The position numbers and the translations under genes are program-made. DNA of 64,000 bases from Bogoriella caseilytica (GTDB lineage: Bacteria; Actinomycetota; Actinomycetes; Actinomycetales; Actinomycetaceae). Shown here piece after piece: positions 1 to 64,000 of the stretch (position 1 is the stretch's first letter; each line of letters opens with the position of its first letter). The notes under the pieces were generated by a model, which saw only the letters and a list, made by a program, of their open reading frames with translations, did not search any database and was not told where the DNA came from. The stretch spans positions 3,162,001 through 3,226,000 of the forward strand of contig NZ_RKHK01000001.1 of assembly GCF_003752405.1 (NCBI RefSeq), written 5' to 3'.

Positions 1-1614
1 CATGCCCATCCGCCCGCCCTGCTCAGCGGAGAGGGCTTCGGGACCGGGAGCGGCTCCACCGCCGGCTCCGTGCAGTTCACCGGCACCCTCGACCTCTCCC
101 GGGATCTGCGTAACGACTCCGATGCGCCGGTGCTGCGCTATGAGGAGACCGGGGCGTCCGGGCCGATGCGGGTTCTGGCGGTGCACCGCTACGCAGATGG
201 CGGGTGGAGCCGGGACCTGGGTGCGGGCAGCCAGCCCTTGCCCGAGGTGGTGGAGCGTGAGGACGTGGAGCGAGGCTCCTGGCAGATCGAGGTGCAGGAG
301 AGCAATCTCGGGGCGCCGAACCTCGCGCTCCCCCACCCGGTGACCTCCGTGGATGCCTCAGGAGTTGCGCTCCAGCTCGATCCGCGCACGGGCACCGTGA
401 GCGCGGGCCAGTCCGTGGAGAGTTACAGCGCGGTGGCCACCCCGCCTGAGGGCACGTTGCCCGCCGATGTGGGCACAGGCGAGCCGGTCGACGCCGAGGA
501 GGAGCTCCGGCGCGTGGACGAGGCCACGGGCGAGACGGTGCGCGACCTCCTGCAGGAGGTGCTGGGCGAACGCTTCGACGATCCCGACCCGGCCGCGCTG
601 AATCAGATGGAGATCGCCGAGGCGATTCAGGCACACCTGCGCAGCAACACCTACACCTACTCCTTGGAGCTCGCCCCGCCCACGGAGACCACTGATCCCG
701 GTGAGGATCCGCTCGCCCACTTCTTGGCCACCCGCACCGGCTACTGCACCCACTTCGCCACCGCGATGGTGATGATGTCGCGGGCTGCGGATATCCCCGC
801 GCGTCTCGCCATGGGGTTCATCCCTGGCGAGGAGGGTGAGGACGGCGTCCGCACGGTGGTGGCTTCCGACGCGCACGCGTGGCCCGAGCTTTACATCTCC
901 GGCCTGGGCTGGACGGCCTTCGAGCCGACACCCGGGATCCGCGCCGGTGACGCGCCCAGCTTCCCTGTGGCAGGGACGCAGGACGACCCCGAGCCTGCCA
1001 CAGAGGAGGACGAGGACGTGGCGGAGCCTGAGGCTCCCGAGCTCCCGGAGGAGCCGGAAGCCCCGGAGGAGGACGAGGACACCGGTGCCCTGCCCGGAAC
1101 GGCCGATGATGCCTCGGGCACGCCGGTGTGGCTGTGGGTCTTGGCGTTGCTCGCCTCGGCGGTCATGCTTGCCGTGGTGCCGGCAGCCGGACGGCGCTTC
1201 CGGCTGGCACCGCTGCACGCCGCCTCCGATTCCGCGGAGCGGGTCGAAGCGCGCTGGGAGCAACTGGTCCGTTCACTGCACGACGTCGGGATCGCCCCGG
1301 CCCCGCAGCTCACCCCTCGGCAGGCTGGACGCCGATACGCCACCAAGCTCGGCGGCGCCGCAGAGGTCACCCACGTGATCGGCGTGCTGGTGGCGCATGT
1401 GGAGTCGGCACGCTACGGCGCGGGCGTTGAGGCGACGGCGGCACGAGAGTGCGGCCCGGCTGTGCGAACCGTGATCACCACAGCCCATGCCCGGCTCAAT
1501 TGGCGTCAGCGCATCCGGGTGGCGCTCTGGCCGCGGAGCGGGCGGACGGGGATCGCCGAGGCGGCTGATCGGATCGTGGGGCGCCGGAGCGGTCGACCTC
1601 GGGCGGCCGTGTAG
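1..1614 (+). CDS. Transglutaminase-like TgpA family membrane protein (5' end outside window)
   Basis: The reading frame is open from the first base, so the gene starts upstream; the visible part is 537 codons. A transglutaminase core is seen with Cys at codon 249 (GYCTHFA) and His at codon 292 (DAHAWPE), followed by GWTAFEPTPG, which supplies the third acidic position of the Cys-His-Asp/Glu triad. An acidic Glu/Asp/Pro-rich stretch follows, then one hydrophobic segment near codons 377-398 (VWLWVLALLASAVMLAVV) and a C-terminal cytoplasmic DUF4129-like tail. In this family (DUF3488/TgpA) an N-terminal multi-pass membrane domain precedes the transglutaminase domain, and here it would lie outside the window. 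In actinobacteria such genes usually follow a MoxR ATPase and a DUF58 gene. The substrate is unknown. Confidence 0.88.
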   Translation, partial: HAHPPALLSGEGFGTGSGSTAGSVQFTGTLDLSRDLRNDSDAPVLRYEETGASGPMRVLAVHRYADGGWSRDLGAGSQPLPEVVEREDVERGSWQIEVQESNLGAPNLALPHPVTSVDASGVALQLDPRTGTVSAGQSVESYSAVATPPEGTLPADVGTGEPVDAEEELRRVDEATGETVRDLLQEVLGERFDDPDPAALNQMEIAEAIQAHLRSNTYTYSLELAPPTETTDPGEDPLAHFLATRTGYCTHFATAMVMMSRAADIPARLAMGFIPGEEGEDGVRTVVASDAHAWPELYISGLGWTAFEPTPGIRAGDAPSFPVAGTQDDPEPATEEDEDVAEPEAPELPEEPEAPEEDEDTGALPGTADDASGTPVWLWVLALLASAVMLAVVPAAGRRFRLAPLHAASDSAERVEARWEQLVRSLHDVGIAPAPQLTPRQAGRRYATKLGGAAEVTHVIGVLVAHVESARYGAGVEATAARECGPAVRTVITTAHARLNWRQRIRVALWPRSGRTGIAEAADRIVGRRSGRPRAAV

Positions 1615-1650
1615 GAGAAGGCGGTGAGCACTTACCTCTGGATCATCTGG

Positions 1651-1724
1651 GCGTTTGTGCTCACTCATCGTCGTTCCCAGGACCGTGGAGCGTGGCTATT
1701 CCGACGTCGAGTGAGCACAATCGC
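1651..1724. repeat. Palindromic intergenic repeat, copy 1 of 5
   Basis: The left arm reads GCGTTTGTGCTCACTCATCG and the right arm, read on the opposite strand, GCGATTGTGCTCACTCGACG. Outer 18-20 bp pair nearly perfectly around a variable centre. It lies between the convergent transglutaminase and aldo/keto reductase genes. The same arms recur at 6560, 7713, 24091 and 26079. Confidence 0.85.
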
Positions 1725-1779
1725 GAGAAGTGGCGCGAGCCAGCGGCGCCTTGCCCCGCCGCCGCCAGCTCGGCGCCCC

Positions 1780-2808
1780 CTACCAGCCGGTCACGGCGCG
1801 GTGGCGCTGGGCGACACCGGCGGTGCCGTAGGGGTAGTCGTCCGGCTCTGGCGCGCTGGCCTCGGTGAGCACCTGCCTCTCGTCCTCGGAGAGCGTCAGG
1901 TCGGCCGCGGCGAGGTTGTCCTCGAGCTGGCTGATCTTCCGCGCGCCGAGGATCACCGAGGTCACCGCCGGCCGGCCCGCCAGCCACGCGAGTGCCACCT
2001 GCGACTGCGAGACGCCCCGGGCCTCCGCGACCTGCTTGAGCGCATCGAGAACCCGCCAGGTGCGCCGGTCGGAGTTCCGGGCCTCCCAGGCCTCCATGCC
2101 ACGCTTCGGATCCTCCCCGAGGCGGGAGGCGCCGGTGGGCTCGACGTCGCGCTCGTACTTCCCGGTCAGCCAACCACCGGCGAGCGGGGACCAGGGCAGC
2201 AGTCCGATCCCGGCGTCGAGCGAGGCGGGGATCACCTCATGCTCGATGTCCCGCACCAGCAGGTTGTACTGCGGCTGCAGCGTTACCGGCGGGGTGTAAC
2301 CGCGCGCGTCGGCCACGTGCACCGCCTTGGTCAGCTGCCAGCCGAGGTAGTTGGAGAAGCCGTAGTAGGAGATCTTGCCGGCACGGACGGCGTCGTCGAG
2401 GAAACGCAGCGTCTCCTCCACAGGCGTGACGGCGTCCCACGCGTGCATCTGGTAGAGGTCGATGTGCTCGACGCCGAGGCGGCGCAAGGAAGCATCGAGG
2501 GCGTCTCGGAGATGCCGGCGGGAGAGGCCGACGTCATTGGGCCCTTCCCCCATCGGGAATCGACCCTTGGTGGCAAGCACCACCTGCGAGGCCTCGGTGG
2601 GGTGCTCCTTCAACCATCGCCCGATGATCTCCTCAGAGACGCCGCGGGAGTACACGTCTGCCGTGTCGAAGAAATTGCCGCCCGCCTCGACGTAGGCGTT
2701 CATGATCTCGCCCGAGGTGGCTTCATCGGCCTCCGCGCCGAAGGTCATCGTGCCCAGTGCGTGCACGGACACCAGCGTTCCGCTGCGCCCTAGAGTGCGG
2801 TATTCCAT
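1780..2808 (-). CDS. Aldo/keto reductase
   Basis: This is a 342-residue NADPH-type aldo/keto reductase of the YhdN/KCNAB-like group, cytoplasmic, reducing an unknown aldehyde or ketone. The AKR catalytic tetrad is visible as Asp48 and Tyr53 (FFDTADVYS), Lys81 (LATKGRF) and His122 (QMHAWD). The frame stays open upstream, but I chose the ATG at 2808 (MEYRTLGRSG) because GGAGGAA sits just before it and the AKR fold begins there. It is a single gene, convergent with the transglutaminase gene and transcribed in the same direction as rlmC. No substrate can be inferred from the neighbours. Confidence 0.92.
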   Translation of the reverse strand: MEYRTLGRSGTLVSVHALGTMTFGAEADEATSGEIMNAYVEAGGNFFDTADVYSRGVSEEIIGRWLKEHPTEASQVVLATKGRFPMGEGPNDVGLSRRHLRDALDASLRRLGVEHIDLYQMHAWDAVTPVEETLRFLDDAVRAGKISYYGFSNYLGWQLTKAVHVADARGYTPPVTLQPQYNLLVRDIEHEVIPASLDAGIGLLPWSPLAGGWLTGKYERDVEPTGASRLGEDPKRGMEAWEARNSDRRTWRVLDALKQVAEARGVSQSQVALAWLAGRPAVTSVILGARKISQLEDNLAAADLTLSEDERQVLTEASAPEPDDYPYGTAGVAQRHRAVTGW

Positions 2809-2966
2809 GGGATTCCTCCGGCCTCTCGACGGCGACCGCCCGGCTGTGCCAGCGGTCAGTGACACGGGCGGGTCGTGGAGTGGGCCACCATGCCCGCCTC
2901 GTCCTTCCTACCCCATGCAGGGCCGGACCGCATGGCCATAACACGGTCCCGAAAAGACTGTCCCGC

Positions 2967-4115
2967 TCAGTGGCGCCGGAGCAGCGTGAGCACCTCGTAG
3001 TGACTGGTCTGCGGGAACATGTCGAGCACCTGGGCGCGCGTCGGCCTCAGCGAGGGCATCGCCGCGAGGTCGCGCGCCAGGCTGGTGGCGTTGCAGGAGG
3101 AGTACAGCACCTGCCGCACACCGGAATCCTCCAGCCAGCCGGCGAGTTCCCGGCCGAGACCACGCCGCGGGGGGTTCACGATCATGAGGTCGGGCAGCGC
3201 CTCGGCCTGGGCCGCGAAGGCGGTCGCATCGCCCACGTGGAAGGTCGCGCGCAACCCGGCCGCATCGCGGGCCCGTTCCGCAGCGGCGACCGCCTCCGCG
3301 GAAATCTCGATGCCGGTCACTTCTCTCCCCGGATCGCTCACGTGCGCTGCGGCGTGCAGCGCGAAGCCCCCCACGCCGCAGTACAGATCCCACACCTTCG
3401 CCGGTGCCGCCTCCTCGATCCACGCCGCACCCTGGCGGTACAGCGCCGAGGCGACGTCGGTGTTGGTCTGCAGGAAGCTCTTGGGCAGCACCTGCAGCTC
3501 CACCTCCCCCATCACCACCGGCAGGGACTGCTGCTGGGTGAGCACGATCTCGCGCTCGCCCTCAAGCACGGCCTTGTGCTCCGGCTGCAGGTTGACCGAC
3601 ACCACGGCCGCCTGCGGCAGCTCCCCGCGCAGCCATCCCAGGTGCTTCTCGATCCGCACCAGCGACTCGGTGGACCGCAGCACGAAGCGGATCATCAGCG
3701 CGCCCCCGCTGCCGACGGTCACCAGCAGGTGCTTCAGCTCGCCGCGCCGGGCGTGCACGTCGTAGGGAGTGAGTGCCGCGCGGGTGATGAAGTCGGCGAG
3801 GACTGGCATAGCAGCGCGCAGCTCTGGGGCATTGACCCCACAACCGCGCAGATCCACACCCCCACTGGCCAGTGCGGGATCCGGGGCCCCGAGGATCCCC
3901 AGGCGCGGCGCAGCGGCCGTGCCGGTGACGACCATCTTGGCCTTGTTGCGGTAGCCGGATTCCGGGGAGGCGACCGGTTCGAGCCACTCCAAGTCGGCGT
4001 CGTCGAGAAGCTGCTGGGCATGAATGTGCTTCGCGCTGAGTTGCTCGGCGTACGGGCGGTCGATGGCGGTGCAGGAGCCGCACAACCCGGCCGCGTGGTA
4101 GCCGCAGAACATCAC
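2967..4115 (-). CDS. rlmC: 23S rRNA (uracil-5-)-methyltransferase, RlmC/RumB type
   Basis: The 382-residue protein belongs to the TrmA/RlmC/RlmD class of SAM-dependent m5U RNA methyltransferases. Near the N-terminus Cys4, Cys12 and Cys15 (CGYHAAGLCGSC) are followed by a further Cys in LRGCGV, which gives the usual 4Fe-4S ligand pattern. The SAM motif is WDLYCGVGGFAL, the nucleophile is Cys341 in SSCNATSLARDL, and the base is Glu374 in SHYEVL. The compact length without a TRAM domain fits RlmC (U747 in E. coli numbering) rather than RlmD. It sits downstream of the 5-oxoprolinase genes in the same direction; ATGs at 4115 and 4112 are both possible starts. Confidence 0.85.
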   Translation of the reverse strand: MMFCGYHAAGLCGSCTAIDRPYAEQLSAKHIHAQQLLDDADLEWLEPVASPESGYRNKAKMVVTGTAAAPRLGILGAPDPALASGGVDLRGCGVNAPELRAAMPVLADFITRAALTPYDVHARRGELKHLLVTVGSGGALMIRFVLRSTESLVRIEKHLGWLRGELPQAAVVSVNLQPEHKAVLEGEREIVLTQQQSLPVVMGEVELQVLPKSFLQTNTDVASALYRQGAAWIEEAAPAKVWDLYCGVGGFALHAAAHVSDPGREVTGIEISAEAVAAAERARDAAGLRATFHVGDATAFAAQAEALPDLMIVNPPRRGLGRELAGWLEDSGVRQVLYSSCNATSLARDLAAMPSLRPTRAQVLDMFPQTSHYEVLTLLRRH

Positions 4116-4132
4116 GGGACCAGTGTGCCCGA

Positions 4133-5713
4133 TCAGCGAATGGCCAGCCGGAAGCGCAAACGAGCGCCCGGTGGCGCTTGGGCCGCGAGGTCGAGGTGAT
4201 GCTCCGCCACGCAGGCGATCACCGGGTACCCGCCGGTGAGCGGGTGATCGGCGGCGAAGAGCACGGGCTGTCCCTCAGCGGGTACCTGCAGCGCGCCCCG
4301 TACGGTCGGCTCGCTGGGGAGTTCCTCGTGCCGCAAGCGCTCCAGCGGGCGGTCCCCCCTGAGGCGCAGGCCCACCCGGTTGGAGCGCTCGGTGACCTGC
4401 CAGGCCTGACTTAAGAGCAGGTGGAGAGAGTCACCCGTGAACCAGTCGGCGCGAGGCCCGGGGACGACGTCGAGGGTGAGTTCGTCGTCAGCGCGCGGCA
4501 GGGCTGGGCCCGTCTCACCGAGCACCACAGCAGCGCCCACAGGCCCCACGGTGAGCTGGTCGCCGGGGCCTAGCGGCTCCGGGCCAAGACCGGCGAGTAC
4601 GTCCCTTGCACTGCTCCCCAGGACTCGGGGCGCCGTGAGCCCCCGGATCGCGACGTAGGCGTACGTGCCCGCCTCCGGCGACCCGATCTCGAGTTCCTGC
4701 CCAACGGGAAGCTTCAGCGGGTAGGAATGCTCGGCGGGTTCGCCGTCGAGGAGTATCGGCGTCTGCGCCCCGGTGACCGCCACGACGATGTCCCGCAGGG
4801 CGAGGAGCCGGAGGCCGCCGCCGACGTGTTCCAGGGCCGGTGCGCCGGTGGAGTTCCCGACCAGCCGGTTTCCTCGACGGAGCGCAGCGCGATCCATCGC
4901 GCCAGAGACTCCTACGCCCAGCGCGGCCCGGCCCGGTCGGCCGAGGTCTTGGATGAGGGCGTGGGGCCCTGGAGTGAGAACCTCCACCGCGGGCAGGCCC
5001 CGGATGGTGGAGTCGATATCCTCGGGGGCCGGGGAGCCGGTGTGCGCCGGGCCAGAAGGCGGAGTACCGGTCAGCTCATCCACAGCCGTGAAGCGGACCA
5101 GGGTACCGGGACGCAGCAGCGCGGGCGGCTCCGCCGCGGCGTCGAAGAGGACGACGTCACTGCGGCCGATGAGCTGCCATCCGCCCGGCGAGCTGCGCGG
5201 GTAGATCCCACTGAACTCGCCGGCCAGGCCCACCGCGCCGGCGGGGACGACGGTGCGGGGGCGTTCGCGGCGAGGGACGTACAGCGCGGGGTCGCCGCCG
5301 GCCAGATAGCCGAAGCCGGGAGCAAAACCGGTGAAGGCCACGGTGTAGGTGGCGGCAGTATGCCGGGCGATCACATCCTCGCGGCGCATGCCGCACAGGT
5401 GCGCGACCTCGTCGAGGTCCTCGCCGTCGTACAGGACGGGAATGGCCACTGGCTGTACCGGTCCCAGGGGTCGCTCGCGGTCGCTGCCCGTACAGCGCCG
5501 CCAGCGTTGTGCGATGCGCTCCGCGAGGGCCTCCCAGCTCGTTCCACCCTCGGGCCGGATCAGGATGGTGCGAGCGGCAGGCACCGCCTCGGCCATCCCC
5601 GCCACAGGCTCCGCCCGGAGCGACTCCAGCAAGGTGAGCACGTCGTCGAGACCAGGCAGTTCCACCAGCACGGCGCCGCCCGCTCGAAGTGGCCGGTAGT
5701 CTTCCCCACTCAC
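4133..5713 (-). CDS. 5-oxoprolinase subunits B and C fused (AHS1-AHS2)
   Basis: The protein of 526 residues joins two domains that are separate in E. coli. Residues about 1-205 are an allophanate-hydrolase-subunit-1/PxpB domain (GFAPGFGYLAG, VPRRERPRTVVPAGAVGLAG). Residues about 225-526 are an AHS2/PxpC (biotin-dependent carboxyltransferase-like) domain (LIQDLGRPGRAALGVGVSGAMD). With PxpA it would hydrolyse 5-oxoproline to glutamate using ATP. I chose the GTG at 5713 (VSGEDYRPL), ten bases after the pxpA stop, because the 33 residues further upstream overlap pxpA and look non-native. The two genes form a tight operon, pxpA first. Confidence 0.88.
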   Translation of the reverse strand: MSGEDYRPLRAGGAVLVELPGLDDVLTLLESLRAEPVAGMAEAVPAARTILIRPEGGTSWEALAERIAQRWRRCTGSDRERPLGPVQPVAIPVLYDGEDLDEVAHLCGMRREDVIARHTAATYTVAFTGFAPGFGYLAGGDPALYVPRRERPRTVVPAGAVGLAGEFSGIYPRSSPGGWQLIGRSDVVLFDAAAEPPALLRPGTLVRFTAVDELTGTPPSGPAHTGSPAPEDIDSTIRGLPAVEVLTPGPHALIQDLGRPGRAALGVGVSGAMDRAALRRGNRLVGNSTGAPALEHVGGGLRLLALRDIVVAVTGAQTPILLDGEPAEHSYPLKLPVGQELEIGSPEAGTYAYVAIRGLTAPRVLGSSARDVLAGLGPEPLGPGDQLTVGPVGAAVVLGETGPALPRADDELTLDVVPGPRADWFTGDSLHLLLSQAWQVTERSNRVGLRLRGDRPLERLRHEELPSEPTVRGALQVPAEGQPVLFAADHPLTGGYPVIACVAEHHLDLAAQAPPGARLRFRLAIR

Positions 5714-5723
5714 GGCGTCCGCC

Positions 5724-6485
5724 TCACACGAAAGGTCGCAACGGAATGCCCGCATCCTGCAGTGCGGCGCGGACCGAGCGGGCGAACTCGACTGCTCCGG
5801 GGGTGTCACCATGCAGGCAGATCGAGTCCGCGCGGACGGGGATGACCGAGCCGTCGATGGCGGTCACGGTGCCGGTCTCGGCGAGCTGGAGGACACCGTC
5901 GATCACCTGCTGCGCATCGTGGCGCAGCGCACCGGGCTCGCCACGCGGCACCAGGGAACCGTCCGGTGCGTAGGCGCGGTCACCGAAGGCCTCGGCGTAG
6001 ACCGGCACTCCGGCCTCGGCGGCCCACTGGGCGAAGGCGGAACCGGCCAGGGCCAGCACCGGCAGACCGACGTCCGTCGCAGCGGCCAGGAAAGCAGCGC
6101 TGTGCGTCGGATTGCTCGAGAGCTGATGGTAGAGCTCGCCGTGTGCCTTGATATAACCGACGTCGAGCCCAGCAGCGCGGGCCAGTGCTTGCACCGCGCC
6201 CACCTGGTACACGACGTCGGCGCGGAGTTCCTCGGCGGTGGCGGCCACAAAGCGTCGACCGAAGCCCACGAGATCCCGGTAGCCGGGGTGGGCGCCAACG
6301 CTCACCCCGCGGGCCGCGGCCGCCGCGAGAGTACGCGCGATGCCCGCCGGATCGCCGGCGTGGAAGCCGCCCGCTACGTTCGCGCTGGTGACGAGGTCGA
6401 GCATCGCGGCGTCATCACCCATCGGCCAAGGGCCGAAGCCCTCGCCAAGGTCGGCGTTGAGGTCGATCCCGGGCGCGGGTTGCAT
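5724..6485 (-). CDS. pxpA: 5-oxoprolinase subunit A (LamB/YcsF family)
   Basis: The 253-residue LamB/YcsF protein starts with the family signature IDLNADLGEGFG and contains TSANVAGGFHAGDP and SVGAHPGYRDL, the conserved His/Asp-rich segments of the family. PxpA is the subunit that opens the 5-oxoproline ring after phosphorylation by PxpBC. The product recycles pyroglutamate, which forms spontaneously from glutamine. Its stop is ten bases before the fused pxpBC start, so co-translation is likely. The upstream gap to 6560 is short and carries one copy of the palindromic repeat. Confidence 0.93.
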   Translation of the reverse strand: MQPAPGIDLNADLGEGFGPWPMGDDAAMLDLVTSANVAGGFHAGDPAGIARTLAAAAARGVSVGAHPGYRDLVGFGRRFVAATAEELRADVVYQVGAVQALARAAGLDVGYIKAHGELYHQLSSNPTHSAAFLAAATDVGLPVLALAGSAFAQWAAEAGVPVYAEAFGDRAYAPDGSLVPRGEPGALRHDAQQVIDGVLQLAETGTVTAIDGSVIPVRADSICLHGDTPGAVEFARSVRAALQDAGIPLRPFV

Positions 6486-6559
6486 GCCTTCACCCTATCG
6501 GCGGAGTTCTCCTCGACCGCCGCTGCCCTGCTCGCTCCGCCGGTCGCCCCCACTCCTCC

Positions 6560-6633
6560 GCGGTTGTGCTCACTCCACGTCGTTATGAGCCGCCGTTCCC
6601 GGGTTCAAAACGACAGTAAGCGAGCACAATCGC
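6560..6633. repeat. Palindromic intergenic repeat, copy 2 of 5
   Basis: The left arm is GCGGTTGTGCTCACTCCACG and the right arm on the other strand GCGATTGTGCTCGCTTACTG. It lies in the divergent gap between pxpA and the DUF559 gene, just upstream of the latter. Copy 3 lies just downstream of the same gene. Confidence 0.85.
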
Positions 6634-6745
6634 CGAGTGGGTGGTGGAGGCGTCCTCGCCGGGGCCCGGGCGCCCGCCTCATCTCGAGCGATCGGTGTTG
6701 TGGATAACCCCCATGGCAGGGTCACGGGAAGCAGAATCGCGTGGC

Positions 6746-7675
6746 ATGAGAACACCGCGCCCCCTGCCCCACAGCCTGGAAGGACAGGCACTGACTCCGG
6801 GCGCGCTACGTGTTGCGGGCGTTGACCTCAACCGGCTGCGGCGACGGGACATCGCTCCCATCGCCCGCGGCATCAGGATGCAGCGCTCCCACATGCCCGT
6901 GCACGAGATCGAACGGCTTCGCCAGCGAGCGGTCCTCCTCGCGCGCGAGCGTGCCAACAGCTGGATCTCTCACCACACCGCCGCGATGCTGCGTGGCTGG
7001 TCGATACCAGGACGGCTACTGGATGCCAGGACCGTCCACCTCACCGTGCTCAAGGCTGCCGGCACATACTCCCGGCGCGATCAGGTGATGTGCCACCGCA
7101 CGACCCGGGCTCCACGGAACCTCGAGCGCTACGAGAACACACTGATCAGCTCACCGGCTTTGACGTGGCTCGAACTCGCCGGGGCGATGAGCATTGAGGA
7201 GCTGGTCATGCTCGGCGACCACATTGTGCGGCGGCCTTACCGGAGGTACGAGGGACGCTCCGAGCCGTGGACGACCCTCGCCTCCTTGCGCGACGTGGTG
7301 GACAGTGCCGCAGGGATGCACGGCGTCAAGCGGGCACGGGCAGCGGTCGATCAGGTGCGCATCGGAGCGGACTCGGCGCAGGAGACCGCACTGCGGCTGG
7401 CCCTGGTGAACGCAGGACTCCCGGAACCCGAGCTTCAGGTGCGCCCCGACGACGATCCGTGGTCACCACCGGCAGACCTCGGCTATCGCCGGCAACGCAT
7501 TGCCATCCAGTTCGACGGCGCCACGCACTTCGACCCCGAACGGGCGCGCCACGATCAACGCCGAGACAACGCCTTCACCTCGGCCCGCTGGTCCCTGCTG
7601 CGCTTCAACCGGGAGGACGCGCGCGACGGCTTCACCAGGGCGGTCGCCCAAGTGGGCCACTTGCTCGCATCCTGA
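6746..7675 (+). CDS. DUF559 / AbiEi-like endonuclease-domain protein
   Basis: A cytoplasmic protein of about 309 residues. The C-terminal ~100 residues match the DUF559 (Vsr/PD-(D/E)XK-like) pattern: PPADLGYRRQRIAIQFDG, then HFDPERARHDQRRDNAF and WSLLRFN. The N-terminal part (LNRLRRRDIAPIARGIRM, ISHHTAAMLRGW) resembles the AbiEi-type proteins that often carry this nuclease-like domain in actinobacteria. ATG 6746 is preferred; ATG 6713 is also in frame and neither has a strong ribosome site. The role is unknown; type IV toxin-antitoxin or DNA repair are family-level guesses. It stands alone and is bracketed by two copies of the palindromic repeat. Confidence 0.75.
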   Translation: MRTPRPLPHSLEGQALTPGALRVAGVDLNRLRRRDIAPIARGIRMQRSHMPVHEIERLRQRAVLLARERANSWISHHTAAMLRGWSIPGRLLDARTVHLTVLKAAGTYSRRDQVMCHRTTRAPRNLERYENTLISSPALTWLELAGAMSIEELVMLGDHIVRRPYRRYEGRSEPWTTLASLRDVVDSAAGMHGVKRARAAVDQVRIGADSAQETALRLALVNAGLPEPELQVRPDDDPWSPPADLGYRRQRIAIQFDGATHFDPERARHDQRRDNAFTSARWSLLRFNREDARDGFTRAVAQVGHLLAS

Positions 7676-7712
7676 CGGATCCACCGCTCATGAACCTCGG
7701 CGTCCGCCGAGA

Positions 7713-7784
7713 CGATTGTGCTCACTACACGTCGCTCTGGCAGGCCCGCGGGCCTGCCAGAGCGACATCGAGCGAGCACAATCG
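7713..7784. repeat. Palindromic intergenic repeat, copy 3 of 5 (near-perfect palindrome)
   Basis: This 72-bp copy is palindromic almost through its centre: CGATTGTGCTC at both ends, and the inner arms GTCGCTCTGGCAGGCCC and GGGCCTGCCAGAGCGAC pair perfectly. Only a few of 35 arm positions differ. It lies between two convergent genes (DUF559 and the ABC exporter), so it could also stop transcription on both strands. Confidence 0.9.
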
Positions 7785-7859
7785 CCAGGGGCTTGCGGAA
7801 GGGGCGAGCGGAGGCCCCGGCGGACCACCCCGGACCCCTGACCCCGGCCAGCCACCGGC

Positions 7860-9668
7860 TCAGACGAGTGAGTCCTCCCAGGCCTGGTTGAGGTCGGCGA
7901 AGGTACCGCCAGCTGCCAGGAGCTCCTCGGGGGTGCCGTCTTCGGTGACCTCGCCATGGGCCATGACCAGCACCCGGTCAGCAATCGCGACGGTGGAGAG
8001 CCGGTGCGCGATGATGATTGCGGTGCGGTCGGCCAACAGCGTCTGCAGGCCGTGCTGCACGATCCGCTCCCCCGGGAGGTCCAGCGAGGCGGTGGCCTCG
8101 TCAAGCACCAGAACGGCCGGGTCGGCGAGGAAGGCACGGGCGAAGGACAGCAGCTGCTTCTGGCCGGCGGAGACGCGACCACCGCGTTTGTTCACCTCGG
8201 TGTCATAGCCTTCGGGCATCTTGAGGATGAACTCGTGTGCGCCGACGGCCTGGGCCGCCGCCACGATCTCCTCGTCGGTGGCCCCGGGCTTCCCGAGCGC
8301 GATGTTCTCACGGACCGATCCGGAGAACAGGTACGCCTCCTGGGTCACCATCACCACGGCATTGCGCAGATCGTCGGTGGAGATCTCGCGCAGGTCCACG
8401 CCGTCGAGGCTAATGGTGCCCTCCGAGGCGTCGTAGAAGCGCGTGACGAGCTTGGCCAGAGTGGACTTGCCCGCCCCGGTTGTGCCCACCAGGGCCACGG
8501 TCTGCCCGGCTGGAATGTGCAGGTCCATGTGCGGCAACACCACAGGGCCGCTGCCGTAGCGGAACTTCACCGAGCTCAGCCGCAGATCGCCGCGGGGGTT
8601 CTCCAGCGGCGCGGGGTTCTTCGGCTCCACGACGGTGGGTTCCTCGGCGAGCAGCCCGGAGACCTTCTCCAGCGCGGCGGTGGCCGACTGGAAGGAGTTG
8701 TAGAACATGCCGATCTGCTGGATGGGCTGGAAGAAGCGCTTGACCAGCAACAGCACGGCCACCAGGGTGCCGGCGCCGAGGTCACCCTCGATCACGCGCC
8801 AGGCGCCCACGGCGAGGGCGACCACCACGGTCAGGTTGCCGATGACGACCAGCCCCGGCTGGAAGCGGCCGTTGATCGAGAAAACCTTGAGGAAAGCCTC
8901 GCGGTAACTGTTCGAGAGGTTCCCGAAGTCCCGCTCGGTGGTCGACTCCCGGCGGAAGGCCTGCACGGCGCGCATGCCGGTCATGGTCTCCACGAACTTC
9001 ACGATCAGCCGCGCCGAGGCGGTGCGTTGCTCCCGGTAGAACAACTGCGACTTCTTCTGGAACCAGCGGGTGAGGAAGAAGGACGGGATGAAGGCCAGCG
9101 CCAGGATGCCCGCGGAACCCAAGTCGGTGAACACGATCGTGCCGGCGATGAACACCATGAGGAACATTGAGGAGATGACACCGGTCAGGCCGCCGTCGAG
9201 CAGTTCGCGCAGCGCCTCCATATCGGAGGTCTGCCGCGAGATCACGCGCCCGGAGGTGTACTTCTCGTGGAACTCCAGCGACAGGCGCTGGGTCTGGCGG
9301 AACACGCGGCGGCGCAGGTCGTACATCACGCCCTGCGCGATACGAGCTGCTTGACGGATGTAGGCCCCGGCCGCCAGGCCACCGATCACGGCGGCGGCGA
9401 GGTAGGTCAGGCCGGAGAAGGTCAGCGGACCGGTGTCGCCGTCTTCCATGAGCGGCATCAAGGCGTTGTCGATCGTCCAGCCCACGAGCCACGGCCCAGC
9501 GACCTGGCCGAGCGAGGAGAGCATCACCAGGCCGGCAGCGATGGCGAGAGCCTTCTTGTGCGGGGAGAGCAGGGAGCCGAGCAGGCGAAGGGAACGCTGC
9601 CGGATCGCCTTGTTCTCGTCCCGTCCGAGCTCGATCTGGTCCTCATTGTCGGTCGCGGAGTGACTCAC
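7860..9668 (-). CDS. ABC exporter half-transporter, subunit with canonical Walker B
   Basis: A 602-residue type I ABC exporter half. An N-terminal six-helix membrane domain (about residues 35-330) is followed by an ATPase domain with Walker A GTTGAGKST, Walker B AVLVLDEATASLD and an H-loop (IIIAHRLS). Its signature motif is VSAGQKQLL rather than LSGGQ. The start codon overlaps the stop of the upstream exporter gene (ATGA), so the two halves are made together and should form a heterodimer. Drug, lipid or peptide export are typical family roles; the substrate cannot be told. No regulator adjoins it. Confidence 0.9.
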   Translation of the reverse strand: MSHSATDNEDQIELGRDENKAIRQRSLRLLGSLLSPHKKALAIAAGLVMLSSLGQVAGPWLVGWTIDNALMPLMEDGDTGPLTFSGLTYLAAAVIGGLAAGAYIRQAARIAQGVMYDLRRRVFRQTQRLSLEFHEKYTSGRVISRQTSDMEALRELLDGGLTGVISSMFLMVFIAGTIVFTDLGSAGILALAFIPSFFLTRWFQKKSQLFYREQRTASARLIVKFVETMTGMRAVQAFRRESTTERDFGNLSNSYREAFLKVFSINGRFQPGLVVIGNLTVVVALAVGAWRVIEGDLGAGTLVAVLLLVKRFFQPIQQIGMFYNSFQSATAALEKVSGLLAEEPTVVEPKNPAPLENPRGDLRLSSVKFRYGSGPVVLPHMDLHIPAGQTVALVGTTGAGKSTLAKLVTRFYDASEGTISLDGVDLREISTDDLRNAVVMVTQEAYLFSGSVRENIALGKPGATDEEIVAAAQAVGAHEFILKMPEGYDTEVNKRGGRVSAGQKQLLSFARAFLADPAVLVLDEATASLDLPGERIVQHGLQTLLADRTAIIIAHRLSTVAIADRVLVMAHGEVTEDGTPEELLAAGGTFADLNQAWEDSLV

Positions 9669-11605
9669 AGCCGGGCCCCCTTTGCCTCGTCGTCGACGCC
9701 GGCGCTGCGGTCGGTCTCGTCGGCCTCCCCTTCGGCGGGTGGAAGGTCCTCGAAGTGCCCGATGCCGTGCTCCTGGGCGTCCTCTTCGAGGGTGGAGATG
9801 ATGTAGCGGTAGTGCGCGTCAGTGGCCAGCAGCTCGCTGTGGGTCCCGACGGCGCGGATGCTGCCGTTCTCCAGCACCGCGACCCGGTCGGCCAGCGCCA
9901 CGGTGGAAGGCCGGTGCGCGATGACCAGCGACGTGGTGCCGTCGAGCACCTGACGCAGCCGCCGGGAGACGGCCTCCTCGGTGGTGACGTCGAGGGCAGA
10001 GAGCGGGTCGTCGAGCACCAGCACGCGGGGCCGCGAGGCGATGGCACGCGCCAGCGCCAGCCGCTGACGCTGGCCACCGGAGAGCGAGAGGCCCTCTTCG
10101 CCGATCTTGGTGTCCACGCCCTCGGGCAGCTCGTAGACGAAGGCAGCCTGGGCCACCTCGAGCGCCTCGTGCATGAGGCGCTCCTTCTCGGCGTGATCCA
10201 GGGCGTCGTCGACGCCGAAGAGCACGTTTTCGCGCACCGAAGCGGAGAACAGGGTGGGGTCTTCGAAGGCCACGGCCACGCCGTCACGCACATCGGAGCG
10301 GCGCATGCCGCGCACCGAGACACCGTCGATCTCCACGCTGCCGTCGGTGACGTCGAAGATGCGCGGGATGAGCATCGCGAGCGTGGACTTGCCGGAGCCG
10401 GTCAGGCCCACCAGCGCGGTCGTCGTCCCGGCCGGGAGGTCGAGGTCGATGTGGCTCAGCAGCGGCTCGGCGGCATCCGAATACTGGAACTCGACATCGC
10501 GCAGCCGCACATGGGAGCCCTTGTCCGAGGCAGGTGTGCCCGCCTCATCGGGGTGGTCGGGGTCGGCCATCGAGTTCGGGGTCTCGAGGATCTCGAAGTA
10601 CCGGTCCACGGCGGTGCGGGCGTTCAGCGTCATCGCCAGGGTCATGCCGAGATCGACCACGGGGCCGTTCATGATCGCGGCGGTGAGGAAGAAAGCAGAG
10701 AAGGCGCCGATGGTGATGGTCTCGTTGGCCACCAGGAAGGCGCCGACGACCATGGCGATCGCCAGCGTGGACTCGGGAATGATCTGCAGGGCCTGGACCA
10801 GCTTGGACTGGGTGTTGGCCTTGGACAGCTCGGTCTCGCGGAGCTGCGCGGCCTCTCCGGAGAAACCGCGGAGGGCATCGCGGCCGCGCCCGAAGGCCTT
10901 GAGCACCCGGATGCCGTGCACCGATTCCTCCACGGTGTTCGCCAGTTCGCCGAGCTGCTCCTGGGAACGGCGGGCCACCACGCGGAACTTGCGGGAGAAG
11001 GTGAAGGCGATGATCGTCATCGGGATCGCGCCGGCGAGGTAGATCAGTCCCAGCCAACCTGCGGTGGTGATGAGCAGGACGGTGCCCACAATGATCGTCA
11101 GGACCGAGACCACGAGCTGGATGGCGGAGAAGACCAGCCAGCGGCGCAGCATCCCGAGGTCACCCACGATGCGGGAGAGCAGCTGCCCGCCAGGCCAACG
11201 GTCGTGGAAGGCCTGCGGGAGGTCCTGCAGGTGCCGGAAGAGCCCCATGCGCATATCGGACTCCACCCGGGTGCCCGGGAACATCACCAGAGTGCGGCGG
11301 AGCAGGATGAAGCCGGCCTCGGCGAGCCCGAGGCCGAGCACGAGGACGATCGGCCAGACGAGGTCGCTCAGCGAGGCGCCGGCGTCGACGTCGGTGAGGT
11401 AGGTGTCCACCACATAACGCAGCACCTGCGGGATGGCCAGGGCCACGAGCGAAGCGCCGAGCGCCGAGAGCAGACCGGCGAGCAGCTGTGGCAGCGCGGA
11501 GCGGACGTAGGGGTAAAGGCGGCGAAGTGAGGCGGGCGTCGACAGATGCGATCCGGCGGGCCCGGGTGCCTCAGGCCTGCGTGGAGCAGCAGTTTTTGAT
11601 GGCAT
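9665..11605 (-). CDS. ABC exporter half-transporter, subunit with degenerate Walker B
   Basis: The first gene of a two-gene exporter operon, about 646 residues, with a six-helix membrane domain followed by an ATPase domain. Walker A is GLTGSGKST and the signature is a normal LSGGQRQRL, but Walker B ends VLVLDDPLSALD, with Asp where the catalytic Glu is expected. Combined with the VSAGQ signature of the partner, this gives one degenerate and one active ATP site, as in TM287/288-type heterodimers. I preferred ATG 11605 (MPSKTAAPRR); the open frame extends to 11644. The 234-bp gap upstream, to rbpA, shows no other gene. Confidence 0.9.
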   Translation of the reverse strand: MPSKTAAPRRPEAPGPAGSHLSTPASLRRLYPYVRSALPQLLAGLLSALGASLVALAIPQVLRYVVDTYLTDVDAGASLSDLVWPIVLVLGLGLAEAGFILLRRTLVMFPGTRVESDMRMGLFRHLQDLPQAFHDRWPGGQLLSRIVGDLGMLRRWLVFSAIQLVVSVLTIIVGTVLLITTAGWLGLIYLAGAIPMTIIAFTFSRKFRVVARRSQEQLGELANTVEESVHGIRVLKAFGRGRDALRGFSGEAAQLRETELSKANTQSKLVQALQIIPESTLAIAMVVGAFLVANETITIGAFSAFFLTAAIMNGPVVDLGMTLAMTLNARTAVDRYFEILETPNSMADPDHPDEAGTPASDKGSHVRLRDVEFQYSDAAEPLLSHIDLDLPAGTTTALVGLTGSGKSTLAMLIPRIFDVTDGSVEIDGVSVRGMRRSDVRDGVAVAFEDPTLFSASVRENVLFGVDDALDHAEKERLMHEALEVAQAAFVYELPEGVDTKIGEEGLSLSGGQRQRLALARAIASRPRVLVLDDPLSALDVTTEEAVSRRLRQVLDGTTSLVIAHRPSTVALADRVAVLENGSIRAVGTHSELLATDAHYRYIISTLEEDAQEHGIGHFEDLPPAEGEADETDRSAGVDDEAKGARL

Positions 11606-11839
11606 CGTGCATCTATTCTTCCCTACCAAACCCGTGCACCGCACATGTAATCGCCGAGATGCGCGTCTCAGTGGGCGAACTTGGACACGCGATGGCCAAG
11701 GCTTGACCTGGTCATGGGCTCAAGGAGAACCGGCGGCGCGCGCACGGGTCAGGTCAGTTCGCGCCAGGGCCACGTCAGCGCGCGCGAGAGTCACGTCAAG
11801 GACGACGGCGCCCGCTCGTCACGACGGCGTGCTCCTGGC

Positions 11840-12187
11840 TCAACCGTCGCGGCGGGCGCGCAGGGCCTCGAGAGCTTCGTCCAGCAGTGCCTCGCCGTCG
11901 GCGTCCGTGCGACGCTCCTTCACGTAAGCGAGGTGGGTCTTGAAGGGCGCCACCTTCTGCGCCTGGGGCGGGTTGTCCCGGTCGGTGCCGGCCGGCAGCC
12001 CACAGCGGGGACAGTCCCACAGCTCGGGGATGTCGACGTCGTCATCCTGAGCGAAGCCGCGCGTGGTCTCGTGCCGGTTCTCGCACCAGAAGGTCACCCA
12101 GGTCCGCGGCGCAGGCGTCCCGCGCTCGGGCTCACCCCCACGACTCGAGCCGATCCGGGACCCACGGATTGCATTACCGCTCGCCAT
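11840..12187 (-). CDS. rbpA: RNA polymerase-binding protein RbpA
   Basis: The 115-residue protein matches RbpA, the actinobacterial transcription activator that binds the sigma factor and RNA polymerase and stabilises the open complex with the housekeeping sigma. Visible hallmarks are the N-terminal GNAIRGSRIGS, the zinc-binding segment (CENRHETTRGF followed by WDCPRCGLPAG), and the sigma-binding C-terminus (KTHLAYVKERRT). Length is normal for the family. It is a monocistronic gene downstream of secG in the same orientation. The family is restricted to Actinobacteria, which supports the taxonomic reading of the window. Confidence 0.96.
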   Translation of the reverse strand: MASGNAIRGSRIGSSRGGEPERGTPAPRTWVTFWCENRHETTRGFAQDDDVDIPELWDCPRCGLPAGTDRDNPPQAQKVAPFKTHLAYVKERRTDADGEALLDEALEALRARRDG

Positions 12188-12241
12188 GCCGCCTCCTGAG
12201 GCCGGCCGGCGCTCAGGAGCCGGCCACGAGGTACTACCGGT

Positions 12242-12487
12242 TTAGAACTCGAACCGCTGGATCAGTCCGAGGAGCACCACCACGCTGACCCAGGCGATCG
12301 CCAGGATCAACGTGTATCGCGTGAGGTTACGCTCGGCGACCCCGGAGGAGCCGGCCGAGCTCGAGATGCCACCACCGAACATGTCGGAGATACCGCCACC
12401 CTTGCCCTTGTGCAGCAGGATGAAGACGACCATGAGGACGCCGAGCAGGACCAGGAGCACCTGCAGGACGATCCGGAGAATCTCCAC
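12242..12487 (-). CDS. secG: Preprotein translocase subunit SecG
   Basis: An 81-residue protein with two membrane segments (LRIVLQVLLVLLGVLMVVFILL and TLILAIAWVSVVVLLGLI) flanking the Gly/Ser-rich SecG loop KGKGGGISDMFGGG. SecG assists SecYE during protein export across the membrane. The GTG at 12487 is chosen because the membrane segment begins directly after it and the upstream residues are low-complexity. It follows tpiA, an order common in Actinobacteria, but a strong hairpin separates the two. Confidence 0.93.
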   Translation of the reverse strand: MEILRIVLQVLLVLLGVLMVVFILLHKGKGGGISDMFGGGISSSAGSSGVAERNLTRYTLILAIAWVSVVVLLGLIQRFEF

Positions 12488-12561
12488 GTTGCGGTCTACC
12501 TCTGTTCGATCGGGAAGGAATGCCGGCCTCGGTCGAGGGCCGCGGCCGGCCACAGCTGGCC

Positions 12562-12594
12562 GGGGCCTTGCGAGCAAGATACTCGCAAGGCCCC
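12562..12594 (-). terminator. Intrinsic terminator/attenuator between tpiA and secG
   Basis: A perfect 13-bp stem (GGGGCCTTGCGAG paired with CTCGCAAGGCCCC) encloses a 7-base loop. It starts ten bases after the tpiA stop. There is no U tract, as is usual for GC-rich actinobacteria, so it may end the gapA-pgk-tpiA transcript or only reduce read-through into secG. Confidence 0.75.
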
Positions 12595-12603
12595 GACAGG
12601 CTA

Positions 12604-13401
12604 TCAACTACCAGCGTGGTCCTGGTAGCGAACGATCGCCGCGAACTCCTCGGCCTTGAGGCTGGCGCCGCCCACCAGGGCGCCGTCAACGTCAGGCTGA
12701 GCCATGATCGAGGCCACGTTCGAGGACTTCACCGAGCCGCCGTAGAGCACGCGCACGGCTTCGGCCACGCTCGAGTCGTACAGCTCGGCGAGGCGCGCAC
12801 GGATCGCCGCGCACACCTCCTGGGCGTCCTCCGGGGTGGCGACCTCACCGGTGCCGATGGCCCACACGGGCTCATAGGCGATGACGACCTTCGCGGCCTG
12901 CTCCGCGTCGAAGCCAGCGAGCGAACCTTCGACCTGGGCGAGGGTGTAGGGCACCTGGTCGCCAGCCTTGCGCACATCCAGGCCCTCACCCACGCAGATG
13001 ATGGGGGTGATCCCGGCGGCCAGAGCAGCCTTGGCCTTGGCAGCCACCAGGGCGTCGTCCTCGTGGTGCTGTTCGCGCCGCTCACTGTGGCCGACCACGG
13101 CGTAGCTCACGCCGAGCTTGGCCAGCATTCCGGCAGAGATCTCGCCGGTGTAGGCGCCCGACTCGTGCGCCGAGACGTCCTGGGCGCCGTAGGCGATCTT
13201 CAGGTCATCGCCGTCGACGAGGGTCTGCACCGAGCGCAGGTCGGTGAAGGGCGGGACCACCACGGCCTCGACCGCGGAGAAGTCGTGCTTGGCGTCCTGC
13301 AGGGTCCACGCGAGCTTCTGGACCACGGAGATCGCCTCGAGGTGGTCAAGGTTCATCTTCCAGTTGCCCGCCATCAGCGGGGTGCGGGTGCTAGCTGCCA
13401 T
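12604..13401 (-). CDS. tpiA: Triosephosphate isomerase
   Basis: The 265-residue TIM-barrel enzyme interconverts dihydroxyacetone phosphate and glyceraldehyde 3-phosphate in the cytoplasm. Catalytic residues are seen as Lys15 in AGNWKMN, His in VVGHSERR and Glu in [11 protein letters not shown], with the phosphate loop [11 protein letters not shown]. It ends the gapA-pgk-tpiA glycolytic cluster and starts three bases after the pgk stop, so the two are probably co-translated. Length is normal. Confidence 0.98.
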
Positions 13402-13404
13402 GTA

Positions 13405-14598
13405 TCAGCCCTCCAGTACGTTGATGCCGGGGAGAACCTTGCCCTCGAGAAGTTCGAGGGAGGCGCCACCACCGGTCGAGATGTGGGAGAAGGTGGACTC
13501 GTCGAATCCGAGGGTCCGCACGGCGGCCGCTGAGTCTCCGCCACCGACGATGGTGAAGGCCCGCTCCGAGTCGGACATCGCCTGCGCCACGGCGCGGGTG
13601 CCGCCGGCGAAGGCAGGGAACTCGAAGACGCCCATGGGGCCGTTCCACACGATGGTGCGCGCATCGGCCAGCTTCTCGGTGAAGAGGCGCTGCGAGTCCG
13701 GGCCGATGTCCAGGCCCATCTGGTCTGCCGGGATCTCCTCGGCGGACACGACCGTGGCCGGTGCGTCAGCCTTGAACTCCGGGGCGACGATGACGTCGGT
13801 GGGCAGCACGATCTCCACACCCTTGTCCTCGGCGTCCTGGAGATAGCCCTTGACCGTCTCGACCTGGTCCTGCTCCAGCAGGGAGGATCCCACGCCGAAG
13901 CCCTTGGCGGCCAGGAAGGTGAAGACCATCCCGCCACCGATGAGCAGGCGGTCGGCCTTCCCGAGCAGGTTCGAGATCACCCCGAGCTTGTCGGAGACCT
14001 TCGAGCCACCCAGCACCACTGCATAGGGGCGCTCCGGGTCGTCGGTGGCCTTGGACAGCGAGGCGATCTCCTTGAAGACCAGCTTGCCGGCCGCGTGCGG
14101 CAGCAGCTGCGCCACGTCGTAGACCGAGGCCTGCTTGCGGTGCACCACGCCGAAGCCATCCGAGACGAAGGCGTCGGCAAGCTGGGCCAGCTCTGCGGCC
14201 AGCGCGCCGCGTTCGGCGTCGTCCTTGGAGGTCTCGCGCGCGTCGAAACGCACATTCTCCAGGAGAGCCACGTCCCCCACGGCGAGCGAGGCCACCGTGG
14301 ACGTGGCGGAGTCCCCCACCAGGTCGGAGGCATAGCGCACCTCGTGCCCGAGCAGTTCGCCGAGTCGCGCGGCCACCGGAGCCAGGGAGTACTCGGCCTT
14401 GACCTCACCCTTGGGCCGGCCCAGGTGCGCCGTCAGGATCACCTTCGCGCCGGCTTCAGTCAGCGCGGTGATCGTCGGCAGGGCGGCGCGGATGCGCCCG
14501 TCGTCGGTGATGGTCGTGCCGTCGAGCGGCACGTTGAAGTCGGAGCGGACCAGAACGCGCTTGCCGCGCAGGTCGCCCAGATCCTCGATGGTCTTCAC
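13405..14598 (-). CDS. pgk: Phosphoglycerate kinase
   Basis: The 397-residue enzyme transfers phosphate between 1,3-bisphosphoglycerate and ADP. It shows the N-terminal substrate motif [10 protein letters not shown], the arginine-bearing [11 protein letters not shown], and the C-terminal nucleotide-binding [14 protein letters not shown] and [13 protein letters not shown]. The start is a GTG at 14598 with AAGGAG eight bases upstream. It sits between gapA and tpiA on the minus strand, and a strong hairpin lies in the gap to gapA. Confidence 0.98.
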
Positions 14599-14621
14599 AG
14601 GAACTGCTCCTTCCAGGGAAA

Positions 14622-14650
14622 CGCCCGCGCACCCGAGGGGTGCGCGGGCG
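14622..14650 (-). terminator. Intercistronic hairpin between gapA and pgk
   Basis: A perfect 13-bp stem (CGCCCGCGCACCC paired with GGGTGCGCGGGCG) closes a 3-base GAG loop. It lies between the gapA stop and the pgk ribosome site. It could be a partial terminator or an RNA-processing or stability element that raises gapA message over pgk; the sequence does not distinguish these. Confidence 0.7.
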
Positions 14651-14676
14651 TCCTCATCGGCTCAACAGGGGGTGGC

Positions 14677-15756
<1,080 letters not shown>

Positions 15757-15822
15757 CTACTCACCGGTGCCGGGGGTCTGTCTCATCGGGGGGTCCCGGT
15801 GAGATGGGCCATTGGTCCCGGG

Positions 15823-16812
15823 CTAGAGGTCGAGCAGATCCGGGGAGAGCCCGGCCTCGGTGTCGGGGATGCCGAGCTCGGCGGCGCGGCGGTCGGCCAT
15901 GGCGAGCAGCCGGCGGATCCGGCCGGCGACGGCGTCCTTGGTCAGCGGCGGATCGGAGAGCTGTCCGAGTTCCTCGAGGGAGGCCTGCTTGTGCTCCAGG
16001 CGCAAACGCCCGGCCTGGCGGAGGTGCTCGGCCACGTCGTCGCCGAGGATCTCGAAGGCGCGCTCGACGCGGGCTCCTGCGGCCACCGCCGCGCGGGCGG
16101 AGCGGCGCAGGTTGGCGTCATCGAAGTTGGCGAGGCGGTTGGCCGTACCGCGCACCTCGCGGCGCATGCGGCGTTCCTCCCACACCATGACGGCGTCGTG
16201 CGCGCCGAGTCGGGTGAGCATCTGAGAGATGGCCTCGCCGTCACGGATGACGACCCGATCGATGCCGCGCACCTCGCGGGCCTTGGCGAGGATGCTCATC
16301 CGGCGGGCTGCGCCCACCAGCGCCAGGGCCGCTTCGGGGCCGGGGCAGGTGACCTCCAGGGCGGTGGAACGCCCCGGTTCGGTGAGTGAACCGTGGGCCA
16401 GGAAGGCGCCGCGCCACGCCGCGGTGGCCTCCGCGACACCGGCGGAGACGATCTGCGGTGGCAAGCCGCGCACGGGGCGCCCGCGAGCGTCCAGCAATCC
16501 GGTCTGCCGGGCGAGGGACTCCCCCTCGCGGATCACGCGGACCACGTAGCGGTTGCCCTTCCGCAGCCCGTTACCGGAGACGACGATGATGTCGGCCTGG
16601 TGGCCGTAGCACTCGCGCACGGTCTCCCGGAGCCGGCGGGCCGCGACGCCCTGGTCGAGCTCGGCCTCGACCACGATCCGGCCGGAGATGATGTGCAGCC
16701 CTCCGGCGAAACGCAGAGTGGCGGCGACCTCTGCCTTCCGCGCGGACTGCTTCTCCACAACGACTCGGGCGAGCTCATCCTTCACGGCGGCGGTCAATGA
16801 CATGCGGGTCAT
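15823..16812 (-). CDS. whiA: Sporulation/cell-division regulator WhiA
   Basis: The 329-residue protein has the WhiA layout: an N-terminal degenerate LAGLIDADG homing-endonuclease-like fold ([23 protein letters not shown]) and a C-terminal helix-turn-helix domain ([24 protein letters not shown] with conserved spacing). In Streptomyces it is a DNA-binding regulator of division genes; it is kept in non-sporulating Actinobacteria. The chosen start at 16812 overlaps the yvcK stop (ATGA). It belongs to the rapZ-yvcK-whiA operon, an order conserved widely in Gram-positive bacteria. Confidence 0.95.
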
Positions 16813-17924
16813 CTTCCCACGTCCCCCATGGTGCCTTCGAAGGCATCGCGATACGCAGCGGCCAGGCGCAGCGGATCGTGACGCGGTGTGCCATCGCCCA
16901 CCCGTACCTGACGGAAGAGCACCCGTGCGCCGAAGGCCTCGGCCGCGTCGGTGAGGTCGTCCAGGTCCTCCACGACCGAGGGGTCGGCGATCACCACGTC
17001 CAGACGCAACTCGGGTGCGTCTTCGCGCAGGGAGCGCACATGATCGGCCGCGGTCATGCCGTCGGTCTCCCCCTCCTGGGCGGAGAGATTCACGGTGAGC
17101 GCACGACGGGCCTTGGTCTCGTGCAGGGCGGCCGCGAGCTCGGGTACCAGCAGGTGCGGGACCACGGAGGAGTACCAGGAGCCCGGGCCCAGCACGACCC
17201 ACTCGGCCTCGCGCACGGCCTCCACGGCCTCGGGAACAGCCGGCGGCGCCTGAGGGAAGAGGCGGATCTGCTCGATGCGGCCGGGCTCGAGGGCCACGGT
17301 GCTCTGGCCGCGCAGGGTGCGGAAGCCGGGGCCGTCCGGGTGGCAGTCGGGCAGCTTGACGTCTCCTTCGATCTCCAGCGGCACGGCCGACATCGGGAGC
17401 ACCCGACCCTGGATACCGAGCAGGCGGCCGACCATGTCCAGACCGGCGACGGTGTCACCGAGCAGTTCCCACAGCGCGACGATGAGCAGATTGCCGACAG
17501 CGTGGTTGTCGAGTTCGCCCGCGGAGTGGAAGCGGTGCTGCAGTACGTCACGCCAGAGCAGGCCCCAGTCCCCGTCGTCGCAGAGCGCGGACAGCGCCAT
17601 GCGCAGATCGCCGGGGGGCAGGACTCCGAGCTCGCCACGGAGCTTGCCGGAGGATCCGCCGTCGTCGGCGACCGTGACGACGGCGGTGAGCTGTTTGGTG
17701 AGGTGGCGCAGCGCCTTGAGGGTGGCGGCCAGGCCGTGCCCTCCCCCGAGGGCGACCACCGGCGGCCCCATGGGTGGCCGGTGCACGGTGGCAGGGAGCC
17801 CGCGATCGAGCGGCTGGAGGCCGAGCAGCGGACGGGGGTCGGGCTTGGCTGTAGTGGTGGGCTCGTGCGTGAAGGTGGGCTCGGGATCCTCAGCGGGTCC
17901 TGGCCGCGCGGTCGGTTCGGTCAT
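16809..17924 (-). CDS. yvcK: YvcK/CofD-like UDP-sugar-binding protein
   Basis: The 371-residue protein has the YvcK family signature [18 protein letters not shown] followed by [15 protein letters not shown]. In Bacillus, YvcK binds UDP-GlcNAc and links gluconeogenic growth to cell-wall synthesis; the family belongs to the CofD fold. About 50 N-terminal residues here are Pro/Thr-rich and probably disordered, so translation might also begin nearer the [11 protein letters not shown] core. Its stop overlaps the whiA start, and ten bases separate it from rapZ. Confidence 0.93.
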
Positions 17925-17933
17925 GGCACCCGC

Positions 17934-18902
17934 TCACTCACGGCCCATATCACGGTGCAGGGTGCGCACCGGATGGCCATGTTCCCGCAGGCGCTGCGAA
18001 ATGAACTCCGAGACGGCCACTGATCGGTGTTTGCCGCCGGTGCATCCCACCGCGATGGTGACGAAGGGCTTGAGTTCGTTGACGTAGGAAGCCAGCACCG
18101 GCTCCAGGGCGGCCACGTAGCGCTCGGCGAACTCGGTGGCGCCGTCCTGGCCCAGCACGTACTCGCTCACCCGGCGATCCTGCCCGGTGAGGTGGCGCAG
18201 TTCGGAGACCCAGTAGGGGTTGGCCAAGAAGCGCATGTCGACCACGTGATCGGCGTCCAGCGGCAGGCCGTACTTGAAGCCGAAGGAGACCACCGTCAGC
18301 CGCGGCCCGGCCAGCGCGCCGCCGTCGGCGACGTTCTCGCGGATCTGGCGGGCGAGGTCGTGCACGGAGAGCTCGGTGGTGTCGATGAGGACGTCGGCCC
18401 GGCGGCGGAGGGTGGCGAGCAGGCTACGTTCCTCGGTGATGCCGTCCAGCAGGCGTCCGTCCCCCTGGAGCGGGTGGGGGCGGCGCACGGATTCGTAGCG
18501 GCGCACCAGTTCTTCGTCCGAGGCGTCGAGGTAGATGACGCGGTAGTCCGTGCCCTGCGCGCGGAACTGGTCCAGCACGCCGACGAGTTCGGCGAAGAAC
18601 TCCCCGGAACGCACATCGACGACGGCGGCCAAACGGTGAACACCGCCGTCGCCGGGCGTCATCATCCGCGCCAGAGTGCCCAGCAGCCGGGGCGGCAGAT
18701 TGTCGACGACGTACCAGTCGAGATCCTCCAGGGCAGCCGCGGCGCGCGATCGCCCAGCGCCGGACATGCCCGTGATGATCAGGATCTCGGGTGGGTCATT
18801 CTGCGGGAGCGAGGTGCTCTCATCGAGCACGGGGATGCCGTCGGGGACGGTGGGCGGGCCGGAGTCCTCCGGCCAGTCGTTCTCAGGCTCCGGCGATGTC
18901 AT
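17934..18902 (-). CDS. rapZ: RapZ-family nucleotide-binding adaptor protein
   Basis: A 322-residue member of the RapZ/YvcJ family. The N-terminal P-loop is IITGMSGAGRSRAAAAL, with Arg in place of the Walker Lys, and the C-terminal part has FGFKYGLPLDADHVVDMRF and AVGCTGGKHRSVAVSE, the conserved ligand-binding segment. RapZ steers sRNA decay in E. coli; the actinobacterial role is not settled. It follows uvrC by 46 bases and precedes yvcK, so all may share a transcript. Confidence 0.94.
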   Translation of the reverse strand: MTSPEPENDWPEDSGPPTVPDGIPVLDESTSLPQNDPPEILIITGMSGAGRSRAAAALEDLDWYVVDNLPPRLLGTLARMMTPGDGGVHRLAAVVDVRSGEFFAELVGVLDQFRAQGTDYRVIYLDASDEELVRRYESVRRPHPLQGDGRLLDGITEERSLLATLRRRADVLIDTTELSVHDLARQIRENVADGGALAGPRLTVVSFGFKYGLPLDADHVVDMRFLANPYWVSELRHLTGQDRRVSEYVLGQDGATEFAERYVAALEPVLASYVNELKPFVTIAVGCTGGKHRSVAVSEFISQRLREHGHPVRTLHRDMGRE

Positions 18903-18948
18903 GCGGCCAGGATGCCAGGTTGCTGGCTCGCCCGCTCAGGACCCGGGC

Positions 18949-21000
18949 CTACTTCTCGCGCGAGCTCAGCGCATCGTGCACGGCCTGGGCGGTGGCCGGC
19001 CCCATGCCTTTGACCGCGGCGATCTCCGCCACGTCCGCCTGCGCCAGGCGTTTGACTGAGCCGAAGTGCTTGAGCAGAGCGGTCTGTCGGGTGGCGCCCA
19101 GGCCAGGGATGTCATCAAGAACCGAGCGGGTCATCGCCTTGCCGCGCCGGGAACGGTGATGGGAGATGGCGAAGCGATGGGACTCGTCGCGCAGCTGCTG
19201 GAGCAGGTACAGGGCCGGCGAGGTACGCGGCAGGATCACCGGGAAGTCCTCGCCCGGGATCCACACCTCTTCGAGGCGCTTGGCCAATCCGATCACCGCG
19301 ACCTCGTCCACCCCGAGGTCGTCGAGGGCCGCTCGGGCGGCGTTGACCTGCGGCAGGCCGCCGTCGACGACAACGAGGTTGGGCGGGTAGGAGAACTTCC
19401 GGGCGCGTCCGGTCTCGGGATCCACCGGCCCGGTGGCCAGGGGAACGCCGTCGTCGTCGAGTTGCGGGCCGGCGTCCCGATCGGACTCCTCCACGTCAGC
19501 TGCTGCCGGGTCCGGCTGGGGTACTCCGGCGGTCTCGATGCCGGCCTGTTCGGCGAGGTACCGCTTGAAGCGCCGGCGGAGCACTTCGTCCATGGCGGCG
19601 GTGTCATCGGCGCTGGCAGCGCTACTGGCGGCGGCGCCGGCAGTGGCGCCGGCAGTGGTCTTGGCGCCCTCGCCCTGTTCGCCGCGGATCACGAAGCGGC
19701 GGTAGTCCGACTTCTTGGGCATGCCGTCCTCGAAGACCACCATGGAGCCGGTCTGGTGTGTGCCCTGGGTGTGGGAGATGTCGTAGCACTCGATCCGCAG
19801 GGGCGATTCGGTCAGCCCGATGGCCTCAGTGAGTTCGGCCAGGGCCTGGGAGCGGGAGGTGAGGTCGCCGGCACGCCGGGTCTTGTGCAGGGCCAAGGCC
19901 TGCACCGCGTTGGTGCGCACCGTCTCGGCGATCGCCTTCTTGTCCCCGCGCTGCGGCACGCGCAGCGAAACCCGCGAGCCTCGCAAGCCGGAGAGGTAGT
20001 CGGCGATGGCTTCCGCGTTCTCCGGAAGCACGGGCACCAGCACCTCCCGGGGGATGCCCATGGTCGGGTTGTCGTCATAGACCTCGAGGAGGTGCTCGAC
20101 GAGACCGGCCTCGTCGACTGCCTCAACGCGTTCGACCACCCAGCCGCGCTGACCGCGGATCCGTCCGCCGCGCACGTGAAAGACCTGTACCGACGCCTCC
20201 AGCTCATCGGCAGCGAGACCGAAGACATCGGCGTCGGTGGCGTCGGGCAACACGATCGCGTTCTTCTCCACCACGTGGCGCAAGGCCCCGATGTCGTCGC
20301 GGAGCCGTGCCGCACGTTCGAAGTCCTGATCGAGGGCCGCCTGCCTCATCTGCTGCTCGAGGCGTTTCATGTGCGGCCCGGTCTCACCGTCCATGAAATG
20401 GCAGAACTGCTCGGCCAGCTCGCGGTGCTCCTCCGGGCTGACCCGGCCCACGCAGGGCGCGGAGCACTTGTCGATGTAGCCGAGCAGACAGGGCCGGCCC
20501 GAGGCGGCCGCGCGCTTGTAGACACCGGGCGAGCACGTGCGTACCGGGAACACCCGCAGGAGCTGATCGACCGTCTCCCGGATGGCCCAGGCGTGGGTGT
20601 AGGGGCCGTAGTACTTGGTGCCGGTCTTCTTGGAGCCGCGCATCACCTGCACTCGCGGAACCTCCTCCCCCATGGTGACGGCCAGGAAGGGGTAGGACTT
20701 GTCGTCGCGGTACTTGATGTTGAACCGCGGATCGAACTCCTTGATCCAGGCGTACTCCAGGGTGAGGGCTTCGACCTCGGTGCCGACCACCGTCCACTCC
20801 ACCTTGGCCGCGGTGGTGACCATCTGCTGGGTGCGTGGATGCAGGCCGGCGAGATCCTGGAAGTACGAGGACAGGCGTGACCGCAGTGACTTCGCCTTGC
20901 CCACGTAGATCACGCGGCCGTGGCCGTCGAGGAAGCGGTAGACGCCTGGCTCGACCGGGATCTCCCCCGGCTTGGGGCGGTAGGTGGAGGGGTCGGCCAT
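18949..21000 (-). CDS. uvrC: Excinuclease ABC subunit C
   Basis: A 683-residue endonuclease that makes both incisions in nucleotide-excision repair. Order of domains: GIY-YIG nuclease at the N-terminus ([20 protein letters not shown]), a Cys cluster ([21 protein letters not shown]), a UVR motif near residues 205-240, the RNase H-like nuclease ([21 protein letters not shown]) and a C-terminal tandem HhH ([17 protein letters not shown]). Between the two parts of the RNase H-like domain there is an Ala/Thr-rich and acidic insert (about residues 445-530) that lengthens the protein beyond the usual ~620. It lies nine bases after uvrA. Confidence 0.97.
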
Positions 21001-21009
21001 GCTGTCAGG

Positions 21010-23997
<2,988 letters not shown>

Positions 23998-24027
23998 TCG
24001 CGCGAGTCTAGGACGGATCACCGACAT

Positions 24028-24043
24028 TCGCACGGCTGTTCGA
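24028..24043. promoter_or_regulatory. LexA (SOS) box upstream of uvrA
   Basis: TCGCACggctGTTCGA matches the actinobacterial SOS consensus TCGAAC-N4-GTTCGA at 11 of 12 fixed positions. It ends about 31 bases before the uvrA start, where LexA would block the promoter. Confidence 0.75.
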
Positions 24044-24090
24044 GTGGGGTGTGTCTCGCCGGTGCGGGCAGGAGGGCGTGAGCCTCCTTC

Positions 24091-24164
24091 GCGATTGTGC
24101 TCACGTCTCGTCGCTCTGCGGGGCGCCGCGGCCAATCAGAACGACTGAAGTCGTGCACAATCGC
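24091..24164. repeat. Palindromic intergenic repeat, copy 4 of 5
   Basis: The left arm is GCGATTGTGCTCACGTCTCG and the right arm on the other strand GCGATTGTGCACGACTTCAG, with inner CTCTG/CAGAA pairing. It lies upstream of uvrA and downstream of metS, between genes read in the same direction, so it is not simply a convergent terminator. Confidence 0.8.
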
Positions 24165-24260
24165 CGCACCGACATCTCGATATCTCGCGGATGATCTCCG
24201 CCGGCCCCCGGCCCTCCCCCTCCGACCGTGACCCGCGACCCCGCCGTCACGGTTCCGAGA

Positions 24261-24422
24261 TCACTGCTCGCTCGGCGAACTCCCGGGAGGCACCTTGCCC
24301 TCCGCGTCACCGTCGGGCACGTCGTCCACCGGGTGCCGCAGCAAGTAGATGATCGAGGCCACGAGCCCGCCGCCGACGATCAGCACGGCCACGATCATCA
24401 TCAGAATGGCTGCGGTGCTCAT
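24261..24422 (-). CDS. MetS-like small subunit of NSS-family transporter
   Basis: A 53-residue protein with one membrane segment (ILMMIVAVLIVGGGLVASIIYLL) and a charged C-terminal tail rich in Asp and Pro. It overlaps the stop of the NSS transporter gene by four bases (ATGA). The size, single helix and position match MetS, the small subunit needed by the MetP methionine/alanine importer of Corynebacterium. I assign it on context and topology, as such short proteins have little sequence signature. Confidence 0.82.
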   Translation of the reverse strand: MSTAAILMMIVAVLIVGGGLVASIIYLLRHPVDDVPDGDAEGKVPPGSSPSEQ

Positions 24423-25969
24423 CGCCCCACCTCCTGCACTGGCTCGGGTGTGAAGTCATCGACCGGACGGCGCCAGCGCAGCGCCGTCGCCACCGCCGCG
24501 AACACCACCATGAGCGCCAGCACCCCCCACCCGAAGGTGAAGAGGAATGACTGCGGATACTCCTCGTAGGGCTCGGCGATGAGCGTGACCAGCGTACTGA
24601 CAAGCATGAAGGTCAGAAGGAGTGGGATGGCGATGCCGACCAACGCGATCCACCAGCGCCCCAGTCCAAGGGTCGAGGCGGCGTTGAGGTGCCGGCGCAA
24701 TGCCGGGAGTTGCCGGGTGCCGATCCCGACCACCAGGCACATTAGGATCGCGGAGAGCACCACGCCGATCTCGTTGGTGTGCGCATCCACGCTGTCGAGA
24801 ATGAACATCGCGCCGGTGGTGGAGTACAGCACCAGCGAGATCGCTGCGATGGCGCCGCCGATGAAGGCCGTGGCGCTCACCCGGGAGAGCGCGAACTTGT
24901 CCTGGAACGCCGCGATGACCACCTGCAGCACCGAGATCAGCGACGTGAAGCCGGCCAGTGTCAGCGAGAGGAAGAACAACACCCCGAAGAAGGGCCCACC
25001 GGGCATCATCGAGATGATCTGCGGGAAGGTGATGAAGCTCAGCCCGATGCCGGCGATGTTCTCGAGCTGGTCCACCGCCACGCCCTGCTGGTAGGCCATG
25101 AACCCCAAGGTGGCGAAGACGCCGATACCAGCGAGGATCTCGAAGGACGCGTTACCGAAGGCGACGACGTACCCCACCGGCGCCAGGTTCGAGCGCCGTC
25201 GCAGGTAGCTGGAGTAGGTGATCATGATGCCGAAGGCGATCGACAGGGAGAAGAACACCTGACTGTAGGCCGCGATCCACACTCCGGGGTCCACCAGCGC
25301 GTTCCAGTCGGGGGTGAAGAAGGCGTCCAGCCCCGCTGCCGCGCCCTCGAGGAAGAGCGCCCGGATCACCAGGATGAAGAACAGCACGGCGAGGAGGGGC
25401 ACGAAGACCTTGGTGGCCACTTCGATCCCCTTCTTCACCCCGAGGGCCAGGACCGCCAATGTGGCGATCCAAAGCCCAAGCATCGGCCAAAAGATCCCGC
25501 CGATGAAGCGACCGGTGTAGGCCGGCTCCTCGGCCTGAAGGAAGTCGTTCTGGAAGAAGGCTGCTGGGTCCGCGCCCCAGGCCAGATCGAGCGAGAACAG
25601 GGTGTACCGCAGCGCCCACACGATGATGGCCATGTAGTAGGTGGCGATCACGAAGCAGATGGCCACCTGGAACCAGCCGAGCCCTTCGAAGCGCCGGCCG
25701 AGCCGCCGGAAGACCGTAGGGGCGGCGCCACGGAATCGATGCCCCAGCGAGTAGTCCAGCAGGAGGATCGGCACTCCGGCGGTCAGGAGAGCAACCAGGT
25801 ACGGGATGAGGAAGGCCCCGCCACCACTCTCGTAGGCCACGTTCGGGAAGCGCCAGATATTACCCAGGCCTACCGCCGAGCCGAGCGCTGCCAGGACGAA
25901 GCCGAGCTGACCGGACCACCGCTCGCGGCCGACTTCCGGCGCACTGGCCGTTGCTGCCCCCGTATTCAT
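24419..25969 (-). CDS. Sodium-dependent NSS-family amino acid transporter, MetP-like
   Basis: A 516-residue polytopic membrane protein with about 12 helices. It begins with the NSS signature WSGQLGFVLAALGSAVGLGN followed by IWRFPNVAYESGGGAFLIPY, the first helix that binds sodium and substrate. The paired small MetS-like gene directly downstream points to the methionine/alanine importers MetPS, although substrate choice in this family cannot be read from sequence. The two genes form an operon bracketed by copies 4 and 5 of the palindromic repeat. No riboswitch is evident upstream. Confidence 0.9.
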   Translation of the reverse strand: MNTGAATASAPEVGRERWSGQLGFVLAALGSAVGLGNIWRFPNVAYESGGGAFLIPYLVALLTAGVPILLLDYSLGHRFRGAAPTVFRRLGRRFEGLGWFQVAICFVIATYYMAIIVWALRYTLFSLDLAWGADPAAFFQNDFLQAEEPAYTGRFIGGIFWPMLGLWIATLAVLALGVKKGIEVATKVFVPLLAVLFFILVIRALFLEGAAAGLDAFFTPDWNALVDPGVWIAAYSQVFFSLSIAFGIMITYSSYLRRRSNLAPVGYVVAFGNASFEILAGIGVFATLGFMAYQQGVAVDQLENIAGIGLSFITFPQIISMMPGGPFFGVLFFLSLTLAGFTSLISVLQVVIAAFQDKFALSRVSATAFIGGAIAAISLVLYSTTGAMFILDSVDAHTNEIGVVLSAILMCLVVGIGTRQLPALRRHLNAASTLGLGRWWIALVGIAIPLLLTFMLVSTLVTLIAEPYEEYPQSFLFTFGWGVLALMVVFAAVATALRWRRPVDDFTPEPVQEVGR

Positions 25970-26078
25970 GCGGGAGAAGCTACTTCCTCACGACCGATTG
26001 CGCACGCCTGCTCCGACGCGACGGTGATCACTCTCCTCTCGTGGGCCAGCGACTGAGCTCTGGAACACACCCGCTTCT

Positions 26079-26152
26079 CGTTTGTGCTCACCTCGCGTCG
26101 TTCTGACGGGCCGACCCGGCATCCAGAGCGACATGAAGTGAGCACAATCGCG
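26079..26152. repeat. Palindromic intergenic repeat, copy 5 of 5
   Basis: The left arm is CTCGTTTGTGCTCACCTCGC and the right arm on the other strand CGCGATTGTGCTCACTTCAT, with inner GTCGTTCTG/CAGAGCGAC pairing. It sits in the divergent gap between the NSS transporter and the kinase gene and directly abuts a 22-bp tandem repeat. Confidence 0.85.
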
Positions 26153-26211
26153 GAGAGGGGCCGCCGGCAACGCGGAGAGGGGCCGCCGGCAACGCGGAGA
26201 GGGGCCGCCGG
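26150..26211 (+). repeat. 22-bp tandem repeat upstream of kinase gene
   Basis: The unit GCGGAGAGGGGCCGCCGG plus CAAC occurs twice in full (26150-26171, 26172-26193) and a third time in part (26194-26211). Each copy carries GGAGAGGGG, a Shine-Dalgarno-like run; the last lies about 12 bases before the first ATG of the next gene. Confidence 0.9.
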
Positions 26212-26216
26212 GCGCG

Positions 26217-26930
26217 ATGCGGGACACTGGTCCCATGGCGGTCATGCGGGACACTGGTCCCATGGCGGTCCACGAGGCACTTGCGGAGCTGACCCAGCGC
26301 GCCACAACGTCCGGCCGGACGGCGTTCCTGGGGCTGGTGGGACCGCCGGGCGTGGGCAAGTCCTACGCCGCCGCCCGGGTGGTGGAGACCCTGCAGCAAG
26401 CCGGGTTGTCAGCAGCTGTGCTGCCGATGGATGGCTTCCACCTCTCGAACCACCAGCTCGACCGGCTCGGACTGCGTGCGCGCAAGGGCGCCCCGGAGAC
26501 CTTCGACGTCGCCGGCTTCGTCGCGCTGCTGGAGCGGCTCGCCGCCGGGCCCAGTGAAGCGGTCTACTGCCCCGACTACGACCGCGGGCTGCACGAGCCG
26601 ATCGCCGGGCGCCTCCGCATCGAAGCCAGCACCCAGGTGATCGTCACCGAGGGCAACTACCTGCTGCTCGACGGTGCGTGGAGCGCGGTGCGGCCCCTCC
26701 TCGACAGCTCCTGGTACCTCGAGGCACCGGCCACTCTCCGCGAGGCACGTCTCATCGCACGACATGTACGCGGGCGTTCCTCGGCCGAGGCGCACGCATG
26801 GGTGCGCACGGTCGACGAACCGAACGCCCGGCTCGTCGCCACCACTCGCGATCGCGCGCACCTCATCATCGACAGCCGCGGCCTGGACGACCAGCTCGCC
26901 CGGTTCTCGCCCGAGAGCTCGCCCAGCTAG
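26217..26930 (+). CDS. P-loop nucleoside/nucleotide kinase family protein (FrcK/uridine kinase-like)
   Basis: A protein of 222-237 residues with Walker A GLVGPPGVGKSYAA, then VLPMDGFHLSN, YCPDYDRGLHEPIAG and VIVTEGNYLLLDGAW, the pattern of the uridine-kinase/pantothenate-kinase/FrcK superfamily; a sugar or nucleoside is the likely substrate. Four in-frame ATGs exist (26217, 26235, 26244, 26262) because a 27-bp segment holding the start region is tandemly duplicated. Homology begins shortly after 26262, which is the ancestral-looking start; 26217 has the better upstream purine run. The next gene, an MBL hydrolase, follows in the same direction. Confidence 0.88.
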   Translation: MRDTGPMAVMRDTGPMAVHEALAELTQRATTSGRTAFLGLVGPPGVGKSYAAARVVETLQQAGLSAAVLPMDGFHLSNHQLDRLGLRARKGAPETFDVAGFVALLERLAAGPSEAVYCPDYDRGLHEPIAGRLRIEASTQVIVTEGNYLLLDGAWSAVRPLLDSSWYLEAPATLREARLIARHVRGRSSAEAHAWVRTVDEPNARLVATTRDRAHLIIDSRGLDDQLARFSPESSPS

Positions 26931-26974
26931 GCAGCTCTCCACCACGCCCCGTTCCCCACCAGAGGATCACCACT

Positions 26975-27664
26975 ATGAGCCAGACCGACCCCGACCTCCT
27001 CGCGTCCCCGCACACTGAGCCCGGCGCGGCCCCCGTGCTGCACCAGCTCGGCTCGGTGACACTGCGCAAGATCTCCGTCTCCGAGCAGGACAACAACGCC
27101 TACCTGCTCACCACGGCATCCGGTCAGCTCCTCATCGATGCCGCTGACTCGGCGGGCCGGTTACTGAAACTGATCGACGAAGCCGGAGGCCCGCTGCTCG
27201 CGGTGGTGACCACACACCAGCACTGGGACCACCACCGTGCTCTGGAAGAGGTCACCGACAACACTGGTGCAGCAGTGCTCGCCGGCGCCGACGATGCCGC
27301 GGCTCTCCCGGTGGAGGTGGACCGCGAGCTGCGTCACGGTGAGTCGATCAAGCTCGGCGATCTGGAGCTGGGAGTGATCCACCTGCGGGGCCACACGCCG
27401 GGCTCAGTCGCCGTCGTCCTCAGCGAGCCGGCCGACGGTCCCCGCCCTGGCCGCGCGCACCTGTTCACCGGTGACAGCCTCTTCCCTGGCGGCGTAGGCA
27501 AGACCGACTCTTCCGAGAACTTCACCGCCCTCATCGACGACGTCGACGCACGGATCTTCGACGCCTTCGACGACACCACGCGCATCTATCCCGGTCACGG
27601 CGATGACACCCTGCTCGGCATCGAGCGGCCGCAGCTGGCCGCCTGGCGCGAACGCGGCTGGTAA
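26975..27664 (+). CDS. MBL-fold metallo-hydrolase (glyoxalase II-like)
   Basis: A 229-residue zinc hydrolase with the metallo-beta-lactamase motif TTHQHWDHHRAL (HxHxDH), a later metal His in LRGHTPGSVAV, the bridging Asp in LFTGDSLFPGGVGKTD and the terminal His in YPGHGDDT. The layout is closest to glyoxalase II-like or persulfide dioxygenase-like hydrolases; the substrate is unknown. AGAGGA lies just upstream of ATG 26975. It is 44 bases after the kinase gene and probably shares its transcript. Confidence 0.92.
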   Translation: MSQTDPDLLASPHTEPGAAPVLHQLGSVTLRKISVSEQDNNAYLLTTASGQLLIDAADSAGRLLKLIDEAGGPLLAVVTTHQHWDHHRALEEVTDNTGAAVLAGADDAAALPVEVDRELRHGESIKLGDLELGVIHLRGHTPGSVAVVLSEPADGPRPGRAHLFTGDSLFPGGVGKTDSSENFTALIDDVDARIFDAFDDTTRIYPGHGDDTLLGIERPQLAAWRERGW

Positions 27665-27725
27665 CTGCCGACCACTCCGCAATCCGGGGCTACTGCCCCA
27701 CCACGAGCAGGACTACCCTGCAGGC

Positions 27726-28013
27726 ATGCTCTTCGCCGTCGAGTACGTCTACGACCAGACCCGCACTGAGGACCTGGAGTCTTTGCGCCCCCAGCACCGG
27801 GACTTCCTGCAACACCTCCACGACGAGGGCTCCCTCGTGGTGGCCGGCCGCTGGCAGGACGCCGGCGCGCCGGGTGCGCTCCTCATCGTCGAGGCCTACG
27901 ACGACGCCGCTGCGCTAGAGCTGCTGGACGCAGACCCCTTCCACCGCGCCCACCTGATCACGCAGCGCACCGCCCGCGCTTGGAGTCCGGCCATCGGCAA
28001 GCTCGCCGAATGA
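27726..28013 (+). CDS. YciI family protein
   Basis: A 95-residue single-domain YciI protein (MLFAVEYVYDQT, conserved HRDFLQHLHDEGSLVVAGRW and the DDAAALELLDADPFHRAHL segment with the His/Asp pair of the family). YciI proteins have a dehydratase-like ferredoxin fold; their cellular role is mostly unknown. The stop overlaps the start of the next gene (ATGA), so the two are translationally coupled. Confidence 0.9.
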   Translation: MLFAVEYVYDQTRTEDLESLRPQHRDFLQHLHDEGSLVVAGRWQDAGAPGALLIVEAYDDAAALELLDADPFHRAHLITQRTARAWSPAIGKLAE

Positions 28014-28999
28014 GCGTAGGTTCTGCGGTCCGCCGATGGGTGGACCCGTTTGTTGTCGCGCTCCTGACCGTGCTGGCCCTGGGCATCCTGGTGCCGGTGC
28101 CCGAGCCGGTCCGCGACATCATCAGCATCGCCGGCACCGTGGCGGTGACGCTGCTCTTCCTCGTCTACGGCATGCGACTGTCCACCCGCGAGGTCTTCAT
28201 CGGACTGCGCAACATCCGCTTGCAGAGCTCGGTGCTGCTCACCACCTACTTGGTCTTCCCGCTGCTGGGCATCGCGCTACACGCGGTGACCGGGTCGCTG
28301 CTCGGCGCAGCGCTGGCCACCGGCTTGCTCTACCTGACGCTGCTGCCGTCCACGGTGCAGTCCTCGGTGGCTTTCACCTCGATCGCGAAGGGCAACGTGG
28401 CCGGTGCCCTGTGCGCGGCGACGATCTCGAACATCCTGGGCATGGTGCTCACCCCGCTGCTGGTGCTGTGGGTGATGCACGAGGCCGGAGCGGCCGGCGG
28501 CGGGAGCCTGGTTGACGTGCTGCTACGTCTCTTGTTGCCCTTCGTGGTGGGCCAGATCCTCCAGCGGTGGACAGGGAGGTGGATTCGCGCGCACAAGTCG
28601 GTCACCACCGTCATCGACCGCGGCACCATCCTGATCGTCGTCGCGGGCGCCGTGACCGCGGCGACCGCCGATGGCGTGTGGTCGGCCGTCTCCCCCAGCA
28701 TGCTCGCTGTACTGCTGGGGCTGAGTGCGGCGCTCCTGACCGTCATGCTCTGCAGCACCTGGTGGGGCGGGAAACTCCTGCGCATGAATCGCGGTGACCG
28801 GATCGCGCTGCTGATGTGCGGCTCCAAGAAGTCACTGGCCACCGGCCTGCCCATGGCGGCGATCCTCTTCGAGCCGGCGACGGCGGCCGTGGTGGCGGTG
28901 CCAGTGATCATCTTCCACCAGATGCAATTGATTGTCTGCGCAGTGCTCGCGCGCCGACTGGCGGGCGGAGAACCCGCCATGGCGCCCGCCCAAGCCTGA
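28010..28999 (+). CDS. Bile acid:sodium symporter family (BASS, YfeH-like) transporter
   Basis: A 329-residue membrane protein with about ten helices. Recognisable BASS features are LFLVYGMRLSTREVFIGLRN near the N-terminus and MCGSKKSLATGLPMAAILF near the C-terminus, the latter typical of the YfeH/P7 group. Sodium-coupled uptake of an organic anion is the family role; the substrate is unknown. The start overlaps the YciI stop by four bases. A gap of about 115 bp separates it from the alarmone synthetase gene. Confidence 0.88.
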   Translation: MSVGSAVRRWVDPFVVALLTVLALGILVPVPEPVRDIISIAGTVAVTLLFLVYGMRLSTREVFIGLRNIRLQSSVLLTTYLVFPLLGIALHAVTGSLLGAALATGLLYLTLLPSTVQSSVAFTSIAKGNVAGALCAATISNILGMVLTPLLVLWVMHEAGAAGGGSLVDVLLRLLLPFVVGQILQRWTGRWIRAHKSVTTVIDRGTILIVVAGAVTAATADGVWSAVSPSMLAVLLGLSAALLTVMLCSTWWGGKLLRMNRGDRIALLMCGSKKSLATGLPMAAILFEPATAAVVAVPVIIFHQMQLIVCAVLARRLAGGEPAMAPAQA

Positions 29000-29114
29000 C
29001 TCGCAGCACCGGCCACAGGGCTGCGCGGACGCACGATGGGAAGACGGAACTGGAACACCGGCGCGTGCCTAGACGTTTGTCAGGGTGACCGAGTGAGCCG
29101 AAGAGAGGCTGGGC

Positions 29115-29876
29115 ATGATCGCCACGGCGGCAGATGAGTTCGGTGAGCGTGGAGTGCTGTCGCAAGAGAGCATCCTGGAGATGCGGCAGGAGCTCCTGAC
29201 CACGCTCTCCATCACCCAGGGCGAAGCAGAGGAGCTCGCCCTCCAGCTGCGTACGGTGCGTGATCAGTTCGCCGAGCTGCACATGGTCTACCAGTCGGGC
29301 ATCGACGAGGTGCTCACCAAGGTGACGATCCTCCAGCGCGAGTTCGAGGCCACCCACGAGCACAGCCCCATCGAGCACGTCACCTCGCGCCTGAAGTCGC
29401 CGGAGTCCCTGGTGCGCAAGATCGTGCGTCTCGGTCTGGAGCCACATGTGCCCGCAGTGCGCAAGACGATCAGGGACATCGCCGGCATCCGCATCACCTG
29501 CAGCTTCGTCTCCGACGTCTATTGGATCGCCTCGATGCTCGAGCGCCAGCCCGACCTGACCATCCTGCAGGTCAAGGACTACGTCGCCAAGCCCAAACCA
29601 AACGGCTACCGCTCGCTGCACCTGATCCTCGAGGTGCCGATCTTCCTCTCCGACCGCACCGAGCAGGTGCCGGTGGAGATGCAGATCCGCACCTCGGCCA
29701 TGGATTTCTGGGCCAGCGTGGAACACAAGCTGTCGTACAAGTACGACGGCGAGGTGCCCACGCACCTGCGGGCGGAACTCCAGACGGCGGCCGAGCGGGC
29801 TGCCGACATGGACGTGCAGATGGAGCGGTTGCGCGCCGAGCTCAACGGCTCGGCCTCCGGCACCCACCGGGCCTAG
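29115..29876 (+). CDS. Small alarmone synthetase (RelA/SpoT domain, YjbM/RelQ type)
   Basis: A 253-residue protein with a single RelA/SpoT synthetase domain. Seen are IEHVTSRLKSPESLVRKI, DIAGIRITCSFVSDVY, the substrate loop KPKPNGYRSLHLIL, and EMQIRTSAMDFWASVEHKLSYK, the key Gln/Glu and His motif. No hydrolase, TGS or ACT domain is present, so it should make (p)ppGpp from GTP or GDP and ATP without degrading it, as RelQ/YjbM does. The preceding helical region may oligomerise. It overlaps the convergent terC gene by four bases at the stops. Confidence 0.93.
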   Translation: MIATAADEFGERGVLSQESILEMRQELLTTLSITQGEAEELALQLRTVRDQFAELHMVYQSGIDEVLTKVTILQREFEATHEHSPIEHVTSRLKSPESLVRKIVRLGLEPHVPAVRKTIRDIAGIRITCSFVSDVYWIASMLERQPDLTILQVKDYVAKPKPNGYRSLHLILEVPIFLSDRTEQVPVEMQIRTSAMDFWASVEHKLSYKYDGEVPTHLRAELQTAAERAADMDVQMERLRAELNGSASGTHRA

Positions 29877-30946
29877 CGCTCCACGCAGCGGTCTGAGCGC
29901 CCCACCCGCCCGCCGGGGCGCTCAGCCAGCTCCAGCTTCGCGCCCTGAACCTCGCTGACTTCAGTGCCATCCGTGCCGCGCCCTGATCGCAGGCTGGCGA
30001 GCACGGTGACGGTCAAGACCACGACGATGACGCCGAGGGAGAGGAAGCGCCCCGGCTCCGGGATCACCGTCCATGGCTCCCCGTCGTTGAGGAAGCCGAG
30101 GCTGTTCTCGTGCAGTGCGTGGATGATCTGTTTGGCGCCGATGTACGCGAGAATCGCCGCCAGACCGTAGTGCAGGTAGGTGAGACGGTCGAGCAAGCCA
30201 TCGATGAGGAAGTACAGCTGCCGCAGGCCCAGCAGGGAGAAGGCGTTCGCGGCGAACACGAGGAACGGTTCCTGCGTGATCGCGAAGATCGCCGGGATGG
30301 AATCGAGCGCGAAGATCACGTCGATCGAGCCGAGGGCCACGACGACGAGTAGCAGCGGGGTGATCATCCACCGCCCGTGCTGTCGGGTGGTGAGCTTGCC
30401 CCCCTCGTAGTCCGCGCTCACCGGAATCACGCGCCGGACGAGGCGGATCACGCCGCTCTCCTGGTACTCCTCGCCGGTTTCGGGCTGGAGCTTGCCCTCA
30501 CGTGCCTGGGCGATCGCGGTGTAGATGAGGAAGGCACCGAACAGGTAGAACACGGCGCTCCATCGTTCGATGATGGCGACGCCGAAGGCGATGAAGACTC
30601 CGCGGAGCACGATGGCGACGAGGATCCCGGAGAGCAGTACGGCTTGCTGGTAGTGCCGCGGCACCCGGAAGGCCGCGATGATGATGACGAAGACGAAGAG
30701 GTTGTCCACCGACAGGCTCTTCTCCAGGATGAAGCCCGAGTAGTAGTCGGCGCTCCGTTCCGCCCCCCACCCAGCCCAGACGGCGAGGCCGAACAGGAGG
30801 CCGATCCCCACGTAGGCGGCGGACCACCAGGCGGCTTCTCGCAGCGAAGGAGTGTGCGGGGTGCGCAGGTGGCCGAGCACGTCGACCGAGATCATGGTGA
30901 GGATGACGGTCACGAGGCCGATCCAGGCGAGCATGGGCACGTCCAT
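29873..30946 (-). CDS. TerC family membrane protein (likely manganese exporter)
   Basis: A 357-residue protein of about nine helices with the TerC signatures EKSLSVDNLFVFVII and GSIDVIFALDSIPAIFAIT, whose acidic residues line the proposed metal path. TerC/Alx/MeeY proteins are linked to manganese export and metalation of exported enzymes. The leader between 30977 and 31088 fits a yybP-ykoY manganese riboswitch, which supports this role directly. GGAAGGAACC precedes ATG 30946. The C-terminal ~40 residues after the last helix are charged and probably cytoplasmic. Confidence 0.92.
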   Translation of the reverse strand: MDVPMLAWIGLVTVILTMISVDVLGHLRTPHTPSLREAAWWSAAYVGIGLLFGLAVWAGWGAERSADYYSGFILEKSLSVDNLFVFVIIIAAFRVPRHYQQAVLLSGILVAIVLRGVFIAFGVAIIERWSAVFYLFGAFLIYTAIAQAREGKLQPETGEEYQESGVIRLVRRVIPVSADYEGGKLTTRQHGRWMITPLLLVVVALGSIDVIFALDSIPAIFAITQEPFLVFAANAFSLLGLRQLYFLIDGLLDRLTYLHYGLAAILAYIGAKQIIHALHENSLGFLNDGEPWTVIPEPGRFLSLGVIVVVLTVTVLASLRSGRGTDGTEVSEVQGAKLELAERPGGRVGRSDRCVER

Positions 30947-30976
30947 GGGGGTTCCTTCCGGTACGGGTCAGTGGTA

Positions 30977-31088
30977 CCGGAGGTCTCTTCCGTCTGCTGA
31001 TGCCGGGGCCTGGTGCAGACCGACGATGCCGAGCGGGCCAACCCGCTGTGATGACGACACCATCGTTCGGGGAATACTCCCCTCCTGG
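30977..31088 (-). promoter_or_regulatory. Putative yybP-ykoY manganese riboswitch
   Basis: Read on the minus strand, the leader of the terC gene begins CCAGGAGGGGAGTATTCCCC and ends GAAGAGACCTCCGG. CCaGGAGG can pair with CCTCCGG to form P1, and the conserved GGGGAGTA and GAGACC elements and an internal GTCGTCATCA all lie in the expected order over about 112 nt. Recognition is by eye; a covariance search was not run. Manganese binding would raise terC expression. Confidence 0.75.
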
Positions 31089-31195
31089 AGCGGAAGACTA
31101 CGCCCGCGTCGCTCCCGCAGAGCCCTCGATTGTTGTGCCCTCGGTCACTTCCGGTCCGTCGTCGGCGTCGTGGTGACCGCGCCGCGCAGCGATGC

Positions 31196-31237
31196 GCCGC
31201 TCAGCGGCACTTCTTCGCCGCTCAGCGGTACTTCTTC
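31196..31237. repeat. 21-bp tandem duplication covering a stop codon
   Basis: GCCGCTCAGCGGCACTTCTT and the same run with T for C at position 13 lie back to back as 21-bp units (31196-31216, 31217-31237). On the minus strand the second unit encodes the last residues and stop (KKYR-stop) of the membrane protein gene, and the first repeats this beyond the stop. Confidence 0.9.
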
Positions 31238-31557
31238 ATGGGGTCGTAACCGTCCCTGGTGGAACCGGTGGTTCCCGTGGCTCCGGGAACCTCTGCTTTT
31301 GCGTCGGTCACCACCTGCTGCCCAGCCGCAGAGACGGGGCGGATCACCATGAGATAGAGCAAGGCCGCGAAGCTGATCGTGAGGACGACGATTCCGATCA
31401 TGAAGATCATGAGCGGGATCACCTCGAAAAGGAAAAGCAGCATGAGCGGGACGATGAATGCCATCTCAAAGAACACCAGCGAGATGATCCGGCGCGTGCG
31501 CAGCGCGCTCAGCTCGGCCCGGTCACTGCTGTTCATTCCCTGCGTGTCATCCGTCAC
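31222..31557 (-). CDS. Small two-helix membrane protein, unknown function
   Basis: A 111-residue protein I do not recognise. An N-terminal polar region of about 25 residues is followed by two hydrophobic segments (ISLVFFEMAFIVPLMLLFLF and LMIFMIGIVVLTISFAALLY) and a polar, Gly/Thr-rich C-terminal tail ending MKKYR. A second possible start is the ATG of MNSSDRAEL seven residues in. It lies 19 bases downstream of uvrB in the same direction, so it may be co-transcribed, though no functional link is evident. Confidence 0.7.
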   Translation of the reverse strand: MTDDTQGMNSSDRAELSALRTRRIISLVFFEMAFIVPLMLLFLFEVIPLMIFMIGIVVLTISFAALLYLMVIRPVSAAGQQVVTDAKAEVPGATGTTGSTRDGYDPMKKYR

Positions 31558-31576
31558 GCCGGCCAGCTTACCCGGG

Positions 31577-33658
31577 TCAGTTCGCGGCCTGCATCTGGCG
31601 GAGTTCCTTCTTCAGCCCGGAGATCTCGTCCCGTAGCCGGGCGGCGAGCTCGAACTGGAGTTCCTCGGCGGCCGCGTGCATCTGGTCATTGAGATCCTGG
31701 ATCAGCCCGGCGAGGTCCGAGGCCGCAGCACCGGCGAGCTTCTCACGGCTGGTGGCCTCTCCTCCGGCGGCGGGGCGCTTGGGACTCTTGCGGTAGCCGC
31801 CCGCGAGCAGTTCCTGGGTGTCGATTTCCTCGCGGGCGAGCATGTCGGTGACGTCGGCGATCTTCTTGCGCAGCGCCGTCGGGGTGATGCCGTTCTCGGT
31901 GTTGTAGGCGACCTGTTTCTCCCGGCGCCTATTGGTCTCTTCGATGGCCTGCGACATGGATCGGGTGACGGTGTCGGCGTACATGTGCACCTGCCCGGAG
32001 ACGTTTCGCGCGGCGCGGCCGATGGTCTGGATGAGCGAGCGCGGGGAGCGGAGGAAGCCTTCCTTGTCCGCATCCAGGATGGAGACCAAGGAGACCTCCG
32101 GCAGGTCCAAACCCTCGCGCAACAGGTTGATGCCCACCAGCACGTCGTAGGTGCCCATGCGCAGCTCGCGTAGGAGCTCCACCCGCTGCAGGGTGTCCAC
32201 ATCGGAGTGCAGGTAGCGGACCTGCACGCCGCGCTCGAGCATGTAGTCAGTGAGGTCCTCGGCCATCTTCTTTGTCAGGGTGGTGACCAGCACGCGCTCG
32301 TCACGATCGACCCGGTCGCGGATCTCTCCCAGCAGATCGTCGATCTGCCCCTCGGTCGGCTTGACCACCACCTCGGGATCGACCAGCCCGGTGGGCCGGA
32401 TGATCTGCTCGACCACGCCGTCGGACTGCGCCATCTCGAAGTCACCAGGGGTGGCGGAGAGGTAGACGGTCTGGCCGATGCGCTCGAGGAACTCCTCCCA
32501 CTTCAGCGGCCGGTTGTCCATGGCCGAGGGCAGGCGAAAGCCGTGGTCGACCAGAGTGCGCTTTCGCGACATGTCGCCCTCGTACATGGCGCCGATCTGT
32601 GGCACGGTCACGTGGGACTCATCGATGACGAGGAGGAAGTCCTCGGGGAAGTAGTCCAGCAGCGTGTGCGGCGCGGTGCCCGGGCCGCGGCCATCGATGT
32701 GGCGTGAGTAGTTCTCGATGCCGGAGCAGGAGCCGATCTGGCGCATCATCTCGATGTCGTAGGTGGTGCGCATGCGCAGCCGCTGGGCTTCGAGCAGCTT
32801 GTTCTGCGCTTCGAGTTCGGCCAGGCGCTCCTCGAGTTCGGATTCGATGCTGCCGATGGCGCGTTCCATCCGCTCGGGACCGGCCACGTAATGCGTGGCG
32901 GGGAAGACGTGCACGGACTGCTCGGAGTTCACGATGTCACCGGTGAGCGGGTGCAGGGCGGAGAGGGCGTCGATCTCGTCACCGAACATCTCGATGCGGA
33001 TGGCGAGCTCTTCGTAGACCGGGATGATCTCGATGGTGTCGCCCCGCACGCGGAAGGTGCCGCGGGTGAAGGCGTGGTCGTTACGCACGTACTGCATCTG
33101 CACGAAGCGGCGCAGCAGATCGTCGCGGGAGATCTGGTCACCGACCTTGAGCTGCACCATGCGGTCCACGTACTCCTGGGGGGTTCCCAGGCCGTAGATG
33201 CAGGAGACGGAGGCGACCACCACGGTGTCGCGCCGGGTGAGCAGGGAGTTGGTGGCGCTGTGCCGCAGGCGCTCCACTTCGTCGTTGATCGAGGAGTCCT
33301 TCTCGATGTAGGTGTCCGACTGCGGGACGTAGGCCTCGGGCTGGTAGTAGTCGTAGTACGAGACGAAGTACTCGACGGCGTTGTGCGGCAGCAGTTCGCG
33401 GAACTCGGTGGCGAGCTGCGCCGCGAGCGTCTTGTTCGGCGCCATCACCAGGGTGGGGCGTTGCAGTTTCTCGATCAGCCAGGCCGTGGTCGCGGACTTC
33501 CCGGTACCGGTGGCACCGAGCAGGACGACGTCCTTCTCCCCCGCCTGCACGCGCTCGGTCAGCTCGGCGATTGCGGTGGGCTGGTCGCCGGAGGGGCTGT
33601 ACTCGGAGACCACCTCGAAGGGGGCGACGGTCCGCTGCAGGTCGGTGACGGGGCGCAT
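31577..33658 (-). CDS. uvrB: Excinuclease ABC subunit B
   Basis: The 693-residue helicase-like protein of nucleotide-excision repair shows Walker [19 protein letters not shown]-type DESHVTVPQ, the beta-hairpin segment [20 protein letters not shown] that clamps DNA, motif [11 protein letters not shown], and a C-terminal UVR domain ([21 protein letters not shown]) that contacts UvrC. Unlike uvrA, no LexA-type box could be found just upstream. It is a separate unit about 7.6 kb from uvrA. Confidence 0.98.
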
Positions 33659-33772
33659 GCGACTACGGTACGGCGAGGGTCTGACATGGCGCGCGTGAGC
33701 GGGGATACCCCCTCAAGGGCGAGGCCTGCTTCACCGGAGGGCACCGCGCCCGTGCGACTCAGTCCCGAAGGC

Positions 33773-34513
33773 TCAGGCCTGATCGGTGACGTCGTAGGTG
33801 CGCAACCGCCCGCACATCCCGAAGCCGAGCGCCTCCGCCGGCACCGCCTGCTGCACTCGAGCATCGAGCAGATGCTCGAGGTCTCCCGAGGCGACGGCCT
33901 GCGCCATGGCCAGACTGGCCTCGGCCGTGGCGAGTGGGCGGCGGCGCACCAGATCGGGCCAGGTCTGGGCCCGCTCGCGGACGATCGCACCGGCGGCCTC
34001 GTAGAAGGCGGTCAGTGCTGACGAGTCGCCGGCCTCGACCGCGGTTTTCAGGGCGAGGAAGCCTTCGACCGCGAGGTCGCGTCGTCGTGCGGCTCGCTCG
34101 GCCCGGTGGCCGGGGTCCTCTCTCAGGGCGGCAGTCTCGGCGTAGGTCTGCGCGTCGGCGAGGTGCTCCGGCGGGAAGGTCATGACCGCATCGCCTGCCT
34201 CGGGCAGCCCGGAGTTGCTCATGAGCACGACCGCCTGCAGCTCGCCGTGGTTGACGGCGCGGTGGATGACGCCGGGCGTGAACCACACGATGGCCCCTGC
34301 CTCGAGCGGCGTCTCGCGGAATCCGTCCGCGGAGAGGCTCTGCAGGGCGCCATGCCCGGAGATCACGATGTAAGCCTCGGTGGACACGGTGTGCAGATGG
34401 GGTGAGCCGCCGCAGATGCCGTCGGGGGCGGCGTCGCCGTAGACGTCGAGCCGGGAGACCAGGGTGCCACCGGGGAAGGTCGAGTCGGGCAGGGTCGATC
34501 CGGAGCCGGTCAT
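33773..34513 (-). CDS. Cupin-domain protein
   Basis: A 246-residue protein whose N-terminal half is a single cupin: SPHLHTVSTEAYIVISGHG supplies the His-x-His...Glu first motif and TPGVIHRAVNH the second His motif, so a metal site is likely. The C-terminal ~110 residues are helical, with no domain I recognise. The start overlaps the stop of the upstream Gfo/Idh gene (ATGA). It is the last gene of a LacI-Gfo/Idh-cupin operon and may act on, or sense, the same sugar. Confidence 0.82.
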   Translation of the reverse strand: MTGSGSTLPDSTFPGGTLVSRLDVYGDAAPDGICGGSPHLHTVSTEAYIVISGHGALQSLSADGFRETPLEAGAIVWFTPGVIHRAVNHGELQAVVLMSNSGLPEAGDAVMTFPPEHLADAQTYAETAALREDPGHRAERAARRRDLAVEGFLALKTAVEAGDSSALTAFYEAAGAIVRERAQTWPDLVRRRPLATAEASLAMAQAVASGDLEHLLDARVQQAVPAEALGFGMCGRLRTYDVTDQA

Positions 34514-35628
34514 GATGTCACTGCCTGGTTCTTCGTCTGCTCCCACGGCACCATGCCGCCGCTCATCGAGGTCATGAAGGGGTCGTCCCCCGCGATCTGA
34601 CCGGCGGTGATGGGCGTGCGGCGGAAAGCCGAGGCGTAGGTGGCCGCGGCGAACTCCAGGGTGCGGCGCGCCTCGGCGAGGTCAACCCCCGCCCGTTCCC
34701 CGGCGGTCAGAGCCTGCGCGATCGCGGCGAGCTGGTGGCGGTGGCCGCTGGTGCCATCCTCCGCCGGATTCCACTGTTCGGCGAGCTCCTCGTGCCCCGG
34801 CGCGGGCGTGAAGATCCAGTCGCTGCTCTGGTAGCCGTAGAGGTGCTCGACCTCGACGGTGGCCCGCTCGAAGTCGAACCGCACGCGTGAGGTCTCCCGG
34901 GGCGAGAGCAGGGAGTTCATCACCGTCACGACGGCACCACTCTGCATGCGCACCAGCGCAGCGGAGACGTCCTCGGTGTCCGTGGGGCGCAGCTGGCGCG
35001 CAGCCACGGCGGTGATCTCCTGCCAGTCCCCCAGCACGGACAGCAGAAGGTCGAACTGGTGGATGCCGTGGCCCATGGTCGGGCCGCCGCCTTCGATGTC
35101 CCACCGGCCGCGCCAGGGCACGTCGAAGTAGGAATCGGGGCGGAACCAGAGCGTGTCACAGGTGGCTACCAGTGGACGGCCCAGTGCCCCGGAGTCGACG
35201 AGTTCGCCCAGCCGTCGCGCGGCGACCCCAAAGCGATGCTGGAAGACGGTGAGCGTCTGCACGCCGGTCTCGGTCTCGACCTCGGCGATCTCATCGACCT
35301 CGGCCAGACTGAGCGCTGTGGGCTTCTCCACCAGCGCTGTGATGCCGGCACGCATCGCGGTGATCGCGAGCGGCGCGTGGGTCTGCGGCGGGGTGCAGAT
35401 GCTGACGAGGTCGAGCTCTGCGCTCTCCAGCAGCTCCTGGGCGTTGAGGAAGACCGTCGGATCACCGTGCTCGGCGGCGAAGGCGGCAGCGCGATCGCGA
35501 TCGAGATCGGTGACGGCCACGAGGTCGATCTCGCCCTCAAGTGTGGTCATCGCACGCGCATGCGACTGGGCGATGCCGCCCGTACCGATAATGCCGGCTC
35601 GCAGAGGTTTGGCAGGGGCGGAAGTCAT
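34510..35628 (-). CDS. Gfo/Idh/MocA family oxidoreductase
   Basis: A 372-residue NAD(P)-dependent sugar or cyclitol dehydrogenase. The N-terminal Rossmann fold has GIIGTGGIAQSHARAM; the catalytic Lys motif is LVEKPTALSLAE; the C-terminal half holds GGGPTMGHGIHQFDLLLSVLG with the conserved His/Asp. It shares one base with the LacI gene stop (TGATG) and overlaps the cupin start, so three genes form a tight operon. A second member of the same family lies divergently at 36761, suggesting two oxidation steps on one substrate or its epimer. Confidence 0.92.
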   Translation of the reverse strand: MTSAPAKPLRAGIIGTGGIAQSHARAMTTLEGEIDLVAVTDLDRDRAAAFAAEHGDPTVFLNAQELLESAELDLVSICTPPQTHAPLAITAMRAGITALVEKPTALSLAEVDEIAEVETETGVQTLTVFQHRFGVAARRLGELVDSGALGRPLVATCDTLWFRPDSYFDVPWRGRWDIEGGGPTMGHGIHQFDLLLSVLGDWQEITAVAARQLRPTDTEDVSAALVRMQSGAVVTVMNSLLSPRETSRVRFDFERATVEVEHLYGYQSSDWIFTPAPGHEELAEQWNPAEDGTSGHRHQLAAIAQALTAGERAGVDLAEARRTLEFAAATYASAFRRTPITAGQIAGDDPFMTSMSGGMVPWEQTKNQAVTS

Positions 35629-36632
35629 CAGGGATTCCCTTCTTTGGGTGGGGGTGCACCGGCGGATTCGCGCCAGATCACCCGGGTCAGGCTGCCGGGA
35701 CCCGGCGGCTCTTCGTCCCCGCGCATGGCAGCCAGCAGGCGGCGTACGGCATAGGCGCCCAAGGCACGGCGGTCGATCGACACCGTGGTGAGGGCCGGGA
35801 CCATCACACCGGCCAGGGGGAGGTCGTCCCAGCCGGTGACGCTGAGGTCACCGGGAACGGTCCAACCGCGTGCCAGGGCACCGCGGATCGCTCCGGCCGC
35901 GATGACATCGTTCGCGGCGATCACCGCCAGGGGTGGCGCCCCGGACGGCAGCTCTCGGATGGCGCGCTCACCCGATCGACCGCTCCACGGCCCGGTGACG
36001 ACGCCGAGGGACTCCAGTCCATGGTCGGCGATGGCCTTCTCGTAGACGGCACGGCGAGCACGAGCGGAGGCGTACTCCTCGGGGCCCGCGAGGTGCAGGA
36101 ACCGCCGGTGGCCCTGGGTGGCGAGCTGCTCGACGATCTCCGTCACCGCACCGGCATCGACCATCGCGCCGGAGACGTGCAGATCCTCGTCATACTCGGG
36201 CAGCACGAGGACAGTCGTGTGCTCATCCTCCTCGTCCAGGTTCCCGGGAAGGTCGGTGAAGGAGAGGATGCCTTCGAACTCGCCGGTATCGATCATGTCG
36301 AGGAGGCGGTGTGTTCGTTCCTTGGCGGAGCCGGCCAGGCCCTGGAGTTCCAGCACGTATCCGGCCTCCCCCGCGGCCTCCGCCGCTCCAGAGAGGATGG
36401 TCGCGACGCCCGGGGTGGCCAGCGGTAGGACGACGGCGAGGCGCCCGGACTTCCGGGTGCGCATGGACCGCGCGGCGAGGTTGGGACGGTAGCGCAGCTC
36501 GGCCATGGCAGCCAGCACCCGCTCCCGGGTGGCTTCCGAGATGCCGGGGCGGCCGGTGAGGACATGGGAGACGGTGGATTGGGAGACCCCCGCCCGGGTG
36601 GCCACGTCACGGCTGGTGGTGCGCTGCGCCAT
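35628..36632 (-). CDS. LacI-family transcriptional regulator (local sugar cluster)
   Basis: A 334-residue regulator with an N-terminal helix-turn-helix (TSRDVATRAGVSQSTVSHVL, then the hinge RPNLAARSMRTRKSG) and a periplasmic-binding-like sugar domain ending WDDLPLAGVMVPALTTVSID. ATG 36632 (MAQRTTSRDV) is chosen because the DNA-binding helix begins directly after it. It is the first gene of the Gfo/Idh-cupin operon. The 21-bp palindrome in the divergent gap to 36761 is its most likely operator. Confidence 0.93.
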   Translation of the reverse strand: MAQRTTSRDVATRAGVSQSTVSHVLTGRPGISEATRERVLAAMAELRYRPNLAARSMRTRKSGRLAVVLPLATPGVATILSGAAEAAGEAGYVLELQGLAGSAKERTHRLLDMIDTGEFEGILSFTDLPGNLDEEDEHTTVLVLPEYDEDLHVSGAMVDAGAVTEIVEQLATQGHRRFLHLAGPEEYASARARRAVYEKAIADHGLESLGVVTGPWSGRSGERAIRELPSGAPPLAVIAANDVIAAGAIRGALARGWTVPGDLSVTGWDDLPLAGVMVPALTTVSIDRRALGAYAVRRLLAAMRGDEEPPGPGSLTRVIWRESAGAPPPKEGNP

Positions 36633-36684
36633 ACCTGCCTCTCGGTCGCGTTCGTGATCGAACCGGCGATTTCGCGGGCACTGC

Positions 36685-36713
36685 TTGACGTAAGCAATGC
36701 GCGTCACACTAGT
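36685..36713 (+). promoter_or_regulatory. Candidate promoter for the divergent Gfo/Idh gene
   Basis: TTGACG (36685-36690) is a good -35 box; 17 bases later ACTAGT is a weak -10. The operator palindrome starts six bases after it, so a bound LacI would cover the transcription start. Confidence 0.5.
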
Positions 36714-36718
36714 CTGTC

Positions 36719-36739
36719 ATACGTAGTAGTACTACGTAT
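36719..36739. promoter_or_regulatory. 21-bp palindromic operator
   Basis: Arms ATACGTAGTA and TACTACGTAT pair perfectly around a single central G. It lies 22 bases before ATG 36761 and 87 bases before the LacI start, between the divergent units. Unlike classic LacI-family sites it has no central CpG. Confidence 0.75.
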
Positions 36740-36760
36740 CAAACTATCGGAAGGCAGTCC

Positions 36761-37813
36761 ATGACCGACGTCGCTCGCTCCGTACCTGTCGTGCAGCCAG
36801 GCGAGTTCGTCTTCGCCGCCGCGCATCTCGATCACCCGCACATCTACGGCATGGCCGAGGGCCTGGTCTCCGCCGGCGCGACGCTGGAGTGGGTGTACGA
36901 CCGCGATCCCGCCAAGGTGGCGGCGTTCGTGGAGCGATTCCCGCAAGCGCGGGTGGCGCGCAGCGAAGAGGAGATCCTCGCGGATCCCCGAGTCGCCCTG
37001 GTGGCCTCAGCCGGCGTGACCTCTGAGCGCGCCGCCACCGGCCTCCGAGTGATGGAGGCCGGCAAGGACTACTTCGTGGACAAGGCCCCATTGACCACGC
37101 TGGAGCAGCTCGCGGCGGTGCGTGAGGCGACGGCGCGGACTGGCCAGAAGTACGCCGTGTACTACAGCGAGCGGATCCACGTGGAGGCGGCCGTGCTCGC
37201 AGGCAAGCTGATCGACGAGGGCGCTATCGGGCGGGTCCTGCACTTCACGGGGATGGGCCCGCACCGCATCGGCGACCCGGCGAAGCGACCGAGCTGGTTC
37301 TTCGAACGGGAGACCTTCGGCGGGATCATCTGCGACATCGGCAGCCACAACTTCGAGCAGATGCTGTACTACTGCGGCGCCACGGATGCGGAGATTCTCA
37401 GTTCAGCGATCGCCAACCACCACCACCCGGAGTATCCGACCTTCGAGGACTTCGGTGAGGCGCACATCGTGATGAACAACGGCGCCACCGGCTACACCCG
37501 CGTGGACTGGTTCACGCCCGACGGTCTGGGCACCTGGGGCGACGGCCGCGCCTTCATCATCGGTACCGAGGGCTATATCGAGCTGCGGAAGTTCATCAAC
37601 GTGGCTACCGAGAAGCGCGGGGAACATGTCTTCCTCGTCAACGATGAGGGGGAACAACACATCCAGGCCTCCGGAAAGGTCGGCTTCCCCTTCTTCGGCG
37701 AACTGATCATGGATTGCCTGCAGCGCACGGAGACAGCCATGACACAGGCGCATGCGCTGAAGGCCGCTGAGCTCAGCGTGCGGGCGCAGGTGCAGGCGCG
37801 GCGGGTGGGCTGA
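36761..37813 (+). CDS. Gfo/Idh/MocA family oxidoreductase
   Basis: A 350-residue NAD(P)-dependent oxidoreductase of the Gfo/Idh/MocA family. The catalytic-Lys segment is FVDKAPLTTLEQL and the C-terminal half contains GGIICDIGSHNFEQMLYYCG with the conserved Asp and His. The N-terminal Rossmann loop (FAAAHLDHPHIYGMAEGLV) is degenerate, lacking the usual GxGxxG, a variant seen in some family members. GGAAGG lies just upstream of ATG 36761. It is transcribed away from the LacI regulator and controlled by the shared operator. The substrate is probably a sugar acid, inositol or related polyol. Confidence 0.9.
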   Translation: MTDVARSVPVVQPGEFVFAAAHLDHPHIYGMAEGLVSAGATLEWVYDRDPAKVAAFVERFPQARVARSEEEILADPRVALVASAGVTSERAATGLRVMEAGKDYFVDKAPLTTLEQLAAVREATARTGQKYAVYYSERIHVEAAVLAGKLIDEGAIGRVLHFTGMGPHRIGDPAKRPSWFFERETFGGIICDIGSHNFEQMLYYCGATDAEILSSAIANHHHPEYPTFEDFGEAHIVMNNGATGYTRVDWFTPDGLGTWGDGRAFIIGTEGYIELRKFINVATEKRGEHVFLVNDEGEQHIQASGKVGFPFFGELIMDCLQRTETAMTQAHALKAAELSVRAQVQARRVG

Positions 37814-37892
37814 GGGAGGCCCCGAAGCGCTCTGATCGGGGAGCGATCAGGCTCCGGTGATCCCATGCCCCCGTGGGAGTTTGCTCGCGATC

Positions 37893-40010
37893 TCAGCGCC
37901 GGCGGGCACCGCTGGCGTCCACGTCGTAGGTCGCATCAGCTATCCGCAACCCGACGAGCTTCGCTCCGGGGTCGAAGTGCTCCAGGACGCCACTGGCGCG
38001 CACGGAGCCGTCGGCGGCGACGTGCACACCGAAGATCGACTCGATGACGAGCTCGCACCAGGCCCCGGCCGACGAGCAGGACCAGTCGATGAGGTACGGG
38101 AACTGCGGTGGGGCTTTGCGGGCACCGCCGTCGATGTGGGCCACCGCCTCCGCCACCATGTGAGCCTGCCCCGGCGGACCCTGATTCGCCGAGCGCGCCA
38201 GACCGGGCAGCCACTCGGCCACCCGCTCGGCGCCGCCAAGCTGGATGGCGGCCCGCGCGGAATCGGCGGGCCAGGCGGGATAGGCGCCGTTCCACTGGTG
38301 ATCAGGGCGCACGGAGAACCCAGCATCCGGGTCCGAAGCCGACAGCGCGCGGATCCAGGTCGGGGTGCGGAGGTGGTCGACGAAGAACTGCACCATCTCC
38401 GCCCGGACGGCCTGGGACAGATCCCCGGCGATGGTCGTCCCGACGGTGGAGAAGTCGTAACAGTGCCGGACCGGTACCAGGGAGCCGTCGGGGTGCCGGG
38501 CGTTGAAGAAGCCCTCCCCCTCTAAGTACAGGCGCATGATCTCGGGAATCAGCTCGCTCGCGGAACGCTCCAGCTCGGCGGCCTCCTCATCGAGTCCCTG
38601 CAGCCTGGACAACTCGGCGGCGGTGCGCATGCACCAGACGTTGGCAGCGTTGAGGGAGGCGACCTCATGGACATAGGTCGAGACGCATTCGAGCAGGTTG
38701 TCGATCTCACCGTAGTCCGCGAGAGCCGACCCGACCCTCTTGTTGCGCCACTCGACGGCCCACTCCCGGACATGGTCGCCCACGGACCCGGAAGCGCCGT
38801 CGACCTCCACCTCCTCATCGAGAAAGCCGGTGTCCCCCGTCAGCCGGACATAGTCGTAGACGAGCCGCACCATCGCGTACTGATTGACCGAGTACCAGTT
38901 CCCGGCCGGGCCGCCGGTCAGCCACTCGGTGCCGAAGTGCTCGTTGATGTCGAGGCCGATCCAGTGGAGGATCTGCCCGCGCATCTCCTCCGGGTCACTC
39001 AGCGCATGCACTATCGAGGACAGCGAGTAGTCCCAGATGAAGGTCGTCGTCTGCCAGTACCGGGGCATGAGGGTGTCGTAGTGGCGCGCGCGGACGCCGG
39101 CGGGGTTCTCGCGGCGGAACCACAGCACGCCCATCGCGCCCCACCAGTACAGCCGCCGCAGCGCGTCGTTGCCGGTCTCCAGGAGGGGCAGGGCGCCGGC
39201 GGTGTGCTCACCAGCGGGGTCGAAGAGGTCCGCAAGCTCCTCGTTCCACGCCGCTTCCGAGGCCGTGACGGCGCCGTCGACCTCACTGGCGATGCTCTCG
39301 AACGCCGCGTCCAGCTCCGCACCGTCGTCGCCGAGCACCAGGACGAACGCCCCCTCCCAGCTCTCCCCCGCCGCGAGGTGCATCCGCGTGCGGATGACGT
39401 TGGCCTCAGCGGAGACATCCTCGACATCCGTGCCGTCGAGGTGGACAAGGCCCTGCAGTGTGCCGACAGGCGCGTCGGGTTCCAGCGCACCGAAGTACGC
39501 CATCCCCTTCGGCGGCGATGCCGGCTCACCCCGCCGTCTGGCGCCGACCGGAACCTGCCGGTTGTGGCCGCGCGGCGGTTCGGCCCGGCGCCACGGCATC
39601 GTCCGCACCAGCTGCGAGTCCACCCACACCCCGAGGTCCAGCTCGCGCTCTTCGCGGAGCTCGTTCGCCACCGTGATCCGCGCCAACACACCCGGAGCAC
39701 CCGGCGGGACGACGGTGACGGTCTCGATCCGCCAGCCATCGATCCGCGTGGAGCGCCGCACCTGGTCCGGCCGCCACACGTGTTCGACGACCTCGCCCCG
39801 GCTCTGCGCGAGCACACCATCGATGAGCAGCCTGCCCGTGACGCAGTCGCCCTGCGACAACGGCGGCATGGTGACCGACCGGACTGCGAGGACGTCGTGG
39901 TCGACCTGCGCGACGAGGACATGGTTGGTGAGGCCGGGCGGGTTGATCATGTCGTCGAAACGGTCGGCGACGACGCTGCTGGTGAAGTCCTCAACGGTGG
40001 GGATCGACAT
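37893..40010 (-). CDS. Six-hairpin (alpha/alpha)6 glycosidase-like protein
   Basis: A 705-residue cytoplasmic protein without a signal peptide. Residues about 1-260 form a beta-rich N-terminal domain; residues about 280-680 look like an (alpha/alpha)6 toroid of the GH63/GH15-like clan (YWWGAMGVLWFRRENP, TTTFIWDYSLSSIVHALSD, RPDHQWNGAYPAWPADSA). The acidic residues in WDYS and the C-terminal DWSCSSAGAWCEL are candidates for catalysis, but I cannot fix the GH family. AGGAAG precedes ATG 40010. It is the last gene of the importer operon, so it should act on the imported oligosaccharide. Confidence 0.75.
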   Translation of the reverse strand: MSIPTVEDFTSSVVADRFDDMINPPGLTNHVLVAQVDHDVLAVRSVTMPPLSQGDCVTGRLLIDGVLAQSRGEVVEHVWRPDQVRRSTRIDGWRIETVTVVPPGAPGVLARITVANELREERELDLGVWVDSQLVRTMPWRRAEPPRGHNRQVPVGARRRGEPASPPKGMAYFGALEPDAPVGTLQGLVHLDGTDVEDVSAEANVIRTRMHLAAGESWEGAFVLVLGDDGAELDAAFESIASEVDGAVTASEAAWNEELADLFDPAGEHTAGALPLLETGNDALRRLYWWGAMGVLWFRRENPAGVRARHYDTLMPRYWQTTTFIWDYSLSSIVHALSDPEEMRGQILHWIGLDINEHFGTEWLTGGPAGNWYSVNQYAMVRLVYDYVRLTGDTGFLDEEVEVDGASGSVGDHVREWAVEWRNKRVGSALADYGEIDNLLECVSTYVHEVASLNAANVWCMRTAAELSRLQGLDEEAAELERSASELIPEIMRLYLEGEGFFNARHPDGSLVPVRHCYDFSTVGTTIAGDLSQAVRAEMVQFFVDHLRTPTWIRALSASDPDAGFSVRPDHQWNGAYPAWPADSARAAIQLGGAERVAEWLPGLARSANQGPPGQAHMVAEAVAHIDGGARKAPPQFPYLIDWSCSSAGAWCELVIESIFGVHVAADGSVRASGVLEHFDPGAKLVGLRIADATYDVDASGARRR

Positions 40011-40023
40011 GCAGACTTCCTGA

Positions 40024-40839
40024 CTAGTTGTATTGGCCGAGCGCGAGGCCCTGCGAGAAGTAACGCTGGGTCGCGAGGAACAGGACGATAGTGGGTATGG
40101 AAACAATGAGGCCGCCGGCGAGCACCACCGGCATCGTCGAGCCGCCGTAGGTGGACTGCATCGCGGCAAGCGTCGTCATGACCGGTCGCACATCGGTGCT
40201 TTGTGACAGTGAGAGGCCGAGCAGGAGGTCGTTCCAGATGAACGTCGCTTGCAGGATGAACACCGCGAACAGCGCCGATTTCGACATGGGCAAGTAGATG
40301 CGGAAGAAGATCCGCCAGGGGGTGGCGCCGTCGATCTCGGCAGCCTCGTAGACCTGGCGGGCAATACCGGAGAAGAAGTTGCGCAGCACGAAGGCGGAGA
40401 ACGGCACGGCGATCACGGTGTAGATGAGGACCATGCCCAGGCGGGAGTCGAAGATGCCCACCTCGACGTAGCCGATGAACAGCGGCATCAGGACCATCTG
40501 AATGGGGAACACCGTCGAGGAGAAGATGAGGACGAACCAGAAGAAGGGCCGCCGGAGTTTGAGGGCGACAATCGCGAAGCCCGCCATCGCGCCGATCACC
40601 ACCGCGATGAGCGGCGACATGACCGAATAGATCAGCGTGGAGAGCAACCCCTCAGCGATGCGACCGCGGTCCAGCGCCACCAGGATGTTCTCCCACAGCC
40701 CGCTGATATCGGAGGGGATCCAGACGGTGGCGTTGCCGTAGTTCGCCGACACCTTCGCGGCGTTGATGACCATGAGGTAGATCGGGACGAGCCAGAGGAG
40801 GCCCAGCCCGACAAGAACGGCCTTGCGCAGACCCTGCAT
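40024..40839 (-). CDS. Carbohydrate ABC transporter permease, MalG type
   Basis: A 271-residue inner-membrane permease with six helices and the ATPase-contact EAA loop YEAAEIDGATPWRIFFRIYL. In the CUT1 family this subunit pairs with a MalF-type permease and a lipoprotein binding protein. The start is one base after the stop of the partner permease, and the stop is 13 bases before the glycosidase start. No ATPase gene is present in the cluster, so a shared MsiK/UgpC-type ATPase from elsewhere must drive it. Confidence 0.94.
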   Translation of the reverse strand: MQGLRKAVLVGLGLLWLVPIYLMVINAAKVSANYGNATVWIPSDISGLWENILVALDRGRIAEGLLSTLIYSVMSPLIAVVIGAMAGFAIVALKLRRPFFWFVLIFSSTVFPIQMVLMPLFIGYVEVGIFDSRLGMVLIYTVIAVPFSAFVLRNFFSGIARQVYEAAEIDGATPWRIFFRIYLPMSKSALFAVFILQATFIWNDLLLGLSLSQSTDVRPVMTTLAAMQSTYGGSTMPVVLAGGLIVSIPTIVLFLATQRYFSQGLALGQYN

Positions 40840-40840
40840 G

Positions 40841-41761
40841 TCAGAACTCCTTCGCCGGCGCGAGCTGGCGCCTCAGATAGAGCAGCGAGGCGGTGACCGT
40901 GACCACGGTGAGAAGCAGTGCGACGGCGGCGCCGAGCCCATAGTCGTTGAGCATGAAGCTCGCCTTGTACATCGTGATGGCAAGGGTCTCCGAGACGCGC
41001 CCCGGGCCGCCCTGGGTCATACCCCAGACGATGTCGAAGGTCTTGAGCGAGCCGACGATGCTGAGCCCGACGACGACGGTGGTCATGGGAGCGAGCATCG
41101 GCCAGGTGATGTGTCGGAACATGGTCCAGCCCTTCGCCCCGTCGACCATCGCAGCCTCGACGGGCTCCTTGGGGATGGACTGGAGGCCAACGCTGAACAG
41201 CAGCGCGTTGACGCCGGCGCCCTGCCATGTCGCCGCGACAATCATGACGATTGTGTTCAGTGGCCAGTCGAGCAGCCAGCGGGCGTCGGCGAACGGGAGC
41301 CCGAACAGCTCGAGGGCCTGGGTCAGTGCGCCACCTGTCTGCAGGATGAACGAGAAGATGACGCCGACGGCGATGCCGGAAATCGCGTACGGCAGCAAGA
41401 AGGGCAGCCGATACCAGAACGAGCCGCGCAATCCGTGGACCATGACGGCGATGAACAGCCCGAGTCCCACCGGCAGCACGAGCGTCCCGACCACCCAGAT
41501 GAGGGTGTTGACCATCGAGGTCAGGATGCGCGCGTCGCTGAACATCTCCTCGTACTTGTCGAGCCCGACGAACTCGGGGTCGCCGAGCCCGTTGAACTCG
41601 GTGAGCGACAGGTACGAGGTGTAGACGAAGGGGATGTACAAGAGGACGACGCACAGCGCGAGCGCGGGAAGCAGGAACGCGGCGGCCGTGAGGCGCTCCT
41701 GGCGGACCCGACCGCGCCGGTGGGACGTAGCCGGTGCCGGTCGTCCGGTGGTGATGGTCAT
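40841..41761 (-). CDS. Carbohydrate ABC transporter permease, MalF type
   Basis: A 306-residue permease with six membrane segments and the EAA motif EAAMVDGAKGWTMFRHITWP. The first ~28 residues are Thr/Arg-rich and cytoplasmic. It follows the binding-protein gene after a 77-bp gap holding a strong hairpin, and the MalG-type gene follows after one base. Oligosaccharide uptake of the CUT1 type is the family role. Confidence 0.94.
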   Translation of the reverse strand: MTITTGRPAPATSHRRGRVRQERLTAAAFLLPALALCVVLLYIPFVYTSYLSLTEFNGLGDPEFVGLDKYEEMFSDARILTSMVNTLIWVVGTLVLPVGLGLFIAVMVHGLRGSFWYRLPFLLPYAISGIAVGVIFSFILQTGGALTQALELFGLPFADARWLLDWPLNTIVMIVAATWQGAGVNALLFSVGLQSIPKEPVEAAMVDGAKGWTMFRHITWPMLAPMTTVVVGLSIVGSLKTFDIVWGMTQGGPGRVSETLAITMYKASFMLNDYGLGAAVALLLTVVTVTASLLYLRRQLAPAKEF

Positions 41762-41792
41762 GGTCTCTCTCTTCTCGATCGAGGCTCGTGAC

Positions 41793-41826
41793 GAGCGGGA
41801 CGGCCGGTTGCCCGGCCGCCCCGCTC
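41793..41826 (-). terminator. Intercistronic hairpin between binding-protein and permease genes
   Basis: A 15-bp stem with one mismatch (GAGCGGGACGGCCGG with CCGGCCGCCCCGCTC) closes a TTGC loop. Hairpins in this place commonly stabilise the binding-protein message or lower read-through, so that the binding protein exceeds the permeases. Confidence 0.7.
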
Positions 41827-41838
41827 CTCCCCCTCGAG

Positions 41839-43170
41839 TTACTGGTTGGCCCAGAAGGCGTCGGCCTCGGCCTGAAGTTGCTCCTGCACATTGCGCGGGT
41901 TCTCCGCATTGGTCACGAAGGCACCGAACAACTCGGTGGACAGCTGGTAGACCGGCTGCGGGCTGCCCTCCAGGTAGCGGGGCACGATCCGGATGTTCTC
42001 CGCGCTCTCACCAGCGACCGCCTCGACCAGGCCGCTGAGCTCCGGGTCCTCGATCTCCACCTGCGGGTTGAAGCTCACGTCGCCGCGGCTCTCCGACCAG
42101 GCGGTCTGGGCGTCGGTGGACAGCCACCACCTCGAGTACTCGAGTGCGGCGGCCTCGTTCTCGGCACCGGCGCCGACGCACAGCGGGCCCGTCTCCAGCA
42201 CCACCGGCTGCTCCTCGGTATCGGGGTTGAGGTTCGGCATGAGGAAGATGCCGTAGTCCTCGCCGGCGACGGCGTCGATGCCGGTGAGCTGCCCGGTGAA
42301 GAAGGTGCCGAAGTACGCCATGGCGACCTCGCCGTTCATCAGCATCGCCTGCGGGTCCCCGGTGACGCCCGGATCGATGAAGTCACCGCGCTCGATCATC
42401 TCCTGCCACTGGTCCATGACGACGTCCACGTCCTCGTCGAGGTAGGACGCGCTGCCGTCGAGAAGCCCGAGATAGGTCTCCGGATCCTGGCCGGCCGCGA
42501 GTGCCATGAAGTAGACGAACTCGAAGATGATGTTCATCTGGTGGAAGGGCGTGGTGCCGTTGTCCCGCAGCGTCTGCATGACGGTCTCGAGCTCCTCCCA
42601 CGTCGTGGGCGGCTCGAGGCCGAGGTCGGAGAAGATCTCCTTGTTGTAGTAGACCGCCCAGTAGACGACGTTGAGCGGGACGCAATACTGCTGACCGTCG
42701 AAGGTGTACTGGTCCTTGAGCCCTTCGGGCACGAGGCCCGCGCTCTCGGCCTCGGTCCAGATGTCGGTGGTCTCCGCGACGAGGCCCTGATCGACGAGCT
42801 CCTGCAGTTTCCCGCCGGTGTGCCAGGTGAAGAGGTCGGGCCTGGCGTCGGTTCGGAAAGCCTGCCGCACGAACGTGTCGTATGCCACCGGGTCGGAGTA
42901 GCCCGTGAACTCCAGGGTGATGTCTCCGGAGACCTCGTTCATCTCCTCGAACGAAGGCTCCCACGCCGCCTTGTCGGTGACGAAGGAAATGGGCCCCGAC
43001 GCCGCAGGCGGGTCGTCCCCACCGTTCTCGTCATCCCCGCCGTTCTCTCCGGGCTCACTCGGGTCGTTGGTCGGGTCGTTGGATGGGCCGTCGCCGCCAC
43101 TTCCGCAGGCGCTCAACAGGAGGGCTGCGGCTATGCCCGCCGCGGCCAGGGTTTTCTTGATCGACATCAT
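41839..43170 (-). CDS. Sugar ABC transporter substrate-binding lipoprotein
   Basis: A 443-residue family 1 extracellular solute-binding protein. The signal peptide (IKKTLAAAGIAAALLLSAC) ends with a lipobox, so Cys is lipidated after cleavage, and an acidic Asp/Glu/Asn/Gly-rich linker of about 35 residues leads to the binding fold. GGAAGG is placed before the paired ATGs at 43170 and 43167. It captures an unknown saccharide outside the cell for the permeases downstream. The propeller protein gene lies 30 bases upstream and is likely in the same transcript. Confidence 0.93.
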   Translation of the reverse strand: MMSIKKTLAAAGIAAALLLSACGSGGDGPSNDPTNDPSEPGENGGDDENGGDDPPAASGPISFVTDKAAWEPSFEEMNEVSGDITLEFTGYSDPVAYDTFVRQAFRTDARPDLFTWHTGGKLQELVDQGLVAETTDIWTEAESAGLVPEGLKDQYTFDGQQYCVPLNVVYWAVYYNKEIFSDLGLEPPTTWEELETVMQTLRDNGTTPFHQMNIIFEFVYFMALAAGQDPETYLGLLDGSASYLDEDVDVVMDQWQEMIERGDFIDPGVTGDPQAMLMNGEVAMAYFGTFFTGQLTGIDAVAGEDYGIFLMPNLNPDTEEQPVVLETGPLCVGAGAENEAAALEYSRWWLSTDAQTAWSESRGDVSFNPQVEIEDPELSGLVEAVAGESAENIRIVPRYLEGSPQPVYQLSTELFGAFVTNAENPRNVQEQLQAEADAFWANQ

Positions 43171-43200
43171 TGTCCTTCCAAGGGGGTGATCAGAGAGGGC

Positions 43201-44358
43201 TCAGGCCACCGTGACGGTCCAGAACCGGGGTCGGTAGATGGTGACGTCGTCGAACACGTGCTCGTTGTCGAAAGTGTTGACGTTGTAGCTGATGAGCAGA
43301 TCGTCGTCGTCGCTGAGATGCGGATGGACGTGGGCGTTGTAGGTGAACATGTTCGGGTCTCCGTACGAGCCCCAGAGGCCGGTCTCGGGAGTGCGGAACA
43401 GCTCGGTCTGGTTGGCGAACGGCCCCGTCGGTGAGCACGAGGTGTACGCGACGATGCGATTCGAGAACGCCTCGGAGGTGTCCTGGGTGACCATGAGGTA
43501 GCCGTCGCGGAACTGGGTCACCGAGTACTCATTGGCGACGTTGTCCTGGATAGGCGCTGAATCGGCCGCGTTCCGCGTCCAGCTGGTGCCGTTCCAGTAC
43601 TCCCACTTGTCGACGCGGGAGATGTCGTGACCGGGCACTCGGGCGACATGCGCCTGCTTGAGGGCGCCCTGGTCATCGACGCCGTAGAGGTAGGTCTTGC
43701 CGCCGAAGCGGTCGTACCAGGAGGTCCACTGCACATCCGTGACCGGGGGCACGGACGCCACCTTCTTGACGCGCCAGCTGCGCGTGTCGATGGTGGCGAT
43801 CGAGGTCTGCTCCCAGCCCCAGTCCCACTGACCGGGGCCGAAGCGGGCGTACCGGTTGAGCCCGACGTGGAGCTCGCCGTTGGGGGCGGCATAGCCGTCG
43901 CCGAGCCAATACCAGGAGTCCTCGGCGGGCGGGCCGACGATGCCCTCGGGAGCGGCCGGCGTGCCGCCGGTGATCGTCTCGGTGAGAACGCCGCCGCGCT
44001 CAAGCACGAAGGAGTTGTTGATGAAGCCCATCGTGTCCATGTCGACGGCACCGTCGACGACGGTGCCGAGGATGGTGTCGGAGAAGAGCCAGGCGACACT
44101 TCCATCCTTGAGGGGGACCGAGTACGTCGAGTCCGCGCCGACCCACTCCCCTGACGTGTCGCCGTAGTCAGCGAAGAGCTGGGTACGCGCATCCGGTTGC
44201 GCTGACGTCACCTGCAGTTGTTCGGAGACCAGCGCACACTGCTGCGCGTTCGATCGCTGTGGAACGGCGGCCGCCTCGGACGTACCGGCCGTCACCGTCC
44301 CTGCCGCGGCGAGAGCCGCTGCCGCGAGCCCCGTGAATGCGAGTCCATTCATCTTCAT
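43201..44358 (-). CDS. Secreted DUF4185-like beta-propeller protein
   Basis: A protein of about 385 residues with a Sec signal peptide (FTGLAAAALAAAGTVTAG, probable cleavage after ASEAAA-type residues) and a propeller with repeated aromatic-Gly blades (WLFSDTILGTV, SWYWLGDGYAAPNG, TSWYDRFGGKTYLYG, GLWGSYGDPNMFTYN). The pattern resembles DUF4185/DUF5005 five-bladed propellers found beside glycan-degradation genes, which are suspected glycosidases. ATG 44358 is chosen; upstream in-frame ATGs at 44364 and 44367 are possible. It leads the importer operon, behind the operator at 44405. Confidence 0.8.
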   Translation of the reverse strand: MKMNGLAFTGLAAAALAAAGTVTAGTSEAAAVPQRSNAQQCALVSEQLQVTSAQPDARTQLFADYGDTSGEWVGADSTYSVPLKDGSVAWLFSDTILGTVVDGAVDMDTMGFINNSFVLERGGVLTETITGGTPAAPEGIVGPPAEDSWYWLGDGYAAPNGELHVGLNRYARFGPGQWDWGWEQTSIATIDTRSWRVKKVASVPPVTDVQWTSWYDRFGGKTYLYGVDDQGALKQAHVARVPGHDISRVDKWEYWNGTSWTRNAADSAPIQDNVANEYSVTQFRDGYLMVTQDTSEAFSNRIVAYTSCSPTGPFANQTELFRTPETGLWGSYGDPNMFTYNAHVHPHLSDDDDLLISYNVNTFDNEHVFDDVTIYRPRFWTVTVA

Positions 44359-44404
44359 GACCATCATCACCTCACTGTGATCAGGCGGGCCGGAGCCCAT
44401 GTGC

Positions 44405-44418
44405 TGGTAACGCTACCA
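44405..44418. promoter_or_regulatory. LacI-type operator 1 (TGGTAACGCTACCA)
   Basis: A 14-bp near-perfect palindrome with a central CG, 46 bases before the propeller gene start and 60 before the lacI-type gene start. It would govern both the importer operon and the regulator itself. Confidence 0.85.
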
Positions 44419-44477
44419 CGCCCATACCCCGCCGACCAGAAGCGTCCAGGCACGTCCCGCGGGTTACCATCACACGC

Positions 44478-45521
44478 ATGAACCGGGGCCCGAGTACGCC
44501 GAAGAAGCCCACACTCAGGGACGTCGCCGAGCTCGCGGGCGTCTCGCCCATGACCGCCTCGCGCGTGGTCGCGGGATCGCCGGGGGTCTCGCCGGACCTG
44601 GTCAAGCGGGTCCGCTCCGCAGTGAAGAAGCTCGGCTACGCCCGCAACGAGGCGGCGCGCCTGATGCGCCCGGGCCAGCGCTCCGGCCTCCTCGGCGTCA
44701 TTGTCACCAACATCGACAACCCCTACTACGCACAGGTGCTGCTCGGCATCGAGTCCGCAGCCCAGAGCTCGGGACGCCTCATCATCACAGGTATCTCGCA
44801 CAATGACCCGGCGCTCGAGGCCCAGTTGGTCCGCGACCTCGTGGCCCGCAACATCGACGGGCTGATCGTCGTCCCAGCCAGCGCAGACGCCCCCCACCTT
44901 GCCGCCGTGGCGGCGCGCGGAGTGCCGCTCGTCCTCGCCTCACGCTCGATCCAGCAAGGGGGTGCCGACACCATCCTCGTCGACGACATCGGGGGCGCCA
45001 GCACCGCGGTGGCGGACATGCTCACCGAGGGGCGCCACCCGATCGCGTTCGTCGGAGGCCCCGACGCCATCGCCACGGCGGCCCGCCGCTACGAGGGGTA
45101 CGTGCTGGCACACACCCGCGCGGGCTTGGTGCCCGACCCCGAGATGGTGCTGCGGCTGCCTCCCGACCGTGACGCCGTTGGCGCCGCCACGCGCGCTCTG
45201 CTCGCCCTGCCGGAGCCACCGAAAGCCTTCTTCACCACCAACAATCGCTACACCGTCGCCGTGCTGCGCGTCCTGCTCCAGGCACACCTGGACACCGACG
45301 ACCAGCCACCGCTCGTCGGCTTCGACACCTTCGAGCTCGCCGACCTGCTGCCCTACCCCCTGCGCCTGATCGACCACGACGCCCACGCACTGGGGCGCCT
45401 CGCCGCCGAACTGGCCATTCGCCGGATCGACGGCGGCGAGCAGACGCCACCCGTCACCACCACCCTCCCGTCGACCGTCGCCCTCAACGGCGCCACCTCC
45501 CACCGGGCCGTCACCTCCTGA
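44478..45521 (+). CDS. LacI-family transcriptional regulator of the mannose-type regulon
   Basis: A 347-residue regulator: helix-turn-helix TLRDVAELAGVSPMTASRVV, hinge ARNEAARLMRPGQRSGLLGV, then a sugar-binding core with DNPYYAQVLLGIESA and QTPPVTTTLPSTVAL near the end. The hinge and central CpG of the three nearby sites are typical of LacI-family operators. It lies between operator 1 and operator 2, so it probably represses itself, the importer operon and the isomerase-ROK operon, and via operator 3 the dehydrogenase and lactonase units. Confidence 0.95.
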   Translation: MNRGPSTPKKPTLRDVAELAGVSPMTASRVVAGSPGVSPDLVKRVRSAVKKLGYARNEAARLMRPGQRSGLLGVIVTNIDNPYYAQVLLGIESAAQSSGRLIITGISHNDPALEAQLVRDLVARNIDGLIVVPASADAPHLAAVAARGVPLVLASRSIQQGGADTILVDDIGGASTAVADMLTEGRHPIAFVGGPDAIATAARRYEGYVLAHTRAGLVPDPEMVLRLPPDRDAVGAATRALLALPEPPKAFFTTNNRYTVAVLRVLLQAHLDTDDQPPLVGFDTFELADLLPYPLRLIDHDAHALGRLAAELAIRRIDGGEQTPPVTTTLPSTVALNGATSHRAVTS

Positions 45522-45530
45522 CAGTTTGGC

Positions 45531-45544
45531 TGGTAGCGTTACCG
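45531..45544. promoter_or_regulatory. LacI-type operator 2 (TGGTAGCGTTACCG)
   Basis: A 14-bp site matching operator 1 read on the other strand at 13 of 14 positions. It lies 27 bases before the isomerase start and nine after the lacI-type stop, so the isomerase and ROK genes can have their own promoter. Confidence 0.85.
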
Positions 45545-45571
45545 CGCAACGCGCGTCGATGAGGAGCCGTC

Positions 45572-47371
45572 ATGCACCGTTCAGGGCCGAACTACGACGT
45601 CGATCCCCGCCTCCCGCAGCCTCCAGGAACCGCGGTGTGGGTCGGCGCCGACGCCTTCGCGGAACTCGCCGCCACAGCCGGGACGCTGGAGCGGCCCGTC
45701 GTGGTTGTCGACTGCTACCCCGGCGTCGACGAGGCAGCGGTTCTCGAGGCACTCAGCGCGCATTTCGACGATGTCATCAGCGTGCCGGAGGCTGCGGCCC
45801 GACCCATCGATGAGATCGATGCCCTGATCGCGCGCAACATCGGTACCGATCGCGTCTTCGGCTACGTCACGAAGCACCAGCTCGCCGACCTTTACGACGT
45901 CGCCCTCCTCGCCGGCCTTCGTGACCGCCTCACCGCCCGCACCGGCGCCGTCGTCCTGGTTGGCTGGGGCGCTGCCCTGGCAGCCGAGGACGCCGATCTG
46001 ATCGTCTTGGCCGACCTGCCGCGCTGGGAGATCCAGCAGCGGATGCGCTCCGGCATGCCGAATTGGCGCCGAGAGAATCGCGACGAGGACATCCTGCGCA
46101 AGTACAAGCGCGGGTTCTTCGTCGACTGGCGGATTGCCGACCGCCACAAGACGACCCTCTACGACAGACTCGACTACTTCCTGGACACGACGACGTCGGT
46201 CGAGGACGCCAGGCTCATCACCGGCGATGCGTTCCGGGCCGCGCTCGACGGTGCGGTACGCCGGCCCTTCCGCGTGGTCCCCTACTTTGATCCGGGGGTC
46301 TGGGGCGGGCACTGGATGCAGGAGAGGCTCGGGATCAATGGCGACGTGCCCAACTACGCGTGGGCATTCGACTGCGTGCCCGAGGAGAACTCCCTCGCAC
46401 TCGACGTCGGCGGCATCCGCGTGGAGATGCCGGCCGCCAACCTCGTCCTCCACCGGCCCGTCGAGCTCCTCGGGCCCGGGACCTTCGCCCAGTTCGGCGC
46501 AGACTTCCCTATCCGCTTCGACTTCCTCGACACCATGGGCGGAGGGAACCTGTCGTTGCAGGTCCACCCCCTCACCGGGTACATCCAGGACCGTTTTGGC
46601 ATGAAGTACACGCAGGACGAGAGCTACTACATGCTCGACGTCGGCGAGGGCGGTGGCGTCTACCTGGGCATCAAGCCGGGCGTTGACCCCGACGCGATGT
46701 TCGAGGACCTCGAGCGCTCCAACCGCGGCGAGCGCTCCTTCCCGGCAGAGAAGTACGTCAACCGTTTCCCCGCGACAAAGCACGACCACGTCCTGATCCC
46801 GGCCGGCACCGTCCACTGCTCCACGCGCAACACCATGGTCCTGGAGATCTCCTCGACCGCATTCCTCTTCACGTTCAAAATGTGGGACTGGGACCGGGTC
46901 GGGCTCGACGGGAAACCGCGACCGACACATCTCGAGCACGCCCGCCGCAACGTTCAGTGGGAGCGCGACACCGAATGGGTCACCCGCAACCTCATCAACC
47001 GCGTCGAGGTGCTCGAGGAGGGGGATGGCTACCGTGTCGAGCAGACCGGACTGCACGAACTCGAGTTCATCACGACGCTGCGGCACTGGTTCTCCGTCCC
47101 CACCAGCCGGCACACCGCATCGACAGTGCACGTCCTCAACCTCGTCGAGGGCGCGGCCGCCGTCGTGGAGAGCCCTGACGGGGCGTTCTCACCGTTCGAG
47201 GTGCATTACGCCGAGACCTTCATCGTGCCCGCGACCGTCGGGCCCTACGTGGTCCGCCCCGCCGACGGCGTGAGCCGGTGCGCGACGATGACCGCGTTCG
47301 TCCGCGGCACCGAGGACCCCCACGGTGTCGCCGGTGCCGGACTGCGGTGCACCACGAGAGCGCAGGAGTGA
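45572..47371 (+). CDS. Class I mannose-6-phosphate isomerase with extra N-terminal domain
   Basis: A 599-residue protein, about 200 residues longer than ordinary ManA. From residue ~225 on it is a type I phosphomannose isomerase cupin with metal ligands Gln330 and His332 (LQVHP), Glu350 (DESYYML) and His415 (PAGTVHCST). Residues ~1-215 look like a nucleoside-kinase-like alpha/beta fold (VVVDCYPG, DVALLAGLRDRLTAR, WRRENRDEDILRKYKRGFFV) without a Walker A loop. It should convert mannose 6-phosphate to fructose 6-phosphate. It overlaps the ROK gene start (TGATG), implying a mannose-phosphorylating partner. Confidence 0.88.
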   Translation: MHRSGPNYDVDPRLPQPPGTAVWVGADAFAELAATAGTLERPVVVVDCYPGVDEAAVLEALSAHFDDVISVPEAAARPIDEIDALIARNIGTDRVFGYVTKHQLADLYDVALLAGLRDRLTARTGAVVLVGWGAALAAEDADLIVLADLPRWEIQQRMRSGMPNWRRENRDEDILRKYKRGFFVDWRIADRHKTTLYDRLDYFLDTTTSVEDARLITGDAFRAALDGAVRRPFRVVPYFDPGVWGGHWMQERLGINGDVPNYAWAFDCVPEENSLALDVGGIRVEMPAANLVLHRPVELLGPGTFAQFGADFPIRFDFLDTMGGGNLSLQVHPLTGYIQDRFGMKYTQDESYYMLDVGEGGGVYLGIKPGVDPDAMFEDLERSNRGERSFPAEKYVNRFPATKHDHVLIPAGTVHCSTRNTMVLEISSTAFLFTFKMWDWDRVGLDGKPRPTHLEHARRNVQWERDTEWVTRNLINRVEVLEEGDGYRVEQTGLHELEFITTLRHWFSVPTSRHTASTVHVLNLVEGAAAVVESPDGAFSPFEVHYAETFIVPATVGPYVVRPADGVSRCATMTAFVRGTEDPHGVAGAGLRCTTRAQE

Positions 47372-48258
47372 TGTACGCGGTCCTCGAGGTGGGCGGCACC
47401 CACGTGGTCGCGGCGCTCGTGGACGCCGCACGTCGCCAGGTGCTCGTCGCGCACCGGCTGGTGCTGGACAGCCAGGGCCAGGCCGGCTTCATCCTCGAGA
47501 CGCTCGCCCGCGCCGTGGAAGGGCTCGGTCCTGCGGCTCGCGCACTGCCGCTCATCGTCGCCATCCCGGGTCCTTTCGACTACGCCCGCGGTATCGGCGA
47601 CTTCACCGGCGTCGCCAAGTTCCAAGCCCTGCGCGGGGTGGACCTGAGGCTGTTCCTCACCGAACGCCTCGGCATGGACGTGCGCTTCGTCAACGACGTC
47701 ACCGCCTTCGGGCTCGGGCAGTTCCTCCTGCTGCGCCGGCCGCGCCGACTGGTGGCGCTCACCCTCGGGACGGGAGTCGGCTCGGTGTTCCTCGCGGACG
47801 GCCGCCCCGTCACGACCGGCGAGTCGGTGCCGCCGCAGGGCTGGGTCTACCTGCTGGAATACGATGACCACCCGCTGGAGGAGAGCTTCTCCCGACGCGC
47901 GATCGTCGAGGCTTACGAGAGCGTCAGCGGACTACGTCTGGACGTCCACGAGATCGCCGGCCTCGCCCGGCGTCGCGACGTCGCAGCCTCCCGGGTGATG
48001 GAGCGCGGGTTCGGCGCACTGGCCGACACTCTCGCACCGTGGGTCGCACGCTTCCGGACGGACCTGGTTGTCATCGGCGGATCGATCGTCGGATCGTGGG
48101 ATCTCATCGAGCGGTGGTTCACCCCCCGGCTGGCGTCACAACTTCCCGACGACCGGCTCGTCCCCATCGAGAGCGCCGCCGGGACCCCCGACGCCGCCCT
48201 CATCGGCGCGGCACATCACTGCCGGGAACTCGACGCTGGCCCACCCACCCTTCACTGA
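47371..48258 (+). CDS. ROK family sugar kinase-like protein
   Basis: A 295-residue ROK protein with the phosphate-1 motif AVLEVGGTHVVAALVD, GPFDYARGIGDFTGV, the Asp-bearing VNDVTAFGLG and the adenosine loop TLGTGVGSVFL. The ROK zinc-binding CxCGxxGC segment is missing (GWVYLLEYDDHPLEE stands there). No helix-turn-helix is present, so it is a kinase type, not a NagC-type repressor. Beside phosphomannose isomerase, a mannokinase or hexokinase role is the natural inference. Its start shares a base with the isomerase stop; the next gene is convergent eight bases away. Confidence 0.88.
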   Translation: MYAVLEVGGTHVVAALVDAARRQVLVAHRLVLDSQGQAGFILETLARAVEGLGPAARALPLIVAIPGPFDYARGIGDFTGVAKFQALRGVDLRLFLTERLGMDVRFVNDVTAFGLGQFLLLRRPRRLVALTLGTGVGSVFLADGRPVTTGESVPPQGWVYLLEYDDHPLEESFSRRAIVEAYESVSGLRLDVHEIAGLARRRDVAASRVMERGFGALADTLAPWVARFRTDLVVIGGSIVGSWDLIERWFTPRLASQLPDDRLVPIESAAGTPDAALIGAAHHCRELDAGPPTLH

Positions 48259-48265
48259 CCCGGCC

Positions 48266-49315
48266 TCACCTCGCGGCGGGATGCCCGAAGGTTGCGTGCT
48301 CCAGGCCCCGGGTGTAGCCGATGGCGAAGAGCCGGCCGAGCATGGCGTAGCCGGGGCGGTCGTTGGCCTCCCCCTCGAGCGTGGGGACATGGTCGGGGCG
48401 CATCGGCCCGTCGAAGCCGATCTCGCGGTAAGCACGCATGCACTCGGCCATGTCCGTCTGGCCGTCGTCGTGGAAGGCCTCGGTGAACTCCTCGACCGTG
48501 CCGCGGACGTCACGGAAGTGCACGAAGGGGATTCTCGCGCGACCGAACTCCCGGATGAGGTCGGGAAGCGAGACCTCGCCCGCGAGGACCTCGGGCATGA
48601 GCGCGAAGTTGCCCTGGCAGAACGTCATGCCGTGGCACTCAGAGGGGTGAAGAGCGAGGAGACGCCGGTAGTCGGCGACGGAACTCATGATGCGAGGGAC
48701 GCCGCGGTCGACGGCCTGGGGTGGGTCGTCGGGGTGGAGTGCCAGCCGGACGCCCGCCTGCTCGGCCTCCGGAACAACGGCGTCGAGGAAGTAGGCCAGC
48801 GCATCCCACATGCCCTCGGCGGTGTACTCGCCCTCGTCGGCCAGCGGCGGTCCGGCCTGCGCGACAGACCGGGTATAGCCGGTGACCAGCGCACCGCCGC
48901 GGGTCTCCACGGCCAAGTCGGTGCGGCCCCAGCTGCTCAACGCCATCCAGTTGTAGGCCATGGTCGGGATGCCGAGGGCGCCGAGGGCGCGGATCTGTTC
49001 GGTAACGTGCTCGATCTCCTCGTCGCGCCCGGGCAGCCCGAGGCGAATCCTGTCCATCGGCGCGGTGTCCTCGGTGGCGATGAGCCGGAAGCCCCACTCC
49101 TCGTAGATCTCCATGTTGCGCCGGATGGCCGGCAGGCTCCACGGCACGTCGTCACGGCGGTCGGCGATCCAGCCGCGGCTGCCGACCGAGGCAAACATGC
49201 GCTGGTCCTGCTCGGCGCCGTTGAGGACGCCGACGACGTTGGAGACGCCGGCCTGGCGCACCAGCCGCCATGACGGCTCGGGCCTCGGCGGCATGAACTC
49301 GCTGAGCTGCAGCAT
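48266..49315 (-). CDS. uxuA: Mannonate dehydratase
   Basis: A 349-residue TIM-barrel enzyme of the UxuA family, converting D-mannonate to 2-keto-3-deoxygluconate. Signature segments are LALHPDDPP, ECHGMTFCQGNFALM with the metal Cys, VHFRDVRGTVEEFTEAFHDD, and RPDHVPTLEGE near the C-terminus. It follows an SDR dehydrogenase gene by 33 bases on the minus strand, both downstream of operator 3. Neither the KDG kinase nor the KDPG aldolase needed next lies in the window. Confidence 0.96.
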   Translation of the reverse strand: MLQLSEFMPPRPEPSWRLVRQAGVSNVVGVLNGAEQDQRMFASVGSRGWIADRRDDVPWSLPAIRRNMEIYEEWGFRLIATEDTAPMDRIRLGLPGRDEEIEHVTEQIRALGALGIPTMAYNWMALSSWGRTDLAVETRGGALVTGYTRSVAQAGPPLADEGEYTAEGMWDALAYFLDAVVPEAEQAGVRLALHPDDPPQAVDRGVPRIMSSVADYRRLLALHPSECHGMTFCQGNFALMPEVLAGEVSLPDLIREFGRARIPFVHFRDVRGTVEEFTEAFHDDGQTDMAECMRAYREIGFDGPMRPDHVPTLEGEANDRPGYAMLGRLFAIGYTRGLEHATFGHPAAR

Positions 49316-49348
49316 CTCTTCCTCTCACCCCGGCCAGACCGTGCCGGG

Positions 49349-50155
49349 TCAGTCCTTCTCGGGCAGCTTCGAGGAGCTGCGGGCCAGCAGTCCGCCGTCG
49401 ACGCGGATCTCGGCGCCGGTGACGAAGGAGGCCTCGTCGCTGGCGAGGAATGCGCACACGTTGCCGATCTCGCGCGGTTGCGCGACGCGCCCGAGCGGGT
49501 GGTTGCGGCCCCATTCGGTGATGAGCTGCTCCACGCCTTCCGGGGTGCCGTCCGACCACTCGGCGGCGGCGGTGCGCAGCATCGGGGAGTCGACGGAGCC
49601 GGGCAGGACGGCGTTGACGCGGACGCGGTGGGCGGCCTCATCATTGGCCAGCGCACGGCACATGGCGTTGAGCCCGCCCTTGGTCATGGCGTACCCGACG
49701 ACGTTGTTCTGCGTGGCGATGCCCTGCACCGACGAGATCAGCGTGATGGTGCCGGCGTTCTTCCGAATCTCGGTGATGGCCGCGTGGATCGTGAGGAAGA
49801 CGCCCCGGACGTTGACGGCGTAGACGCGGTCGAAGTCCTCCGGCGTGGTGGTGAGCGCATCGCCGTAGGTCTGGATGCCGGCGGAGGTGACAAGGTGGTC
49901 GATCCTGCCGAACTCGCGCATCGCCACCTCGACGATGCGGCGGTGGGTCTCCTCCTCGCGGACATCACCCGCGACCCCGACAGCGGCACCCCCGGCCGCA
50001 GTGATGGCAGCCACCGCAGCAGAGACGCCCGGCTCGTCGAGTCCGTGGACGACGACCGAGGCGCCCTGCTCGGCGAACGCCTCGACGGCGCCACGTCCGA
50101 TGCCGGCGGACCCGCCGGTCACGACCGCGACGCGGCCCGCGTGTCGACCATCCAT
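49349..50155 (-). CDS. SDR-family oxidoreductase (aldose or mannonate dehydrogenase-like)
   Basis: A 268-residue short-chain dehydrogenase with the cofactor motif VVTGGSAGIGRGAVEAF, the NxAG-type LVTSAGIQT, catalytic Ser (ISSVQG) and YAMTKGG (Tyr-x3-Lys). AGGAG lies six bases before ATG 50155. It shares operator 3 with the divergent lactonase gene, and uxuA follows it. It may oxidise mannose to mannonolactone or interconvert fructuronate and mannonate (a UxuB role); context favours the first, but sequence alone does not decide. Confidence 0.88.
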   Translation of the reverse strand: MDGRHAGRVAVVTGGSAGIGRGAVEAFAEQGASVVVHGLDEPGVSAAVAAITAAGGAAVGVAGDVREEETHRRIVEVAMREFGRIDHLVTSAGIQTYGDALTTTPEDFDRVYAVNVRGVFLTIHAAITEIRKNAGTITLISSVQGIATQNNVVGYAMTKGGLNAMCRALANDEAAHRVRVNAVLPGSVDSPMLRTAAAEWSDGTPEGVEQLITEWGRNHPLGRVAQPREIGNVCAFLASDEASFVTGAEIRVDGGLLARSSSKLPEKD

Positions 50156-50191
50156 TGCGATCTCCTGTTCGCTCGTCCCTGAACGTTCAGT

Positions 50192-50205
50192 TGGTAACGT
50201 TACCT
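50192..50205. promoter_or_regulatory. LacI-type operator 3 (TGGTAACGTTACCT)
   Basis: Contains the perfect 12-bp palindrome GGTAACGTTACC, matching operators 1 and 2. It lies 36 bases before the SDR start and 37 before the lactonase start, so one site can control both divergent units. Confidence 0.88.
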
Positions 50206-50242
50206 CATGCCTGTCCCGAACTTCTTCCATCGGAGGGAAGCC

Positions 50243-51118
50243 ATGTCCGAGAGCGTCACCATCGCCGTTTCCCGGCGCGCGCAGTGCGGCGAAGGGCCGG
50301 TCTGGGACCCGTCCACTCGCACTGTCCTCTGGGTGGACATCGTGGGCGGCGAAATCCTGCGCACTGAGCTCGACGACGAGCTCCACCCCCTCGCCACGCA
50401 CGCGCTCGAGTTCCCGTTCATGGTGGGCGCAGTCAGCCCGCGGGCAGGGGGCGGGATCGTGGCGGCCGTGGCATCAGGTTTCGTCGGGCTGGACGAGAAC
50501 GGCACTCAGACTCGCCGCGTGGACTGCCTACCCGCTGGGGTGCGCATGAACGACGCCAAGGTCGACCCGGCCGGCCGGTACTGGTCCGGCAGCTGCGCCT
50601 ACGACTTCTCCTCCGGCGCCGGCGGGCTGTGGCTGCTCGACGAACATTGGGACGCGACGCTCGTGCTGCCCGGCCTGACGCAACCGAACGGGCTGGGCTG
50701 GAGCCCTGATGGACGGAGCTTCTACCTCGTCGAGACCCAGGCCCGGCGGGTTCTGGCTTTCGGCTTCGACCCCGACAGATCCCGTCTGACCTCGTCGCCG
50801 AAGGTGCTCGTCGAGGCTGACGCTTTCACCGGTCTCCCCGACGGTCTGGCCGTCGACGCCCGAGGTCACCTGTGGGTGGCCGAGTACTCCGGCTCAGCGG
50901 TGCACGAGTTCGCCCCCGATGGTGCACGTGTGCAGACCATTGCCCTTCCCACCCCGCAACCCACGAGCTGCGCCTTCATCGGACCGAGACTCGACCACCT
51001 GTGGGTCACCTCGGCTGCCGCAGACCTCGACGAGGAGAACCACCCGGACGCCGGGTCGATCTTCCTCGTCACGAGCCCAGGCACCACCGGCCTGGCCGTC
51101 CCGGCCTTCGGCGGCTGA
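50243..51118 (+). CDS. SMP-30/gluconolactonase family lactonase
   Basis: A 291-residue six-bladed propeller of the SMP-30/regucalcin family. Metal-site residues are seen in CGEGPVWD (Glu), RMNDAKVDPAGRYW (Asn), LTQPNGLGWSPDG (Asn) and LPDGLAVDARGHLWVA (Asp). It hydrolyses a sugar lactone to the acid. ATG 50243 is preferred because GGAGGGAAG is just upstream; the earlier ATG 50207 lies one base from the operator. With the SDR enzyme and uxuA it would open mannonolactone to mannonate. Confidence 0.9.
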   Translation: MSESVTIAVSRRAQCGEGPVWDPSTRTVLWVDIVGGEILRTELDDELHPLATHALEFPFMVGAVSPRAGGGIVAAVASGFVGLDENGTQTRRVDCLPAGVRMNDAKVDPAGRYWSGSCAYDFSSGAGGLWLLDEHWDATLVLPGLTQPNGLGWSPDGRSFYLVETQARRVLAFGFDPDRSRLTSSPKVLVEADAFTGLPDGLAVDARGHLWVAEYSGSAVHEFAPDGARVQTIALPTPQPTSCAFIGPRLDHLWVTSAAADLDEENHPDAGSIFLVTSPGTTGLAVPAFGG

Positions 51119-51122
51119 CTCC

Positions 51123-52079
51123 ATGGCCATCACACTGCGCTCCGCCGACCTCGAACTCACGCTGACACCCGAGCGTGGCGCCGACATTGTCTCTCTCTGC
51201 GACCTCGCGACCGGCGTCCAAGTACTGGCCGTCTCCCCCACCGGCGACGTCACCTCCGGCCCGCTCAGCGCCGGCGGATCGATCGTCGCCTGGACCAGCG
51301 GCTACCCAGGCGGCTGGCAGCTGCTCGTGCCCAATGCCGGGCCGGAGCGCCTGCACGACGGCGTGGTGCAGGGCTACCACGGCGAGGCATCGCTGGCGCG
51401 CTGGCGGGTCGAGAGCCAGCGCGACAACGCGGCGCGGCTGAGCACCAGCCTGGTGACGGCGCCGCTGCGGCTCGTGCGAGACGTTGTCGTCACGGGTGCT
51501 CGCGTCATCGTGACCGATGCCGTGACGAACCTGTCGCCAGAGCCCTGCAGTTTCCGCCTAGCCCAGCACCCCGCATTCGGGGACGAATTCCTCGACGAGC
51601 ACAGCTACGTGACGTCCCGCGCCCGGACCCTCATCACCGACGCCGACGCCCCGGGCACGCTCACCGGTGCCGACGCCGTCGGGGCTCCGGCCGAGCTCCT
51701 GCCGGCGGGGCCGGTCAATGGCAGCGTCGCGCTGCCCGGCCCGGGATCCGGCGAGGCACTGTTCGGGGCGCTGACGGGCTTCGCGCCCTCCGACGACGGC
51801 TCCACGAGCGCCACGTTCCACAGCCCGACCCGCGGCTTCGGCATGCGGTTGACGTGGGACCCATCGGTCTACCCGTACGCCTGGTTCTGGATCGAGGCTC
51901 ACGCACACTCGGGCTGGCCGTGGTTCAAGCGGCTCTTCGCCGCCGCCGTCGAGCCGTGCAATGTGCTCCCCGGCGAGGGCGCCACACCCGACGGCCGGCA
52001 GCGCGGCGGCCCCGGCGCCACTCTCGACGGTGGCGCAACCCTCACCTCCGTGGTCCGCCTCGACCGCGTCCCCGCCTGA
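51123..52079 (+). CDS. Aldose 1-epimerase family protein
   Basis: A 318-residue galactose-mutarotase-like protein (VSLCDLATGVQVLAVSP, LLVPNAGPERLHDG, QGYHGEASLARWRV, RLAQHPAFGDEFL, and WFWIEAHAHSGWPW near the C-terminus). His in YHGEA and HPAFG match catalytic and substrate positions of the family. It starts five bases after the lactonase stop, in the same operon. It should equilibrate alpha and beta anomers of the sugar before its oxidation or phosphorylation. Confidence 0.88.
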   Translation: MAITLRSADLELTLTPERGADIVSLCDLATGVQVLAVSPTGDVTSGPLSAGGSIVAWTSGYPGGWQLLVPNAGPERLHDGVVQGYHGEASLARWRVESQRDNAARLSTSLVTAPLRLVRDVVVTGARVIVTDAVTNLSPEPCSFRLAQHPAFGDEFLDEHSYVTSRARTLITDADAPGTLTGADAVGAPAELLPAGPVNGSVALPGPGSGEALFGALTGFAPSDDGSTSATFHSPTRGFGMRLTWDPSVYPYAWFWIEAHAHSGWPWFKRLFAAAVEPCNVLPGEGATPDGRQRGGPGATLDGGATLTSVVRLDRVPA

Positions 52080-52162
52080 TGCCCGTCCCGATGCACGTGC
52101 CGACCCCGAGGAGCTGACCATGAATTGTCGCCGGCTCGACCCCCGTGGCGCGGAGATCCTCG

Positions 52163-53320
52163 ATGATTGAGGTGGATCTGGGGCGCACCGTCGAGTTCCG
52201 CGGGGTGGTGCGCGTGGAACGCACTGCGCGCGGGTGGTTGCCGCGGCGCCTGAGCGAGGAGGCGTTCCAGCGGTTGCCGGACCGGTTCATGCGGGCTGCC
52301 GTGGGGCAGTCCGCGGGGATCCGGTTGGCGATGCGCACTGATGCCACCCGGATGCGGCTCCGGGTGGCGGCGATGAAGATGGTGGAGAACCCCGAGCTGC
52401 CGCTACCGGAAGCCTGGTACGACGTCACCGTCGAGGGGCAGGTGATCGCCTCGGCGAGCTCTGACGTGGGCTCGCGCTACCTCTTCTCCTTCGAGAGCTC
52501 GATTGAGGGGATCGTTCCCGGGCCCGACTCCGAGCTGGAGTTCGAGCTCCCCGGAGGCGGCGAACGGGAGCTGGAGATCTGGCTGCCGTACACCGACGAA
52601 GTGGAGGTGCTGGGGCTGTGGGCGGACCGCTCGGTACTAACGCCTGAGCCGAGCGGGCGGTTGCGTTGGCTACACCATGGCAGCTCGATCAGCCATGGCT
52701 ACAACTCGTCGCGGACAACCACGACGTGGCCGGTCGTGGCGGCGCGGCTCCTCGGGCTCGACCTCACGAGCTTCGGCTTCTCGGGAAACGCGATGCTCGA
52801 CCAGATGACCGCCCGCACCATCCGTGACACTCCCGCCGACCTCATCACGCTGAAGCTGGGGATCAACGTCGTCAACGGTGATGCCATGCGGCTGCGGGTC
52901 TTCCGCGCGGCGGTCCAGGGATTCCTCGACACCATCCGCGACGGCCACCCCACCACCCCCGTGGTGGTGATCTCGCCCGTGTGCTGCCCGCCGGTGGAGT
53001 CGTGTCCGGGGCCAACGGTCTTTGAGGAGGGCCGGGAGCCGCAGTGGGTCACCACCGCCGGTCGGCCGGAGGAGATCGCAGCCGGCAAGCTGAGCCTCGG
53101 CGTCATCCGGGAGGAGCTGGCCGCCATCGTCGAGGCACGCCAGGTTGAGGACCCGTTCCTGGGCTACCTGGACGGGTCGCGGCTCTATGGTCCCGAGGAC
53201 GCCGTGCGCCTCCCCATGCCCGACAACCTCCACCCCGACGATGCCGTCGCTGAGCTCATCGCGACGCGATTCGCGGAGCTGGTGCGCTGGCCGGGCGCAG
53301 AGGAGCCGGCTCAGGCGTAG
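52163..53320 (+). CDS. SGNH/GDSL-type hydrolase with N-terminal beta domain
   Basis: A 385-residue protein without a signal peptide. Residues ~1-165 form a beta-sandwich-like domain; the catalytic SGNH domain follows, with Ser in LHHGSSISHGYN, Gly/Asn in LGINVVNG and the Asp-His pair in MPDNLHPDDAV. It is likely an esterase that removes acyl groups from a sugar. It comes 83 bases after the epimerase gene and ends ten bases inside the convergent propeller gene. The role fits deacylation of an imported glycan. Confidence 0.85.
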   Translation: MIEVDLGRTVEFRGVVRVERTARGWLPRRLSEEAFQRLPDRFMRAAVGQSAGIRLAMRTDATRMRLRVAAMKMVENPELPLPEAWYDVTVEGQVIASASSDVGSRYLFSFESSIEGIVPGPDSELEFELPGGGERELEIWLPYTDEVEVLGLWADRSVLTPEPSGRLRWLHHGSSISHGYNSSRTTTTWPVVAARLLGLDLTSFGFSGNAMLDQMTARTIRDTPADLITLKLGINVVNGDAMRLRVFRAAVQGFLDTIRDGHPTTPVVVISPVCCPPVESCPGPTVFEEGREPQWVTTAGRPEEIAAGKLSLGVIREELAAIVEARQVEDPFLGYLDGSRLYGPEDAVRLPMPDNLHPDDAVAELIATRFAELVRWPGAEEPAQA

Positions 53321-54360
53321 GTGATCTCGATGAGGTGCGGCACGTAGACCTCCGAGTCGATGAAGGTCATGTAGGTCACCTTGCCGCTCTCGCGCGCGAA
53401 CTCCGGGTGTTCCTTGCCGGCGTTGAAGAGCGACTTCTCGTTGGTCTTCTCCGGCCGGTAGACGACCTCGGGCTCGCTCCACGGTCCCCACATCTGCGGC
53501 GCGGTGCGGATGACGAGGATGTTCTCGCGGCGGTAGGTGGTGAGCGAGACGTAACAGCCGAGGTGGTCGTTCCAGGCGGCGGACATCTCGTTGGGAACGT
53601 TGTCGAAGAGGGGCGCGCTGGGCGCCCAAGCCTTGGACCACTCGGGCTCGGAGTCGGGCTGCTCCACTGTCGGCGCTGCCACGAGGTACTCGTAGGCGTC
53701 GAGGTGCTCGAGCTCGTCGGGGCGGACGCGCGCCAGGTACATCACGCCACTGGACTTCTCCTCCGGCTGGACGGATCCCCAGAGGTAGAGCCAGCCGTCG
53801 GCCTCCTGGATGAAGACGCCGAAACCTGGCTCGTCACCCTTCCAGAACTCACGAGTTCCGTCGGGCGCGACGAGGCGCTCGAAGTGGAAGTCAGCGCCGG
53901 CCCTGGCGATGCCCATGCCGTCGAGCTGGAAGGTTTCGAAGACGTCGAGCTTCTGGTCCATGGTGATGCGGTGGTAGTAGAGGTAGAGGTTGCCTCGCTG
54001 GTGGGTGCCGTGGATCGCCCACAGGCGCTGGGTGGATCTGTGCTCGGGCGGTTCGAACCGGATGAGCTGCCGCGCGCGCGTGCCGTCCGGCCCGGTGAGG
54101 TAGGTGAACTGCTTGATGCCCTCTGAGATGTCGTGTTTGGGCACGATGGCACCGGTGTTCGACAGCACCTCGGTCAGCGGCATGTGGCGAACGGTGTCGA
54201 AAGGTCCCTCGAGCGTGTCGCCGAAGATCCAGAACGTCCGGTCATCGGGCAGTTCCACGGAGGTGACGGCGTCCTGCCCGGAGATATCGACGTCGTTGTC
54301 GAGGAATTGCGTACCCAGGTCGCGGACGCCGGCCACCAGGGGGCTGTCTGGGAGAGCCAT
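53311..54360 (-). CDS. Cytoplasmic DUF4185-like beta-propeller protein
   Basis: A 349-residue protein related in pattern to the secreted propeller at 43201: FWIFGDTLEGPFDTVRH, LYLYYHRITMD, WLYLWGSVQPEEKS, NEMSAAWNDHLGCYVS and PQMWGPWSEPEVVY. Unlike it, this copy has no signal peptide and begins directly with the fold (MALPDSPLVAGV). DUF4185-type propellers are suspected glycosidases; the reaction is unknown. It is convergent with the esterase gene by ten overlapping bases. The patch of pseudogenes begins 33 bases beyond its start. Confidence 0.8.
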   Translation of the reverse strand: MALPDSPLVAGVRDLGTQFLDNDVDISGQDAVTSVELPDDRTFWIFGDTLEGPFDTVRHMPLTEVLSNTGAIVPKHDISEGIKQFTYLTGPDGTRARQLIRFEPPEHRSTQRLWAIHGTHQRGNLYLYYHRITMDQKLDVFETFQLDGMGIARAGADFHFERLVAPDGTREFWKGDEPGFGVFIQEADGWLYLWGSVQPEEKSSGVMYLARVRPDELEHLDAYEYLVAAPTVEQPDSEPEWSKAWAPSAPLFDNVPNEMSAAWNDHLGCYVSLTTYRRENILVIRTAPQMWGPWSEPEVVYRPEKTNEKSLFNAGKEHPEFARESGKVTYMTFIDSEVYVPHLIEITYA

Positions 54361-54392
54361 GCTTGACGGTAGCAGTTCAGTAGGGCCACGCT

Positions 54393-54734
54393 ATGGCGAA
54401 GTATCTGATTTCGTTTCCGAGCCCCGCGATGACGGTGACCGCCGAGTAGCTGCCGACGGTAGCCGACGCAGCACACGCCGTCATCCAGGAAGCGAAGGTT
54501 GCCGGCGTCTACGTCTTCGGCGGCGGAATCGACGAGTCTGTTCCGCCGGTCCTGATCGACTCAGACGGAAGCGTGAGCGAAGGTACCTACCCGCAGACCT
54601 CGCAGATCGAGGGCGGCTACACGGTGCTGGAGTTGCCCTTTCGCGAGGCGGCAGTGTAGTGGGCAGCAAGGATCGCCACCGCGTGCCGCTGCTCGCAGGA
54701 GTTGCGTGAGTTCGCATATGACCCGATGGCCTAG
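54393..54734 (+). pseudogene. YciI-like (YCII/DGPF family) gene with two in-frame amber codons
   Basis: One frame of 113 codons runs from ATG 54393 to TAG 54732, interrupted by TAG at codon 19 (54447) and codon 89 (54657). Without these it reads as a YciI-like protein throughout: AKYLISFPSPAM, VADAAHAVIQEAKVAGVYVF, GGGIDESVPPVL, ARIATACRCSQELREFAYDP. No frameshift is present and residue pattern is preserved, so loss is recent. TAG serves as a normal stop elsewhere in the window, so recoding is unlikely. The IS481 element sits exactly at its stop codon. Confidence 0.8.
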
Positions 54735-54735
54735 G

Positions 54736-55837
54736 TGTTGTGGGTCATGACGTTGTGGTCACGTGGCAGGGATGAGGGAACGGGCCTCTGACCGGCACGA
54801 TGGGTGGTGTCGAAGCCGTCCATCTGCTGGAAGAGACCCGTTCCATGACCCACCGTAATTCCCCGCTGACCCCTGCCGGAAGACAGCGCCTGGTCGATCG
54901 TGCCAAAGATGATGGCCGGCCGATTGCTCACGTGGCCGCCGAAGCCGGTATTGCCCGGGCGACCCTGACGAAGTGGGTCCACCGCTACCGCGCCGAGGGC
55001 ATCGAGGCCCTGAAGGACCGCTCCAGTGCTCCTGCCCGCCGGCCCTCCCGGCTGCCGAGCGTGGTCATTGAGCTCATTGACTCCTGGCGGCGCGAGCACA
55101 AGTGGTCTGCCCGCCGCATCGCACTCGAACGGGCCGAGCGTGGCCATCACTACAGCGTGCGCACCATCGGGCGCTGGCTGAAGCGGCTAGGGATCTCGCG
55201 CCGTAGGGACCTCGATCCCAGCGGGGACAACAACCGCGAACCAGGCAGAATCATCGCGCGGTTCCCCGGCCACATGGTCCACCTGGACGTCAAGAAGGTC
55301 GGGAAGATCCCCCACGGCGGCGGCTGGCGCCTCCACGGCCGCGGCAGCGCCCAGACCCTGGCCGGCAAGCGGGCCCACAAGCAGCGCACCGGCTACGCCT
55401 ACCTGCACTCAGCCATCGATGGCTACTCCCGCCTGGCCTACACCGAAGCCCTCGACGATGAAACAGCTGCCACCACGATCGGGTTCTTCGCCCGGGCCAG
55501 GGCCTTCTAGGCCGCCCACGGCATCAACCGCATGGTCCGCGTGGTCACCGACAACGGCTCCAACTACCGTGCCCGCACCTTCGCCCGAACCATCACCGCG
55601 CACGCCTCGCGCCACCAGCGCACCCGCGCCGGCACAACGGGAAAGCCGAGCGCTACCAGCGCATCCTTGCCGAGGAATGTCTCTACGCCCGCGCCTACAC
55701 CTTCGAGGACCAGCGCCGCGAAGCGATCAGCGTCTGGGTCCACCACTACAACTACCATCGGCCCCACACCGCCTGCGCCGATCAGCCCCCGGCCACCCGC
55801 GTCCACGAACGCGTCACCAACGTCATCACCTCATACA
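54736..55837 (+). mobile_element. IS481-family insertion sequence, inactivated
   Basis: The element is about 1.1 kb with ends TGTTGTGGGTC and (other strand) TGTATGAGGTG, both followed by ATGACGTTG. It is flanked by CCTAGG and CCTAGT, matching the NCTAGN target known for IS481. The CTAG on the left is also the stop of the YciI pseudogene; the CTAG on the right supplies the transposase stop. Its transposase is broken twice, so the copy cannot move itself. Confidence 0.85.
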
Positions 55838-55842
55838 CCTAG
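54845..55842 (+). pseudogene. IS481-family transposase, amber codon plus frameshift
   Basis: The first part from ATG 54845 has helix-turn-helix domains (GIARATLTKWVHRYRAEG, YSVRTIGRWLKRLG) and the first catalytic Asp (HMVHLDVKK). A TAG at 55508 follows RARAF. The same frame then continues with AAHGINR and the second Asp in VVTDNGSN, and near 55630 the frame shifts by one: HNGKAERYQRILAEE with the catalytic Glu, and HHYNYHRPHTAC are in another frame, ending at TAG 55840. Repaired, it would be about 332 residues, normal for IS481. Confidence 0.9.
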
Positions 55843-55974
55843 TGCGCTAACCTCCTACTGAACTGCGCCCGCAGCAAAGCCGACGACGGTCCCATTCGCA
55901 TCGTGCGCACACTCTCCAGGGCTCGCCGCCAGACTTGACATAATCGATGCAGGCTACCAGCACAAAGGATGCCC

Positions 55975-56199
55975 ATGTTTGGAATTTCTCTTCTAGTTGC
56001 CCTCTTGGCTGTCGTTCTTACTTGGGGCACTCCCGTCGTCTGGGTTTCCTCAGTCTTTGCGATTATCGCGCTCTGGGCTTTCGGAGTGTCCGCAAACTTC
56101 AGGCACGAAAGGCACAATATCCCTAACACGGTTGCACTAGCGTCGATGGTGGCATTCCTCGCATCCGTGGTGCTGGCCATCGTGGGCATGGTCCTCTAG
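55975..56199 (+). CDS. Small two-helix hydrophobic protein, unknown
   Basis: A protein of 74 residues from ATG 55975 (ATG 55969 would add two) with three hydrophobic stretches: ISLLVALLAVVLTWGT, VVWVSSVFAIIALWAFGVSA and VALASMVAFLASVVLAIVGMVL. AAGGA lies five bases before ATG 55975, and a CATAAT -10-like run is 30 bases further up. Codon use and base composition (near 50% GC in the first half) are unlike the surrounding genes, which suggests horizontal transfer. I recognise no family. It lies between the dead IS481 and the helicase remnant. Confidence 0.6.
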   Translation: MFGISLLVALLAVVLTWGTPVVWVSSVFAIIALWAFGVSANFRHERHNIPNTVALASMVAFLASVVLAIVGMVL

Positions 56200-56204
56200 A
56201 TCGA

Positions 56205-57566
56205 TCACACCGTCCCCTCTGCCTGCAAGACCTCCCAGCTCGCAGCTGCGATCTGTTGCGCCCCCGGCCGATCAGTGAATCGCTCTGCCAGCGTGCGCGC
56301 TGCGAGGCCGGGCGGCAACGCAGCAGAGAACTTGAGCGCATCGACTGCTGCTCTATCGATCGCTGGCACCGCTTCAGCCACGTTTGCGCGGCGGATATCG
56401 TCCAGACTCACGATGCCCTCGAGGGCGAGATACTCGTTATCCATCGAAGCCACCGGCGCGCCGAGAGCTGCAGCAAACGTGGCGTTGGCTCGTAAGCCGG
56501 CCCACGTCCATAGTTCGCGTCCGGCGGGCTTGTCTCGGATGACCAGAGCGTTCGCGGAAACGTCGGCCTGATCGTCCTCTCTCAGGCCTGCCAGCGCCTT
56601 CTTCGCCCGCGCAGACAACGTCACGCCGGGGGTTGCCCCAAGCAGGACATCCCGTTGAGCTCGCATGAGCTCGAAGGAGAGCGCGATCGGGCCGCTGGTC
56701 CACCTGACATCGCCACGCCTGGGTTCTGGATGTACATCGACGACGAAACGTCTCCAGTCCACGTCCAGTACGCGCCACCCATATCCGTTCAATACCAGGG
56801 GTTTGGTTCCGCGCTCAGACTCTGGGGGCAAAGCCAATGGTGAAACGAAGCCAATCTCCTTGGTTCCGGCGAGGACCCGCAACTGCTTCTCGACCGTGAA
56901 CGAGGAGAGGAGATCCATGAAGTGACGGCGTCCGAAGTTTTTCTCGGCTGATGGACCGATCATCAGCAAGTCACCGTCCGCGGCGAGGAACTCTTCGTTT
57001 TGGAGATACTGCAGTACTTCTTCACCATCGTCCATGAGCGCGAGATCACCCCACCAGGATCTCCAGCAGTGTGCACCGAACGACCCCTCCTGCAACGCCA
57101 CCGCCAGCAGCTGCTGGGCAGTCAGGTGTCTCGGTTGCGGCGGTGGTGCGACGGGCTCCACGAAGCCACGCTCCCACAGCAGCAGGATGGCGGCGGCAAG
57201 CGGCAACTGGTTCCGCTCAGTCACTAGGAAGAGCATGTTCCTCTCGGAGCCCGAGCGCCGCCCGGTGCGCCCGAGTCGCTGCAAGAAGGAGGCAACTGTC
57301 CGAGGTGAATCGACTTGGATAACTCGATCCAAGTCTCCGATGTCGACTCCCAGCTCGAGCGTCGAGGTGGCCACGATCACGCAGTTCCGCGACTCTGCGA
57401 ATGCCCGTTCGCTGCGCCGCCTTTCCTCGACGGCCAGCGACGAGTGCGACAGGAAGGTCTCCACTCCTAGCTCACGCAACTCGTAGGAGAGCTCCTCCGA
57501 TTTGCGTCTCGACTCGAGGAAGACGAGCCTCTTCTCACCCTGGTGCAGCGCCGTGGCGCGGCCCAC
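56205..57566 (-). pseudogene. Lhr-like DEAD/DEAH helicase, C-terminal remnant
   Basis: The 453 codons begin inside helicase lobe 2 and run to a normal end. Motif V/VI-like segments are visible (VIVATSTLELGVDIGDLDRV, QVDSPRTVASFLQRLGRTG), then an Lhr-type winged-helix and beta-barrel part. The N-terminal lobe with Walker A and DExH is absent: a stop codon lies just upstream of the GTG at 57566 and no matching frame follows in the 160 bp to the next gene. GC is lower than around it. It is the truncated end of an Lhr-family helicase, of chromosomal or defence-island origin, and should have no ATPase activity. Confidence 0.78.
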
Positions 57567-57733
57567 GGCTTACGCCGAGAAACCCTGCGCATGGTGGTGG
57601 GTTAAAGCGACAATGGCATCTTCTTCGCAGGAGTATCGAGCTGGTTGGGGACTGTGCGGCGAGTGGAGGTCCGAGCCAGGGCGAGTAGGCGATCCCCGGC
57701 CATCCCGTCACCCGATCGCCGTAAACTTCCCCC

Positions 57734-58537
57734 ATGTGCGGACGCTTCGCTCAGGCCACTGGTGATCGCGGGCTGATCGACGCCTTCTCCATCCATCAGG
57801 TGATGGCATCCGAGCTCGGACCGTCCTGGAACGTGGCGCCCACGCACCCGGCGTACGTGATCCTCGAGCGCTACGAGGACGCCGCCGGGCCGGTCACCGA
57901 TGCCACCGCGGCCTCCCCCGCCCTCACCCGCCAGCTCCGCACTCTGCGCTGGGGCCTCGTGCCCTCCTGGGCCAAGGACCCCGCCATCGGCTCTCGCATG
58001 ATCAACGCCCGATCCGAGACCGTGACGGAGAAGCCCTCCTTCCGCACCGCCGCAGGCAAACGCCGCTGCCTGGTGCCCGCCGCCGGCTACTACGAATGGC
58101 AGAAGCTCGGAACCGGCTCGCGCCCGCGCAAGCAGCCCTACTTCCTGCACGGCGGCGATCTCGACACCCCGCCGGGCAGCGAGCCGCTGCTCGCCTTCGC
58201 CGGCCTCTACGAAGCCTGGCGGGATCCGTCCTTGCCCGAGGACCACCCGGATCCCTGGCTGCGGACCTTCACCGTCCTCACCCGCCCCGCCACCGACGCC
58301 CTCGGCCACATCCACGACCGCTCCCCCGTGCTCGTCCCACGCGAGCTGCACGGCGACTGGCTCGACCCCGACCTCACCGAGGTCGACTCTCTTATGGCGG
58401 CCATCCCGGAGCCGCACCTCTCTCCGAGGCCGGTCTCCCCCGCCGTCGGGAACGTGGGCAACAACGGCGCTCACCTCATCGAGCCCATCGAACTGGACGG
58501 AGCGCCGCCTTCCGACTCCTCCACCGATAGCCCCTGA
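57734..58537 (+). CDS. SRAP domain protein (YedK/HMCES-like abasic-site protein)
   Basis: A 267-residue SOS-response-associated peptidase-like protein. Cys2 directly after the start Met (MCGRFAQ) is the residue that links to abasic sites; Asn in SWNVAPTH, Glu in AAGYYEWQK and His in LGHIHDRSPV are the other active-site positions. Such proteins form a stable thiazolidine link with abasic single-stranded DNA. No clear LexA box is present upstream. It starts next to the helicase remnant, at the right border of the foreign patch. Confidence 0.95.
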   Translation: MCGRFAQATGDRGLIDAFSIHQVMASELGPSWNVAPTHPAYVILERYEDAAGPVTDATAASPALTRQLRTLRWGLVPSWAKDPAIGSRMINARSETVTEKPSFRTAAGKRRCLVPAAGYYEWQKLGTGSRPRKQPYFLHGGDLDTPPGSEPLLAFAGLYEAWRDPSLPEDHPDPWLRTFTVLTRPATDALGHIHDRSPVLVPRELHGDWLDPDLTEVDSLMAAIPEPHLSPRPVSPAVGNVGNNGAHLIEPIELDGAPPSDSSTDSP

Positions 58538-58563
58538 GCCGACTCCAGGAGGATGATGGAGCC

Positions 58564-58842
58564 ATGTTCACCGCCATCGTCATCATCACCGCCGACACGT
58601 CCCGGATCCCCGAGGTGGCCCAGGAGGTCGCCGAAATCGAGGGCATCAGCGAAGTCTACTCCGTCACCGGCGAGCCCGACCTCATCGCGATCGCCCGCGT
58701 GAAGGAACACGAGGACCTCGCCGGCGTCGTCGCCGACCGGCTCAGCAAGGTCGAGGGGGTGCGCAACACCATCACGCATATCGCCTTCAAGGCCTACTCC
58801 CGCCACGACCTGGCCCAGGCCTTCAACATCGGCCTGGACTAG
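58564..58842 (+). CDS. Stand-alone Lrp/AsnC ligand-binding domain (RAM) protein
   Basis: A 92-residue protein that is only the C-terminal RAM domain of Lrp/AsnC regulators (FTAIVIITADTSRIPEVAQE, VYSVTGEPDLIAIARVKEH, GVRNTITHIAFKAYSRHD). It has no DNA-binding helix-turn-helix. Stand-alone RAM proteins form decamer-like rings that bind amino acids; their role is not settled. It follows the SRAP gene by 26 bases and its stop overlaps the convergent coaE stop. Confidence 0.92.
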   Translation: MFTAIVIITADTSRIPEVAQEVAEIEGISEVYSVTGEPDLIAIARVKEHEDLAGVVADRLSKVEGVRNTITHIAFKAYSRHDLAQAFNIGLD

Positions 58843-59498
58843 GCAGGCTCAGCCACCACCCGCTCGCGCCACAGTTCGTCGACCTGGGCGCGCAGATCCT
58901 CCACCCCACCGGCGCCGTCCAGCAGGACATCGGCCGCCGTCACGCGCTCGTCGTCGCTGGCCTGCGCAGCGATGCGCCGGTCCGCCTCCTCAGCGCTCGA
59001 ACCCCGCCCCCCGATCAACCGCCGCCGGCGTACCTCGGCTGGAGTGTGCACCACGACGAGCAGGTCGAAGTCCTGAGCCCGGCCGACCTCGATGAGCAGT
59101 GGGATGTCGTGCACGATCACACGCTCTCCCGCCTCGAAGGCCTGTCGCTCACGCTCGGCGGATAGCCGCCGCACCTCCGGATGCACGATACCGTTCAGGC
59201 GCGCCCGCGCCTCGTCGTCCCCGAAGACGATCGCCCCGAGGGCCTGGCGGTCCAGGGAGCCCTCCTCATTCAGCACCTCGGGGCCGAATTCCTCCACCAC
59301 CCGCGCGAGCCCGGGCGATCCGGCTGCGACGGCCTCGCGGGCCAGTAGGTCCGCGTCGATGACCACCGCGCCCAGCTGGGCGAAACGGGAGGCGGCCGTG
59401 GACTTCCCGGCCGCGATCCCCCCGGTGAGGCCGATGCGCAACGGATGCGTGCCCGTCCCGCGTTCGGCTGTCTCCGTGCCGGCGTCGTCGTGGCTCAT
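58839..59498 (-). CDS. coaE: Dephospho-CoA kinase
   Basis: A 219-residue P-loop kinase for the last step of coenzyme A synthesis. Walker A is LTGGIAAGKSTAASRF, followed by GAVVIDADLLAREAV and the lid segment HPEVRRLSAERER; the base-binding motif VVVHTPAEVRRRRLI is also present. In actinobacteria coaE lies near rpsA, as here. The single-domain form lacks the C-terminal UPF0157 extension seen in some actinobacterial CoaE. It ends opposite the Lrp-domain gene. Confidence 0.96.
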   Translation of the reverse strand: MSHDDAGTETAERGTGTHPLRIGLTGGIAAGKSTAASRFAQLGAVVIDADLLAREAVAAGSPGLARVVEEFGPEVLNEEGSLDRQALGAIVFGDDEARARLNGIVHPEVRRLSAERERQAFEAGERVIVHDIPLLIEVGRAQDFDLLVVVHTPAEVRRRRLIGGRGSSAEEADRRIAAQASDDERVTAADVLLDGAGGVEDLRAQVDELWRERVVAEPA

Positions 59499-59526
59499 GG
59501 CACCAGCGTATTCGGCACGCTCCCGC

Positions 59527-60057
59527 TCACCACACCATCATCAGGGCCAGCGCGCGTGCGCCCAGCAGGACGGCGATCAGCGTGAGGGTCCCCGCCTTGC
59601 TGAGCCGCCACAGGGCAGAGGCGTCGCCCGTGGGCTCGCCGCTGCGGGCGGAGCCGATGACGTCTCCGGCGAGGTAGAGCAGCAGGATCGCGGTGCTGGT
59701 GAGCAGCACGATGGCCGGCAGGCCTGCGACCGCCTGCGTGGCCAGGGCCAGGCCCACCATCGCGACCGTCTCGGCCACGAACCCACCGGCGATGAAGATC
59801 CACGCCGCCGGAGCGCTCTCGCGATACTGAACGAAGGCCGGAACATAAGCTCGATCCTCTGGTGAGAGCCACTGTTCGCCGTCCCGCAGCGCCACGTGCG
59901 GAGGTGCCGGGCGCAGCCGGATCCGCATCGCTCGCGCCGGAAGGCCGACCGCCAGGCCGGCCAGGTAGTGGCCCGCTTCGTGAATCAGCACCGCCATCCA
60001 CACGGTGGCTGCGATGTAACCCAGGGCGGGCCACACCGCGCCCAGCATCTCCAGCAC
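59527..60057 (-). CDS. M50 (site-2 protease-like) membrane metalloprotease
   Basis: A protein of about 176 residues with a zinc motif HEAGHYLAG near residue 25 and about four membrane segments (LGYIAATVWMAVLIHEAGHY, AWIFIAGGFVAETVAMVGLA, VLLTSTAILLLYLAGDVIG, GTLTLIAVLLGARALALMMV). The second metal ligand of M50, usually Asp in a later DG/GD motif, may be Asp of YLAGDVIG. GTG 60057 is preferred because GGGGG lies just before it; ATG 60048 is also possible. The substrate is unknown, and coaE follows 28 bases downstream. Confidence 0.7.
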   Translation of the reverse strand: MLEMLGAVWPALGYIAATVWMAVLIHEAGHYLAGLAVGLPARAMRIRLRPAPPHVALRDGEQWLSPEDRAYVPAFVQYRESAPAAWIFIAGGFVAETVAMVGLALATQAVAGLPAIVLLTSTAILLLYLAGDVIGSARSGEPTGDASALWRLSKAGTLTLIAVLLGARALALMMVW

Positions 60058-60197
60058 GCTCGCCCCCTGCACTCGTGTCGTCCGCCGCCCATTCTCGCAG
60101 CCACGCGGGCTGACCCTGCCACCACCATGCGTGTGCGCAGCACCTCCGAGCACGGCACGATGGGAGGGACAGCAACTCCCCCACGTGAAGGAGCATC

Positions 60198-60629
60198 ATG
60201 CCCAAGCCCCTCGTCTCCCGAGCCACCACCGCTTGGTCCGGTAACCTCTTCGCAGGCTCCGGCACCACCAAGCTCGCTTCCTCCGGCGTGGCTTCCTTCG
60301 ACGTCGCGTGGAAGAACCGCGCCGAGGCACACGAAGGCACCACCAACCCCGAGGAACTGCTCGCCGCCGCTCACGCCACCTGCTTCTCCATGGCGCTGTC
60401 GAACGAACTCGACGGCAACGGCACTCCCCCGGAGAAGCTGGACACCGCTGCCGAGGTCACCTTCGTCGCAGGTGAGGGCATCACCGGCATCAAGCTCACG
60501 GTGACGGCCACCGTGCCGGGCATCTCGGCTGAGGACTTCGAAAAGATCGCCCAGGGCGCCAAGGTGGGCTGCCCGGTGAGCCAGGCTCTCAAGAGTGTGG
60601 AGATCTCGCTGGACGCCACGCTCGCCTGA
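60198..60629 (+). CDS. osmC: OsmC family hydroperoxide reductase
   Basis: A 143-residue OsmC-type peroxidase with the two catalytic Cys in HATCFSMALS and VGCPVSQAL, and Glu in NPEELLAAAH. It reduces organic hydroperoxides via a Cys-Cys cycle and belongs to the OsmC rather than the Ohr branch by length and motif. AAGGAG precedes ATG 60198. A shared terminator separates it from the convergent rpsA gene. Confidence 0.93.
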   Translation: MPKPLVSRATTAWSGNLFAGSGTTKLASSGVASFDVAWKNRAEAHEGTTNPEELLAAAHATCFSMALSNELDGNGTPPEKLDTAAEVTFVAGEGITGIKLTVTATVPGISAEDFEKIAQGAKVGCPVSQALKSVEISLDATLA

Positions 60630-60680
60630 GCCACCTCGCGCAGGTCACACAGCGCACCGCGTCACCGCAGCACCAACGAC

Positions 60681-60710
60681 TGAGGCCCCCACCGCATGGT
60701 GGGGGCCTCA
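60681..60710. terminator. Bidirectional terminator between osmC and rpsA
   Basis: A perfect 13-bp stem (TGAGGCCCCCACC paired with GGTGGGGGCCTCA) with a GCAT loop lies between two convergent genes. It should act in both directions. Confidence 0.85.
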
Positions 60711-60746
60711 GACGTTCAGCGAGCCGGAGCTAGCCGTTCAGCAACC

Positions 60747-62273
60747 TCAGTTGCCGGTGAGCTTCTCACGCAGTGCCGCCAGGGCCTCGTCCGAGGCCAG
60801 GGTGCCGGCGTTCTGAGCGGGCGAGGAGTAGTTCGCCGGAGCGGCCTCCGAGCGGGACTCGCCACCCTCGCTGCTCTCGCTGGTCGAAGACGAGCTGGAG
60901 GACGACGAGCCCACAGCGCCCTCGGCAGCAGCCTCGGCGTCGGCGTCGATCGCAGCCTGGATCTGCTGCTTGTGCGCTTCCCAGCGCTCGTGCGCCTTGG
61001 CGTACTCCGCCTCCCAGGCCTCGCGCTGGGTCTCGTAGCCCTCGAGCCATTCGTTGGTCTCCGGGTCGAAGCCCTCGGGGTACTTGTAGTTCCCCTCCTC
61101 GTCGTACTCGGCAGCCATGCCGTACAGCGAGGGGTCGAAGTCCTCGGAGTTCGGGTCCACGCCGTCGTTGGCCTGCTTGAGCGACAGCGAGATGCGGCGA
61201 CGCTCGAGGTCGATGTCGATGACCTTGACGAAGACGCCGTCGCCGACCTTGGCCACCTGCTCGGGCACCTCCACGTGGCGCTGGGCCAGCTCGGAGATGT
61301 GCACGAGGCCCTCGATGCCATCCTCAACGCGCACGAACGCACCGAAGGGAACGAGCTTGGTGACCTTACCGGGCACGACCTGGCCGATGGCGTGGGTGCG
61401 TGCGAAGGCCTGCCACGGGTCTTCCTGGGTGGCCTTCAGCGACAGCGAGACACGCTCGCGGTCCATGTCGACGTCGAGCACCTCGACGGTGACCTCCTGG
61501 CCGACCTCGACCACCTCGTTCGGGTGGTCGATGTGCTTCCAGGACAGCTCCGAGACGTGCACGAGGCCGTCCACGCCACCGAGGTCCACGAAGGCACCGA
61601 AGTTGACGATGGAGGAGACCACACCGGGGCGCACCTGACCCTTCTGCAGGGTCTGCAGGAAGTTCGAGCGCACCTCGGACTGGGTCTGCTCGAGCCAGGC
61701 GCGGCGGGACAGCACCACGTTGTTGCGGTTCTTGTCCAGCTCGATGATCTTGGCCTCGAGCTCCTGACCCACGTAGGGCTGCAGGTCGCGAACGCGGCGC
61801 ATCTCCACCAGGGAGGCGGGGAGGAAGCCACGCAGGCCGATGTCCAGGATGAGGCCGCCCTTGACGACCTCGATGACGGTGCCGGTGACGACGCCGTCCG
61901 CTTCCTTGATCTGCTCGATGGTGGACCAGGCCCGCTCGTACTGCGCGCGCTTCTTCGACAGCAGCAGGCGGCCTTCCTTGTCCTCCTTCTGCAGGACAAG
62001 TGCCTCGATCTCATCGCCGACGGCGACAACCTCGTCGGGGTCGACATCGTGCTTGATCGAGAGCTCGCGAGAAAGAATCACGCCCTCGGTCTTGTAGCCG
62101 ATGTCGAGCAGCACCTCGTCGCGGTCGACCTTGACGACGGTGCCCTCCACGATGTCCCCATCGTCGAAGTACTTGATGGTGCCGTCGATGGCGGCGAGGA
62201 AGTCTTCTTCGCTCCCGATGTCGTTGATAGCGACCTGGGGGGACGTCGACTGTGCGGGCGTAGTAATGGTCAT
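60747..62273 (-). CDS. rpsA: 30S ribosomal protein S1
   Basis: A 508-residue protein with four S1 RNA-binding domains beginning near residues 40 (GDIVEGTVVKVDRDEVLLDI), 125 (GVVTGTVIEVVKGGLILDI), 210 (GQVRPGVVSSIVNFGAFVDL) and 297 (GQVVPGKVTKLVPFGAFVRV). A Ser-, Glu- and Ala-rich disordered tail closes the protein. It helps load mRNA on the 30S subunit. Four domains are usual for actinobacteria (six in E. coli). The 244-bp gap between rpsA and gntP, which should hold its promoter, shows no gene. Confidence 0.97.
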   Translation of the reverse strand: MTITTPAQSTSPQVAINDIGSEEDFLAAIDGTIKYFDDGDIVEGTVVKVDRDEVLLDIGYKTEGVILSRELSIKHDVDPDEVVAVGDEIEALVLQKEDKEGRLLLSKKRAQYERAWSTIEQIKEADGVVTGTVIEVVKGGLILDIGLRGFLPASLVEMRRVRDLQPYVGQELEAKIIELDKNRNNVVLSRRAWLEQTQSEVRSNFLQTLQKGQVRPGVVSSIVNFGAFVDLGGVDGLVHVSELSWKHIDHPNEVVEVGQEVTVEVLDVDMDRERVSLSLKATQEDPWQAFARTHAIGQVVPGKVTKLVPFGAFVRVEDGIEGLVHISELAQRHVEVPEQVAKVGDGVFVKVIDIDLERRRISLSLKQANDGVDPNSEDFDPSLYGMAAEYDEEGNYKYPEGFDPETNEWLEGYETQREAWEAEYAKAHERWEAHKQQIQAAIDADAEAAAEGAVGSSSSSSSSTSESSEGGESRSEAAPANYSSPAQNAGTLASDEALAALREKLTGN

Positions 62274-62517
62274 TGAGCTGTGGACTCCGATACGGACAGG
62301 GATAGGACGCCGCAGGCTGCGACGCGGTTGGTCAGGATGGTGTTAGCTCGGCCAGGCAGCCTGCCAGACCGATGGAGGGCACGACGAGACGCCGCACACC
62401 GCCGGTTCTTGATGTTATCAGCCACGCCAGTCGCGGCGCGATACCAGATCCGGGCGCCTCGGCGCCCCAGAGGAGACCCTCACCACAGCGCCATCCCTGC
62501 GCTGGACGGTTGCGGCC

Positions 62518-63867
62518 CTAGAAGAAGATGCTCAGCGCCCAGACGGTGGCGAAGGCCGTGGTGCCGAGGATCGTCTGCATCCCGGTCCACGCGATCAGTG
62601 TCTGCTTCTCGGTGATCCCGAGGTAGCGATTGACCAGCCAGAACCCGGAGTCGTTGACGTGCGAGAGCACGGTGGCGCCACCGCCGATCGCGACCACCAG
62701 GGCGGCCAACATGGGGGCGGAGAGGTCCGCTCCCTCGGCCATCGGCGCGATGATCGCCGCGGCAGTCACTGTGGCCACGGTGCCGGAACCCAGCGCCACG
62801 CGCATCAACGCGGCAGCAATGAAAGCGAGCACGATGAGGGGTATCCCCACCTCACCGAGCGTCTCCTCGAGCGCATCGCCGACTCCGGACTGTTCCAGGA
62901 CCTCACCGAAGACCCCGCCGGCGCCGGTGACCAGGACGATCAGCCCCACCGGGGCCAGCGCCTTGGAGGCCACGGACTGGATCTCCGCACGGCCCAGCCC
63001 GTGGCGCATGCCCAGCACGTAGAAGGCCAGCAGCACGGCGATGATCAGCGCCACGATCGGGTCACCGATGAGCCCGATGATCTGGACCGGCAGTTCGTCC
63101 TCGGGAAGGAAAGCCTCGGCGACGGTGCTGCCCAGGATCAGCACCAGCGGTACGGCGAGGATCAGCAGGATCATGCCGAAGCTCGGGACGGTGTCCGAGG
63201 TCGGGCCGCCGTCCTCGTCGTCGTCCTCGGTGTCCTCGGGCACGCCGACGTCAATCTTCTTCGAGATCAGCTTGCCGTACACCACCCCGGCAAGGATGAC
63301 CGCGGGGATGCTGGCCGCGATACCGAGCGCGATGACCCAGCCGAGGTCAGCGCCCAGCACACCGGCGGCCGCCACGGGACCTGGGGTGGGCGGCACCAGG
63401 CTGTGCCCGGCGCTGATGCCGGCCAGCAGGGGCAGCGCCAGGGCCAGCAGCGGGACGCTGGCCTTGCGCACGAGGCTGTAGAGCAGCGGCATCAACAGCA
63501 CGAGCAGCACATCGAAGAAGACGGGGATGGCCACGATCAGGCCGGTGCCGCCCAGGGACCACGGCAGGCGTTTCTCCCCGAAGGCCTCCACCAGGGTGTC
63601 GGCGATCTTCTCGGCCGCTCCGGTCACGCGCAGGATCTGACCGAACATCGCGCCGAGACCCACGATGATCGCCACGAAGCCCAGGACGCCGCCCATACCC
63701 TCCTCGACGACGTCGACGATGTCGGTCAGTGGTATGCCCACCACCAGCGCGGTGACGATGCTGGTCAACAGCAGCGCCACGAAGGCGTGCAGCTTCAGCT
63801 GCATGATCAGGAGGAAGAGAACCGCCACGGCCCCGACGACCGTGAGGAGCAGGGCGAGGGTGGACAT
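62518..63867 (-). CDS. GntP family gluconate:H+ symporter
   Basis: A 449-residue permease with about 12-14 membrane helices. Family features include GAMFGQILRVTGAAEKIADTL, FFDVLLVLLMPLLYSL and LVPPTPGPVAAAGVLGADLG. GntP proteins import gluconate or related sugar acids with protons; some members carry glycerate or other hydroxy acids. The gene is downstream of an unidentified gene (63916 onwards) and follows it in the same direction, so an operon with a sugar-acid enzyme is likely. A central acidic cytoplasmic loop (about EDTEDDDEDGG) is variable. Confidence 0.92.
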   Translation of the reverse strand: MSTLALLLTVVGAVAVLFLLIMQLKLHAFVALLLTSIVTALVVGIPLTDIVDVVEEGMGGVLGFVAIIVGLGAMFGQILRVTGAAEKIADTLVEAFGEKRLPWSLGGTGLIVAIPVFFDVLLVLLMPLLYSLVRKASVPLLALALPLLAGISAGHSLVPPTPGPVAAAGVLGADLGWVIALGIAASIPAVILAGVVYGKLISKKIDVGVPEDTEDDDEDGGPTSDTVPSFGMILLILAVPLVLILGSTVAEAFLPEDELPVQIIGLIGDPIVALIIAVLLAFYVLGMRHGLGRAEIQSVASKALAPVGLIVLVTGAGGVFGEVLEQSGVGDALEETLGEVGIPLIVLAFIAAALMRVALGSGTVATVTAAAIIAPMAEGADLSAPMLAALVVAIGGGATVLSHVNDSGFWLVNRYLGITEKQTLIAWTGMQTILGTTAFATVWALSIFF

Positions 63868-63915
63868 GATGCGGACCTTTCGGGTCGGCGATGTCGCTGT
63901 GGATCGTCGCGGCGC

Positions 63916-64000
63916 TTAATCGAGCTCGTATCGGGTGAAACCCGAGTGGCCGTAGTCGACCAGTTCGCCGTCGTGCACCCGCAGCATCCGGCTCGGCATG
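63916..64000 (-). CDS. C-terminal end of an unidentified gene (5' end outside window)
   Basis: Only the last 28 codons are visible, ending LVDYGHSGFTRYELD and a TAA stop at 63918. The frame is open to the window edge. The segment is too short to name; the gntP gene follows 48 bases downstream, so a sugar-acid enzyme is plausible. Confidence 0.5.
   Translation of the reverse strand, partial: MPSRMLRVHDGELVDYGHSGFTRYELD

Follow-up and report, generated by a model that had tools for sequence, protein, structure and literature searches.

Genome comparison identifies the DUF559 gene of the window, i.e. the whole 64,000-nucleotide stretch of DNA that was analysed, and the palindromes that bracket it as a cognate protein-repeat pair, in which the repeats are dispersed and of fixed length and, in one genus, the unit of gene and palindromes is present or absent as a whole. 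AbiEi-Vsr-type genes that stand next to or between copies of a private palindrome, one that is also scattered in the genomes examined, occur in many actinobacteria and look like an undescribed counterpart of a known repeat-enzyme system. We consider it probable that gene and palindromes work as one system, with the protein binding the palindrome and nicking or cutting there, followed by copying, moving or maintenance of the palindrome; binding, nicking, copying and a RAYT-like form of spreading are the steps that we infer.

Palindromes in the window and its genome

The window contains 12 matches to ATTGTGCTCAC with at most one mismatch, compared with 0.51 expected, a number that none of 100 shuffles reaches. 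Five complete inverted pairs are present, each 66 bp long and running from TTGTG to CACAA (type C). The sequence-only reading had placed two of them around a DUF559 gene, an arrangement that is confirmed: its open frame, which with a GTG start begins at 6641, is immediately preceded by copy 2 and followed by copy 3. The features are as follows.

1655..1720, no strand: type-C palindrome copy 1, dispersed, far from the DUF559 gene
6564..6629, no strand: type-C palindrome copy 2, 66 bp, TTGTGCTCAC ... GCGAGCACAA, upstream bracket of the DUF559 gene
6746..7675, plus strand: AbiEi-like and DUF559/Vsr-like nuclease gene, 309 codons from the ATG at 6746, stop at 7675
7716..7781, no strand: type-C palindrome copy 3, 66 bp, downstream bracket of the DUF559 gene
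24095..24160, no strand: type-C palindrome copy 4, dispersed, one arm slightly altered (CGTGCACAA)
26082..26147, no strand: type-C palindrome copy 5, dispersed

The window genome (G000; 3,235,396 bases) holds at least 24 type-C copies including those of the window, 23 of them exactly 66 bp, the count being a lower bound made of elements that pass a filter on arm match. A genome-wide frame search of G000 found five DUF559 genes, all of which adjoin an inverted repeat, each of a different sequence and in three of the five cases on both sides. The closest paralogue (L067) encodes a protein 63% identical to that of the window and is bracketed by a palindrome of its own, type G (TTGTGGTCA...TGACCACAA), which is related to but distinct from type C, measures 65-66 bp and numbers 19 filtered copies in G000, one of which fits the two types equally well. 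The consensus sequences of types C and G differ at matching positions of both arms. An arm pattern that spans both types together, TTGTGSTCACNNNNCGYCG, has 56 matches in G000 with at most one mismatch, none for the reversed-pattern control, and 0-3 per genome in the other 60 of the 61 family genomes searched; at three mismatches the separation in G000 is poor (179 matches versus 99 in the control).

With respect to predicted genes, 38 of the 43 type-C and type-G copies in G000 are intergenic, 18 of them between tandem, 15 between convergent and five between divergent genes; a simple ORF rule puts four of the 43 within a frame, and one is unplaced. That copies 4 and 5 stand beside other genes, as remarked earlier, fits a repeat most copies of which lie in ordinary intergenic space. 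Among the G000 copies the middle of neither type has covariation beyond column expectation; because it pairs no better than the columns predict, a double-strand binding site is favoured over a hairpin. A reading of the repeat as an RNA family was rejected, no Rfam match at gathering score being found in window positions 1-30000.

Two further observations concern the surroundings of the repeats. A lone arm, TTGTGCTCGC, lies at window positions 23957-23966, 138 bp before copy 4 and without a partner arm, and is perhaps the remnant of an older element. Short tandem repeats adjoin some palindromes (e.g. window 26149-26214). They occur within 20 bp of 21/43 elements in G000 versus 58/665 intergenic windows, of 8/31 versus 86/631 in G040 (weak, p=0.07), of 0/13 versus 40/367 in G009 and of 1/9 versus 0/43 in G254; a trace of breakage or slippage at the G000 palindromes is possible. 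Since the association is strong in G000, weak in G040 and absent in G009, it is kept out of the argument.

The DUF559 protein

Pfam PF04480 (DUF559) scores 20.1 bits in the window protein (E=0.0006), just below the cut-off of 20.6, and in the genome-wide frame search the frame lies above the cut-off at 21.5 bits. An AlphaFold model was examined (mean pLDDT 75, pTM 0.72), with residues counted from the second codon (6749). In this predicted model residues 55-204 resemble AbiEi (6y8q; Z 9.2, rmsd 3.6 over 129 aligned), and a Vsr-like fold follows in residues 205-308, with matches to I-Bth0305I (3r3p; Z 10.8) and to Vsr with DNA (1cw0; Z 9.7); TnsA is a weak match (Z 6.8). These fold assignments rest on VIA-align Z values, Foldseek alone giving no match for the model at E<=0.001.

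Profile searches on 22 members of the group found DUF559 and MTES_1575 in all 22, AbiEi_4 in 12 (the window protein not among them), DUF2726 and FANC_SAP in single members, and no Pfam match to a Y1 transposase. The PADLOC AbiEi models match up to 19/22 members, the window protein weakly (E=0.0016). The window protein is thus predicted, from its modelled fold, to be an AbiEi-like plus Vsr-like nuclease and not an HUH transposase. Residues E212 and D243 are invariant in 102/102 proteins, whereas position 254, in an ExD motif, is E in 74, Q in 27 including the window protein and H in one; given the Q for E in the window protein and 26 others, catalysis may be altered in these. Pfam assigns the four window neighbour genes to LamB/YcsF, two ABC transporters and a carboxyltransferase, with no AbiEii toxin gene among the four scanned. 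Across the order, 136 of 297 genomes have a match to the window protein, with as many as five found in one genome.

Palindromes beside DUF559 genes

PF04480 occurs at 54 places in 28 of the 61 family genomes. With one place left out because it adjoins the end of a contig, 53 were analysed together with flanks of up to 8 kb on either side, and other ORFs of the same stretches served as controls. As the sequence-only reading anticipated for a gene that acts on the repeats, palindromes are enriched beside DUF559 genes: 39/53 of them have an inverted repeat scoring 22 bits or more at a distance of no more than 300 bp, versus 45/276 control ORFs (p=4e-16). The corresponding counts are 25/53 versus 18/276 upstream, 27/53 versus 31/276 downstream and, at 30 bits or more, 22/53 versus 18/276. 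Half of the 14 family genes without a nearby repeat of at least 22 bits (7/14) are frames of fewer than 200 aa. In a wider survey, 20/29 order-wide relatives, these being the best match per genome to the window protein, have an inverted repeat of at least 22 bits no more than 400 bp before or 300 bp after the gene. Among full-length relatives from named genomes, which include Georgenia, Cellulomonas, Actinomyces, Williamsia, Demequina, Pseudoclavibacter and Tessaracoccus, 24/29 have an inverted repeat of this strength (16/21 after dropping eight already counted), elements of up to 120 bp being covered in this and the family survey and longer ones cut or missed. More distant DUF559 genes, in which the match covers the C-terminal half only, have one in 3/24 cases.

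The two flanks of a gene also tend to match each other. They are alike at E<1e-4 in 21/53 family genes and 8/29 named relatives, compared with 11/268 control ORFs and 1/24 distant DUF559 genes. Inverted repeats of at least 20 bits stand on both sides of 33/103 non-duplicate genes, and for 27 of these 33 the best match of the upstream palindrome among the 33 downstream ones is that of its own gene, with a mean own-pair score of 36.6 versus 7.7, a result not equalled in any of 10,000 permutations; in the other six the gene's own two palindromes are not each other's best match.

These results bear on two alternatives. According to the first, which had also been raised from the sequence alone, the gene is a bystander that came to lie between two palindromes by chance, the palindromes being terminators or repeats moved by another enzyme. 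Several copies do stand after gene ends, and copies 4 and 5 flank other genes, but the enrichment, the privately matched pairs and the presence or absence of the unit as a whole (below) do not bear the idea out, and we regard it as very improbable. According to the second, the protein is an AbiEi-type repressor that regulates its own gene through the palindrome, the scattered copies serve other genes as operators and so define a regulon, and the nuclease has another purpose. AbiEi proteins are described as regulating their own expression via inverted repeats in the promoter (PMC7319586), with which the upstream palindromes in 25/53 genes agree. The downstream palindromes in 27/53 genes and the matched pairs on both sides in 27/33 are less readily accommodated, as is the preponderance of convergent (15) and tandem (18) over divergent (5) placements among the 38 intergenic G000 copies, and with the data on G254 described below we consider a regulon unlikely.

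Some features of individual elements may be recorded here. L091 (in G017) is a DUF559 gene without a strong palindrome and has a flanking direct repeat of 112 bp at 95.5% identity. A loop core like TTTTGAG, GTTTGAG or TTATGAG recurs in L227, L231, L232, L242 and window copy 2, the stems of which differ, and it may be that this shared loop motif is read by a conserved part of the protein. In long elements of 100-120 bp (L086, L087, L179, L090 and related ones) a core resembling CCGCATGATTTC or CCGCGGAATC recurs in the inner part in different genera.

Dispersed repeats of fixed length in other genomes

Dispersal at set length is not confined to the window genome. Arm matches number 54 in G009 and 119 in G040 (reversed-pattern control 0), and the compared stretches of the two hold 44 complete elements with 102-105 bp between CGCA and TGCG. 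In G254 all nine copies measure 63 bp (control 0), and across these copies and the cassette loci described below the arms are kept while the loops drift. Actinomyces sp. ZJ308 has 13 pairs and A. israelii 18, 28 of the 31 being exactly 120 bp and the rest 119-122 bp (control 0 in both genomes); a five-base block of the arm differs between the two species and varies little within either. Several G254 copies lie a few bases past the ends of predicted frames, a position that argues against operators of a regulon.

Solo copies were compared between G009 (13) and G040 (31). Many flanks are unalignable, and most of the other copies are common to both genomes. One G040 copy, at B55765, is a candidate absence in G009, its flanks having about 30 bp that are repeat-like and single in G009; this flank repeat is not clean enough to count as a target duplication, and those of the other candidate empty solo sites of the pair that were followed up were either not borne out or likewise not clean. 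At the solo site L250 of G254 no polymorphism was found among the 14 of 30 loci that were read, the six nearest all carrying a copy, including that of G374, which lacks the cassette, and the other eight being without a matching right flank. The palindrome at this site is slightly altered in both arms in G374 (L344), which is without the cassette at the usual site, and likewise in G379 (L348), which has it.

Presence and absence of the unit in one genus

The gene adjoining the G254 cassette was found in all 41 genomes of the genus, and 30 loci were read. Ten have the order palindrome-gene-palindrome, and 20 have neither gene nor palindromes at this place. Ten of the 20 empty sites retain the downstream neighbour, which in L318 nearly abuts the upstream gene; in the stretches of the other 10 no such neighbour was found, and these sites are therefore not strictly comparable. 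Two empty sites, L320 and L332, keep arm-like scars, which are half-arms and not full palindromes; losses have therefore happened, and presence versus absence need not mean gain. The cassette sites are too diverged to show a target-site duplication.

With at most one mismatch allowed, genomes of this genus have between 0 and 129 arms each (control 0-1). All 10 cassette genomes have at least 15, compared with a median of five in the 20 without a cassette at the usual site (p=0.007), and the 11 genomes outside the 30 loci read have none, except two with three and nine. Among the 61 family genomes the repeats of the window are confined to their own. The expectation that repeats would not abound without the gene is partly contradicted by the G254 genus, in which 8/20 genomes without the cassette at the usual site keep 14-76 arms, so that the repeats can be abundant without a gene at that site. 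In these eight genomes the gene may sit elsewhere, or the repeats may persist after its loss. Of three stretches with arms in G064, which belongs to the eight, two are without a related gene, and in the third a relative of 50% identity lies about 1.25 kb away from a single arm.

Several explanations have to be weighed against these data. The span from 0 to 129 arms within a single genus is a further point against a regulon. The same variation in copy number counts against a role in genome marking or defence, in which the nuclease would recognise self, or structural sites, by the palindromes and act on invading DNA or on the structure of the chromosome, with the repeats kept by selection rather than by self-copying. 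With such a role would agree the retention of the arms while loops drift, and also the PADLOC matches at E<=0.1 among the 22 members (AbiEi 19, Hhe 15, HEase 13 and PDC-S37 11), but no defence partner is present among the four window neighbour genes, and marking or defence seems to us slightly less likely still than a regulon. A selfish cassette of homing type, which would spread as a unit with its palindromes and leave solo palindromes as scars where it was lost, is suggested by I-Bth0305I being the closest fold (Z 10.8), by the all-or-none cassette and by the arm-like scars at two empty sites. These scars are, however, half-arms rather than full palindromes, the solo copies are numerous and of exact length, and in 10 species the cassette occupies a single conserved locus, a pattern suggestive of vertical descent; we therefore hold homing to be improbable, although not to the degree of a chance bystander.

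Joint change of arms and protein

L231 and L232 are orthologous loci from two species of a single genus, and their outer flanks have 87% and 95% identity. Within the gene the nuclease-encoding last part is 89% identical at the nucleotide level, whereas the first 62% is only 69% identical, and all four arms differ between the two species, having taken on a common new sequence, one of them imperfectly. That both palindromes change with the N-terminal part of the protein is difficult to account for if the gene is a bystander.

In G009 and G040, ACGT in one corresponds to ATGC in the other in both arms of both gene-flanking palindromes, and one orthologous solo copy with a nearly identical middle has the same ACGT to ATGC change. 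Both arm types are scattered in both genomes, so that the change is not genome-wide, and the N and C parts of the gene have diverged to the same extent (75 and 76%). Three Georgenia pairs have identities of 76/80, 69/78 and 77/77% for the N and C parts. Among the pairs with changed arms the N part thus falls below the C part by 20 points in L231/L232 and by 9, 4, 1 and 0 points in the others, compared with -2 to +6 points in control pairs with unchanged arms. Stronger divergence of the N part was rejected as a general rule, being unsupported beyond L231/L232. Joint change of the arms and the N-terminal part appears, from these alignments, in one clear case, to which the other pairs neither add nor from which they detract.

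Proposed mechanism and implications

The mechanism we favour for the combined system would begin with the N-terminal AbiEi-like region binding the inverted arms of its own palindrome family. The C-terminal Vsr-like domain would then nick or cut at or near the bound palindrome, and repair or replication across the nicked or cut site would copy, move or maintain it; the outcome would resemble a REPIN population served by a gene lying between two copies of the repeat. The sequence-only reading had proposed a RAYT-like mobiliser. The gene-palindrome link on which that proposal was built proved real, specific and widespread, but mobilisation by the protein is putative: the sequence comparisons revealed neither a new insertion or target-site duplication nor an excision product or cleavage. 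We are evenly balanced on a more specific version, i.e. that this is a REPIN-like class of actinobacterial repeats served by a non-HUH nuclease, with an AbiEi-type reader that co-evolves with the arms and a Vsr-type cutter.

Were this correct, bacterial genomes would contain a second kind of long-lived sequence population, of independent evolutionary origin and with natural swaps of specificity between a reader domain and its palindrome. A second, unrelated enzyme family with such repeats would permit independent tests of why these populations persist and of what the host gains, and a common protein family of unknown role would be given a function. Naturally paired domains and palindromes, such as types C and G in one genome and L231/L232, would be ready-made specificity experiments. 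A link between DUF559 and palindromes was not found among the listed titles and starts of abstracts of open-access PubMed Central papers. No known family that we considered has these parts together.

Comparison with known systems

The Vsr and DUF559 endonucleases, e.g. Vsr of Escherichia coli and VsrA of Caulobacter, resemble the window protein in the fold and acidic residues of the C-terminal domain. VsrA is itself described as a DUF559 protein, and in the available text of the source these enzymes are (predicted) mismatch-repair nucleases tied to cytosine methylation, with palindromes unmentioned there (PMC12907096).

The N-terminal region (residues 55-204) has the same predicted fold as the AbiEi antitoxins of the type IV AbiE system and Rv2827c. 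The DUF559 protein differs from these in its fused nuclease and in having repeats both on the two sides of the gene and scattered, and the AbiE system differs in its AbiEii toxin gene, which has no counterpart among the four window neighbours. I-Bth0305I, the best structural match of the nuclease domain, is a member of the EDxHD homing endonuclease family; the DUF559 gene differs in being free-standing between two palindromes. TnsA of Tn7 is a restriction-like nuclease that acts in transposition together with TnsB. It shares with the window protein the weak fold match given above and differs in that no partner gene is present among the window neighbours scanned.

The closest likeness in organisation is to the REP/REPIN repeats, in which short inverted arms, a spacer of set length, extragenic location and a nearby cognate gene are characteristic (PMC3116915, PMC3733652) and for which conservation of the arms and length of the spacer are reported to matter (PMC3116915). 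The palindromes described here likewise have conserved inverted arms of fixed length around a less conserved, variable middle, are dispersed in multiple copies, are mainly extragenic (position relative to genes being established in G000) and flank a cognate gene. They differ in that the GTAG tag of REP sequences is absent from the consensus of both type C and type G. The enzyme differs more deeply: RAYTs (TnpA-REP) are HUH Y1 proteins, whereas the DUF559 protein combines AbiEi-like and Vsr-like regions with no Y1 match. Since it is an AbiEi-Vsr-type fusion and not a RAYT, 'RAYT-like' is an analogy only; the apparent way of working seems to be that of REPINs and RAYTs, carried out by an enzyme unrelated to RAYTs.
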